A stretch of 36,919 nt of DNA from a virus. A program made the position numbers and the translations under genes. The stretch lies in the IMG/VR virus record IMGVR_UViG_3300022707_000766, positions 1-36,919 of that record; one strand, given 5' to 3'. Under the pieces are notes generated by a model, which did not search any database, had not been told where the DNA came from, and saw only the letters and a list, made by a program, of their open reading frames with translations. Shown in pieces: positions 1-36,919 of the stretch (within the stretch, counting starts at the first letter, position 1; each line of letters starts with the position of its first letter).

Positions 1-144
1 TTGTGCTATATTTTCCGGTGTGGGCTCAAGCCTTTCTATCTCATTGATAATTTCAGGTTCTAAAAACGGGTTATCTTTATAGGTTGACTTTATAAATGTG
101 CAATCTTTTCTAGGGATTACTGAATCATATATCCAATGACTGTC
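1..144. repeat. Terminal direct repeat, left copy
   Basis: Bases 1-144 are identical to 36776-36919, and both copies end flush with the ends of the window. The repeat lies inside the terminase coding sequence, and the frame continues across it without a break. This is what a circular or circularly permuted genome looks like after assembly. A true T7-like terminal repeat inside an essential gene would be odd. Confidence 0.95.
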
Positions 145-591
145 AGTGGATGGATTGTAATCTAATATAATTTGTTTCGTTGTTCTGATAGCCAATTGTG
201 TAAAATCTTTTTGATTCGTTTCAATAGCTTCGTTGATCCATGTATAGTCTTGCTTCCTACCATGTAGCTTCTGTGATTCATCTAAACCAACAAAATGATA
301 TTCGTTGTGATTTAATCTGTATATTTGATCTGTCTTATTGTGGTCATGAGCATTATATAAATTAAATTGATTCGATAATATATCAAAGAAATCAGGCATC
401 ACAGAAGCTTTGAGCCAAGTAAGCTTAGCGCGTGAAATAGTGAACTTAAGCCCTCTATTGATAAGACCTAACATAATAAAATATTGTATTATTGAATAGG
501 TTTTTGTTGATCGACTTGACCCCTCATTGACTATGATTCTTGTATTCGCTTTTATATTTTTAGTGAATATTTTAGATACTTCAATATCCAT
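1..591 (-). CDS. terL: Terminase large subunit, N-terminal part (gene crosses the window ends)
   Basis: ATPase half of the DNA-packaging motor. The ATG at 591 lies 6 bases after the small-subunit stop and opens 197 codons to base 1; the frame then continues at 36775 to a stop at 36149, for about 405 residues in all, usual for a Terminase_3/PBSX-type protein. Residues 23-31 (EGSSRSTKT) are the Walker A loop, keeping the Lys and Thr but with Thr where Gly is usual before the Lys. Residues 116-122 (YTWINEA) are the Walker B and catalytic Glu region. The translation is mine, read across the junction. The protein docks on the portal and pumps DNA into the prohead. Confidence 0.93.
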   Translation of the reverse strand, partial: MDIEVSKIFTKNIKANTRIIVNEGSSRSTKTYSIIQYFIMLGLINRGLKFTISRAKLTWLKASVMPDFFDILSNQFNLYNAHDHNKTDQIYRLNHNEYHFVGLDESQKLHGRKQDYTWINEAIETNQKDFTQLAIRTTKQIILDYNPSTDSHWIYDSVIPRKDCTFIKSTYKDNPFLEPEIINEIERLEPTPENIAQ

Positions 592-597
592 ATAGTT

Positions 598-948
598 TTA
601 TTTTTCTTTAAAATAAACCGCAATTGGAATATCTGAATCATCACCTTTGGAATCAATTGGTTTTCTTTTAGGATGTAAATACTGACATGCGTTTTCTGCG
701 GCCCTTTCCCTTAACTCTGGTGTTATAACGCGGCACTCTACTTTTAAGCCTGTTACGGTTACTTTCTCTTCATACTCGTCTTTATATCCAAGTTTTTTCC
801 AATCACCATTTGCGAAATAAAGTAATATTTTAAAAGGGTCTATTTTAAGTTTCTCAGCCATTATTTTAGTGTTGACTGAATTCTTGTTTGGCGTACCCTT
901 AGAGCGCCCTCCCATGCGACCGCGTCCATCCCCTGCCTTTCTAGACAT
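598..948 (-). CDS. terS: Probable terminase small subunit
   Basis: A 116-residue basic protein directly upstream of the large terminase, with a 6-base gap. The N-terminus is Gly/Arg-rich (GRMGGRSKGTPNKNS), as in many small phage packaging proteins, and the rest is predicted helical with a polar C-terminus. Small subunits recognise the packaging site and stimulate the motor. The assignment rests on position, size and the basic N-terminus; no classical HTH signature is obvious by eye. AAGGGG lies 6-7 bases before the ATG. This is the first gene of the packaging and head operon. Confidence 0.72.
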   Translation of the reverse strand: MSRKAGDGRGRMGGRSKGTPNKNSVNTKIMAEKLKIDPFKILLYFANGDWKKLGYKDEYEEKVTVTGLKVECRVITPELRERAAENACQYLHPKRKPIDSKGDDSDIPIAVYFKEK

Positions 949-987
949 AAACTACCCCTTTATTACCATAGTATATATACATCAATA

Positions 988-1203
988 TTATGACAAATAG
1001 CGTCTCTTAAAACTCATCTGGCACAATTTACATAATCTGTCACCGCTATATCGATGCAGCATATCATTATATGTTAACTTAATTTTCTCTTTTCCACAAT
1101 CCAGACATAATCCATCTTTATCTTGCCTCGAAAAATTGGGATGAATTTTCTTTATATAACTAAAAAGGTCAAGCTGCATTGATTCATCTTTCTTTTTTTT
1201 CAT
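988..1203 (-). CDS. Small zinc-ribbon protein
   Basis: A 71-residue protein with two Cys pairs (CLDCGK near residue 34 and CKLC near 58), a treble-clef or zinc-ribbon pattern. The N-terminus is Lys-rich. No good ribosome binding site precedes the ATG at 1203, and the second Met (MQLDLF) is an alternative start. It lies between the divergent regulatory region and the small terminase gene. The function is not recognised; nucleic-acid binding is a guess from the fold. Confidence 0.6.
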   Translation of the reverse strand: MKKKKDESMQLDLFSYIKKIHPNFSRQDKDGLCLDCGKEKIKLTYNDMLHRYSGDRLCKLCQMSFKRRYLS

Positions 1204-1329
1204 ATATATAGATTAAACCATATAAACAATTATCCATGTGTCCATATATTTTTATGGTCTAGTTTTTGTTGTGAAATAAATTGGCCAATATAGCATTGAA
1301 ATAAGACAACTCTTAATAGGAGGTGTTTT
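1204..1329. promoter_or_regulatory. Divergent intergenic region with palindrome
   Basis: These 126 AT-rich bases separate the only plus-strand gene from the minus-strand packaging genes. On the plus strand TTGTTG (1266-1271) and TATAGC (1289-1294) are spaced 17 bp apart, a weak sigma70-like promoter. The 10-bp perfect palindrome ATTGGCCAAT (1280-1289) sits in the spacer and touches the -10, as an operator would. On the minus strand TTGTTT and TATATG are also about 17 bp apart upstream of 1203. Activity is inferred. Confidence 0.45.
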
Positions 1330-1536
1330 GTGCAAAATAAAGACGAAGTTAGATTTGAATTACATGCTGATAAATATATGAAAATCGGACTAAAAGTTTC
1401 TTTGTATATTTATTTTCCTAAAAGGCCTACAAGCAAGGAGTACTTACAGACTTTAGTAGATTTCTTAGAGGATTGCGGTGCCAATGTCGCAAGTTTAATA
1501 ATTGACGGGCCTGATAATATAGATAAATATCATTAA
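1330..1536 (+). CDS. Unknown 68-residue protein, only plus-strand gene
   Basis: A GTG start at 1330 follows a strong AGGAGG site (1318-1323) at good spacing, so the gene is credible despite its orientation. The product is a small mixed alpha/beta protein (beta-rich residues 8-30, helix at about 36-50). It has no HTH or Cys motif and I do not recognise it. It has its own candidate promoter and ends convergently, overlapping the stop of the next minus-strand gene by 3 bases. A separately transcribed gene opposite the rest of a phage genome is often a regulator or a prophage-expressed gene; that is inference from layout only. Confidence 0.65.
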   Translation: MQNKDEVRFELHADKYMKIGLKVSLYIYFPKRPTSKEYLQTLVDFLEDCGANVASLIIDGPDNIDKYH

Positions 1537-1754
1537 GTTTTCCAAAACATTATTTTATTTAATATTTTCAATCCTTCTTTTTTACAATCCACATTTAGTT
1601 TATTCATATCTTTATTTATTTTCCATCTAGCGAAACCTATTGAATCTTTAATAATGATTAAATCTTTTTCAGATAATATACTGGCTTCAGATAAACCTAC
1701 CCAATGATTAGAAATAGCAAAATCTATAATTTCATTGCGTTCTTTTTGATTCAT
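1533..1754 (-). CDS. Unknown 73-residue protein
   Basis: A small, mostly helical, Ile/Lys-rich protein with no motif I recognise. The ATG at 1754 follows the leader TTTGACAGGAATAACATAAA, whose TGA is the stop codon of the upstream gene at 1770. It ends convergently with the plus-strand gene at 1536. It belongs to the array of small accessory genes that share the TTTGACA junction. Confidence 0.55.
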   Translation of the reverse strand: MNQKERNEIIDFAISNHWVGLSEASILSEKDLIIIKDSIGFARWKINKDMNKLNVDCKKEGLKILNKIMFWKT

Positions 1755-1769
1755 TTTATGTTATTCCTG

Positions 1770-2138
1770 TCAAACTCCCACTGTCCATTTTGGGGGTGTG
1801 GGGAACCCAGCCCAATCATTAAGCGCCCAAAGATGTAAACAGTTTTTTGCATTATTTACATACTCGGATTTTCTAGGATGGAATTGCACCACGACTTGTT
1901 CCTCATCAAAAAACAAGTCTTTTATTTGACACATTTCTTCCCATGTCGGGCATCGTTTTAAGCCAGTCGAAATTGAGATGTGTTGCCACTTAGAATCACT
2001 TGGCGCCACCATAACATAGAGTTTCAAATGCCTCATAAATACTGAAGGGATTTCAAACCAACCAAAATCGTCGCCTTGAGAATGCTTGAAACCCAAAGGA
2101 TGTTTAGCTCTGTATTTTTCTGCCTGACTAAAATTCAT
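1770..2138 (-). CDS. Phage protein of the DUF7694-like family
   Basis: A 122-residue protein with the pattern typical of a widespread phage family of unknown function: a beta-rich N-terminus, then RCPTWEEMCQIKDLFFDEEQ (about residues 62-81), QFHP, and KSEYVNN followed by CLHLW near residue 102. The family is common in early or accessory regions of phages; its function is not known to me. Its stop is the TGA of the TTTGACA junction motif. Assignment to DUF7694 is from memory of the motif. Confidence 0.7.
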   Translation of the reverse strand: MNFSQAEKYRAKHPLGFKHSQGDDFGWFEIPSVFMRHLKLYVMVAPSDSKWQHISISTGLKRCPTWEEMCQIKDLFFDEEQVVVQFHPRKSEYVNNAKNCLHLWALNDWAGFPTPPKWTVGV

Positions 2139-2165
2139 TCCAAAACACCTCTGGATTTGTTAACA

Positions 2166-2345
2166 TCATCTAACCCACCAATGGCCACACTTCACACATT
2201 GGTAGTGTCTAATGTCTGCATAATGAATACTTTGATTTATGTTAGAATCCGAGGTCTGTTTACAAAAACAAAATTTCCACCAAGGTTTTTTAGGGAAATT
2301 AACTGGTTTGAATTTATATTTCATTCCATCTGCTTCATATTCCAT
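2166..2345 (-). CDS. Small Cys/Trp-rich zinc-ribbon-like protein
   Basis: Read directly from the sequence: 59 codons from the ATG at 2345, preceded by GGAG 9 bases upstream. Two Cys pairs, FCFC near residue 27 and CVKCGHWW near residue 50, flank a polar segment and suggest a zinc ribbon. The gene fills the gap between the 2352-2546 gene and the 1770-2138 gene, on the same strand. The function is unknown. Confidence 0.6.
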   Translation of the reverse strand: MEYEADGMKYKFKPVNFPKKPWWKFCFCKQTSDSNINQSIHYADIRHYQCVKCGHWWVR

Positions 2346-2351
2346 ATAAAA

Positions 2352-2546
2352 TTACTCCGATTTACTTCTGGTTTTGTTAAGGGCTCGTTCTAGTCGTTTT
2401 GTTGACTTCTTTAGGCATTCTAAACATACACGAGGTTCCCAGTCCCATGAGCCTAAATAATATCGGCGGTCAACTTTGCCACAATCGGGACATTTATTTT
2501 CTCCCCAGGATGGACCGCCTATTTTTTCAATGCACTCATGTTTCAT
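2352..2546 (-). CDS. Small zinc-ribbon protein
   Basis: A 64-residue protein with two CxxC pairs (CPDCGK near residue 19, CLECLKK near 41) and a basic helical C-terminus (RLERALNKTRSK). This resembles a single zinc-ribbon nucleic-acid-binding module. AGGA stands 7-10 bases before the ATG at 2546. One of about ten Cys-pair mini-proteins in the accessory region. No specific function can be given. Confidence 0.65.
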   Translation of the reverse strand: MKHECIEKIGGPSWGENKCPDCGKVDRRYYLGSWDWEPRVCLECLKKSTKRLERALNKTRSKSE

Positions 2547-2555
2547 GCTTATATC

Positions 2556-2759
2556 CTATTCAATATTTATGCCATTTCTGTCAATCTCGGGCTCATCTAA
2601 AAAATCTAAAGTATACCCTAACTTTGCATATGCATTTGCTATTTTCATTAAATCAGTCTTCGATAGTTTTCGACGCCTATTTGTAAGAGTTACAAATTCA
2701 AGCCATGCTTTTTCGTAAAGAAGATAATCATTAATTATTTTAAGTAGCCATTTCATCAT
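2556..2759 (-). CDS. Unknown 67-residue helical protein
   Basis: I place the start at the ATG at 2759, which overlaps the TGA of the preceding DUF3310 gene (ATGA) and follows AGGACG inside that gene, so translation is probably coupled. A longer frame back to 2828 exists, but that part is a shadow of the DUF3310 gene. The product is a basic helical protein (MMKWLLKIINDYLLYEKAW at the start). I do not recognise it. Confidence 0.55.
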   Translation of the reverse strand: MMKWLLKIINDYLLYEKAWLEFVTLTNRRRKLSKTDLMKIANAYAKLGYTLDFLDEPEIDRNGINIE

Positions 2760-3001
2760 GTAATTGCGTCCTGCACTATGCGAGATTTGTCTGCGCTCCG
2801 CTTCTCGATTTCGCGTTCCACATACCATTTAGCTTTTTGTAAATCTTCAATTGCCTTACCTTTTTCATCAGCGCGCCATATATATTTTACTGCATTGCCA
2901 AGACAAAACCCCATGTGTTCGGTGACCTGAATACATTCAATACCACTAGGATGAGACTTATAATGCTTTGGGTGATTTACGTTATCAAATTTTTTCTTCA
3001 T
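2756..3001 (-). CDS. DUF3310 family protein
   Basis: An 81-residue protein with the hallmark pattern of the SaV-like DUF3310 family: VNHPKHYKSHPSGIECI near the start, then GNAVKYIWRADEKG and DLQKAKWYVEREI. The family is very common in phage early regions; its role is not firmly known. It overlaps the genes on both sides by 4 bases. Its last residues, DKSRIVQDAIT, nearly repeat the end of the upstream gene (DKSRLTQDVIT), and the DNA of the two ends is related. Confidence 0.88.
   Translation of the reverse strand: MKKKFDNVNHPKHYKSHPSGIECIQVTEHMGFCLGNAVKYIWRADEKGKAIEDLQKAKWYVEREIEKRSADKSRIVQDAIT
2757..2791 (-). repeat. Repeated gene-end sequence, copy 1
   Basis: 28 of 35 bases match 2999-3033. 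On the minus strand it encodes the end of DUF3310 (DKSR..QD.IT), carries AGGACG as a ribosome binding site and ends with an ATGA stop/start overlap. Confidence 0.6.
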
Positions 3002-3321
3002 GTAATTACGTCCTGTGTTAATCGGGATTTGTCAAGAGCTGCCTTAGCTATTTTGGGCAAATCATCAAAGTCAATGGCCCAGTTTAATCTATGGACTTGA
3101 TCATAATACTCAAGAGCCTTGCGAAGTCCTTGGTTTTCAATCTTGTGCTTACCCTCAATATATTCCACAGCCGCGATAACTTTTTCCTCAAATGCAGTAT
3201 CCCAACGAGACCCAGATTTTGCGTAATCTCTACCTGTAAAAATTGCAAATTCTAACTTCTCAAGAGGAGTTAACTTCAAGTAACCCTTAGAATCTTCAAA
3301 TTCTTTTCGTTCAATTTTCAT
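2998..3321 (-). CDS. Unknown 107-residue protein
   Basis: A helical, charged protein (LTPLEKLEFAIFTG; KVIAAVEYIEGKHKIENQGLRKALEYYDQ) that I do not recognise. It starts 18 bases after the recombinase gene, with GAGGTAAATT before the ATG, and overlaps the DUF3310 gene by 4 bases. Its C-terminal 11 residues are nearly the same as those of the DUF3310 protein, which suggests copying of a gene end rather than of the whole gene. Confidence 0.6.
   Translation of the reverse strand: MKIERKEFEDSKGYLKLTPLEKLEFAIFTGRDYAKSGSRWDTAFEEKVIAAVEYIEGKHKIENQGLRKALEYYDQVHRLNWAIDFDDLPKIAKAALDKSRLTQDVIT
2999..3033 (-). repeat. Repeated gene-end sequence, copy 2
   Basis: Partner of 2757-2791. It encodes the end of the 107-residue protein and supplies the AGGACG site and ATGA overlap that start the DUF3310 gene. 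Apparently a transferable 3' gene end plus translational coupler. Confidence 0.6.
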
Positions 3322-3339
3322 AATTTACCTCAGTTCAGA

Positions 3340-3876
3340 TCAGTCATTTACACTCAATAACCTATTTAAATCTTCTTGTTGATAATACTCCTCTTGATAA
3401 ACCATAGTTGAATTAATACTACGGTGACCAAGAGCACGCTTACAAAGTAATAAATCCTTAGTTCTCTTATATAAATTAAATGCATAGGTATGTCTCAGGC
3501 TGTGTAATTTCTTAGGCACTGGCCTGAATTGATACCATATCTCAAGCAGCCTTCTATGACCTAGGTTCCATATAGGTTTAGCTCTCTCGCCAGTAGCTAA
3601 GGATTGAATCTTCTTAAAGAGTTCAGGCTTAATAGGTATCTCTCTATCCTTGCCGCCTTTGACTGTAGCTATCTGAATACTTTGGGTATCGTCATATAAA
3701 TCCATAGGTCGGAGTAGTAACATTTCACTTGACCTCATTCCTGTTTTCATTAATAACTCAATCATAACTGCGTTGCGGAATTCCTTACGTTTAGAATTCA
3801 GTATGCGCTCTTCGAGTTCAACGACCTCTATCGGGGTAAGATATTTTAATTTAGATATTGAATGTGGCCTTCTCAT
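3340..3876 (-). CDS. int: Short tyrosine recombinase / integrase (catalytic domain only)
   Basis: A 178-residue tyrosine recombinase. The active-site set is visible: Arg48 (TGMRSSEM), Lys73/76 (VKGGKDREI), His125-x-x-Arg128 (LHSLRHTYA), His151 (LGHRSI) and the nucleophile Tyr160 (MVYQEEYY). It breaks and rejoins DNA at paired sites, for integration or dimer resolution. Typical phage integrases have 300-400 residues; this one lacks the arm-binding and core-binding N-terminal domains, a size similar to FimB/FimE-type invertases. The start has AGAGG close to the ATG. An inverted repeat lies 26 bases upstream. It sits within the accessory genes rather than next to a recognisable repressor. Confidence 0.9.
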   Translation of the reverse strand: MRRPHSISKLKYLTPIEVVELEERILNSKRKEFRNAVMIELLMKTGMRSSEMLLLRPMDLYDDTQSIQIATVKGGKDREIPIKPELFKKIQSLATGERAKPIWNLGHRRLLEIWYQFRPVPKKLHSLRHTYAFNLYKRTKDLLLCKRALGHRSINSTMVYQEEYYQQEDLNRLLSVND

Positions 3877-3901
3877 AACCTCTAATACCCAGAAAAAAGT
3901 G

Positions 3902-3928
3902 GAATGTAAATAGGTAGAATTTACAATC
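3902..3928. other. Inverted repeat upstream of recombinase, candidate core site
   Basis: Arms GAATGTAAA (3902-3910) and TTTACAATC (3920-3928) pair with one mismatch around a 9-base centre. Two arms of about 9 bp around a short centre is the usual geometry of a tyrosine-recombinase crossover site, and attP normally lies beside int. It could equally be an operator for the recombinase gene. It overlaps the 3' end of the next gene upstream. Confidence 0.4.
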
Positions 3929-4110
3929 TATGTTTCTTTTTCAGGCTTAAAATCTCCATCAGCATCTAAATGCTCAGGTGGCCATCCCCTTGTTGCTATA
4001 TTTATGCTTCTTAAAATTCTAACCACGAAACACCTAATTAAATAATAAGTACTACAAATAATAAAGAAAGCTAAAATAAAGTGGTTGTGCATAAAATCCC
4101 AAAATTCCAT
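3928..4110 (-). CDS. Small membrane protein with WPP...DADGD tail
   Basis: 60 residues: one transmembrane helix (about residues 11-32, FILAFFIICSTYYLIRCFVV), a basic RSINIATRGW segment, then WPPEHLDADGDF. This pattern of one helix, RSxNI and a WPPxHxDADGD tail occurs in many small phage proteins of unknown function. The start follows TTTTGACATAAGGAGAGCCT, the best example of the junction motif with built-in ribosome binding site. Confidence 0.72.
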   Translation of the reverse strand: MEFWDFMHNHFILAFFIICSTYYLIRCFVVRILRSINIATRGWPPEHLDADGDFKPEKET

Positions 4111-4124
4111 AGGCTCTCCTTATG

Positions 4125-4283
4125 TCAAAACTTAGAAGTTTCCAGTTTCTCGGTCATTTCTTTTAGAGTTAAGCATTTTTTGTCACTTTTAACAAAAACA
4201 TCTCCGTTGCGATAATACAAACTGCCGTCAACACAACGGTCACAACCGGCCAAAAACAATGCTATAACAATTACAATCTTCAT
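4125..4283 (-). CDS. Small putative lipoprotein
   Basis: Read from the sequence: 52 codons from the ATG at 4283 to the TGA in TTTTGACA at 4125. The N-terminus MKIVIVIALFLAGCD is a short lipoprotein signal with lipobox LAGC, so the mature protein would be about 38 residues anchored by Cys14. The rest is polar with further Cys residues. AAGGAG precedes the start at good spacing. Small phage lipoproteins include Rz1-like spanins and exclusion factors; nothing here decides between them. Confidence 0.65.
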   Translation of the reverse strand: MKIVIVIALFLAGCDRCVDGSLYYRNGDVFVKSDKKCLTLKEMTEKLETSKF

Positions 4284-4304
4284 TCTGCTACCTCTCCTTA
4301 TGTC

Positions 4305-4340
4305 AAAATGCGGCGGGCATTTCAGCTAGCAGCGCCCGCC
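4305..4340 (-). terminator. Hairpin with T-run between small genes (element E1)
   Basis: On the minus strand a perfect 7-bp stem GGCGGGC/GCCCGCC with a 15-base loop is followed by GCATTTT, like a weak intrinsic terminator or attenuator. The T-run belongs to the TTTTGACA junction and runs straight into the ribosome binding site of the lipoprotein gene. Confidence 0.5.
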
Positions 4341-4357
4341 AAGGTCTGCTCCTGTTT

Positions 4358-4609
4358 CTATATCGTATTACGATACCAATTTCTATTACCAATTTTTTGT
4401 TCTATTGCTTTGTTTATAAGGGCTGCGGGTTTCTCATAAGCTTCAAAACGATCTTGTCCCCATTGCCAGATTAAATCAATTAAAGCATTTCTGTCTTTAA
4501 ATTGTTTATCTAATTCGTTTTTCAAATGGTCATGCAATTCTGTATCGTATTTATTTTCATCCTTTGGTTCAAATTCAGTACAAACACAATCTGAATAAGA
4601 CATACTCAT
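4358..4609 (-). CDS. Unknown 83-residue acidic protein
   Basis: An acidic N-terminus (CTEFEPKDENKYD) is followed by helices (ELDKQFKDRNALIDLIWQWGQDRFEAYEKPAALINKAIEQ). I do not recognise it. The leader, TTTTTGAAAGG followed by ATTACATTATG, is identical to that of the gene at 9036, so the two junctions share a common origin or mechanism. The C-terminal IGNRNWYRNTI is basic and aromatic. Confidence 0.6.
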   Translation of the reverse strand: MSMSYSDCVCTEFEPKDENKYDTELHDHLKNELDKQFKDRNALIDLIWQWGQDRFEAYEKPAALINKAIEQKIGNRNWYRNTI

Positions 4610-4661
4610 AATGTAATCCTTTCAAAAATCTATTCTATTTCCATTTACTTATGTCAAAAAG

Positions 4662-4802
4662 TGGGGGGCTCGTGTAATTTACACAAATCCAAGCTTTGCA
4701 TGGCCTCTTACCCCATGCCCATAACTAGTACACGTTCCCTAGTGCGATAATCCACTTGGCCATCACTGGATGAGTCACGTGCTTCAATCCTCCGACCCCC
4801 CA
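4662..4802 (-). other. GC-rich structured segment E2 (possible small RNA)
   Basis: 141 bases without a convincing gene, clearly richer in GC than their surroundings. The ends pair perfectly (TGGGGGG with CCCCCCA). Inside are hairpins CATGG/CCATG, ATCCA/TGGAT and GTGT/ACAC. On the minus strand the left flank is TTTTGACATTTATGGG and the right flank CCCACTTTTTGACATAAG. A 31-codon frame starts at the flank ATG (4803) and stops at 4708 without a ribosome binding site. A structured RNA ending at a T-run, or a decayed gene, are both possible. Confidence 0.5.
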
Positions 4803-4808
4803 TAAATG

Positions 4809-5009
4809 TCAAAAGTAAGAAGTCACTCTAGACAAAGTACCTAAAAACTCTTCTAAGCATTGCCTGTGGTCTGTTGTTTCAAGATTTTCTCTTAGCTTTT
4901 TAATATTTTCATTTAATTGTTTCAGAATTTCTTCGTTCTTTTCTAATCTTTTAAGTTCATCATAAGGCACGAAAACTAAATAAGCATTTGAACTATTTTC
5001 ATTTATCAT
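4809..5009 (-). CDS. Small coiled-coil protein
   Basis: 66 residues, with a long heptad-like segment ELKRLEKNEEILKQLNENIK (about 18-37) that continues through KKLRENLE and predicts a coiled coil. GGAG lies a little far from the ATG at 5009. Its TGA stop is part of TTTTGACATTTATG, which opens element E2. The function is unknown; a small dimeric phage factor would fit. Confidence 0.58.
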   Translation of the reverse strand: MINENSSNAYLVFVPYDELKRLEKNEEILKQLNENIKKLRENLETTDHRQCLEEFLGTLSRVTSYF

Positions 5010-5032
5010 TCGTCAATATCTCCATTTATCAA

Positions 5033-5212
5033 TTAGTCGTCACCAAAACGAGAATCCCAACATTTTTTACATCGCGCCGATCCCTCGCCTGGTTTTGTTT
5101 CAACTCCGCAATCTGTACAAAATGTTTTTGCACATTCACATATGTTCCAATCTGCATCTTCTGTGCCATCTTGAAAAGCCCATCCGTTGCACTGTGGGCA
5201 TTTGTAATTCAT
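5033..5212 (-). CDS. Small zinc-ribbon protein
   Basis: Read from the sequence: 59 codons. Four Cys-pair motifs are visible: CPQC near residue 5, CEC near 32, CTDCG near 38 and CKKCW near 52, consistent with one or two zinc ribbons. The leader of about 33 bases, TTGACAATTTTAGTACTTAA followed by CGAAAGGG, recurs before the genes at 7474 and 8745. The function is unknown. Confidence 0.62.
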   Translation of the reverse strand: MNYKCPQCNGWAFQDGTEDADWNICECAKTFCTDCGVETKPGEGSARCKKCWDSRFGDD

Positions 5213-5242
5213 TCAAAACCCTTTCGTTAAGTACTAAAATTG

Positions 5243-5350
5243 TCAACGAGTCGATCTCTTACTACATTCAGTACAAAGCAATGGATGACCACTATCATTA
5301 TTGAAATATTTTCTACACCATTCACACCAATAAACCATACATTTTTGCAT
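5243..5350 (-). CDS. Very small Cys-rich protein
   Basis: 35 codons from the ATG at 5350 to the TGA in CGTTGACA. Cys motifs CMVYWCEWC (residues 4-12) and CTECSKR (about 26-32) make a plausible single zinc site. AGGAG of the junction TTTTGACAGGAG lies 5-7 bases before the start. Too short for confident calling, but the ribosome site, Cys spacing and junction motif agree. Confidence 0.5.
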   Translation of the reverse strand: MQKCMVYWCEWCRKYFNNDSGHPLLCTECSKRSTR

Positions 5351-5367
5351 TGCTTCTCCTGTCAAAA

Positions 5368-5433
5368 GGTGGAGGGCCAGCGGGACTTTCCCGCACAACT
5401 TTCGCCGGATGCATTTAAGCGTCCACCCCCCAT
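5368..5433 (-). other. GC-rich structured segment E3 (possible small RNA or 23-codon gene)
   Basis: The ends pair as GGTGGA (5368-5373) with TCCACC (5422-5427), and GCGGG/CCCGC (5380-5394) forms an inner hairpin. The minus-strand left flank TTTGACATTTATGGG is the same as in E2 and E5, and the right flank is CCACCTTTTGACAGGAG. A 23-codon frame runs from the flank ATG (5433) to the TGA of the next junction (5362), without a ribosome binding site. Confidence 0.5.
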
Positions 5434-5438
5434 AAATG

Positions 5439-5711
5439 TCAAAGATTAGAAGTTTCTAAACTATCTAACTCCTGTAGAACTTCTTTACAGAAGCGCCGTA
5501 AATTGTCATGGCTACACTCTACCGACTCCTCTATTGTATAAGTGTCTGCATCGGCTTCGTTCTCAGCTTCCCTATCAAATGTATCTGGGTCTTGTGTCGA
5601 TATAACCTCAATAGCGCACACATTTCCATTAGCACAAAAAGATATCACTTTATTGTTTCGGCGATCTATATCGTCAATAAGTTTTAAGATTTTACATGAC
5701 TTTGTATCCAC
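5439..5711 (-). CDS. Unknown 90-residue acidic protein
   Basis: A GTG start at 5711 is preceded by AGGAG at 6-base spacing. The protein is acidic (DPDTFDREAENEADADTYTIEESVE) with a helical C-terminus. I do not recognise it. The open frame continues upstream of the GTG without a stop for 19 codons and there reads SGIPIAVVYVK, similar to the end of the small terminase protein (SDIPIAVYFK). The TGA stop is that of TTTGACATTTATG. Confidence 0.58.
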   Translation of the reverse strand: MDTKSCKILKLIDDIDRRNNKVISFCANGNVCAIEVISTQDPDTFDREAENEADADTYTIEESVECSHDNLRRFCKEVLQELDSLETSNL

Positions 5712-5763
5712 TTGTTCTCCTATAGTTTTTACATAAACTACTGCAATCGGTATGCCTGAATTG

Positions 5764-6036
5764 TCAAATTATAGTAATAGATTCGTCAATGTATATATAG
5801 AAACCTTCATCCGGCTCATCGTAATAATCTTCACGACCTTCAAATTCTAAATATATAACGGCGTCTCTATCGCAATCGGACCCGAACCATACCTTCTGTA
5901 TCTTTGCTGGTAAAGGCAAATATCGTTCACCATTCTCCACAGCATCTTCAAGGTTTGATGAAAATCCATGTTCAACACTATTTAAAACTCGGCCCTCTAA
6001 AGCTTTTTTTATTAAATCTTCAGCATTAAATTCCAT
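5764..6036 (-). CDS. Unknown 90-residue protein
   Basis: An acidic protein with aromatic-rich strands (KVWFGSDCDRDAVIYLEFEG; DYYDEPDEGFYIYIDES). I do not recognise it. The leader CCGGAATTTTTGAAAGGA is related to those at 4609 and 9036. The TGA stop lies in AATTTGACA. Confidence 0.58.
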   Translation of the reverse strand: MEFNAEDLIKKALEGRVLNSVEHGFSSNLEDAVENGERYLPLPAKIQKVWFGSDCDRDAVIYLEFEGREDYYDEPDEGFYIYIDESITII

Positions 6037-6080
6037 GTATTCCTTTCAAAAATTCCGGTTACTGTGCCAAAGACTGGCAG

Positions 6081-6362
6081 TTAAATCCAATAGCCTTTTC
6101 TATCAACTGTTCTTGGAGGTATTAATGATGGCCCACCTACTTTTTTAATTTCTTCTTTTTCTTCAAACATACTTTTGGGTGCCTTTTTAGCAACAGTTAC
6201 CATTGTCTCATCAAACCATTCACCTTTTGGTAGTGTCCCATCTTTGTTAATTGGCGGCTGTAAATAAACATTATCACAGCCAGTTAAATGTATTTGCCTA
6301 GAAGTCATCACTCCCTTAAATCCCGTAACTTTATCTTTCCCTGTATCACCCATTTCAATCAT
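6081..6362 (-). CDS. Unknown 93-residue protein
   Basis: I choose the ATG at 6362 because GGAG stands 7 bases before it (ATGGAGAAATTACATG) and the TTTTGACA junction lies just upstream. A longer frame to 6425 has no ribosome site and runs through structured element E4. The protein has a polar beta-like N-terminal half (KVTGFKGVMTSRQIHLTGC), then EEKEEIKKVGGPSLIPPRT. I do not recognise it. Confidence 0.58.
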   Translation of the reverse strand: MIEMGDTGKDKVTGFKGVMTSRQIHLTGCDNVYLQPPINKDGTLPKGEWFDETMVTVAKKAPKSMFEEKEEIKKVGGPSLIPPRTVDRKGYWI

Positions 6363-6401
6363 GTAATTTCTCCATTGTTTAGTGTTTATTGTCAAAATAT
6401 A

Positions 6402-6490
6402 GCGCCTGTCTTTCCAGGCTGTCATATGGTTTTAGGTCTGGGGTATTGGTCCCACTGGGTACAGGGTACGTCATAACCCCTACACCGAAA
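6402..6490 (-). other. GC-rich structured segment E4
   Basis: No gene seen. A hairpin GCCTG/CAGGC (6404-6419) lies just before TATATTTTGACA, and a larger fold pairs GGTCTGGGGT (6435-6444) imperfectly with AACCCCTACACC near 6475-6486. Unlike E2, E3 and E5 it follows a TAG stop and lacks the TTTATGGG left flank, so it may be a related or degenerate element. Confidence 0.35.
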
Positions 6491-6491
6491 T

Positions 6492-6701
6492 CTAGATATC
6501 ATAACCTTCAATTGGAATAGGGCCTTTAGGATGACAAACGCCATCAACTCCATGCCAATCTAAATTCTGCTTCATTGGCTTTCCAACCGCATTAATAAAA
6601 TTAGTTATTAATCTAGCCATTATAAAATCTGGCATGTCCCATTCATTTTCTATACAATGCTTATTAATTAATGATTGTAATTCCTTCTCAAAATCTTGCA
6701 T
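6492..6701 (-). CDS. Unknown 69-residue protein
   Basis: Helical N-terminal half (MQDFEKELQSLINKHCIENE), then NFINAVGKPMKQNLDWHGVDGVCHP. I do not recognise it. The start follows TTTTTGACATAAGGAG, the full junction motif, 5 bases from the ATG. The stop is TAG rather than the TGA of a junction, and E4 follows. Confidence 0.58.
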   Translation of the reverse strand: MQDFEKELQSLINKHCIENEWDMPDFIMARLITNFINAVGKPMKQNLDWHGVDGVCHPKGPIPIEGYDI

Positions 6702-6723
6702 TTTTACTCCTTATGTCAAAAAG

Positions 6724-6797
6724 TGGGCTTAGCCTGAGAGGTTGTATTCTCGAAGCACGAGACGGCATTTCCTCCCTCTCCCGTCAGGCTACGCCCA
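6724..6797 (-). other. GC-rich structured segment E5 (best small-RNA candidate)
   Basis: A 14-bp stem with one mismatch pairs TGGGCTTAGCCTGA (6724-6737) with TCAGGCTACGCCCA (6784-6797). Inside is a hairpin TCTCG/CGAGA (6748-6762). On the minus strand the right arm is followed by CTTTTT, so the whole resembles a terminator with a large apical domain or a compact RNA. The flanks are TTGACATTTATGGG and CCCACTTTTTGACATAAG. The ATG in the left flank opens only four codons, so coding is unlikely from there. Confidence 0.6.
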
Positions 6798-6803
6798 TAA
6801 ATG

Positions 6804-6908
6804 TCAACGAGCAGTACCTTTTGTAGGCCCGCCAACTAAATCCTTTTCTTCAATTTTTATGGTTTGCAGAACAGACCATCCTATACAATTGTCTGCTCTA
6901 GCAGTCAT
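6804..6908 (-). CDS. Possible 34-residue protein
   Basis: Frame from the ATG at 6908 to the TGA in CGTTGACATTTATG. The ribosome site is weak (AAAGAG about 14 bases away). The C-terminal part EEKDLVGGPTKGTAR vaguely recalls EEIKKVGGPS in the 6081-6362 product. Included because the gap fits and the stop falls exactly in the junction motif. Confidence 0.35.
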   Translation of the reverse strand: MTARADNCIGWSVLQTIKIEEKDLVGGPTKGTAR

Positions 6909-6926
6909 TGTTTTTTCACTTGCTCT

Positions 6927-7061
6927 TTAATCTAAAATATTCTTAAACTCTGAATGTTTTTCACAACTAAACCCCTCAGAGCCACAAGTTAAATAACGAC
7001 AACATTTATCTAACTGGCCTATTCTACATGTTTCGTTGATATACTTTCTTGGTATTTCCAT
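6927..7061 (-). CDS. Very small Cys-rich protein
   Basis: 44 codons read from the sequence, starting after CTTGACATAAGGAGAGTGT, a near-perfect junction and ribosome site. Five Cys residues (C12, C20, C21, C26 and C33) suggest a metal-binding or disulfide mini-protein. The function is unknown. Confidence 0.55.
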   Translation of the reverse strand: MEIPRKYINETCRIGQLDKCCRYLTCGSEGFSCEKHSEFKNILD

Positions 7062-7075
7062 ACACTCTCCTTATG

Positions 7076-7474
7076 TCAAGACTTGGAACTTTTCAAATTA
7101 TCATCAACCCATTTTCTCATTCTTACCCAACGCTGTTCAGGAGTTTCGCTTGAGTACTGATCATCATTTTCATATTCAATTTCCGCAGCCATTGATTGAG
7201 AAATACCAACTGCCCTACCTACCATTTCAGGGTCCTCATAGTCTATTGAATCCATATCTATACCCTTAGCTTTACAAAAAGAACCTATAGCACAAACTTC
7301 TCCTTTTTTATTAACCAGCTCATCACTAATTAATTTCTTCTCACTCATTCCATCTAAAGCTTCTGCAAGGCCTGCAAGAAATATCTGACCTCTTTTGCCA
7401 GCAATAGACCTCTCAACAGTACCCCTATAAAGTTCTAAAAACTCACAATCATCTGTATAGCCGCTTCTGCTCAT
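7076..7474 (-). CDS. Unknown 132-residue protein
   Basis: A largely helical soluble protein with an Arg/Lys-rich first half (FLELYRGTVERSIAGKRGQIFLAGLAEALDGM) and an acidic second half. The block GEVCAIGSFCKAKGIDMDSID followed by acidic segments and AVGISQSMAAEIEYENDD is typical of a phage family of unknown function that I have seen in other genomes but cannot name. GGAG stands 6-7 bases before the ATG. The longer leader from 7528 repeats that of 5212 and 8745. The stop is the TGA of CTTGACATAAGGAG. Confidence 0.65.
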   Translation of the reverse strand: MSRSGYTDDCEFLELYRGTVERSIAGKRGQIFLAGLAEALDGMSEKKLISDELVNKKGEVCAIGSFCKAKGIDMDSIDYEDPEMVGRAVGISQSMAAEIEYENDDQYSSETPEQRWVRMRKWVDDNLKSSKS

Positions 7475-7525
7475 GTTTTCTCCTATGTAATAAGTTCAAT
7501 TCAAACTCCTTAAATACTAAAATTG

Positions 7526-7669
7526 TCAATAAACGGGCATCTGCCTTGAATACTTCAGACCACACCGCTTGCATTTCTTATGAAAAAAATAATACTCACC
7601 AATTTCTCGTGGCGGATATGAAGAATCAATTACTATTTTATGGCCAAAAATTTTACAAATCCACTTCAC
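7526..7669 (-). CDS. Small zinc-binding protein, DUF1660-like pattern
   Basis: 47 codons with a GTG start at 7669, AGGAG 9 bases upstream. The N-terminus KWICKIFGHK followed by CKRCGLKY near residue 33 is the pattern of small phage CxFGH...CxRCG zinc proteins (DUF1660-like; family name from memory). The stop is the TGA of TATTGACAATTTTAG. Confidence 0.58.
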   Translation of the reverse strand: MKWICKIFGHKIVIDSSYPPREIGEYYFFHKKCKRCGLKYSRQMPVY

Positions 7670-7682
7670 CTATATACTCCTG

Positions 7683-7907
7683 TCAAAGACCCGATTTAAA
7701 CTTACACATCTTATGCATTTCTTTTAGTTGAGTTAGATTCTTTTTGGCTATGAGCTTTTCTAACTTGACCTCTTGAACTTTTATTACGAACAACACAAGA
7801 TCATCCATGTATTCAAGCACCGATCTTTTAAGCCAATCATAATCAGTGAAGCCAGATTTCTCATGCTTATCAAATATTTCTTTTATGCCTTTCTTACCGT
7901 TCATCAT
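7683..7907 (-). CDS. Unknown 74-residue helical protein
   Basis: Charged helical protein (SVLEYMDDLVLFVIKVQEVKLEKLIAKK), no recognised motif. AGAGG lies 4-7 bases before the ATG pair at 7907/7904. The stop TGA lies in TCTTTGACAGGAG, which provides the ribosome site of the next gene. Confidence 0.58.
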   Translation of the reverse strand: MMNGKKGIKEIFDKHEKSGFTDYDWLKRSVLEYMDDLVLFVIKVQEVKLEKLIAKKNLTQLKEMHKMCKFKSGL

Positions 7908-7930
7908 CTACCTCTACGAGAAATGTCAAA

Positions 7931-8095
7931 TTATCGAATAAGCCCTTTTATCGACTTCGTTTTTTCAAGTTCATCTATAAACTTTAACCAAAATTGTGCT
8001 TGAAGGTCTTTATCCATATCCTCTAGATATGCAGCTATTTTTCCAGCCAAGTTACTATCAACCCCTATTTTTATTAGGACTTCTTCTTTTGTCAT
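7931..8095 (-). CDS. Unknown 54-residue helical protein
   Basis: Read from the sequence. MTKEEVLIKIGVDSNLAGKI then AAYLEDMDKDLQAQFWLKFI predicts two or three helices. AGAGG is 10 bases before the ATG. The TAA stop is followed at once by TTTGACA. The function is unknown. Confidence 0.55.
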   Translation of the reverse strand: MTKEEVLIKIGVDSNLAGKIAAYLEDMDKDLQAQFWLKFIDELEKTKSIKGLIR

Positions 8096-8129
8096 TATTA
8101 CAAAACCTCTGCTTTAAAAGCGATTAATG

Positions 8130-8267
8130 TCAAAAATAAGAATGATATTTAATTCTTATAATAATTTTAGCTATCCATAGCGGTATCCATTTGATTACTT
8201 CACAGTCTACTTGATCAAAATACCAATGACTGTCAGTCTCAATGTAACTATATAAATCTTTCCTCAT
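8130..8267 (-). CDS. Small protein with one hydrophobic helix
   Basis: 45 codons from the ATG at 8267; AAGGA of TTTTGACAAAGGACG stands 6 bases upstream. The C-terminal half (VIKWIPLWIAKIIIRIKYH) is amphipathic and could insert in the membrane. Its segment TDSHW matches TerL residues near 148, and the 15 bases encoding it are identical, possibly by chance. Ends with the TGA of TTTTTGACATTAATC. Confidence 0.52.
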   Translation of the reverse strand: MRKDLYSYIETDSHWYFDQVDCEVIKWIPLWIAKIIIRIKYHSYF

Positions 8268-8279
8268 ATGCGTCCTTTG

Positions 8280-8486
8280 TCAAAACTTAGTCGTCGTTCT
8301 ATCTTTATTACAAATAATAAGTATTTGTTCGTACTTATAATCATTCCTATCTGAAAAATTTGTTAACATTGGGCGTTTTGATGACCGACAATTATAAACT
8401 TTATGACATTTAGAAAGATCAATAGTCGTTCCATTAAGTCCTTGCGGGCCACACAATAATATTAATGCTGAAATTAATTCACTCAT
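8280..8486 (-). CDS. Unknown 68-residue protein
   Basis: Hydrophobic N-terminus (MSELISALILLCGPQGLNGT), perhaps a signal or amphipathic helix, then a Cys-containing polar part. I choose the ATG at 8486, 7 bases after GGAG in TTTTGACATAAGGAGAACGG; GTG at 8489 is the alternative. I do not recognise the product. The stop is the TGA of GTTTTGACAAAGGAC. Confidence 0.58.
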   Translation of the reverse strand: MSELISALILLCGPQGLNGTTIDLSKCHKVYNCRSSKRPMLTNFSDRNDYKYEQILIICNKDRTTTKF

Positions 8487-8502
8487 CACCGTTCTCCTTA
8501 TG

Positions 8503-8745
8503 TCAAAATTCGGGCCTCAACAATTCCCAAAAATCAATTTTCTCTTTACTTATAGGTACGAACCTAGCAGGCATAGTCAGGCCACATCCATGATCTGACA
8601 TTGTTACGCCCCTATAGCCCGGAATAGCGATAGGCACATCAAACTCAAATTTGTCACCACAAGTAGGACATTCAACTTTCTCTAAATCAATATCATATCG
8701 CTTTGCCCATTCTTTGATATCAACTATAGGTCTTAATTCGCTCAT
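8503..8745 (-). CDS. Zinc-ribbon-like 80-residue protein
   Basis: Residues 26-29 are CPTC (VECPTCGDKFEFDVP) and HGCG follows near residue 52, a possible zinc site. The N-terminus VDIKEWAKRYDIDLEKV is helical. The leader, TTGACAATTTCCGTATTTAG and onward, is one of three related long leaders. GAAAGGA lies before the ATG. The function is unknown. Confidence 0.6.
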   Translation of the reverse strand: MSELRPIVDIKEWAKRYDIDLEKVECPTCGDKFEFDVPIAIPGYRGVTMSDHGCGLTMPARFVPISKEKIDFWELLRPEF

Positions 8746-8784
8746 ATATTCCTTTCAAACTCACTTCGCTAAATACGGAAATTG

Positions 8785-9036
8785 TCAAGATTCAGCACTC
8801 TTAATGGTTACACGTATTAATTCACCAATTTTTGAATGATCACCTTGATGATGTTTCTCAACACGTTTTAAAACTAACACCATTCTATCAATAACTTTTT
8901 GTTGCTCATCCCATGCTTCCTTCGGAAGGGCCATTGCATAATTTCTTATTTGAGTATATCGGCGGCGCTTCCAGCATGGATGAATATTTCCACCTCTTAA
9001 AAACCACCAGGAGCTCCACCTTGTATTCATCAGCAT
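8785..9036 (-). CDS. Unknown 83-residue basic protein
   Basis: Very basic Trp/Arg-rich first third (TRWSSWWFLRGGNIHPCWKR), then helices (DEQQKVIDRMVLVLKRVEKHHQ). The leader TTTTTGAAAGG with ATTACATTATG is identical to that of the gene at 4609, far away in the array. I do not recognise it; nucleic-acid binding would fit the charge. Confidence 0.55.
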   Translation of the reverse strand: MLMNTRWSSWWFLRGGNIHPCWKRRRYTQIRNYAMALPKEAWDEQQKVIDRMVLVLKRVEKHHQGDHSKIGELIRVTIKSAES

Positions 9037-9073
9037 AATGTAATCCTTTCAAAAACTCCGGTTTATGTGTCAA

Positions 9074-9232
9074 CTAGTCGAATCCGACTAACCATGAATA
9101 AGATATAGGCATTAATATCATACTCCAATGTTTAGTTATCCCCCACTTCCAAGGCTGAAGTCTCCAGTTGTTATAGGGGTCATAAGTTACATGCCAAAAC
9201 AAAACCCTAATTATTATCCCTCGCTTTTTCAT
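9074..9232 (-). CDS. Small Trp-rich protein
   Basis: 52 codons from the ATG at 9232, preceded by AGGA. Six Trp residues in 52 (PYNNWRLQPWKWGITKHW and around it) and a hydrophobic C-terminus suggest a membrane-associated peptide. The TAG stop is followed directly by TTGACA. The function is unknown. Confidence 0.52.
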   Translation of the reverse strand: MKKRGIIIRVLFWHVTYDPYNNWRLQPWKWGITKHWSMILMPISYSWLVGFD

Positions 9233-9257
9233 ATCTATTCCTGCAATTTGCCGCTAT

Positions 9258-9295
9258 AGGTATATCTACACAATATTGTAGTTATATCTATACCT
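9258..9295. other. Imperfect palindrome upstream of Trp-rich gene
   Basis: AGGTATA/TATACCT (9258-9264, 9289-9295) and CTACA/TGTAG (9266-9270, 9277-9281) are nested in an AT-rich stretch between two small genes. It could be an RNA hairpin with an internal bulge or a protein-binding site. Nothing else is seen in this spacer. Confidence 0.4.
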
Positions 9296-9302
9296 AGTTA
9301 TG

Positions 9303-9515
9303 TCAAAGACCCGAAATTTCTTTTAATTTACGCTCGAAGTTAGTAATGCAATCTAATTCTAATCCCATATTTGATGAATAACAAAAATTTATATATTTAT
9401 AATGTTCTTGTAGAAAAATAATTAATTTATCTACATCTTTTTTGCAGGTACAAGGTTTTCCAACATCATATAAATTGCAACAAGACCAAGATTTTATTTG
9501 TTGTATTAAATTCAT
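9303..9515 (-). CDS. Unknown 70-residue Cys-containing protein
   Basis: SWSCCNLYDVGKPCTCKKD (residues 9-27) has four Cys in a tight cluster, as in a zinc knuckle, followed by helices. The ending EISGL and TGA in TTTGACATAAC resembles the end of the gene at 7683 (KSGL). GAGGA precedes the ATG with rather long spacing. Confidence 0.55.
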   Translation of the reverse strand: MNLIQQIKSWSCCNLYDVGKPCTCKKDVDKLIIFLQEHYKYINFCYSSNMGLELDCITNFERKLKEISGL

Positions 9516-9541
9516 CTTTTAATGTCTATCCTCGTAATTTA

Positions 9542-9679
9542 TCAAAACCCAGTAACCAACTTAAATCCTAAAACACACCCGCCCATTATTGCCCCAATGG
9601 TAAACGTCACGAGACCACACATAATAATAATCCATATTATTGGGAATAAATCTTTAAATAATGTACGTAAAAAATTCAA
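9542..9679 (-). CDS. Small single-pass membrane protein
   Basis: 45 codons with a TTG start at 9679, AAGGAG 8 bases upstream. Residues 12-39 (LFPIIWIIIMCGLVTFTIGA onward) form one long hydrophobic helix. It could be a toxin-like or holin-like micro-protein, but nothing specific shows this. It ends TTTTGATAA. Confidence 0.52.
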   Translation of the reverse strand: MNFLRTLFKDLFPIIWIIIMCGLVTFTIGAIMGGCVLGFKLVTGF

Positions 9680-9712
9680 CTCAACTACTCCTTAAGTGAC
9701 TAATGTCAAAAC

Positions 9713-9844
9713 CTAGCGGTCATAACTCCAATAGCTATCACACGCCTGGCAATCCATAACAATCCTTTTTGGATTAGTAGAAACATTTACAAAGGCATTG
9801 TGTTTATGTAGCCACATACCTAGTTTTGCTAAAAGTTTTTCCAT
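9713..9844 (-). CDS. Small protein with CxxC motif
   Basis: 43 codons from the ATG at 9844, preceded by AAGGGA. MEKLLAKLGMWLHKHNAFVN then CQACDSYWSYDR; a single CQAC pair plus His residues could bind metal. The TAG stop is followed by GTTTTGACA. The function is unknown. Confidence 0.5.
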   Translation of the reverse strand: MEKLLAKLGMWLHKHNAFVNVSTNPKRIVMDCQACDSYWSYDR

Positions 9845-9856
9845 ATTTATCCCTTG

Positions 9857-10093
9857 TCAAATTATAGCTATCACTTCTACTCTAGCGTTAACAAATGAAA
9901 ATGGCAGCAAAGTAAAAGGTCCGCTCTCTGTATTAGCTATGGCCCAAAAATCAGGATCTTTAGGTAACCAAACAATTTTACCTAATGATTTATTATTATT
10001 CATAAGCCGTTCACCAGGGTTATCATATAAATGAAGCTTTCTGCCAAGTGCAATCGCACCAGTCTTTTTACTCATCAATACATACTCTTTCAT
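9857..10093 (-). CDS. Unknown 78-residue protein
   Basis: I choose the ATG at 10093, with AAGGA five bases upstream; a start at 10123 overlapping the previous stop (ATGA) is possible and would add 10 residues. The protein is beta-rich (KIVWLPKDPDFWAIANTESG, then PFTLLPFSFVNARVEVIAII). I do not recognise it. It marks the high-coordinate end of the TTTGACA-linked array: its stop TGA lies in AATTTGACAAGGGAT. Confidence 0.6.
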   Translation of the reverse strand: MKEYVLMSKKTGAIALGRKLHLYDNPGERLMNNNKSLGKIVWLPKDPDFWAIANTESGPFTLLPFSFVNARVEVIAII

Positions 10094-10119
10094 ATGTTTC
10101 CTTTTTAATTTATTTGTTT

Positions 10120-10314
10120 TCATTTCTTAACTTCGCATTTAATATAATCCCATCTTTTTTCATAAATTCCGTTGAAATTAATGAAATGTATTTCAAGCTT
10201 AGGATCTTTAGAATCTTTCCATACAGCGATATAAAATTCTTTTATATTTTCTTTTTTTATTTGCTTCAGTTTTTCTCTTTCGCTTTTTAATCTTCCAGAA
10301 TTGCATTGACCCAT
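10120..10314 (-). CDS. Unknown 64-residue basic protein
   Basis: Lys-rich helix (LKSEREKLKQIKKENIKEFY) followed by beta strands (IAVWKDSKDPKLEIHFINF). Resembles a small single-domain DNA- or protein-binding factor, not identified. AGGAG stands 6 bases before the ATG. It follows the RusA gene after 8 bases in the same operon. Confidence 0.58.
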   Translation of the reverse strand: MGQCNSGRLKSEREKLKQIKKENIKEFYIAVWKDSKDPKLEIHFINFNGIYEKRWDYIKCEVKK

Positions 10315-10322
10315 GTTTTCTC

Positions 10323-10697
10323 CTATCCGTTAGTTACTATGATTTTAATGTGCCCCTTTCTAGGGGAGCATTTTTCCCATTTGTATTTTGGAATTCCTAT
10401 AACGCTTTGCGTATCGTCAATTATGATTTTAGCTACCACCAAACCGTCCACCACATGCTTGAATGAGGACACCAGCCCATCGTAGTCAGGTTCTTTGGAT
10501 GAGTGCCGGGTCAATGTAAGCATCGCACTTTGAAGCGGCTCTACGGGCCTCTGATTATATACATACCGCGTTATTAATAGTTTCCATTGTCGCGCGTGTC
10601 CATGCTTGCGTGTCCAGTTTCCACGCAATAATTCATTCATCATTAGCGGTAAACCTGGGATTGTTAATTCTAATAAATATTCATTATCTTTTTTCAT
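10323..10697 (-). CDS. rusA: RusA-family Holliday junction resolvase
   Basis: A 124-residue endonuclease that cuts Holliday junctions during phage recombination and replication. Family marks: a strand with the PGLPL motif and an RGNW segment near the start, then PDYDGLVSSFKHVVDGL (Asp71, Asp73, Lys80) and IIIDDTQSVIG (Asp94, Asp95), the acidic residues and Lys that form the metal site of RusA. The length is normal for the family. The ATG at 10697 overlaps the TGA of the zinc-protein gene upstream (ATGA), so I prefer it to the TTG at 10703. Together with ERF and Gp157 it makes a recombination module. Confidence 0.85.
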   Translation of the reverse strand: MKKDNEYLLELTIPGLPLMMNELLRGNWTRKHGHARQWKLLITRYVYNQRPVEPLQSAMLTLTRHSSKEPDYDGLVSSFKHVVDGLVVAKIIIDDTQSVIGIPKYKWEKCSPRKGHIKIIVTNG

Positions 10698-10888
10698 AAA
10701 CAACCGGCTATCGCTTTGTTTTGATTTCTATCTAAAGAAACACATTGCGAACAAACATTTTCAGATTTAACTCTCATATTGAATTTTCTACCACACTTGA
10801 AACATTTTGCTTTTGTTCTACAGCTTCTACATTGCCCTGACCAATGCTGCACTTTAACTTCACACGTTGTGCATTTATCTAAATACAT
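10694..10888 (-). CDS. Small double zinc-ribbon protein
   Basis: 64 residues with four CxxC pairs: CTTC (6), CRSC (20), CFKCG (29) and CSQC (46), enough for two zinc sites, with a basic middle. GGGGGAG precedes the ATG. It overlaps the RusA gene by 4 bases. A DNA-associated role in the replication module is plausible but unproven. Confidence 0.68.
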   Translation of the reverse strand: MYLDKCTTCEVKVQHWSGQCRSCRTKAKCFKCGRKFNMRVKSENVCSQCVSLDRNQNKAIAGCL

Positions 10889-10905
10889 TACTCCCCCTGT
10901 TTTGC

Positions 10906-11394
10906 TTATTTTATTTCTGTATTCCAGATCTCTTTTGATTTATGCATATGGCGAGCATATGTTTTGCACCAAAGATCCCAAGACCCCTTATTTTTAATTT
11001 TTAAATATGGATGATTAACTATTGTATATTTTGACGTGTACATTGGCAGACCCCAATCATCCCTACAATTACAATTGCATTGCATAGCAAGTGATTCAAC
11101 TTGAGAGTGCTCCGCTTTTACAAAGACAACTCCAGTATCTAAACATTTAGAGCACATTGATACAGGCTCATACTTTTGACTGGAAGTGCTTTGTTTTAAA
11201 TAACTTTGCGCTCTTGCCTTGAATCCAATTACTCTTACAGGTGTTTCAGATTCCACAATAGATATAATTATAAATTCAAATTCTGTTAATGATAACTCGT
11301 TCACATAACTATAAATCATTTCCAATTCACCTAGATTGTAGGTGTTAGGTCTAAAATATTTTTGCATTATTACAGCGTATTCGTTTTTCTGCAT
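10906..11394 (-). CDS. Unknown Cys-containing protein next to replication initiator
   Basis: 162 residues: a helical N-terminal 70, then a Cys-rich centre (CSKCLDTGVVFVK near residue 81, CNCNC near 105) like the CxxCxxTG zinc fingers of DnaJ-type or loader proteins, then a polar C-terminus. Its ATG overlaps the stop of the initiator gene (TAATG), implying coupled translation. By position it could be a helicase loader or replication accessory, but no Walker motif is present, so it is not a DnaC-type ATPase. Confidence 0.6.
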   Translation of the reverse strand: MQKNEYAVIMQKYFRPNTYNLGELEMIYSYVNELSLTEFEFIIISIVESETPVRVIGFKARAQSYLKQSTSSQKYEPVSMCSKCLDTGVVFVKAEHSQVESLAMQCNCNCRDDWGLPMYTSKYTIVNHPYLKIKNKGSWDLWCKTYARHMHKSKEIWNTEIK

Positions 11395-12119
11395 TACACA
11401 CCTCTTAAAAATTTAGAATAATTATCTTCATTTTTAAATTTTGTCTTACCTGCATTTTCATCAATAAACTCACGCCAATAAAATCCACTTCGCCAAGTTC
11501 CTAAAAAAGTCTCAAAAGATTGTTTAGGCGTTTTCCAGGAATTATTTTTTAAATGTATCGCATAATTTTCTATAGCTTTACACAATAATTCAAATGCTTT
11601 TTGCGTTTTGATTTGAGCATTGAATCGAGATTTTGCTTTTTGACCTTCAGTCGATATCACAGAATCCTTAAATAATTTTAACGCATGTGCATAATCGTAT
11701 TTTGACTCCTTTGTATTTATACTCTTTTCTTTACTCTTCTCTTTCTCTTCTCTAGTGGAAACTTTCTTGCTTTTAACTTGCAAGTTCTTAATGTGATTGT
11801 CTCGTATTTCCAATAGTTTAGGAAAATAGATTGTACATGCATTGTCTACACAATGAAAATTATAGAGCCCCCACTGGTGCCCATTGTTCAGCCATTGTTC
11901 GGCGGAAGTTAGCCGATAGTACCTCAATCTTCTGGTTAATGTTCTTAGATGTAGATTAAATTTTGGCTCATTTCCGTCCCATTTTTCAGCCAATAATTCG
12001 ACTAATAACCAATATCTGGCTAGTCCCTCAAGCCCATATTTGTCCATTAATTGATTGAGTTTTTCAGATTCACTTGCGTTGCAATAATGCTTAAACCATT
12101 TCAAATTAAATCCCCTCAT
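11394..12119 (-). CDS. Replication initiator-like protein (DUF4373 / Lin1244-type N-terminus)
   Basis: 241 residues. The N-terminus KWFKHYCNASESEKLNQLMD followed by KYGLEGLARYWLLVELLAEK is the conserved winged-helix pattern of the Lin1244/Lin1753 (DUF4373) domain found in phage replication initiators. A Lys/Glu-rich linker (about 122-140) leads to a DnaD-like helical C-terminus with FLGTWRSGFYWREFIDEN. It probably binds the phage origin and recruits the host helicase. The ATG at 12119 has a poor ribosome site; a TTG at 12104, 7 bases after GAGGGG and giving the family-like start MKWFKH, is a strong alternative. An origin may lie within or near this gene. Confidence 0.75.
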   Translation of the reverse strand: MRGFNLKWFKHYCNASESEKLNQLMDKYGLEGLARYWLLVELLAEKWDGNEPKFNLHLRTLTRRLRYYRLTSAEQWLNNGHQWGLYNFHCVDNACTIYFPKLLEIRDNHIKNLQVKSKKVSTREEKEKSKEKSINTKESKYDYAHALKLFKDSVISTEGQKAKSRFNAQIKTQKAFELLCKAIENYAIHLKNNSWKTPKQSFETFLGTWRSGFYWREFIDENAGKTKFKNEDNYSKFLRGV

Positions 12120-12402
12120 TCTCTTTTAATAATCTTAACAATGCATTGTATTCTAAATTAATATTAGAGATATGTTGGCAGATTTTTTGTTGTCGTATAG
12201 TGCGTCTATTCTTAATTGTATTCTGACAATGAAGTATTAACATTAATTGAGTACGTCTTTTAATATTATATTTTTTTAGAATAGAGGCAACTCTTCTTTT
12301 TACTTGATGAATAGTTAATGAAAGTTCTTTACATATATATCTATCAGATTTTCCTAGTCCTATATAATTTACAATCATTTGCTCTATTTTAGTTAAATCC
12401 AA
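12106..12402 (-). CDS. LuxR/GerE-type HTH protein
   Basis: 98 residues. Residues 3-56 match the GerE helix-turn-helix pattern: LTKIEQMIVNYIGLGKSDRY, then ICKELSLTIHQVKRRVASIL and KKYNIKRRTQL. There is no receiver or ligand domain, only a basic C-terminal helix. TTG start at 12402 with GGGGGGAATCAA before it. It overlaps the initiator gene. Free-standing GerE-like phage proteins may regulate transcription or bind DNA in replication; which applies here cannot be told. Confidence 0.72.
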   Translation of the reverse strand: MDLTKIEQMIVNYIGLGKSDRYICKELSLTIHQVKRRVASILKKYNIKRRTQLMLILHCQNTIKNRRTIRQQKICQHISNINLEYNALLRLLKENEGI

Positions 12403-12425
12403 TTGATTCCCCCCGAAATCAAATG

Positions 12426-12668
12426 CTAATTTTTTTTCAATATTTTAATCAAATCTAACATATATTTTGTGTTCTCCATACTAAGTTCTATATGTCTATT
12501 ATGTAATTTTCTATTTGATATTAATTCATCAAATATAAATTCAATTTGTTTGAGGTGACTCAAATGTATTTTTCTTTGTAGATTATTTTCTTTAACTTGT
12601 AACAATTGAACTATAGCAATGATTATAATAGGTATTCCCAATATAAAATAATTGATTGATTCATCCAT
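12426..12668 (-). CDS. Small membrane protein with helical cytoplasmic part
   Basis: 80 residues: one transmembrane helix (residues 7-25, FILGIPIIIIAIVQLLQV) and a charged helical tail (LQRKIHLSHLKQIEFIFDEL onward). Its ATG overlaps the end of the previous small gene. I do not recognise it. Confidence 0.58.
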   Translation of the reverse strand: MDESINYFILGIPIIIIAIVQLLQVKENNLQRKIHLSHLKQIEFIFDELISNRKLHNRHIELSMENTKYMLDLIKILKKN

Positions 12669-12819
12669 AATTAGAACATTTCACGCTGCAATATTTTTTG
12701 TTTAATCTTTTATACACTACATCGCCTATTCTAACCCAGCTACAACAAAAATCACATTGATATGAATATTTAGGGGTTCCATCTTTTTTCTGTGGATTAC
12801 GCTTCTTTGTGAATATCAT
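12661..12819 (-). CDS. Small zinc-finger protein
   Basis: 52 codons from the ATG at 12819. Cys motifs CDFCC (22-26) and CSVKC (44-48) around a VRIGDVVYKR strand suggest a zinc ribbon, as in FmdB or HNH-type fingers. It overlaps the next gene by 8 bases and follows the ERF gene after 12 bases. The function is unknown. Confidence 0.58.
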   Translation of the reverse strand: MIFTKKRNPQKKDGTPKYSYQCDFCCSWVRIGDVVYKRLNKKYCSVKCSNYG

Positions 12820-12831
12820 GTTGCATTTCTC

Positions 12832-13551
12832 CTAAACTTTTGGCATTGGATTGTTTTTCATTTCTATCCATATATTCGCTGCATCTACAAATTCTTTTAA
12901 TCCTGCGTTAAGATTTTGATTCGCAAAGTAATTTACATAACTCTTAAGGTCTGATAATGGAATATCTTTGATTTGTTTACCCTTAAACTTTTTTGCTTGA
13001 TATGGTGCAATTGTCTTGCCTATTGCTATCTCTATATCCTCTTCATTATCATTCTGTTGCGGTGGTATATTAGATTGTGGTGTGATACTTTGTTGTGTTG
13101 TTTTCTTATGTTCAATTTCAGGACTATCTTTATCAGCATCGTCTAAATCCTTAATAGGAATACAAAATACTTGAATAGCCATATATTTAAATGCAGCAGT
13201 TAAAGCCTTGTTAGCCGCTTTATCACCTCGATCAATCCCTTCTCCAATAACTATCGCTTCTACAAATGACCCATCTTCTGCAAAGATTTTATATTTAACT
13301 TTTTGTCTAGATATAAATAGGTCGTTCCCCGCAGCTGATTTTGTTTTCTCTATATCTGATTCTAATACTTCTGGTATTATGAAAATACCATTATCAATCA
13401 ATGGTTTATGTAGTCCATTAATCACATCGTCAATTGAACGGAATTTATATTTATCATGTTTATTAAACCCATGCTTCCCAATGGCACCGATTTCAATCAT
13501 TGCTTTTGATATCTTACTATATATTAAGGGACGCGCATCTTGATTGTCCAT
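12832..13551 (-). CDS. erf: ERF-family single-strand annealing protein
   Basis: 239 residues. The ERF superfamily core is clear: IYSKISKAMIEIGAIGK, YKFRSIDDVINGLHKPLIDN, then GEGIDRGDKAANKALTAAFK followed by YMAIQVFCIP (about residues 103-135). ERF proteins anneal complementary single strands to drive phage recombination and genome circularisation. A Gln/Pro-rich linker (about 150-170) leads to a C-terminal helical region with PYQAKKFKGKQIKDIPL, a typical variable tail. It overlaps or abuts Gp157 upstream (2-base gap), the usual order. Confidence 0.9.
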   Translation of the reverse strand: MDNQDARPLIYSKISKAMIEIGAIGKHGFNKHDKYKFRSIDDVINGLHKPLIDNGIFIIPEVLESDIEKTKSAAGNDLFISRQKVKYKIFAEDGSFVEAIVIGEGIDRGDKAANKALTAAFKYMAIQVFCIPIKDLDDADKDSPEIEHKKTTQQSITPQSNIPPQQNDNEEDIEIAIGKTIAPYQAKKFKGKQIKDIPLSDLKSYVNYFANQNLNAGLKEFVDAANIWIEMKNNPMPKV

Positions 13552-13552
13552 A

Positions 13553-14065
13553 TCATTTCCCTTTGTTAATTGTTTTTCTTAAAGCAAATGACTCTTCATA
13601 GTGAGCACCCTTAATTAAAATACCTGCGTCTAATAAGGCTCTTATTTTATCCTTATCGGGTTCGATAACAATAGTCTGTTTTTTGAATTTATCAGCTAAT
13701 ATTTGAGGATCTATAATGAGTCTAGGTTTAGTTTTGCTTATTTTAAATTTATAATCATTACCTACTATTTCTGTTTTATCCATAGCTCGCAATGCGCGTT
13801 TAATATTTTCTTTGAGTCTTTCTTCTGTATTTGAAAGGGTTTTTGCGGCATTATTAAATACACTGGCTTTAGCTTTAAAATATTTTGTTTCAAATTGTAG
13901 ACGTTCTATAACAACAAAATAAGCATCTACTTTATTAGTTAGATTTTTTTCTAATTCTGTTAATGTGGTTTCTATTTCTGGTGTTATTTCACCATTGGAT
14001 TCGATCAATAATTCGACTATAGTATTAGCATCAGCCACTAATACTTGAAGGCTATCTGATTTCAT
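13553..14065 (-). CDS. Siphovirus Gp157-family protein
   Basis: 170 residues, the usual family length. A long helical first half with two coiled segments (ITPEIETTLTELEKNLTNKV; YFVVIERLQFETKYFKAKAS) is followed by the signature beta-rich C-terminus GNDYKFKISKTKPRLIID and IKGAHYEESFALRK. Gp157 proteins accompany ERF/RecT-type recombinases; the Streptococcus phage member was linked to phage resistance in the host, but the biochemical role is not settled. AAGGA precedes the ATG. First large gene of the recombination operon. Confidence 0.85.
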   Translation of the reverse strand: MKSDSLQVLVADANTIVELLIESNGEITPEIETTLTELEKNLTNKVDAYFVVIERLQFETKYFKAKASVFNNAAKTLSNTEERLKENIKRALRAMDKTEIVGNDYKFKISKTKPRLIIDPQILADKFKKQTIVIEPDKDKIRALLDAGILIKGAHYEESFALRKTINKGK

Positions 14066-14124
14066 TTTAATCCTTATGAGTTATTAAGTTATATATTTTA
14101 GTTTAATTATATTTTCAATATTTA

Positions 14125-14352
14125 TTAATATGGTTCTAAAACACCTGGAAATAAGTCCACATGCTTTACATTTAAAAAGTCACATATTTTTTTCCTTGTT
14201 GAATATCTTTTAGGGTATTTTAAAGATCCACTTCTTATCACAGCTAAAAGTCTAGTTGAAACGCCGCAGTATGCCGATAATTTTGCTAGACCATTAGGCC
14301 CATTCTCCGCAACCCATTTGTCAATTATATTTCTATTTGTATATTCGTTCAT
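14125..14352 (-). CDS. Small HTH DNA-binding protein (possible early regulator)
   Basis: 75 residues with a helix-turn-helix pattern in NGLAKLSAYCGVSTRLLAVI followed by RSGSLKYPKRYSTRKKICDF and LNVKHVDLFP, as in Cro/XRE-type one-domain regulators. It is the first gene after the lysis region and heads the early module. An inverted repeat upstream (14367-14383) could be its own operator. It is the only candidate seen for a lysis/lysogeny-type regulator, but it is too small for a CI-type two-domain repressor. Confidence 0.68.
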   Translation of the reverse strand: MNEYTNRNIIDKWVAENGPNGLAKLSAYCGVSTRLLAVIRSGSLKYPKRYSTRKKICDFLNVKHVDLFPGVLEPY

Positions 14353-14428
14353 TTAAATAGTGTCTCATAATGTAACGCATTATTCAAGCATTTGTAGTGC
14401 TTTATCGGTGCAAATATTACAAAAATAT
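14353..14428 (-). promoter_or_regulatory. Upstream region of early operon with inverted repeat
   Basis: 76 AT-rich bases between the endolysin stop and the HTH gene. ATAATG-TAACG-CATTAT (14367-14383) is a perfect 6-bp-arm inverted repeat lying 15 bases before the HTH start codon. This suits autoregulation. No textbook -35/-10 pair could be fixed here, but an early promoter is expected at this boundary. Confidence 0.42.
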
Positions 14429-14881
14429 TTAAGGGATGAAATATCGCCCGGTTTTGCCTGGCTGTTTTATATCAATATGTACCCAATTTGACCCCGGATT
14501 TCGCTCTAATCTTATATCAAAATAGTCCAATTCAGGCTCTAGGCGCCTTCTGACAAGGTCACATCCACCAGGGCCTTCATAGCCCTTGACATAAAAATCT
14601 AAGGCTTCACCAGTCTTGTGGGCTGATTCAGAAGCCGTATTATATCCCCAGATGGTTTTTAATTGTTCATTGTAAACGTCAGGCCTTAACCAAGAAATTG
14701 TAATTATTGCACGACCTAAAAACCCTCGTATCAATTGTAATGGATAGGCTAATTGAATTATATTTTTGATTTGATCATCTGTAGGATAGACATGTATTCC
14801 CCACTTTGGAATCCATAACGCTTCCTTCCAATAGAAATTAACAGAGCCTTGAATATTAGTATTTAGGTCTATTTTTTTCAT
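14429..14881 (-). CDS. Endolysin, peptidase M15 family
   Basis: 150 residues. The zinc-binding set of the M15 D-Ala-D-Ala carboxypeptidase / L-Ala-D-Glu endopeptidase fold is present: SAHKTGEALD (His88, Asp95) and WVHIDI (His135, Asp137), with a Glu-rich segment between. It cleaves peptidoglycan peptides to release progeny. There is no signal peptide, so a holin or other exporter is needed; the membrane proteins at 14856 and 18624 are candidates. I set the start at the ATG at 14881 (MKKIDLN); a frame back to 14938 is a shadow of the preceding gene, with which it overlaps by 26 bases. Confidence 0.85.
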   Translation of the reverse strand: MKKIDLNTNIQGSVNFYWKEALWIPKWGIHVYPTDDQIKNIIQLAYPLQLIRGFLGRAIITISWLRPDVYNEQLKTIWGYNTASESAHKTGEALDFYVKGYEGPGGCDLVRRRLEPELDYFDIRLERNPGSNWVHIDIKQPGKTGRYFIP

Positions 14882-15098
14882 TTTCTTTTGATTCTTGTTT
14901 CCATAAATTATCAATGCGCTCGATTTGTCCTGTAGCATTTAACCTTAATTGTACACTGACCAAACCCTTCCGGTGCATGATTTCATTAAAAGCCATATAG
15001 TCCTTGATACTCTGTTCATCAAGTGCACGTTTTTTAAAATAACTCTCTAATACTTTTGCAGCTATTTGCATAAAAAAACCGACTATACTAGCCCACAT
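14856..15098 (-). CDS. Small protein with N-terminal hydrophobic helix (possible holin)
   Basis: 80 residues: MWASIVGFFMQIAAKVLESY is a single hydrophobic/amphipathic helix, followed by a basic stretch (FKKRALDE) and a polar tail. It lies immediately upstream of the M15 endolysin and overlaps it. A pinholin or other holin role is a reasonable guess from position and shape, but one weak helix is not proof. Confidence 0.5.
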   Translation of the reverse strand: MWASIVGFFMQIAAKVLESYFKKRALDEQSIKDYMAFNEIMHRKGLVSVQLRLNATGQIERIDNLWKQESKENEKNRPKY

Positions 15099-15910
15099 TA
15101 TTCACCACCTCGTATCAATAAACCATCATAGCCAAAGGTTGTATGCCTGTGATAATTCATATATTTATCACCGAAATAATAGGTGCATTCCCCAAGAGGC
15201 ATAATGTATTGATAATGTATTTCATCTACTGTCTTTAAAACATCACACCTTGTATTATCAGGTGAAGCTTTAACTCTGTGATCAAAATCAATCTGTTGAA
15301 TAGTGCCCGCTCTTGCCTGGCAAATACTCACGCTACCCGGGTCCGTATCCCATTGCTTGCCGTCGCACCGAACAATCGCCGGTATATTCTCGGTATCGGT
15401 TTCAAAATCTATGGTAGCCCATGAATGCCTACCTTTTTTCTTTTCATAAGCACCGATATCTAAAAGGCATCCCCTACCATCTTCAATGCCTGGGATGGGC
15501 TCATAAAGATATTCGAAAGTGTAGTCGCTTGAAAACCATCCACTTGATGGCTCTTCAAAAACCCGTTCCCTATGGCAAGAGCGAATAGTTAGCATGTCTA
15601 TTTTACCTCTTGCCTTTATTTTAATCTTATATTTATCAGCTTTAGCAGGTACAGCCACACCAGTATATTTTATTTTATTAATTTTAATTTCAATATCTCG
15701 TCGATATATTATATTAGGGTCTAATTTTTGATCGACTAAAGAACAACCGTTTAATATAACCATTGTGAAAAGGCAAAAAATCAAAATAAATAATAGTAGA
15801 GATATACTTTTATGCTTAATAAAATAGACCCTCACTGTGGGCCACAAGCTTAAGCCCACAACAGAAATAAATTTAAGCGCTAATAATCTAATTATTAGAC
15901 GTTGTATCAT
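15098..15910 (-). CDS. Exported lipoprotein-like phage protein of unknown function
   Basis: 270 residues. The hydrophobic segment SLLLFILIFCLFTMVILNGC (about 35-55) ends in a lipobox-like LNGC, preceded by an unusual 34-residue N-terminal extension with another hydrophobic stretch. The exported part has paired Cys (SCHRERVF, GRGCLLDIG, VRCDGK, SICQARAG, RCDV, ECTYYFGD), suggesting disulfides and a beta-rich fold. Related proteins occur in many phages of Gram-negative bacteria, without known function. It starts in the stop codon of the preceding gene (ATGA). Possible roles are exclusion or a surface change of the infected cell; none is shown. Confidence 0.62.
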   Translation of the reverse strand: MIQRLIIRLLALKFISVVGLSLWPTVRVYFIKHKSISLLLFILIFCLFTMVILNGCSLVDQKLDPNIIYRRDIEIKINKIKYTGVAVPAKADKYKIKIKARGKIDMLTIRSCHRERVFEEPSSGWFSSDYTFEYLYEPIPGIEDGRGCLLDIGAYEKKKGRHSWATIDFETDTENIPAIVRCDGKQWDTDPGSVSICQARAGTIQQIDFDHRVKASPDNTRCDVLKTVDEIHYQYIMPLGECTYYFGDKYMNYHRHTTFGYDGLLIRGGE

Positions 15911-16305
15911 ACCTTTGGAGCGGCCTTAGGTTCTGGAACTGGTAATTCAACCGATGACTTAGAAAAAGATATAATCTTATTTATTAATTCATATAATTGA
16001 ACAGCTAAATCTAAGCCATCTTCTATCTTCAATTCCAAAGCATCATTTTCTAAATCAAATTTCTTTTTTAATGCCGTCATCACTTTTTGCCGGTCTTCTG
16101 GATCTAATTCAGCAAATTCTTTTTTCATTTCTGAAAAACTAAATGTAGTCATCAGCATAGCTTCATCGAATAGATCTGTTATTTTAGACCATCTTGCCGC
16201 GCCTAATTCTGGATGAGCGCCTATGAAATCACCTACGTTTCCCATTTCTAACAATAGATTGAAAACCTTTATTATATTATCCACACCGTATTTTCCAGCC
16301 ATCAT
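15907..16305 (-). CDS. Unknown helical 132-residue protein
   Basis: All-helical, acidic protein (VDNIIKVFNLLLEMGNVGDF; DPEDRQKVMTALKKKFDLEN; GLDLAVQLYELINKIISF) ending in a Pro/Ala tail (VPEPKAAPKV). Such proteins are common just after the fibre genes of siphoviruses, but I know no function. A GGGGGA site precedes the ATG pair. It ends overlapping the lipoprotein-like gene by 4 bases. Confidence 0.6.
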   Translation of the reverse strand: MMAGKYGVDNIIKVFNLLLEMGNVGDFIGAHPELGAARWSKITDLFDEAMLMTTFSFSEMKKEFAELDPEDRQKVMTALKKKFDLENDALELKIEDGLDLAVQLYELINKIISFSKSSVELPVPEPKAAPKV

Positions 16306-16315
16306 TCCCCCTTAT

Positions 16316-18166
16316 TTATTTTGCAGTTAATTGATCTGTTATATTCACTTCCACAAGATCCGGTACTGTAATTTTAATAGCATCCCTACCTATTTCTAGA
16401 AAATCTATATCTTCATTAGGAAGGTCTATTGTAACAATATATTTCATTGGATTAGATACGTCAGTTTCAAATTCACTTGAGCGTATTAAATTAATCGAGA
16501 AAAATCCATTGGTATCTGTTGTCTTAGAAATTGTTTTTGCAATGATAAAACTTGCAGCTTCTCTATATTCTTTGGTTTCCCTATCGGGCTCAAATGATAC
16601 TATAGCTCCAGAGATTGGTAGGCCTTCAATATCTTTGATATATCCAAAAACTTGACACTTCAAAGGTACACCTGGGTCTAATGCACCAAAATCAAATTGA
16701 ACAGTTAAGGACGCAATATCTGGTGACACTTGTGAATCAGTAGTTTCTAAGATTATTAATATTTTAATAGTTGAACTTATACTAAGTAAAGTATCTAAAT
16801 TAGTTTGCATTTCTAATTCAGTATTCGCCTGTAAAAATGTTCCATCGGAGTTAACCCATGCCGCACCATCGAAATACATATTTTGACCATTAACATCAAT
16901 TGCATACTTAATTGCTGTATTCGCGGGAGTTGTCACCTCTTCGAGAAATCCAGAACCTAATAAATCTTTAGCGACAAAACTTGAAATTGTTAATAATGTA
17001 CCTTCGCTTGGGAATTCTTGACCTGTATATGTAAGGACTAAACTATCAACACTCGCTAATACATTACTTTCTGGCATAACTACTTGAATTGAAATAGTAG
17101 TTTGTCCGCTTACAGATAATGTACTTATATTTGTATTTACAATTGATAATAAATTCGACTGGGCTTGACTGCCGTCAGATGTAACCCAATCAGCACCATC
17201 AAAATATTTACCTTCAATTGTATATCTCGGCGCATCTAATTCTATTACAGACAAAGATTGTAGACTTTGAATAGTCCCTACAGTTGTCCATAAAAAATCT
17301 GGTATATCAATTGTATCTGTTATAAAATCTTTATTAGGCACAACATATGCAGAATCTTGAGCATCTGATGTTGTAAAATATAAATCATCTACAAGAAATT
17401 TTGCCCCGGTCGCACCGCCTAATCTTACTTCCGTGACTGAAGTTAAATCATCAGATAATGTACGTACTTTGTTTTCTGTACCGCCCTGTTGTACTCCATC
17501 TATAAATAACTCTTGTCTTTCAGATCCAGGTGTAAAATCCCATCGCCATTCTATAATAATTTCTTGGTCTAATGTTAAAACCGTAGTTCCAAAACCTACA
17601 TTTACCCAGATAGATCCACCAGCGGAGTCATTTGCAGTCACTCGCCATGCGCTTGTAGTGTCATGAGTTAAAACCATTTTATTTTGTGTCGCGCCTATTG
17701 TATTGGCGTATTCAAATAAATCCTGATTGACACTAGGATTACCCGAAAATTTATGAGTATATTTAAGCTTAATAGAACCCTTTCTTGGATTAATTTTGGA
17801 CGTTGCAGTATATGTCACGCTTTGATTTGTTCCAGTTAAATCAAGTTTTCCACTAGTAACAACTGGGGAACCTGCACTTGATTTTAAAGCCAATGTACCG
17901 TCACCCCAATTCAGATTTAAATTGGTTAAATAATTTGCACCAGCTGTAGCCGATGCAGGACGTTGATTCTTTTGTCTCATTAAATTGGAAACGAATTCAG
18001 TCTTTGCCGCATCAAATGTAAAGCCTGTAGAACTATCAAAACTTTGATTAAATGTCTGTGCAGTTAAATCTTGCAAAGCAAGACTACCGACTCCACCAGA
18101 GACTTGCGTTTTTACTAATGTAAAATTAGAAGGATTATCAAACAGAAATTTGGTAATCACGCTCAT
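16316..18166 (-). CDS. Tail fibre / spike-like protein with lectin-like and repeat domains
   Basis: 616 residues. N-terminal 90: attachment-like region. About 95-265: a concanavalin/LamG-like beta sandwich (KLKYTHKFSGNPSVNQDLFE; WRWDFTPGSERQELFIDGVQ; FLVDDLYF). About 300-490: two related units, YFDGADWVTSDGSQAQSNL and MYFDGAAWVNSDGTFLQANT, so an internal duplication. The last 110 residues look like a carboxypeptidase-regulatory Ig-like fold (FGYIKDIEGLPISGAIVSFE; DTNGFFSINLIRS). This points to a host-surface-binding virion protein near the tail tip. No peptidase or depolymerase motif is visible. Confidence 0.7.
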   Translation of the reverse strand: MSVITKFLFDNPSNFTLVKTQVSGGVGSLALQDLTAQTFNQSFDSSTGFTFDAAKTEFVSNLMRQKNQRPASATAGANYLTNLNLNWGDGTLALKSSAGSPVVTSGKLDLTGTNQSVTYTATSKINPRKGSIKLKYTHKFSGNPSVNQDLFEYANTIGATQNKMVLTHDTTSAWRVTANDSAGGSIWVNVGFGTTVLTLDQEIIIEWRWDFTPGSERQELFIDGVQQGGTENKVRTLSDDLTSVTEVRLGGATGAKFLVDDLYFTTSDAQDSAYVVPNKDFITDTIDIPDFLWTTVGTIQSLQSLSVIELDAPRYTIEGKYFDGADWVTSDGSQAQSNLLSIVNTNISTLSVSGQTTISIQVVMPESNVLASVDSLVLTYTGQEFPSEGTLLTISSFVAKDLLGSGFLEEVTTPANTAIKYAIDVNGQNMYFDGAAWVNSDGTFLQANTELEMQTNLDTLLSISSTIKILIILETTDSQVSPDIASLTVQFDFGALDPGVPLKCQVFGYIKDIEGLPISGAIVSFEPDRETKEYREAASFIIAKTISKTTDTNGFFSINLIRSSEFETDVSNPMKYIVTIDLPNEDIDFLEIGRDAIKITVPDLVEVNITDQLTAK

Positions 18167-18196
18167 TTTATTACTCTCCTAAACTCTTATCAAATA

Positions 18197-18613
18197 TTAA
18201 GGCCTCATTGCTGCTTTTCTATCCTTCTCTGCTTTATATATATCAGCAGCTTCTTTTAATTTTCTCTCTAAATCAACTCGGAAATGTCTATCCATATCAT
18301 CTTTTAATCTATTTAAATGCTTTTTTAATTGTTCATCTTGGATTTTATCCCAGTCGCGCTCATCCATAGAACTTCTAACAGACACATGTAAGCGGTCTAC
18401 TAACTCCATTAACTTATCACGCCGAGGCCTAGACCAAAACCACTCCGATAAGAAATTAGCATTATCATCTACATTAGGATTGTTCGTTGCAAAGCCTTGT
18501 ACAGTGACATCAAATCCACCTAATAAACCCGCCGAACTTCTTATCTCAATTACATATTTATAATCTGGATTTTTCCTTTTAATCTCTTGTACAGTTCTGT
18601 AATAACGTCCCAT
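18197..18613 (-). CDS. Unknown 138-residue protein in fibre region
   Basis: First half beta-like with a Gly-rich hydrophobic patch (SSAGLLGGFDVTVQGFA), second half strongly helical and charged (LKKHLNRLKDDMDRHFRVDL, then ERKLKEAADIYKAEKDRK). Not recognised. By position between holin-like and fibre genes it could be a fibre assembly factor or minor virion protein. Confidence 0.55.
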   Translation of the reverse strand: MGRYYRTVQEIKRKNPDYKYVIEIRSSAGLLGGFDVTVQGFATNNPNVDDNANFLSEWFWSRPRRDKLMELVDRLHVSVRSSMDERDWDKIQDEQLKKHLNRLKDDMDRHFRVDLERKLKEAADIYKAEKDRKAAMRP

Positions 18614-18623
18614 TTATTCCCCC

Positions 18624-18839
18624 TTACATTCTATTAATTCTCTCTTCTAATTTATTAATCCTTTTATTTTGATTGTCTAATTCTTTTTCGTGCCATGATG
18701 TTTTTTCTAATATTCTAGCCACCTTAATATTTAATTTATCTATAGAATCTCTAAGCTGCGTTAATATTTTAATACCCATAATTGCAGACAATGAAATGAT
18801 ACCATAAAATGCCCATTCTATAAAAAAATTAAAATCCAT
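18624..18839 (-). CDS. Membrane anchor plus coiled coil (XhlA/holin-like)
   Basis: 71 residues: a transmembrane segment (about 5-26, FFIEWAFYGIISLSAIMGIK) followed by a continuous coiled coil (RDSIDKLNIKVARILEK, then KELDNQNKRINKLEERINRM). One membrane helix plus coiled coil is the build of XhlA-type haemolysin/holin accessory proteins, though those usually have the helix at the C-terminus. Function inferred from shape only. Confidence 0.5.
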   Translation of the reverse strand: MDFNFFIEWAFYGIISLSAIMGIKILTQLRDSIDKLNIKVARILEKTSWHEKELDNQNKRINKLEERINRM

Positions 18840-18864
18840 TATCCGTTTCCCTGTTCACCACCCA

Positions 18865-20010
18865 TTAATCACTCGTATGAATAATTAGTGTCATCGTAAA
18901 GGCGCCCCTAACTGGTACTGTGCTATCTGGAGTTGCTCTAGTATGTACTCTTATCACATCGGAAACAACTAAGGCCCCGGTCCAACTAGCTGCTGCGGAC
19001 TGATCAACTCCAGTTGTGAATGCTAGTATTAATCTATCGGCAACAGTTATAAGAGTTATATCTGTAGTTAACTGGCTACTATTTAATGACAATCCAGTTA
19101 TCTCGGATGCATTAAATAAATCAGTCAACGAAAGGGCATATATACCGTTACATTTCACCGTAAAAGTCGCGCCTAATGTTGCCGAATCGACGAAGTCAAT
19201 ACATCCACCAATGTCCTCAATTACTGTTGTATATCTACGGATTCGTGTGTTACTAGAACCATAACCATTTGTTGTATGTAATCTAACTTGATGTATATCG
19301 GCCAGGATTTGTGATTGATTTAATATTCCCTCATCAATTGCAGTCCAAGTACCGGCTGTGGTTATTGCATTGACTTTTGCTTTTCCGATTAATCTTATCG
19401 CGGCGCCTGTTCTAGCATTAGTGGAATATAAAGTCGCCGCAGCATCAGACCCAGTTCCAATTGCTAAAGTGCTATGTAGTTGTGTTTGATCCATCTGAGT
19501 ACTGGCTACTGTAATTTCTTTATTCGTGCCATCAAATAAACCATATATATAAATAATAGCATCGTCACCATCAACATAGCCAAGCGTTGCGCCCGATGGG
19601 ATAACCAAAGAAGTAGCCGAATCATATTCAATAATAGATACTGTAGGTGTTGCCAAAGTAGTGCTTCTAAAAGGTATTTTTACCTCAGAACCACCAGTCG
19701 GGTCAGTTGATCCATCTAATTGTTTTAAGTTAATAGTTAGGGCACCAGCTGAGTCGCTAGTAGATAATCCTAAATTAATTAAATCCCCTACTTGATCTGT
19801 TGCGGTAGCACTGGAACCTATTGGACCCCAAACCGAACCATTAAAGAAATTAAGTAAATCAGTAGATGTATTATATCTAATATCACCCTTTGTTCCAGAG
19901 CTAGGTATTGTAGTTGGGTTAAGCCTCAAAAAATCTACGATAAATTGACTACTGCCTAAAATAAATATTGTACAAAATAATAACATCATTATTGTGATAT
20001 TTTTTTTCAT
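18865..20010 (-). CDS. Exported fibre-like protein with C-terminal beta domain
   Basis: 381 residues. The N-terminus MKKNITIMMLLFCTIFILGS is a textbook signal peptide (Lys-rich start, hydrophobic core, small residues at the end), unusual for a virion protein. Next comes a fibre-like segment (GTKGDIRYNTSTDLLNFFNG, then SVWGPIG) common in phage tail fibres, a beta-rich middle, and a C-terminal domain (FTVKCNGIYALSLTDLFNAS; VVSDVIRVHTR) resembling a C1q/TNF-like trimeric head. Probably a surface-binding trimer. Why it would be exported is unclear. Confidence 0.65.
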   Translation of the reverse strand: MKKNITIMMLLFCTIFILGSSQFIVDFLRLNPTTIPSSGTKGDIRYNTSTDLLNFFNGSVWGPIGSSATATDQVGDLINLGLSTSDSAGALTINLKQLDGSTDPTGGSEVKIPFRSTTLATPTVSIIEYDSATSLVIPSGATLGYVDGDDAIIYIYGLFDGTNKEITVASTQMDQTQLHSTLAIGTGSDAAATLYSTNARTGAAIRLIGKAKVNAITTAGTWTAIDEGILNQSQILADIHQVRLHTTNGYGSSNTRIRRYTTVIEDIGGCIDFVDSATLGATFTVKCNGIYALSLTDLFNASEITGLSLNSSQLTTDITLITVADRLILAFTTGVDQSAAASWTGALVVSDVIRVHTRATPDSTVPVRGAFTMTLIIHTSD

Positions 20011-20019
20011 TAAATCCCC

Positions 20020-20502
20020 TTAAGGTAATGTAGTCTTTTGAATCCATATATCAACAGACCCAGCCGTTGATTGATCTAAATTAGCGCCAACAGCTACAGC
20101 TGCAAGTCTAATACTGGTAGCACCGCCAAAAGATTCTATATTATTTAAGCTTGTAGCCAAAAATATAGTGTCACCAATTGATTGAATAACATCAAATGGC
20201 CCTGATATCTTATCTGTATCACTTGCAATCCCTACAGAGACATCATATGCCGTTATACCAGTTCCAACAAAGGCAACAGAATGTTTCATTACTACAGCCG
20301 TAATCATTTCTTGTGTTGCTAAAGAAAATATTTCTATATCATTAGTGAGTGATGCCGCTTGTAATTGTGTATGAGTGAATGTAAATTTAGAAAATATTGA
20401 GGCATTCGTTTCAACTGCTATTCCGGCAGTTCTTAATAAATTAACCCATGAGACGATAAAAGTCTGTGAATTAGTTCTGATTGGTATCGTTAAAAATGAC
20501 AT
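20020..20502 (-). CDS. Beta-rich structural protein, relative of the 29151-29771 product
   Basis: 160 residues from the ATG at 20502, which overlaps the stop of the glycine-rich gene (TAATG); a frame from 20517 adds five spurious codons. Beta-sandwich pattern: FSLATQEMITAVVMKHSVAF, GTGITAYDVSVGIASD, SIRLAAVAVG, AGSVDIWIQK. The same order of strands, with AGKLNLWVEY at the end, occurs in the protein at 29151-29771. It is probably a small jelly-roll-type virion domain. The exact role is unknown. Confidence 0.6.
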   Translation of the reverse strand: MSFLTIPIRTNSQTFIVSWVNLLRTAGIAVETNASIFSKFTFTHTQLQAASLTNDIEIFSLATQEMITAVVMKHSVAFVGTGITAYDVSVGIASDTDKISGPFDVIQSIGDTIFLATSLNNIESFGGATSIRLAAVAVGANLDQSTAGSVDIWIQKTTLP

Positions 20503-21593
20503 TAACCGTTCCACCAAAAAACAATTATTTGACCATTGCCACCAGCACCACCACTACCGCCGTCAGCACCACCACCATTATTTAATCCACCGCCGCCACC
20601 ACCGGCACAAATACCGCCTGTGCCTCCAATACTACCAGGATTTCCGGGGCTGCCTCCCGTACCACCTTGACCAATGCTCGATCCACCGCCGCCCGCTGCA
20701 TCAGCTCCACCTTGAGTGCCACCGGCTTTATAAAGAGATGGATTACCATCAGCTCCATTGCCGCCTTCTGTTGCACCAGTGCCGCCACCTGTTTCTGGAT
20801 TTCTTGCAAAAAAAACATCACTCTTACCTGCACCACCAGTACTCACGGTAGCCGCATCGCCACCTCTACCACCAGTGAAAGTAACTAATGACCCAAAGGT
20901 AGCATTGCCACCAGCAGATCCCGCCGTTCCATTGGCGCCGGAATTAAATGTACCACCACCGCCAGCGCCGCCGAGCGTAACTGTAATACCTGTACTAGGA
21001 GTGACAACTGTTGTCGCAAATGTGGGGACGCTGCCTTGTCCACCAGCACCAGCGCCGTTAGGAGAGCCACCGCCGCCACCGCCGCCGCCGCCACAACCTA
21101 ATAAAAAAACATCTGTCACGTTAGCAGGTACGTTAAAAGTACCACTAGAAGTAAATATTTCAGATTGTAAATTAGCAATTAAACCAACTGTCATTTCACC
21201 CGAAGTAAGGCTATTAGGGATTATGTCAGTTCCCTCTAAACCTGTTGATTTAACTGTTACCGCCGCAGTACCGTCTATCCGAAATACTAAATCACCCGCA
21301 ATATCCTCTAAATTAATTAGAGATCCAACTGTACCAATAAAAGCTTTTTCAAAATAGGAATCAGTCCATCTAAATGTAGTTGTACCAAGACCACCTGCAA
21401 CATCTGTGGGCACACCTGACGAGTTTCTAGGGACTAAATCATTATTCAGTGCCGTTTTAAATTGATTTAAATCCCCTGCATCGGCTACACTGCCGTCTGT
21501 AATAGTGGTCAAATTATTGGTTCCAGCAAATAGGAAAAAACATCCGAATATAACGCCTATAGCTAAAGATATGTTTATAATATTTTTGTACAT
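20502..21593 (-). CDS. Glycine-rich tail adhesin with N-terminal signal-like segment
   Basis: 363 residues. The N-terminal 25 (MYKNIINISLAIGVIFGCFF onward) look like a signal peptide. Residues 27-140 form a fibre-like shaft. From about residue 147, FNVPANVTDVFLLGCGGGGG opens a long Gly-rich domain with many GGxG runs, closed by GGNGQIIVFWWNG. Such domains occur in phage receptor-binding adhesins; in Salmonella phage S16 gp38, Gly-rich runs form a polyglycine-II sandwich that displays variable loops. The coding DNA is locally much richer in GC than its surroundings. Probably the main receptor binder. Confidence 0.7.
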   Translation of the reverse strand: MYKNIINISLAIGVIFGCFFLFAGTNNLTTITDGSVADAGDLNQFKTALNNDLVPRNSSGVPTDVAGGLGTTTFRWTDSYFEKAFIGTVGSLINLEDIAGDLVFRIDGTAAVTVKSTGLEGTDIIPNSLTSGEMTVGLIANLQSEIFTSSGTFNVPANVTDVFLLGCGGGGGGGGGSPNGAGAGGQGSVPTFATTVVTPSTGITVTLGGAGGGGTFNSGANGTAGSAGGNATFGSLVTFTGGRGGDAATVSTGGAGKSDVFFARNPETGGGTGATEGGNGADGNPSLYKAGGTQGGADAAGGGGSSIGQGGTGGSPGNPGSIGGTGGICAGGGGGGLNNGGGADGGSGGAGGNGQIIVFWWNG

Positions 21594-22811
21594 TTAACCT
21601 ACTTTCCTTAATCCGAATATAATCATCTGTTTTTTAGTATCTATTTTCCTACTCAGTATCTTAAATCTATCTTGAGAATCAATGGTCAAAGCATATTGAC
21701 CTATTGCGTATTTAAAACTATTCCATATAACAGCGCCCCATCGAGGTACTACATTACTATCAGCAGAAGAAAACGATGTAGGGTAATCAATTGATACTTT
21801 ATCTAATAAAAATAACTCTAATGTGTCATAATTAATATCTGTCATTAATTCTAATTCAGTCTTTGGGTTTCTAAATTCATCTTTATTGGTATCTAAAAAG
21901 TTTTGCCTTTTTGCTGTATTAGTAATTATTTTTATATCGATTTCTTTTTTATGCAATCCATTATCATCTATTGATGTTGGATCTTGACTAACCAAAGTAG
22001 TATCAGCCCATGTCCAAAAGTTTCTAACTCGATTTAATCCATCCCTAAATTTTTGTATATCAATAGTGTTTTCAATTCCATCATCAGCAGCTTGACCAAA
22101 GAATGTAAACTTTAATTCTGCACTCTCTGTCCTTGCACTTACAAATATTGTATTATCCCTAATAAATAAAACAGCATTAGAGCCTAATAATAATTCCTTT
22201 AACGCTTCTTTTACTGTCTTATTCTCTAGGCTTGATTTATCGTCTATAGTTTCATCTTGTCCGACTACAATATTAGATTGGTCAACAGTGACTAGAGTTG
22301 TAATCTCAGTTTGATTTAACATTTTAAATATAACTACAGATAACAAATCACCATTTGATATACTGGTAAAAGGTACATCTGTTGCGTCAAATTTCGATTC
22401 AAACCCTAATACCTTAAATTGTATATCCTGTTCGTCTATTTTACTACTCAATGAAACATCATTTAATAAGCCCTCAAACAATGTCACCTCACCACCTACA
22501 ACTTCATTGCCTGTAAAGAATCCAGCGATTAAAGGCGTATCTCTAAAATCCCATGTTATCTTAAGAATAGAATCAACTCTCTTAAATTTAAATATTGTAT
22601 TGATTTCTCCTACATTAGAATATTTTCCATGATCATTCCTTAAGGTAATGTTCATAGTACTATTTTTGAATATACCAATATCATATTCGTTGTTGTCTAA
22701 TTGCTGCGTAATAGAGCCAAGCTTTAAAACGTCTGGGCTTATTTCTGTAAAATCAGACGCATAAACATCGCCGAATTCAAATGTTTTAATAAATACTCTA
22801 TATCTAGCCAT
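21594..22811 (-). CDS. Tail-tip / baseplate hub-like protein
   Basis: 405 residues starting at the ATG at 22811, which overlaps the previous stop (TAATG); a frame to 22874 is a shadow. Beta-rich protein: ARYRVFIKTFEFGDVYASDF, SITQQLDNNEYDIGIFKNST and MNITLRNDHGKY resemble the hub domains of siphovirus tail proteins that follow the distal tail protein. Its place after the tape measure and before the adhesin supports a tail-tip role. I see no peptidoglycan-cutting domain. Confidence 0.65.
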   Translation of the reverse strand: MARYRVFIKTFEFGDVYASDFTEISPDVLKLGSITQQLDNNEYDIGIFKNSTMNITLRNDHGKYSNVGEINTIFKFKRVDSILKITWDFRDTPLIAGFFTGNEVVGGEVTLFEGLLNDVSLSSKIDEQDIQFKVLGFESKFDATDVPFTSISNGDLLSVVIFKMLNQTEITTLVTVDQSNIVVGQDETIDDKSSLENKTVKEALKELLLGSNAVLFIRDNTIFVSARTESAELKFTFFGQAADDGIENTIDIQKFRDGLNRVRNFWTWADTTLVSQDPTSIDDNGLHKKEIDIKIITNTAKRQNFLDTNKDEFRNPKTELELMTDINYDTLELFLLDKVSIDYPTSFSSADSNVVPRWGAVIWNSFKYAIGQYALTIDSQDRFKILSRKIDTKKQMIIFGLRKVG

Positions 22812-23617
22812 TAAATACTTTCTTGTAATTTCATTTTGATAGGTATTCCATGCTGAAAAAACCCATCCTCCCATTCAGGCTCATAATCATTTGCTAAATC
22901 CATTAGGAATATATCTTTTAGTCTATACCCCTCGCGTATATTTCTAAATTGTGAAGTATCAAATCCATGTAAGGCAACAAGGAAAGGAATCTGAGCATTA
23001 AATAAGCCCTCAATAACTGTCAAATCTGGATCATCAACGACATTATTTAATTCTAAATTGCATTCAAAACCGCCAATGCTTTTAGTTATTTTTTTCTTGC
23101 CTGATATAGCCGATGTACTCTTTCTATTCTTTATAAATCTAGGTGACTTTATCATAGGCTTTTTAGTTAATTCTCCTAATAGCTCTGTAAGTATAATTTG
23201 TTTTATAAATTTATCATCATCCACGACAAATGTACCATTAATAACTATTTGTATTTGTGACGTGGAAACAAGATCAAAGGTGAATCTATTTGTAGTGAGT
23301 GTATTAGTTGTTTCATTAATTGGAGTTGAAAAGTCAACAAAGGAAACACCATCATGGTATTTAATCGTAAAGCTTTTTAAATTATGTTCCACTAAAATAA
23401 CATCGGTTAAGTCTTGAGTATCGATCATATCTATATCAATAATTGTACCCGCTGCATCGGTAGAATCGGTAGTACTCCAGCCAGAATCATTATCTCTATT
23501 TCTTAAAAAGTTAACGAAATCTTGACCATTACTTGTGGCAACGGCGTCTGTGATAGTAATAGTCACGTTTTCTTGATCTAAATCTATTCTATTTTTTCTC
23601 CAAAATAATATGCCCAT
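22811..23617 (-). CDS. Minor tail protein (discoidin-like), distal-tail position
   Basis: 268 residues. The middle (about 40-125: FLRNRDNDSGWSTTDSTDAA, DLTDVILVEHNLKSFTIKYH, STSQIQIVINGTF) has the strand pattern of a discoidin/F5-8C carbohydrate-binding fold. The C-terminal part (SIGGFECNLELNNVVDDPDL, ALHGFDTSQFRNIREGYRLK) looks structural. It starts exactly at the tape-measure stop. It probably forms the distal ring of the tail tip. Evidence is fold-level and positional. Confidence 0.62.
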   Translation of the reverse strand: MGILFWRKNRIDLDQENVTITITDAVATSNGQDFVNFLRNRDNDSGWSTTDSTDAAGTIIDIDMIDTQDLTDVILVEHNLKSFTIKYHDGVSFVDFSTPINETTNTLTTNRFTFDLVSTSQIQIVINGTFVVDDDKFIKQIILTELLGELTKKPMIKSPRFIKNRKSTSAISGKKKITKSIGGFECNLELNNVVDDPDLTVIEGLFNAQIPFLVALHGFDTSQFRNIREGYRLKDIFLMDLANDYEPEWEDGFFQHGIPIKMKLQESI

Positions 23618-25629
23618 TAGCTAGCCCTAAATGATGTTTGTAAACTATCACGTTCAATAAGTTTTGCTTCTATAAAATCCATAATATTCTCATTCAATGA
23701 TATCTCTATATTAAATGAGCGCGTGTCAGTCGATCTGCTACCATCTTGATCTTTTAAAAACCCGCTTAAATCTTTATTAGTCTCTTGAGGTACTACCCTT
23801 TCACCCGGCGCTAATACAGCGGGAAAGCTATCAGCAAAACCAATGCCTGGAACGGCGTCTATACCACTACGCAAGCCTTGTGCGCTTATATTACTTACCT
23901 GTACAGCTGTTGCGACACCGACTAATCCAGCCAATGCAAAGTTAAACGGTGGCGGCGCTGCGGCCAATGCTTTTTGCACAGCTGCATTACCATCAATAAT
24001 GGCTTGTGCGATTGCAGCGGCCTTACCAATCTCGAATAATTCTTTGTTTCCACTTCTCGATAATGTTGAAATAACTCCTAATGTTGATCTAAAGTTTTGT
24101 GCTCTACGCTTATTTCTCTGTTCATCGGCTTTTTGTTGTTTATCTTCTTGTTTAGTCTCTTCTTTTCTGAAATTTGCATTTAAGGTTTTAACAGCTAACA
24201 GATGCTCCTCTTCTGTTATCTTTTGTTGGTTTCTTGCCTCTTGTAATATTTCCAGTTCACCATCCATACGTTCTTGTAATAGTGCTAACCTTATTTCGTC
24301 ATTTTCCTCTTGTTGTTCAATTAATTGTTCTGCTAATTCTTGACCATCCTCGGCTTGTTTTTTCTGTGCTTCTGTTAATTCTACTAAAGAACTTTTAACA
24401 GTATTAATAGGATCTATTGTAGACTCGGCACCGTCTTTCATTGCTTTAAAACCTTTTTTAGCCGCATTTTCTAACTGAAATAATAACTCACTAACTTTAC
24501 CCAGCCCAGTGTCTTCAGTTAAAGGTTTGATAATATCATCGGCAGCTTCTTTACTCGCTTGACTTATTATAGATAATGCTTCTTTAAATTTGCCTTGCAT
24601 TATTAAAGGCAATGCCGCGAGTGATCCAGAAACAACTTTAATTTGTGCCGTTAATATGGCAAAGGCACTTTCTCCAGCTCTAGCAATTGCATCTAAAGAA
24701 ATGACTAATATATTTGTTGCTTTGATTGTGCTAATTAAACCTTCTGCAATTAATTCCTTAAGCGTACCGTTTTGACCTGATATAGAACTAGTAGCTTCAT
24801 TAACTATTTTATTTAATTCTTTTATGACGCTTATTACTGCTAGGTTTTGTGTAATGGTGAAACCTATCTCTTCTGTTGTATCACCAAAACTATTACCCAA
24901 TTGAGTGACGCCACCTGAAAATGTTTTAACTTGTGCGGCTGCTGCGCCACCGAACTTTGCATTAATTGAATCTAATGCATTTGCAAATGTTTCACTTTCA
25001 TCTGCACCTTTTTTAATTATAAGACCATAACGAGAAAATGAACTGATTTCACCTGTTGCCGCTTTACCAACTAACAATGCAGCGGCTTTTAAATCAATAC
25101 CTAATGCCGCTGATAAATCAACTGCGGCTTGTGTAGCTTTTTTTAATCCTTGTTGATCAAGCTGACCTAAAGATTGGATCAATGCACCAGTCGATAAAAT
25201 AACCTCATCGCCGAATTTAGAATTCTTTTGCAGTTCTGAAGAGAAGTTCTGAAAGTCTTGGGATGCTTCTTTGGTAAACTTACCAGATAATGCTAATGCT
25301 GTATTTAATTGATTGATTGCATCCTCTTGAACTTGTGCTGCTGCTATACCATCAGTCACCAAAATTCTAAACAAAGCTGATGCCGCTCGCTTAGCGCTTC
25401 CGAATGCTGCCGTAACAGCTTGGCCACCGACAAACCCTATGGCCGTTTCAAATACTCTCTTAAAACTAAACATTGATTTATTTGATTTTTTAGCAAAATC
25501 ATCAACGGATTTAGCCATTTTTTTAGCCGCCGCCGCTGTGATTTTTTGTGATTTTTTTAATTGAGTAACTAGAGATTTATTTTCAACCTCTAATCTAACT
25601 ACTAACTCTTCAAGTACTGTCTTTCCCAT
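23617..25629 (-). CDS. Tape measure protein
   Basis: 670 residues, which by the usual rule of about 0.15 nm per residue predicts a tail near 100 nm. The N-terminus is a long helix (KSLVTQLKKSQKITAAAAKK), then hydrophobic patches (AIGFVGGQAVTAAFGSAKRA), a phage-minor-tail-like region (residues 130-240, with FSRYGLIIKKGADESETFAN), further hydrophobic helices (LAALPLIMQGKFKEALSII), a charged coiled coil (about 430-505, EENDEIRLALLQERMDGELE onward) and a small-residue region AAPPPFNFALAGLVGVATAV that may insert in the membrane. It sets tail length and reaches the cell envelope during DNA entry. Its start overlaps the frameshift product by 20 bases. Confidence 0.9.
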   Translation of the reverse strand: MGKTVLEELVVRLEVENKSLVTQLKKSQKITAAAAKKMAKSVDDFAKKSNKSMFSFKRVFETAIGFVGGQAVTAAFGSAKRAASALFRILVTDGIAAAQVQEDAINQLNTALALSGKFTKEASQDFQNFSSELQKNSKFGDEVILSTGALIQSLGQLDQQGLKKATQAAVDLSAALGIDLKAAALLVGKAATGEISSFSRYGLIIKKGADESETFANALDSINAKFGGAAAAQVKTFSGGVTQLGNSFGDTTEEIGFTITQNLAVISVIKELNKIVNEATSSISGQNGTLKELIAEGLISTIKATNILVISLDAIARAGESAFAILTAQIKVVSGSLAALPLIMQGKFKEALSIISQASKEAADDIIKPLTEDTGLGKVSELLFQLENAAKKGFKAMKDGAESTIDPINTVKSSLVELTEAQKKQAEDGQELAEQLIEQQEENDEIRLALLQERMDGELEILQEARNQQKITEEEHLLAVKTLNANFRKEETKQEDKQQKADEQRNKRRAQNFRSTLGVISTLSRSGNKELFEIGKAAAIAQAIIDGNAAVQKALAAAPPPFNFALAGLVGVATAVQVSNISAQGLRSGIDAVPGIGFADSFPAVLAPGERVVPQETNKDLSGFLKDQDGSRSTDTRSFNIEISLNENIMDFIEAKLIERDSLQTSFRAS

Positions 25630-25840
25630 CTGGATATTTCCTCATCATCCTATCTAAATCATCTTGAGTCTGACTCGTTTCAGGACCGCCAAAATAACCC
25701 GCATATATAATCCAAAACTCATATGGTGTGGCTCTCCAAAATGATTGTGGGCTAAATTTAAAAGTACAAGTCCAATGCTTTAGATATACATCCCAAGGTG
25801 TTGGCTTATCACTCTCAATGCTTACCGTCCCTTTATGTCT
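25610..25840 (-). CDS. Tail assembly chaperone, -1 frameshift extension
   Basis: This 77-codon frame has no usable start codon near its beginning; its first ATG is close to its end. It enters in frame if ribosomes slip back one base on the A9 run at 25840-25848, giving RHKGTVSIESDKPTPWDVYL onward and FSPQSFWRATPYEFWIIYAG, the FWRATPxEFW pattern of GTA gp11 / T-domain chaperones. The fusion would be about 196 residues, like lambda gpGT. It ends within the tape-measure start region, the standard place. Found by translating the gap between two larger genes. Confidence 0.82.
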   Translation of the reverse strand, partial: RHKGTVSIESDKPTPWDVYLKHWTCTFKFSPQSFWRATPYEFWIIYAGYFGGPETSQTQDDLDRMMRKYPDGKDST

Positions 25841-26199
25841 TTTTTTTTGTCAATTATCTCAGTATCGCCATCATCAATAGGTTTACCAGAATAACCGGCA
25901 GCAAGTAATTTTCCACAAGCAGTAAGTAGTTTCGTCATACCTTCAGCAATAACCATATTTCCAACTTCTAAAAAGGTAAGATTTAATCTCTGTTTTGTTT
26001 TAAATCCTACCATACCTCCATATATGATTGCTGTGATATCACGTATACCAAGACTCCCCGCAATCATTTTATTTATTAGAACTGCAATAGAACTTCCGGA
26101 TCTATCTTCCATTTCGACAAGGCCTTCAAATTCTGGCTTTAAAATATATTTTTCTCCGCAAAGTTCTATCTCGACTTCACCTAATAGTTTATTCGCCAT
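25822..26199 (-). CDS. Tail assembly chaperone (GTA gp10-like)
   Basis: 125 residues. The pattern GEVEIELCGEKYILKPEFEG followed by LVEMEDRSGSSIAVLINKM and ITAIIYGGMVGF is that of gene-transfer-agent gp10-like tail chaperones, which wrap the tape measure before the tube polymerises. Directly upstream of the tape measure, the expected place. The last codons pass through the A9 run, so this is the short, non-shifted product of a lambda G/GT-like pair. Confidence 0.85.
   Translation of the reverse strand: MANKLLGEVEIELCGEKYILKPEFEGLVEMEDRSGSSIAVLINKMIAGSLGIRDITAIIYGGMVGFKTKQRLNLTFLEVGNMVIAEGMTKLLTACGKLLAAGYSGKPIDDGDTEIIDKKKDIKGR
25840..25848 (-). promoter_or_regulatory. A9 slippery site for programmed -1 frameshift
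   Basis: On the minus strand GAC-AAA-AAA-AAA-GAC in the zero frame. A slip of -1 moves ribosomes from the 125-residue product, which would stop at 25822, into the frame that stops at 25610. Homopolymeric A runs are well-known -1 slippage sites. Confidence 0.8.
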
Positions 26200-26207
26200 A
26201 AGTACCT

Positions 26208-26588
26208 TTACTGATTCTCTGGTGCAAATCTAAATGGCGATATAACTACATCACCATTACCGGCACCAGTTGTGGCCATAATTAGATTGCCGCTTCCATC
26301 ATTCCAAGCACCTTTAGGAAATGGCCCGACTAATGCATCAGCATTATTGGCTACAGTTACAACTTGATCCGCCTTGGTTAAAGGCCCAAAACCAGGCACA
26401 CCTACCTCGGTATCTTGTGCAGTTATAGTCACCACACCGTCACCATTAGCAGCTGTATTCTGTATTAATAACATTACATCACCATTCGGATTGGCAACAC
26501 TATTACCATTCACCGTATCCACAGAAGTCGCCGTAGGCGTGATTTCTGCTTCTGAAACTGTTTGTATAGCTAAGACCGTCTCTGCCAT
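26208..26588 (-). CDS. Small beta-rich structural protein after the tail tube gene
   Basis: 126 residues, acidic, beta-rich and low in charge (TPTATSVDTVNGNSVANPNG; DVMLLIQNTAANGDGVVTIT; PKGAWNDGSGNLIMATTGAG). This looks like a virion decoration or tail-tube-associated protein. A comparable small protein often follows the major tail or capsid gene. Exact role unknown. GGAGG precedes the ATG. Confidence 0.6.
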   Translation of the reverse strand: MAETVLAIQTVSEAEITPTATSVDTVNGNSVANPNGDVMLLIQNTAANGDGVVTITAQDTEVGVPGFGPLTKADQVVTVANNADALVGPFPKGAWNDGSGNLIMATTGAGNGDVVISPFRFAPENQ

Positions 26589-26619
26589 GTTAAACCTCCA
26601 TTAAAATATTAAAAAACAA

Positions 26620-27030
26620 CTAACTAATAGTCACAACACCAGAAGATTCAAGGGATATAGAATATGTCTGTTCTGCATTGTATTCGCCACCACGCTCTAT
26701 AGATACAATTTTCCATAAGGCGGTGTAAATCCTACCTGCATCATCATCAACTATTCTAAAACTCGTTAAAGTCTGTGTTTCAAAAGCGTCCTCAACTCTA
26801 GTCAATGTAACAGCGTTTTGATAAATACCAGACCCAGAAATAGACATAGATTTAATACCGGCATTATTTAATAATTCTTTTGCCTGATTTGATCCATGCT
26901 CTGTGGCGTCTATAGCTTCTGCGCTTCGAGTAAATCCCTTACTTCTTAAACCACCTAATGTGGTATAAGTACCCGAGCCCGCTGTGTCCTCAACTTTTAA
27001 TAAAAAATCTTTTCCGCCTTTTCCCGACAT
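26620..27030 (-). CDS. Major tail tube protein, TP901-1 family
   Basis: 136 residues from the ATG at 27030, 8 bases after GGGAG; GTG at 27039 is less likely. KGGKDFLLKVEDTAGSGTYT at the start, TRSAEAIDATEHGSNQAKEL in the first third, and SISLESSG at the end are the marks of TP901-1-like tail tube proteins, which polymerise as rings around the tape measure. Short for the family but complete, without the Ig-like C-terminal domain some members carry. Confidence 0.88.
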   Translation of the reverse strand: MSGKGGKDFLLKVEDTAGSGTYTTLGGLRSKGFTRSAEAIDATEHGSNQAKELLNNAGIKSMSISGSGIYQNAVTLTRVEDAFETQTLTSFRIVDDDAGRIYTALWKIVSIERGGEYNAEQTYSISLESSGVVTIS

Positions 27031-27031
27031 T

Positions 27032-27439
27032 TTATACACTCCCTGTTAATATTTTAAATCTTTGAATACCATGATAAGTCTGACCATCCGGATCTAGCAA
27101 TGTCTCACTGAAATCGAATCTTAATAGAGGCACCTTAAAGCCTACTATTGTCAATGTAGTATTATGTAAAACTCTGTAAATTTCCACCATGATTTCCTTG
27201 CATTGTTTTCTGCCATTGCTTCGAGTCCATGTATGTATATTAATCGAACCCTCTACGCCGTCAAACGTATGTGTACTCCAATCCGAAAAATTATCGTCAC
27301 CAATTGTGATATATGGAAAGGATTGGTCCTCTTTCACAAAATCAAATACACCAGTTATAAGATTGTTTAGACCGGAGTCGGCATCCAATAAAGTGAATAT
27401 AGTCTGTTGAATCAATAATATCGGACTATTCGCCATCAA
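27032..27439 (-). CDS. Tail completion protein (DUF3168 / gp17-like)
   Basis: 135 residues. The helical start ILLIQQTIFTLLDADSGLNN, PYITIGDDNFSDWSTHTFDG and HTWTRSNGRKQCKEIMVEIY match the DUF3168 family, which caps the tail and joins it to the head. The gene sits between the HK97 gp10-like and tail tube genes, the standard order, overlapping the former by 4 bases. Confidence 0.85.
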   Translation of the reverse strand: MMANSPILLIQQTIFTLLDADSGLNNLITGVFDFVKEDQSFPYITIGDDNFSDWSTHTFDGVEGSINIHTWTRSNGRKQCKEIMVEIYRVLHNTTLTIVGFKVPLLRFDFSETLLDPDGQTYHGIQRFKILTGSV

Positions 27440-27879
27440 GTGCCTTTCTTTTTAATTTTAGGTTTTTGCTTGAATATCTCTTTTAATCTTTTTGTTGATC
27501 TTTTTAAAGCTGGAAACAACCAAGGCCTAGCATCGAAAAATGTAGTCCCGAATTCTAAATGCTTTAAATATAAAAGGTCTGTGCCGACTTCTGCGGCCAG
27601 ACTTTCCTTATCCACATTAAATCCTACGCTTCTTATGGCGACACCTGTATCTACGTTAGGTGCATCACCAGGCTTTGAAACTTTCACTCTTCTTTTAGGC
27701 TTATATCTTGTAACCTCTTCACCAGAAGATCTTTTTTGCATTAATTTAATGGCCTCATTCTGTACCACTAAAGCCGCTTCCCCAAGATTTTGAATAGCTT
27801 TTTTTCTATAAGCTTCGCTAACTTTCAATAAAGCTTTATCTATATTTGCACTGCCCGTGACTGATGTACTAAATTTCAA
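27436..27879 (-). CDS. HK97 gp10-like tail component
   Basis: 147 residues. A helical N-terminus (ALLKVSEAYRKKAIQNLGEA onward to MQKRSSGEEVTRYK), then GDAPNVDTGVAIRSVGFNVD, YLKHLEFGT and ARPWLFPALKR, the usual signature of HK97 gp10-like proteins at the head-tail interface. Overlaps both neighbours by 4 bases, so translation is probably coupled. Confidence 0.88.
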   Translation of the reverse strand: MKFSTSVTGSANIDKALLKVSEAYRKKAIQNLGEAALVVQNEAIKLMQKRSSGEEVTRYKPKRRVKVSKPGDAPNVDTGVAIRSVGFNVDKESLAAEVGTDLLYLKHLEFGTTFFDARPWLFPALKRSTKRLKEIFKQKPKIKKKGT

Positions 27880-28196
27880 TTGCCTGAGCCCTCTTCTGCT
27901 AAGATTTCAAAGAATCTATCTTTTTCGTCTACATTAATAAATCCTAATATTTTAAATATTCTAGATTCAAATTTAATCCTCATGTCATCATCCATATTTT
28001 CCAACTTCCTAATAGTTATTTTATGCGTAATGGGATTATCTATTTTACCTGCAAAGAACCTTTCCTTAGCACTAAAGGGTTTAATTTCGCCCCAAACCCT
28101 AGCAAATGTTGACCATGTTAAAGTGAAACCACCTGCACCATCAGATACTTCTGTTCTTTGTTCTATGATAAGTCTTTTTTTAAGCCTACTCGCCAT
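27876..28196 (-). CDS. Head-tail adaptor (head closure) protein
   Basis: 106 residues. RLKKRLIIEQRTEVSDGAGG, WSTFARVWGEIKPFSAKERF and THKITIRKLENMDDDMRIKF, then FKILGF, are the pattern of SPP1 gp16 / Phage_H_T_join proteins. It binds the connector ring and closes the filled head. Adjacent to the connector gene, as usual. Confidence 0.9.
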   Translation of the reverse strand: MASRLKKRLIIEQRTEVSDGAGGFTLTWSTFARVWGEIKPFSAKERFFAGKIDNPITHKITIRKLENMDDDMRIKFESRIFKILGFINVDEKDRFFEILAEEGSGN

Positions 28197-28216
28197 ATAT
28201 TACCTATAATAAATTA

Positions 28217-28855
28217 TTAAATAATTCTTTTTAATCTATATTTATCCAATAACATAAGAGCATTACTCGGCATCGTTTCGCTTTCATCCCCCTTATGCTC
28301 ATATAAATGGGTAATCATAATAAACATAGCTTGTGTAATTTCTCTAGGCACTGTGTTGGCTACACCATAACCGGCAACGAATCTTATTTGTATTCCACTC
28401 GTAGGCCTTAATATAGTCGTGGGCCAGACAACACCAGTTTTCAACGATAAGCGTCCAGGCTCACTATTGACATCTACAAAGTAATTACTCGCTGCAAATG
28501 TAAATTCTGTATTACTGTCATCAATTGTTTTTAAAAATGTCACTGTTTGCAAAGGTGATCTAGATATACCTATTGATCTTAATGTTTGATTTAGAAAATT
28601 AATAGGACCTTCCCTAACACCATCCCACCATTCGCTATCACGCCTATTTCTATTTTGAGGGAATTCATCTAAAAATAAATCCCATGTTTGAGTGATAAAA
28701 ACTCTGCTTGTGAATTTCTCGGCTAATCTTCTGGAAGCGATAATAAGATCGGTTATAATAGAATCTTCAGCATTAGAATCTACTCTTAAATGTAATTTAG
28801 CAAAATACAAAGATATTGGCTCTTCAGTAGGCTCTGTAAATATTTTTAAATTCAT
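28217..28855 (-). CDS. Head-tail connector protein (gp6-like)
   Basis: 212 residues. The N-terminus PISLYFAKLHLRVDSNAEDS followed by IITDLIIASRRLAEKFTSRV is the gp6-like / phiE125 gp8-type connector helix pair. The longer C-terminal part (GIQIRFVAGYGVANTVPREI, AMFIMITHLYEHKGD) is as in the 200-residue members. It forms the ring below the portal. The ATG overlaps the preceding stop (TAAATGA). Confidence 0.88.
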   Translation of the reverse strand: MNLKIFTEPTEEPISLYFAKLHLRVDSNAEDSIITDLIIASRRLAEKFTSRVFITQTWDLFLDEFPQNRNRRDSEWWDGVREGPINFLNQTLRSIGISRSPLQTVTFLKTIDDSNTEFTFAASNYFVDVNSEPGRLSLKTGVVWPTTILRPTSGIQIRFVAGYGVANTVPREITQAMFIMITHLYEHKGDESETMPSNALMLLDKYRLKRII

Positions 28856-29130
28856 TTACTTTTAACTTTCCTTCGCTTTACTTTTTTAATAGGTTTAGCA
28901 ATTGTTTTATTTTCGACATCTTTTTTGATCATTTTATTTTCCGGAGCAGGACCCAGTTTTTTACTCTCTTTTTCTACATAAAGCACACAACATCCTAAAT
29001 CTAAAAATGTCTTTTTAAGCGAATCACCTACAATATATATCTTATCTTTAAGATATAGATTTACACCTAAATTAATTCCTTTATCATTAACATCACAGCC
29101 ATGAAAATCTTTTAACATTTTAATTTGCAT
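28852..29130 (-). CDS. Small basic protein between head genes
   Basis: 92 residues from the ATG at 29130, with GAGGGG 6 bases upstream; TTG at 29148 is less likely. MQIKMLKDFHGCDVNDKG, then LGVNLYLKDKIYIVGDSLKK, and a strongly basic tail (KPIKKVKRRKVKSK). The beta-rich body is followed by a Lys/Arg tail that could bind packaged DNA. Such a small protein often precedes the connector gene. Not named. Confidence 0.6.
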   Translation of the reverse strand: MQIKMLKDFHGCDVNDKGINLGVNLYLKDKIYIVGDSLKKTFLDLGCCVLYVEKESKKLGPAPENKMIKKDVENKTIAKPIKKVKRRKVKSK

Positions 29131-29150
29131 TACAGACCCCTCAATCAAGA

Positions 29151-29771
29151 CTAGTCGTGTATCACATATTCAACCCATAGATTCAGCTTACCAGCAGTCT
29201 GCTCTGCAACGGCTATCGTTGCCGTAATTATACAATCAGCAGCAATAGCAGCGGCCATTGTTCCAGCTGTTCCAATCGGTACACCTGATGTAATTACACC
29301 CGCAGAGATACCTGTAATGTCAGCAGCAGCAAAGATATTATCAGCGTCTTCACAAGAAAGTGCTACAGTACCTGCGCCACCATCAACGAATTGTGTCTCG
29401 GTAAAGAAATAAGTTTGGGTCATAATAGCCTTAGCTGGTAATGTTTGAACCATTGAAACAGTACCCACGACACAACTAGATGCAGCACAATCTAGACTGG
29501 CTCTTAAAATTTTCTTAACTAATTTGCCATCAGATGATTGTGATGATTCATCTGTTTGATTTAATTCTGCTGCTGTTGATGTTATCGCTGTTCCAGCTAG
29601 TTTTAAAGAAGCGCCGGATTCTACATCAATTTCACCACCGCTAGCAACGTCTAGCGAACCTCCAGAACCGATCACCATGCGTGAGCCGCCCTGTTCTTTA
29701 AATATATCTACATTTTGTGAATAGGCATATAAGCCAGTAATAAGAATTAGTAATATCCCGAATATTTTCAT
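29151..29771 (-). CDS. Exported beta-rich protein in the head gene cluster
   Basis: 206 residues. The N-terminus MKIFGILLILITGLYAYSQ is a clear signal peptide with an AYS-type cleavage region. Next comes a repeat-like segment (GSGGSLDVASGGEIDVESGA, then SLKLAGTAITSTAAELNQTD) typical of phage fibre/needle proteins, and a C-terminal beta domain (SMVQTLPAKAIMTQTYFFTE ... AGKLNLWVEYVI) related in pattern to the protein at 20020-20502. Its position among head genes plus export signal is odd. Confidence 0.62.
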   Translation of the reverse strand: MKIFGILLILITGLYAYSQNVDIFKEQGGSRMVIGSGGSLDVASGGEIDVESGASLKLAGTAITSTAAELNQTDESSQSSDGKLVKKILRASLDCAASSCVVGTVSMVQTLPAKAIMTQTYFFTETQFVDGGAGTVALSCEDADNIFAAADITGISAGVITSGVPIGTAGTMAAAIAADCIITATIAVAEQTAGKLNLWVEYVIHD

Positions 29772-29790
29772 TTCATCCCCCTATAAAAGA

Positions 29791-29816
29791 AGTCATTAAA
29801 TATTAACCTAATGACT
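29791..29816 (-). terminator. Hairpin before the exported-protein gene
   Basis: AGTCATTA (29791-29798) and TAATGACT (29809-29816) pair perfectly, with a 10-base loop; on the minus strand TCTTTTAT follows. The stem is AT-rich, so termination may be partial, or the fold may stabilise mRNA ends. Confidence 0.42.
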
Positions 29817-29853
29817 CCTTTGAATATATTAAACGACTTCTTTAAAATTACAA

Positions 29854-30261
29854 TTAAGTAACAGCTGCTTTTGCGGCATGTCCTTGAATTGCAACAGCGC
29901 CCATCAATCCACCACTGCTTGTACTCGCTGATACAATAGAAAGTCTGACAAATCTTTTAGACCCTCTATAACCAACTTTCTTCGCGGTATCATCTTCTGA
30001 TGCCGTAAAAGCTGCACCGGCTTCTGTACCTAACAAATTCGCATCTGATACAGCGGCAGCATCACTTAATCCGGAATCTTCACCATCCTCGATCAATGGC
30101 GTATAAGTTCCATCAGTTAATGTGCCAGAAGTAATCATAAATTCTAAAGAATGAAATCCTTGAGTATCTATAATTACTCCTACCGTAGTGGTATCGCTTG
30201 TAATATCTTGTGGGCTGAGCCCTACATTCGCTTCTAAATTATTATGTAAATCTCTTAACAT
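29854..30261 (-). CDS. Probable head decoration/accessory protein
   Basis: 135 residues from the ATG at 30261, with GGAGG upstream (the TTG at 30276 is part of the leader). MLRDLHNNLEANVGLSPQDI, TQGFHSLEFMITSGTLTDGT and KKVGYRGSKRFVRLSIVSAS form the pattern of a protein that often lies just after HK97-type capsid genes. Probably a capsid decoration or structural accessory. No function beyond that is known to me. Confidence 0.65.
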   Translation of the reverse strand: MLRDLHNNLEANVGLSPQDITSDTTTVGVIIDTQGFHSLEFMITSGTLTDGTYTPLIEDGEDSGLSDAAAVSDANLLGTEAGAAFTASEDDTAKKVGYRGSKRFVRLSIVSASTSSGGLMGAVAIQGHAAKAAVT

Positions 30262-30295
30262 CTTAAAACCCTCCAATTAAATTTTAATTTAAAGA

Positions 30296-30313
30296 GCCTA
30301 ACCCATGTTAGGC
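30296..30313 (-). terminator. Hairpin after the major capsid gene
   Basis: Perfect 7-bp stem GCCTAAC/GTTAGGC with a 4-base loop, 21 bases after the capsid stop on the minus strand, followed by TCTTTAAATT. It looks like a weak intrinsic terminator or mRNA-end stabiliser, which would let the capsid gene be expressed above its downstream neighbours. Confidence 0.55.
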
Positions 30314-30334
30314 CCTCAATTATTAACTAATAAA

Positions 30335-31576
30335 TTAAGCCGATAATTTTTGTATTTTTAAGGCTTCGTAAACTACAACATCACCACCGACTCGTTTTGT
30401 GAAATCAAAAATTACAAATGGCTTAGCTGTGAATGGATCACGTAATGTCCTGAATCCAATTCGGTCAACTATTTTATAGCCTTGTTTGAAATCACCAAAA
30501 GCTAATGCAAGGGCATCCCCGGCAATCGCTGCCATATCATTTGCTTCCACAATAGGATGACCTAATACCATACTAGGTTTTTTCATTTGCAAACCAGGCT
30601 CCCATAAATATTGACCTTGACCATCTTTTAATTTTCTTATAGCGGCCATTGATGCCCTAGCTGTAAACATCATTGCATTCGCTAGATACACACTTTTTAA
30701 TGATCCAACTAAATCCATTAAACCATCAAATGCAAAAGCACCTGCACTGCCTGAAACTACCTGCTCTACTTGACCTTCTGATGTACCATCAGGATAAGTC
30801 AGAAAACCTCTAGGCTTAGCAACGCCATCACCATTCGCAAATTGTACGGCCTCTTCTCTACCAAACTTTTCACCGGCTTTTTGGCCCATGTACTGCTCAG
30901 CATTAATAGAAGCATCGTCCAATAATTTTTGTGTTGATCTTGGACTTGCCGTTAATTCGTGAACTGATATCCTTCTTAATCCAAAAACTGGAGAAGTTGT
31001 TTCATTTCTAGCAGCTGTTTCGCCTACCCAATTAATACCTACTTCACTTCCATCCGTAGGGAACTCAAGGGCATCAGTGCTTATAGACTGTTGGCCAAAG
31101 AATTGACGAAATGGTGAACTTTCAAAGGAAACGGTTTGAATTAATTCCCCCACTTCTGGACGAACCAAAAAACCACCTTCTGGATCACTTCCAACAGATA
31201 ATTGCTTTGTAACAATACCCGTTCGCATCCATTCAACATAAGCCTTTTTATATTCTTTATCGGCTTCCATTTGAAATACGCCGTCTTTAAATACAAATGA
31301 ATTTCTGACTTTATATTGTTGATGTTTTTCTAGGATTTTATCATCCACTACCGGTGGAGCTGTTTGACGATTAAGCACAGTTCTTAACGCTTTTAATTCA
31401 ACATCAATTTTAGTGATATCTTCATTCGCCTTATTTACTTTTCCATCTAAAAGAGGGTCCGCTTTTCCTTTTTTCTCAATCTCTTTTAAGCGGTCATCAT
31501 TAGCCTTTTTAAATGTTTCAAAAGCAGTTCCCAAAGTATCAATTTTTTCTTTAATTTCTTGCTCTAATCCTGGCAT
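30335..31576 (-). CDS. Major capsid protein, HK97 family
   Basis: 413 residues. The first about 105 are a charged coiled coil (IKEKIDTLGTAFETFKKAND and onward), the scaffolding delta domain that the prohead protease removes. The mature part opens near QLSVGSDPEGGFLVRPEVGE, followed by SFESSPFRQFFGQQSISTDA, NWVGETAARNETTSPVFG, EQYMGQKAGEKFGREEAVQF and AFGDFKQGYKIVDRIGFRTL, all typical of HK97-fold capsids. It directly follows the protease gene and is followed by a hairpin. Confidence 0.95.
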   Translation of the reverse strand: MPGLEQEIKEKIDTLGTAFETFKKANDDRLKEIEKKGKADPLLDGKVNKANEDITKIDVELKALRTVLNRQTAPPVVDDKILEKHQQYKVRNSFVFKDGVFQMEADKEYKKAYVEWMRTGIVTKQLSVGSDPEGGFLVRPEVGELIQTVSFESSPFRQFFGQQSISTDALEFPTDGSEVGINWVGETAARNETTSPVFGLRRISVHELTASPRSTQKLLDDASINAEQYMGQKAGEKFGREEAVQFANGDGVAKPRGFLTYPDGTSEGQVEQVVSGSAGAFAFDGLMDLVGSLKSVYLANAMMFTARASMAAIRKLKDGQGQYLWEPGLQMKKPSMVLGHPIVEANDMAAIAGDALALAFGDFKQGYKIVDRIGFRTLRDPFTAKPFVIFDFTKRVGGDVVVYEALKIQKLSA

Positions 31577-31685
31577 TGTAATTCTCCTTTATTTATTTGC
31601 TGCTTTACATATGACTGTGCAACGTGATAATCACGCGGGTCATTGTCAATTTTGGCGGCTCACTAGGAGTGCCGATTTAGAAGCG
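31577..31685 (-). promoter_or_regulatory. Spacer before the capsid gene with palindrome
   Basis: These 109 bases hold no gene. They contain the 13-base palindrome CGTGATAATCACG (31623-31635), a TTGACA on the minus strand about 10 bases upstream of it, and a good ribosome site AAGGAG before the capsid ATG. This may be an internal promoter or structured leader that raises capsid expression. No convincing -10 box at proper spacing was found. Confidence 0.38.
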
Positions 31686-32372
31686 TTATGCTTCCTTCAA
31701 AACTCTTATAGCTTTATCAATAGACTGAATGATTACACTCGGGTCTTTTGATTGTTTGGCGGCTTCATACTTATGAAGTACCTCTATAATCTCGCTATAA
31801 TTGTATCCTAAATATTCCATATGGTTAAAAAATAAATCTGTATGTTCATCAATTCCTAAATCTTTATTATTGTCAGCATTCCAATTCTTGGCTGCATTAG
31901 TAAAGGCATCTTGATTCATGGGAAAGGTAACATGCGAATGCTCAAACATTTTGATTTCTTTTAATCGTCTTACTACTGGACGATCTTTATCAGGTACCGC
32001 TTTAATGGGCATGAATCCAATAGACAAACCATCACTAGCACCTACATCATGAGCTAATTTTGTTAATGCAAATTGTTCTTTACCTGCTTGTACATCCAAA
32101 GATAATTGTTCAATGACAAATAAACCCTTATCATCTTCTCTTGCCTCTTTATTAAAACCGAGTTTTATAGAGGGCATATGATCTTTAAGGATAGGCCAGT
32201 GTCCACCTGATTCCTTTATAGTTTTCTTAAAAGCACCAGGCTCTATAATATCATCGCCGAAATCAATATTATTGAATACAGCAGCATGGCCCTCAATTAT
32301 CCCCTCAGGTCCTATTTCTTTTATTTCAAAAGGAATATTTTTAAATATCGGCTTTTTCGATTTTTTACTCAT
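31686..32372 (-). CDS. HK97-family prohead protease
   Basis: 228 residues. A serine protease that cleaves the capsid delta domain during maturation. Hallmarks: GIIEGHAAVFNNIDFGDDII and EPGAFKKTIKES, the catalytic His65 in LKDHMPSIKLGF, and Ser117 in DGLSIGF, with FEHSHVTFPMN near 150. The C-terminal 65 residues are a polar, helical tail that is probably removed in self-processing. Located between portal and capsid genes, the standard order. Confidence 0.92.
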   Translation of the reverse strand: MSKKSKKPIFKNIPFEIKEIGPEGIIEGHAAVFNNIDFGDDIIEPGAFKKTIKESGGHWPILKDHMPSIKLGFNKEAREDDKGLFVIEQLSLDVQAGKEQFALTKLAHDVGASDGLSIGFMPIKAVPDKDRPVVRRLKEIKMFEHSHVTFPMNQDAFTNAAKNWNADNNKDLGIDEHTDLFFNHMEYLGYNYSEIIEVLHKYEAAKQSKDPSVIIQSIDKAIRVLKEA

Positions 32373-32419
32373 ATTTTAAATATGCAACAGTTATTTATAA
32401 AATCAAGAGCATATTAAAA

Positions 32420-33295
32420 TTAAATGTATTTTCTTATCATTGGCTCACAGACCACGTCCATCGGCGGGTCATCCCATTTTCTATATTGATGCTTGAATAC
32501 GTTTAAAGGTACATAGCCCTGCATTCGCTTGCCACCAATAGGTATAGGGTTACGCCTGAATAGCTTATATATCCATTTAGCAAGCCATACTGTAGGGTTA
32601 TTATAAATGATTTGCTTAAAGACCAATCGGTTAATATGATTCAAATCACTATTGGTTTCGTCAGGCTCAGTATATGATTTAAATACCCTTATAAGAGAAT
32701 TAGCCACAGTATCTAAATCATATATGCACAATAATAACCAATTCCAAGGCTTAAACCACCCACATTTGCTTAAACATCTGATTTTATACATTGCAAGATC
32801 CCAAGGTAAAATGAAATCCGGCAGCTTGGGCTCATCAAAGGGCCCGGGTGCAATGCGCTTATAGTTCCAAAGCCTTCCATGTCTTGCCGTTAGATTGTTT
32901 AATAGACGTTTGATCTTCAGACCGAGTATTAAATTGATGTTACCATACAAACCCATTAGCATAAACCAAGTCTCTGTATTATCACGGCTACCACACCATA
33001 GTTGTCCATACCATTTAGAATGATCCCAGTGCCTTACAAGTTGAACGATTACCTTTCCTCTAGAGTCTCCTGTTGTTTTTTGTATCCTAGTGATTTTTGT
33101 CTGTATCGCAGCTGCATGTCTTTTGTGCGCAAGCTCGTTATTTTGTGGTGACAAATTTGAGGCTTCTATATCTACAAATGTGTTAAGGCTATCTGTCGGC
33201 GTCCGTTGACCGGCATCACCGAATTCTAACGAACCATCACGCAGCTTTTGCCCTATGAAACCATGCATATCTGTATAGTCCGATAGGTTTTTCAT
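32420..33295 (-). CDS. Unknown 291-residue protein between portal and protease
   Basis: ATG at 33295 or GTG at 33301, overlapping the previous stop. The N-terminus has DMHGFIGQKLRDGSLEFGDA followed by GQRT, and later KWYGQLWCGSRDNTETWF; a DGxxExGDxxQR plus SRDN pattern occurs in a group of phage proteins of unknown function that I recall but cannot name. It is rich in Trp and Tyr, with several hydrophobic helices (AMYKIRCLSKCGWFKPWNWL). It is not a standard head gene and seems inserted in the cluster. Confidence 0.6.
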   Translation of the reverse strand: MKNLSDYTDMHGFIGQKLRDGSLEFGDAGQRTPTDSLNTFVDIEASNLSPQNNELAHKRHAAAIQTKITRIQKTTGDSRGKVIVQLVRHWDHSKWYGQLWCGSRDNTETWFMLMGLYGNINLILGLKIKRLLNNLTARHGRLWNYKRIAPGPFDEPKLPDFILPWDLAMYKIRCLSKCGWFKPWNWLLLCIYDLDTVANSLIRVFKSYTEPDETNSDLNHINRLVFKQIIYNNPTVWLAKWIYKLFRRNPIPIGGKRMQGYVPLNVFKHQYRKWDDPPMDVVCEPMIRKYI

Positions 33296-33297
33296 TT

Positions 33298-33468
33298 TCA
33301 CTCATTCGGCTTATAGGGAGTTTTAAATAATTCTATAACCAAAAGTATTGGCCAAAACAAAGCCCATTTTAAAGCAAATTTATAATTATAATAACCATCT
33401 GGCTGTGTAAGCCCTTGCGTCATGAATATAATAACTGCTAAAAAAATATATATTATTAAGAATGCCAT
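33298..33468 (-). CDS. Small membrane protein
   Basis: 56 codons read from the sequence. Two hydrophobic segments, MAFLIIYIFLAVIIFMT and FALKWALFWPILLVIELF, separated by a polar turn, predict a two-helix membrane protein. Starts just after the stop of the membrane gene at 33470 and ends overlapping the next gene by 4 bases. Compact, coupled and separate in theme from its head-gene neighbours. Confidence 0.58.
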   Translation of the reverse strand: MAFLIIYIFLAVIIFMTQGLTQPDGYYNYKFALKWALFWPILLVIELFKTPYKPNE

Positions 33469-33469
33469 T

Positions 33470-33766
33470 TTAATACCAATTTTTAAATATTATATTTCCA
33501 ATCCAATAAAATATTATACCACCGCCTATAATGCCACCTAAAATTATAGTGAGAAGAAATAACAAACCTCGCATAGATATTTGGCCTCTATTCTTTTTAT
33601 CAAAAGAATCTTTAATAGTTAAATATATAAAATACGGCCATATAATAGTAATTATCGCAGTTATTATAATGGTGTCAGACCATGAATAAGGATATTTTTT
33701 AGTATCCATATATGTATCCACATGGAATGTAACGCTCATTAAAATTCCTATTATAAAATAAATCAT
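33470..33766 (-). CDS. Membrane protein with three helices
   Basis: 98 residues from the ATG at 33766, with AGGA 6 bases upstream; a TTG at 33814 would add 16 residues but runs through a hairpin. Three transmembrane segments (MIYFIIGILMSVTF; IIITAIITIIWPYFIYLTI; LLFLLTIILGGIIGGGIIFY) with a KKNRGQ loop. Possible holin or moron-like exclusion protein. Lies between portal and protease genes, where a membrane protein is not expected. Confidence 0.6.
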   Translation of the reverse strand: MIYFIIGILMSVTFHVDTYMDTKKYPYSWSDTIIITAIITIIWPYFIYLTIKDSFDKKNRGQISMRGLLFLLTIILGGIIGGGIIFYWIGNIIFKNWY

Positions 33767-33783
33767 ATATCGTCCTAAATTAT

Positions 33784-33824
33784 TCAGCAGCTTGACATCT
33801 AGTACTTGTTTCAAGCCCGCTGCT
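33784..33824 (-). other. Hairpin between portal and membrane-protein genes
   Basis: AGCAGCTTG (33787-33795) pairs with CAAG...CTGCT near 33812-33824, with a four-base bulge, making a bulged stem around a 16-base loop. The 70-bp spacer holds nothing else. It might end the portal transcript or regulate the membrane gene. Confidence 0.4.
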
Positions 33825-33887
33825 CAATTAACGAGCGAATTTTACCCGATACTAGCATCAACGCTATTTTCATATACTGAATAAACC

Positions 33888-36083
33888 CTATATAATTTTT
33901 AAAACATCTTGTCCAAACTGTTTTAATATATTTTCATAATTTGATTTTAACACACGTTCCATATCTTTACGCGTTTCATCAAATACAGATATAGCTGTTA
34001 ATTCTGCTAATTTTGCATCTGCAATATTTGATAAAGCCGACTTTAATTCTATCAATTCCTTTCTAAATACAGCCTTTAGTTGTGCAGCAAATCTTCTCTC
34101 TGATGTACTTCGTTTCCTAACTTGAGCTAACCAAAAGCGTCTTTTAGCAGCTTGATTAGGTAGATTAAAATTTTTCTCAGTATCCTTGCTATAAACTAAT
34201 ACACACCGACAATTAGCTAATTGATCAATAGGCGCTAAATTATCACCTGGGCCATCCATTTCATCATCGCCGTCTTTACTAGGCACAAGGAATTTTTCAT
34301 CTATCTCAACTTTAACGCCGTTCATTATAACATGATTTGTCGCATCGCTAAATGAAGAGCCTCGCGTCCTATCATCTAAAGCCGATAACCATTCTTTTAT
34401 CATATTCGGTATATTCAAGGCCTTAGCTGCTCCTCTTGACCCCTCATTGGATGCAATACTCGTTTCAGTTCTGGCAATTAAACGAGATCTTGTTTTAGTA
34501 AATCCTGAATAAACTTTACTAACATTTTTCTGGATATCAGATACTAATGTTTCAAGAGGTGCACCTGTTTCTAATTGATCAATAGCTGCAAGCCTAATTG
34601 CTTTTACGACCTTTTTTTGCGTTGATCCATATATATTAGTTATTTTATTGGCTGTATGAATATCAACCCATCGCCTAACAAAATCAAAGAATCTCACTTC
34701 TCCATTTTTAGCTTCGATATGTTTGGTCTCAATGTTTTTAAATAAATTATTAATGGATTTATCTACATCCTCATCTTCATGGGATGTATTTTCATCCTCA
34801 TCATCAAGGCCTAAGTCCTCATCTTCTGACTCAGTATCAGACCCTACAGCTAATTCTAAGGGTATTAATCCAGCTGGAACCAATATCACGTCACCATTAG
34901 GGTCATCTTCAAAGCCGGTCATACTTCGTTTTTCATTTGTTGTAAGGAATGTAGCAGTATTGACTTTATCGAATATTATTTGTCTTTTTACAGCCAGTGC
35001 ATCAATGGTATCTCGATCAATATCGAAAAACAGATTATCGCCAAAAGCAGGTACAAGCCAATGATTGAACTCATTAACGATAAAGTCCAATGTTGGTAAA
35101 ACGGTTTCCTCATATAATGCTAACCTCGCTTCTTTTACGTTAGAAAATGTAGTATCGCCTTGGATATTTAATAATATAGGTGGATACCCTAAAGCAAGAG
35201 ATACTTCCCTAGCTGATGTATTCTTGCCGGTTATCCAATCCATGTCAGATGGCGAGAATCCTGTACTTTTCCATTCAAGTCCACCTTCTAATAATAATGG
35301 TCTACCTGCATTTTCAGCCCCTTCATAGCGGTCCGCTATTTGTCTTTTTAATTTATTATATTCATTATCATCTAATTTTCCACTCGGGTTCTGCTCACTT
35401 ACAGTCACAGCTACCACACCGCTAGGCGTGGCTTTATTCTGCAACAAAGCTAAATTCCATACATTTGATTCGTTATGTTGATCGATAGAAAATGACGCGG
35501 CTCTGATAGGGCTCATCCCTCGCCAATCATCTAAGGGATTAAACATTTTTAAATGCAATATAGATGATTTCCCACTAACTTGATCAACTGGAAACTTTAT
35601 TGTGTTATTGCCTACCATGAATTGATAAAAAGAAGGAAAACCAAAACGGCCCGGTACTATTTTCATCCTATCAGGTCTAGGGCTGAATAACTCAGTAGGT
35701 GGCGCGGTATCGCTAGGCCCTACTGCGTGGACAAAGGCATTTCCAGAAATAAAATAATACGATATTAGATTTTCAATAAATGGCGCATGGCCTTGCATTG
35801 GATTAGGTCTTTTTAATAAGTCTATTAAGGGATGATTGTCTATCTCAATTTTATCGCCGCCAAGAGTTTTTTGGAATAGAAGCCATTTGATATTTTTGGC
35901 AGCGTCAGCAATCCCTTTTATAGCCCTAAAGGCTATGACATTATTTTGATATCCCTCTTTTGCAAAACCTTCATAGTTAAATGTAGACCTTATAGGTTGA
36001 CCTAATTGGTGCACTGATATCGCTTGTCTAATGTGGCGATCTTTCAAACCAAGCATTGATCGGAATATTTTTCTTAAATCCAT
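33888..36083 (-). CDS. Portal protein fused to MuF head-morphogenesis domain
   Basis: 731 residues. Residues 1-410 are an HK97-type portal (GYQNNVIAFRAIKGIADAAK, SYYFISGNAFVHAVGP, WRGMSPIRAASFSIDQHNES, FSPSDMDWITGKNTSAREVS), the ring through which DNA enters the head. An acidic linker follows (about 416-445, ESEDEDLGLDDEDENTSHED onward). Residues 480-640 are a Mu gpF-like domain with ARTETSIASNEG near 536 and NCRC near 624. A last helical, charged stretch of about 90 residues (RRFWLAQVRKRSTSERRFAA onward) resembles the beginning of separate minor head proteins. Fusion of these functions in one chain is known but not the common form. Confidence 0.92.
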   Translation of the reverse strand: MDLRKIFRSMLGLKDRHIRQAISVHQLGQPIRSTFNYEGFAKEGYQNNVIAFRAIKGIADAAKNIKWLLFQKTLGGDKIEIDNHPLIDLLKRPNPMQGHAPFIENLISYYFISGNAFVHAVGPSDTAPPTELFSPRPDRMKIVPGRFGFPSFYQFMVGNNTIKFPVDQVSGKSSILHLKMFNPLDDWRGMSPIRAASFSIDQHNESNVWNLALLQNKATPSGVVAVTVSEQNPSGKLDDNEYNKLKRQIADRYEGAENAGRPLLLEGGLEWKSTGFSPSDMDWITGKNTSAREVSLALGYPPILLNIQGDTTFSNVKEARLALYEETVLPTLDFIVNEFNHWLVPAFGDNLFFDIDRDTIDALAVKRQIIFDKVNTATFLTTNEKRSMTGFEDDPNGDVILVPAGLIPLELAVGSDTESEDEDLGLDDEDENTSHEDEDVDKSINNLFKNIETKHIEAKNGEVRFFDFVRRWVDIHTANKITNIYGSTQKKVVKAIRLAAIDQLETGAPLETLVSDIQKNVSKVYSGFTKTRSRLIARTETSIASNEGSRGAAKALNIPNMIKEWLSALDDRTRGSSFSDATNHVIMNGVKVEIDEKFLVPSKDGDDEMDGPGDNLAPIDQLANCRCVLVYSKDTEKNFNLPNQAAKRRFWLAQVRKRSTSERRFAAQLKAVFRKELIELKSALSNIADAKLAELTAISVFDETRKDMERVLKSNYENILKQFGQDVLKII

Positions 36084-36148
36084 AGGCTTTGAAATCCTCT
36101 AAAAAGAGATATATATAAAAATAACTTAATCATTTATATAATCAAGCC

Positions 36149-36919
36149 CTATAAAGATCTTATTGATGGTGATATTTTAGGCCTATCTAAATCATCGCTT
36201 AAGGCATATCTAATCGCATCCCATCCATGATTAAAGGCATCCACCGGCTTATTTAAAGCCTTGCCATCTTTATCTATAGCCCATTTATAATTATTCCTTT
36301 CTTTAATTAAATCAATGGAGTCATTAGTAATAAAACAAGGATAACGCTTGATTACATCAATCCCTTTAACAATCGAGTCAGGCCCTTTTTTTGCACCTCT
36401 TAATTGATAACCTATATTTCTTAAATCTTGTATTGACTTTGGTTCTGCTGAATCGGCTTTGATAATGGCATGTTTAGATATTTCTAAGCGTTCAAATTCA
36501 GCTTGTATGCTAGGCTGACTGGGTTTCATTATATTCTTGAGATTAGTTAAACCTCGTTTATAAATAAGTTGTTTGAAATAAAGGCCACCGCTTTTTAATC
36601 CAATCTTAATTAATGTAGTCGGGTCATTAGTAAATCCAAAATCTAGCCCATACCATATCTTTTTGCAATCTTCTGGGAAGTCATCCACCAATCCAATATC
36701 ACCAAAGATTAAACCCTCTTGACTGGCCCTTTCACCTAAGCCATATATTTTCCAAGAGATTGCATCAGCTGTGCCTTGTGCTATATTTTCCGGTGTGGGC
36801 TCAAGCCTTTCTATCTCATTGATAATTTCAGGTTCTAAAAACGGGTTATCTTTATAGGTTGACTTTATAAATGTGCAATCTTTTCTAGGGATTACTGAAT
36901 CATATATCCAATGACTGTC
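36149..36919 (-). CDS. terL: Terminase large subunit, C-terminal nuclease part
   Basis: Continuation of the gene that begins at 591; 36776-36919 duplicates bases 1-144. The motif YGLDFGFTNDPT (Asp near residue 242 of the full protein) is the first metal-binding Asp of the RNase H-like terminase nuclease. A later segment, SKHAIIKADSAEPKS, and the final region around DAFNHGWDAIRYA match the second and third acidic motifs of this fold. The domain cuts concatemeric DNA. The portal gene follows after 65 bases. A start could be drawn at 36691 if this piece were seen alone, but that would be an artefact of the linearisation. Confidence 0.93.
   Translation of the reverse strand, partial: DSHWIYDSVIPRKDCTFIKSTYKDNPFLEPEIINEIERLEPTPENIAQGTADAISWKIYGLGERASQEGLIFGDIGLVDDFPEDCKKIWYGLDFGFTNDPTTLIKIGLKSGGLYFKQLIYKRGLTNLKNIMKPSQPSIQAEFERLEISKHAIIKADSAEPKSIQDLRNIGYQLRGAKKGPDSIVKGIDVIKRYPCFITNDSIDLIKERNNYKWAIDKDGKALNKPVDAFNHGWDAIRYALSDDLDRPKISPSIRSL
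36776..36919. repeat. Terminal direct repeat, right copy
   Basis: Second exact copy of bases 1-144. Counting it once gives a unit genome of 36,775 bp. Joining 36775 to 1 restores the complete large terminase gene. Confidence 0.95.

Follow-up and report, generated by a model that had tools for sequence, protein, structure and literature searches.

A predicted RNA hairpin of wide occurrence in a repeat-bounded array of small genes of an uncultured phage

The DNA analysed here, called the window in the following, is the 36,919 nt IMG/VR virus record IMGVR_UViG_3300022707_000766 (positions 1 to 36,919). Between about 4 and 10 kb it holds an array of small phage genes, all on the minus strand, in which five GC-rich segments form slots without ORFs. 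E1 (4307–4345) is a simple GC-rich hairpin between the end of ORF 4358–4609 and a copy of a short repeated motif, termed the junction motif. E2 (4658–4806), with an outer stem GGGGGG/CCCCCC, E3 (5366–5436), with an inner GCGGGAAAGTCCCGC hairpin, and E5 (6720–6801), with an outer stem and an inner hairpin, each lie between two junction motifs. E4 (6396–6491) is located between the stop codon (TAG, 6494–6492) of ORF 6492–6701 and a junction motif. The initial annotation had described these five segments as GC-rich islands in AT-rich DNA with self-complementary ends, and this observation is confirmed, as both the coordinates and the sequences are right. E1 to E5 make up nearly all stretches between 3.9 and 10 kb with a GC content of at least 53% (regional mean 36%); two further GC-rich runs, 8562–8637 and 8960–9020, overlap predicted small ORFs. 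On the minus strand each segment is followed by (T)TTTGACA, and E2, E3 and E5 share TTGACATTTATGGG. The stem formed by the ends of E5 had been given as 14 bp, but consists of 13 pairs plus one mismatch in 14 columns.

The junction is an asymmetric motif of 13 bp, CNNNNNNTTGACA on the minus strand, with 23 exact and three degenerate copies, all of them in one orientation and located at 4.1–9.9 kb. Exact copies around the structured segments are found after E1 (4301–4313, CCGCATTTTGACA), after E2 (4652–4664, CCACTTTTTGACA) and before it (4807–4819, CTTACTTTTGACA), after E3 (5360–5372, CCACCTTTTGACA) and before it (5437–5449, CTAATCTTTGACA), after E4 (6390–6402, CTATATTTTGACA), as well as after E5 (6714–6726, CCACTTTTTGACA) and before it (6802–6814, CTGCTCGTTGACA). 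The remaining exact copies are at 4123–4135 (CTAAGTTTTGACA), 5241–5253 (CGACTCGTTGACA), 5762–5774 (CTATAATTTGACA), 7074–7086 (CCAAGTCTTGACA), 7524–7536 (CCGTTTATTGACA), 7681–7693 (CGGGTCTTTGACA), 7924–7936 (CGATAATTTGACA), 8128–8140 (CTTATTTTTGACA), 8278–8290 (CTAAGTTTTGACA), 8501–8513 (CCGAATTTTGACA), 8783–8795 (CTGAATCTTGACA), 9068–9080 (CGACTAGTTGACA), 9301–9313 (CGGGTCTTTGACA), 9704–9716 (CTAGGTTTTGACA) and 9855–9867 (CTATAATTTGACA). Degenerate copies are at 5027–5039 (CGACTAATTGATA) and 9540–9552 (CTGGGTTTTGATA), both at an ORF end, and at 6065–6077 (CCAGTCTTTGGCA). The motif nearly always contains the stop codon of the gene upstream. Every TTGACA between 4.1 and 9.9 kb has a C seven bases upstream (23 of 23), which the initial annotation had not noticed. 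In spite of the TTGACA the motif is not a sigma-70 promoter, since the best matches to a –10 hexamer 15–19 nt further on were not above control (mean 2.9 against 3.1 of 6). The T-runs after E1, E2, E3 and E5 belong to this motif and such runs also occur at junctions without any stem; therefore, they are only weak evidence for terminators or attenuators.

Folding of the segments was compared with dinucleotide shuffles, a test which had been proposed beforehand. On the minus strand z-scores of –1.7 (E1), –2.1 (E2), –1.8 (E3), –1.9 (E4) and –3.4 (E5) were obtained, and –4.2 for E3 on the plus strand, while background windows had a mean of –0.1 and an SD of 1.1. Thus, only E5, and E3 on the plus strand, are individually strong, but together the segments exceed the background. 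The end-to-end helices alone are only marginal (P 0.03–0.06 for E1, E2, E3 and E5). No homologs of E1, E2, E3 and E5 were found by pattern scans of viral and genome contigs or by BLAST of phages and of all loci retrieved in this study. A 14 nt match of E5, GCCTGACGGGAGAG, upstream of the hairpin in L090, one of the loci compared, did not recur. Also no close relatives of the phage itself were found by its integrase, ERF or capsid.

E4, which had appeared as the odd one out, is the segment with relatives elsewhere. It ends in the hairpin TGACAGCCTGGAAAGACAGGC (6404–6424, minus strand), with the 5 bp stem GCCTG/CAGGC, the loop GAAAGA and the 5' flank TGACA, that is, UGACA-[5-bp stem]-GAAAGA-[stem]-A in the RNA. 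The model R1 gave a hit here at 6398–6428 (38.0 bits, E 1.7e-5). Without any pattern, this hairpin matched non-coding DNA of a crAss-like phage (28/29 nt) and of Pseudanabaena phage Pan5 (23/24 nt). A pattern scan of IMG/VR yielded at least 120 loci, and the exact 21-mer was found in 19 bacterial genome contigs of several phyla against about 0.1 expected. The free stem positions are fully complementary in 145 of 147 places, with about 5 expected by chance. In an alignment of 35 sequences the stem is 100% paired, with a covariation of 0.535 against 0.222 in shuffled alignments and 32 double-sided changes. One should keep in mind that TGACAG, GGAAAGA and GC were fixed by the search pattern, so that their invariance is partly by construction. 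At gathering score Rfam 15 showed no match in the window and nothing but tRNA in two of the source sequences, L071 and L072, and in 20 further sources; neither ARAGORN nor Rfam found a tRNA cloverleaf. Literature searches, which did not extend to subscription journals, found no description of the motif.

The hairpin is found in long non-coding stretches or next to tRNAs, in front of unrelated genes: the downstream genes fall into 110 clusters among 128, and the median non-coding gap is 487 nt. The downstream ORF is on the same strand in 110 cases against 18 (P 3e-17), but in the one Vibrio phage inspected the hairpin lies opposite to the neighbouring genes. In 25 loci tRNAs are present, all on the same strand, and 8 of 14 downstream tRNAs start 3–12 nt after the hairpin. 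Some hairpins lie close upstream of ORF starts, although most downstream gaps are long (median 185 nt). Most genomes have a single strong copy, yet tandem and clustered copies exist in some phages, and secondary copies are nearly all on the same strand within about 1 kb. In an E. coli prophage the first hairpin is located about 50 nt past a promoter-like site in the left-operon leader, with copies before and after terminator-like hairpins. Such a location directly after a putative early promoter was seen in prophage L212, but not in the window, where E4 is deep inside the array, and not in tRNA arrays. Terminators are only slightly enriched downstream (0.64 per kb against 0.48 on the opposite strand). 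A fixed upstream partner of the hairpin was not found: the upstream sequence is often structured but shows no shared fold and no positional conservation, and the strongest shared k-mers are tRNA T-arm sequence and further copies of GGAAAGAC. The GGAAAGAC of the hairpin also occurs in the 23S rRNA peptidyl-transferase loop, which we regard only as a lead.

These data show that E1 to E5 are non-coding, GC-rich, foldable segments in an array whose units are set off by a directional motif, and that E4 ends in the hairpin of what we read as a new, widespread phage RNA element which is not catalogued in Rfam 15, is kept by compensatory changes and lies on the transcribed strand; that this element acts as RNA, in cis, within long phage transcripts, and everything said below on its function, is inferred from sequence alone, without expression or activity data. 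Our most likely mechanism, which remains tentative, is a signal read by the transcription machinery, for antitermination or anti-pausing, working like the HK022 put RNA but not a member of it, that would keep RNA polymerase going through poorly translated stretches such as tRNA arrays, early leaders and tiny-gene arrays. Still more weakly inferred is that E2, E3 and E5 are other structured RNA units in the same slots. The interpretation in the initial annotation, small structured phage RNAs or attenuators moved as cassettes, is supported only in part: it is supported for E4, plausible but unproven for E2, E3 and E5, and a single family of segments is not supported, as only E2, E3 and E5 share a left end.

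A hairpin held nearly constant, with compensatory stem changes, across phages of many bacterial phyla must be recognised by something common to those hosts. It is possible, though somewhat less likely than not, that it marks a previously undescribed class of phage RNA, shared by phages and prophages of Proteobacteria, Bacteroidetes, cyanobacteria and Clostridia, that acts on a universal host machine (RNA polymerase, ribosome or RNase P) and is needed for the expression of long non-coding or tRNA-bearing phage transcripts. Its presence beside tRNAs, in a tiny-gene array and in early-operon leaders makes a general phage RNA signal directly testable in laboratory phages such as mEp390.

For the junction motif, it appears about as likely as not that it is a putative repressor site like the L5 stoperators or a translation-linked site like the start-associated sequences of cluster K mycobacteriophages, or alternatively the short homology at which gene cassettes recombine. 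Its length, asymmetry, single orientation, confinement to small non-structural genes and overlap with stop codons agree with this, but no repressor was identified in the window, the spacing to starts is variable and no relatives with the motif were found that would show shuffling. With regard to the hairpin, a somewhat doubtful alternative is that it constitutes the 3' part of a small trans-acting or protein-binding RNA, processed from tRNA-array or early transcripts, whose upstream part of 40–150 nt varies because it carries the specific function. The usually single strong copy per genome, the gene-like position between tRNAs, the often structured upstream sequence and the opposite-strand case in the Vibrio phage would fit, whereas the lack of a shared upstream fold, the tandem and clustered copies and the absence of a consistent promoter or terminator speak against it. 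Less likely is an RNA processing or stability signal, cut or protected just upstream of tRNAs and genes; the tRNA 5' ends shortly after the hairpin in 8 loci and the hairpins close to ORF starts point to this, but there is one copy per genome rather than one per tRNA or gene and most downstream gaps are long. That E3 and similar segments are tiny or decayed genes, as had been offered as an alternative, is very unlikely: E3 does hold a 23-codon frame ending in the junction TGA and E2 a 31-codon frame, but no Shine-Dalgarno sequence precedes the ATG in E3, the E5 frame has 4 codons, the frames do not match between E2, E3 and E5, those in E2 and E5 do not end in the junction TGA, and no homologs exist among the sequences searched. 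A weak intrinsic terminator or attenuator is least likely, because, although the hairpin is a terminator-like site on the minus strand of the window, only 14% of 143 copies have at least 5 T in 8 after the stem and 5% at least 6, and conservation of the loop and 5' flank is not needed for termination.

Comparison with known systems gives the following picture. The initial annotation had suggested the C4 antisense RNA family for E5, which has an outer stem and an inner hairpin, but this is not supported, since Rfam reports no C4 match for 4100–7100 or 6700–6830 even at E up to 10. The T4-type PeSL mobile regulatory cassettes are likewise stem-loops between small shuffled early genes; however, PeSLs carry an early promoter, and no –10 element follows TTGACA here. 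The stoperators of mycobacteriophage L5, which are bound by a phage repressor that stops elongation, are 13-mer asymmetric sites in short intergenic gaps, oriented with transcription (PMC9283540), in agreement with the orientation, length and location of the junction motif. The TGTCAA core also matches, but the rest of the site differs. The start-associated sequences (SAS/ESAS) of cluster K mycobacteriophages are 13 bp asymmetric one-orientation repeats between small non-structural genes, sometimes containing the upstream stop codon and some with adjacent inverted repeats (PMC3203893). SAS contains the Shine-Dalgarno core 3–7 bp before the start, whereas here AGGAG or AAGGAG follows in only some copies, the fixed relation is to the stop codon, the start spacing varies and the sequence is unrelated. 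The 26-copy stop-associated motif is another case of the directional repeats known from mycobacteriophages, here in an unrelated phage. The put antiterminator RNA of HK022 is, like the E4 element, a phage-encoded hairpin RNA, and in the E. coli prophage the E4-type hairpin lies just past a promoter-like site in the left early leader, the putL position (PMC9378689). Yet HK022, the model put phage, has no TGAC...GAAAG element between 22.0 and 40.75 kb, and the one strong GAAAGA hairpin there lacks the UGACA flank. Furthermore, put, which acts in antitermination without phage protein, via the beta' zinc-binding domain, is about 70 nt long with two long stems and a triplex, while the E4 type is a short hairpin which occurs in phages of many phyla and beside tRNAs.

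The 36,919 bp IMG/VR virus record is classed as linear. Its genes run on the minus strand in the order terminase fragment, portal, HK97-type capsid, tail genes, endolysin, ERF annealing protein, a replication-initiation-like protein and RusA, followed by an array of very small ORFs (about 9.9 to 4.1 kb). Directly downstream of this array lies a tyrosine recombinase of 178 aa (3340–3876, minus strand), apparently the catalytic part only. An ORF with the look of a small terminase at the left end (598–948) and a cut terminase-like gene at the right end (36149–36919) suggest that the record may be a nearly complete genome opened inside the terminase gene. No close relative was found in the collections searched and the nearest capsids are about 42% identical.

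All five GC-rich segments of the array, E1 to E5, are as described in the initial annotation, and they hold nearly all GC-rich stretches of the 3.9–10 kb region. As a set they fold better than shuffled sequences. Individually, however, only E5 (z = -3.4) and the plus strand of E3 (z = -4.2) are strong, compared to a background mean of -0.1 with an SD of 1.1. The end-to-end helices taken alone are only marginal (P 0.03–0.06 for E1, E2, E3 and E5). Since no homologs were found for E1, E2, E3 and E5, their status as RNAs rests on folding and the absence of ORFs alone. A 14-nt identity, GCCTGACGGGAGAG, was seen between E5 and a stretch at positions 531–544 of contig L090, 53 nt upstream of an E4-type hairpin, but this combination did not recur elsewhere in IMG/VR.

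The junction motif was examined by aligning the 23 minus-strand TTGACA sequences of the array. A C was found at position -7 in 23 of 23, for which the chance from local composition is about 2e-19 before correction for 25 columns. Seven of the eight minus-strand TTGACA outside the array lack it, whereas four of six on the plus strand have a C there, which we take as coincidence. A weight matrix ranks the 23 copies together with three degenerate ones (at 9545, 6070 and 5032) as the top 26 sites of the whole window, all of them on the minus strand and within the array. The next sites score only just below the three degenerate copies and are scattered. Outside the E slots, the stop codon of the upstream ORF lies inside the motif in nearly all copies and is usually the TGA of TTGACA. 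E2, E3 and E5 lie between two copies of the motif, while E1 and E4 lie between a gene end without motif and a motif. No -10 element follows at promoter spacing. The T residues after the stems of E1, E2, E3 and E5 are part of this motif and also occur at junctions with no stem.

In contrast to the other segments, E4 has relatives. When the E sequences were compared by BLAST with 50,697 phage records, two telling matches were obtained, both to the last part of E4: 28/29 nt in non-coding DNA of the crAss-like phage cr55_1 and 23/24 nt in non-coding DNA of Pseudanabaena phage Pan5. The shared piece is TGACAGCCTGGAAAGACAGGC, a 5-bp hairpin. With six stem positions left free, this pattern was found at no fewer than 120 loci in IMG/VR. 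The exact 21-mer is present in 19 bacterial genome contigs from Proteobacteria, Bacteroidetes, cyanobacteria, Clostridiales and others, where about 0.1 is expected. In 145 of 147 distinct places the free positions are complementary, where about 5 would be by chance, with 16 distinct stem-loop sequences. Part of the invariance of the motif comes from the search pattern used. In an alignment of 35 sequences 100% of cells pair, the covariation score is 0.535 against 0.222 in shuffles, and sliding the partner destroys it. In 398 proteobacterial genomes the pattern gave seven matches in six genomes, six of the seven with a paired stem, and the pattern read backwards gave none. About 99 phage records carry near-exact copies, including E. 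coli phage mEp390, Erwinia phage phiEt88 and many Vibrio phages. A further contig, L077 from a jumbo phage, holds tandem repeats of about 78 nt, each carrying the E4-type hairpin (4119–4516, minus strand). Rfam 15 reported nothing but tRNAs in 22 of these sources, but an earlier description of the hairpin cannot be excluded, as the literature considered leaves out most subscription journals.

The nearest downstream ORF is on the strand of the hairpin in 110 of 128 cases. Of 25 loci with tRNAs within 700 nt, none has one on the opposite strand, and 8 of 14 downstream tRNAs start 3–12 nt after the hairpin. In two contigs, L114 and L122, several T-arm-like sequences (GGTTCGA) upstream of the hairpin are not accompanied by tRNAs called by ARAGORN, suggesting degenerate or unusual tRNA-like RNAs next to it. 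The downstream genes are mostly unrelated to each other (110 clusters of 128), the surrounding non-coding gap has a median of 487 nt, and the upstream sequence is variable. Most whole records searched have one strong copy. In a set of 60 loci, 7 have extra copies, nearly all on the same strand within about 1 kb. In an E. coli prophage (L212), copies at 6437, 6488, 6978 and 7026 follow a promoter-like site at 6360–6388 and lie on both sides of terminator-like hairpins, in the leader of the left operon. Long structured non-coding leaders with several GGAAAGACC-type hairpins and partly similar sequence are found in E. coli, Stenotrophomonas and mEp390 phages (L212, 6395–7210; L213, 2950–3700; L223, 5150–5880), possibly representing one large uncatalogued RNA.

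Any function of the hairpin is inferred from sequence alone. Its sense orientation, compensatory stem, constant flank and loop, the unrelated downstream genes and its presence in hosts of many phyla point to an RNA signal read by a universal machine. A trans-acting small RNA and a processing signal remain serious rivals to the antitermination or anti-pausing suggested by its early-leader position. The T tails are poor, so it is not a canonical terminator.

With regard to known systems, antitermination or anti-pausing would resemble the action of HK022 put RNA (PMC9378689), but HK022 itself lacks the hairpin and downstream terminators are only weakly enriched. For the junction motif, the closest published parallels are the 13-bp SAS of cluster K mycobacteriophages (PMC3203893) and the 13-mer L5 stoperators (PMC9283540); membership in neither is shown.
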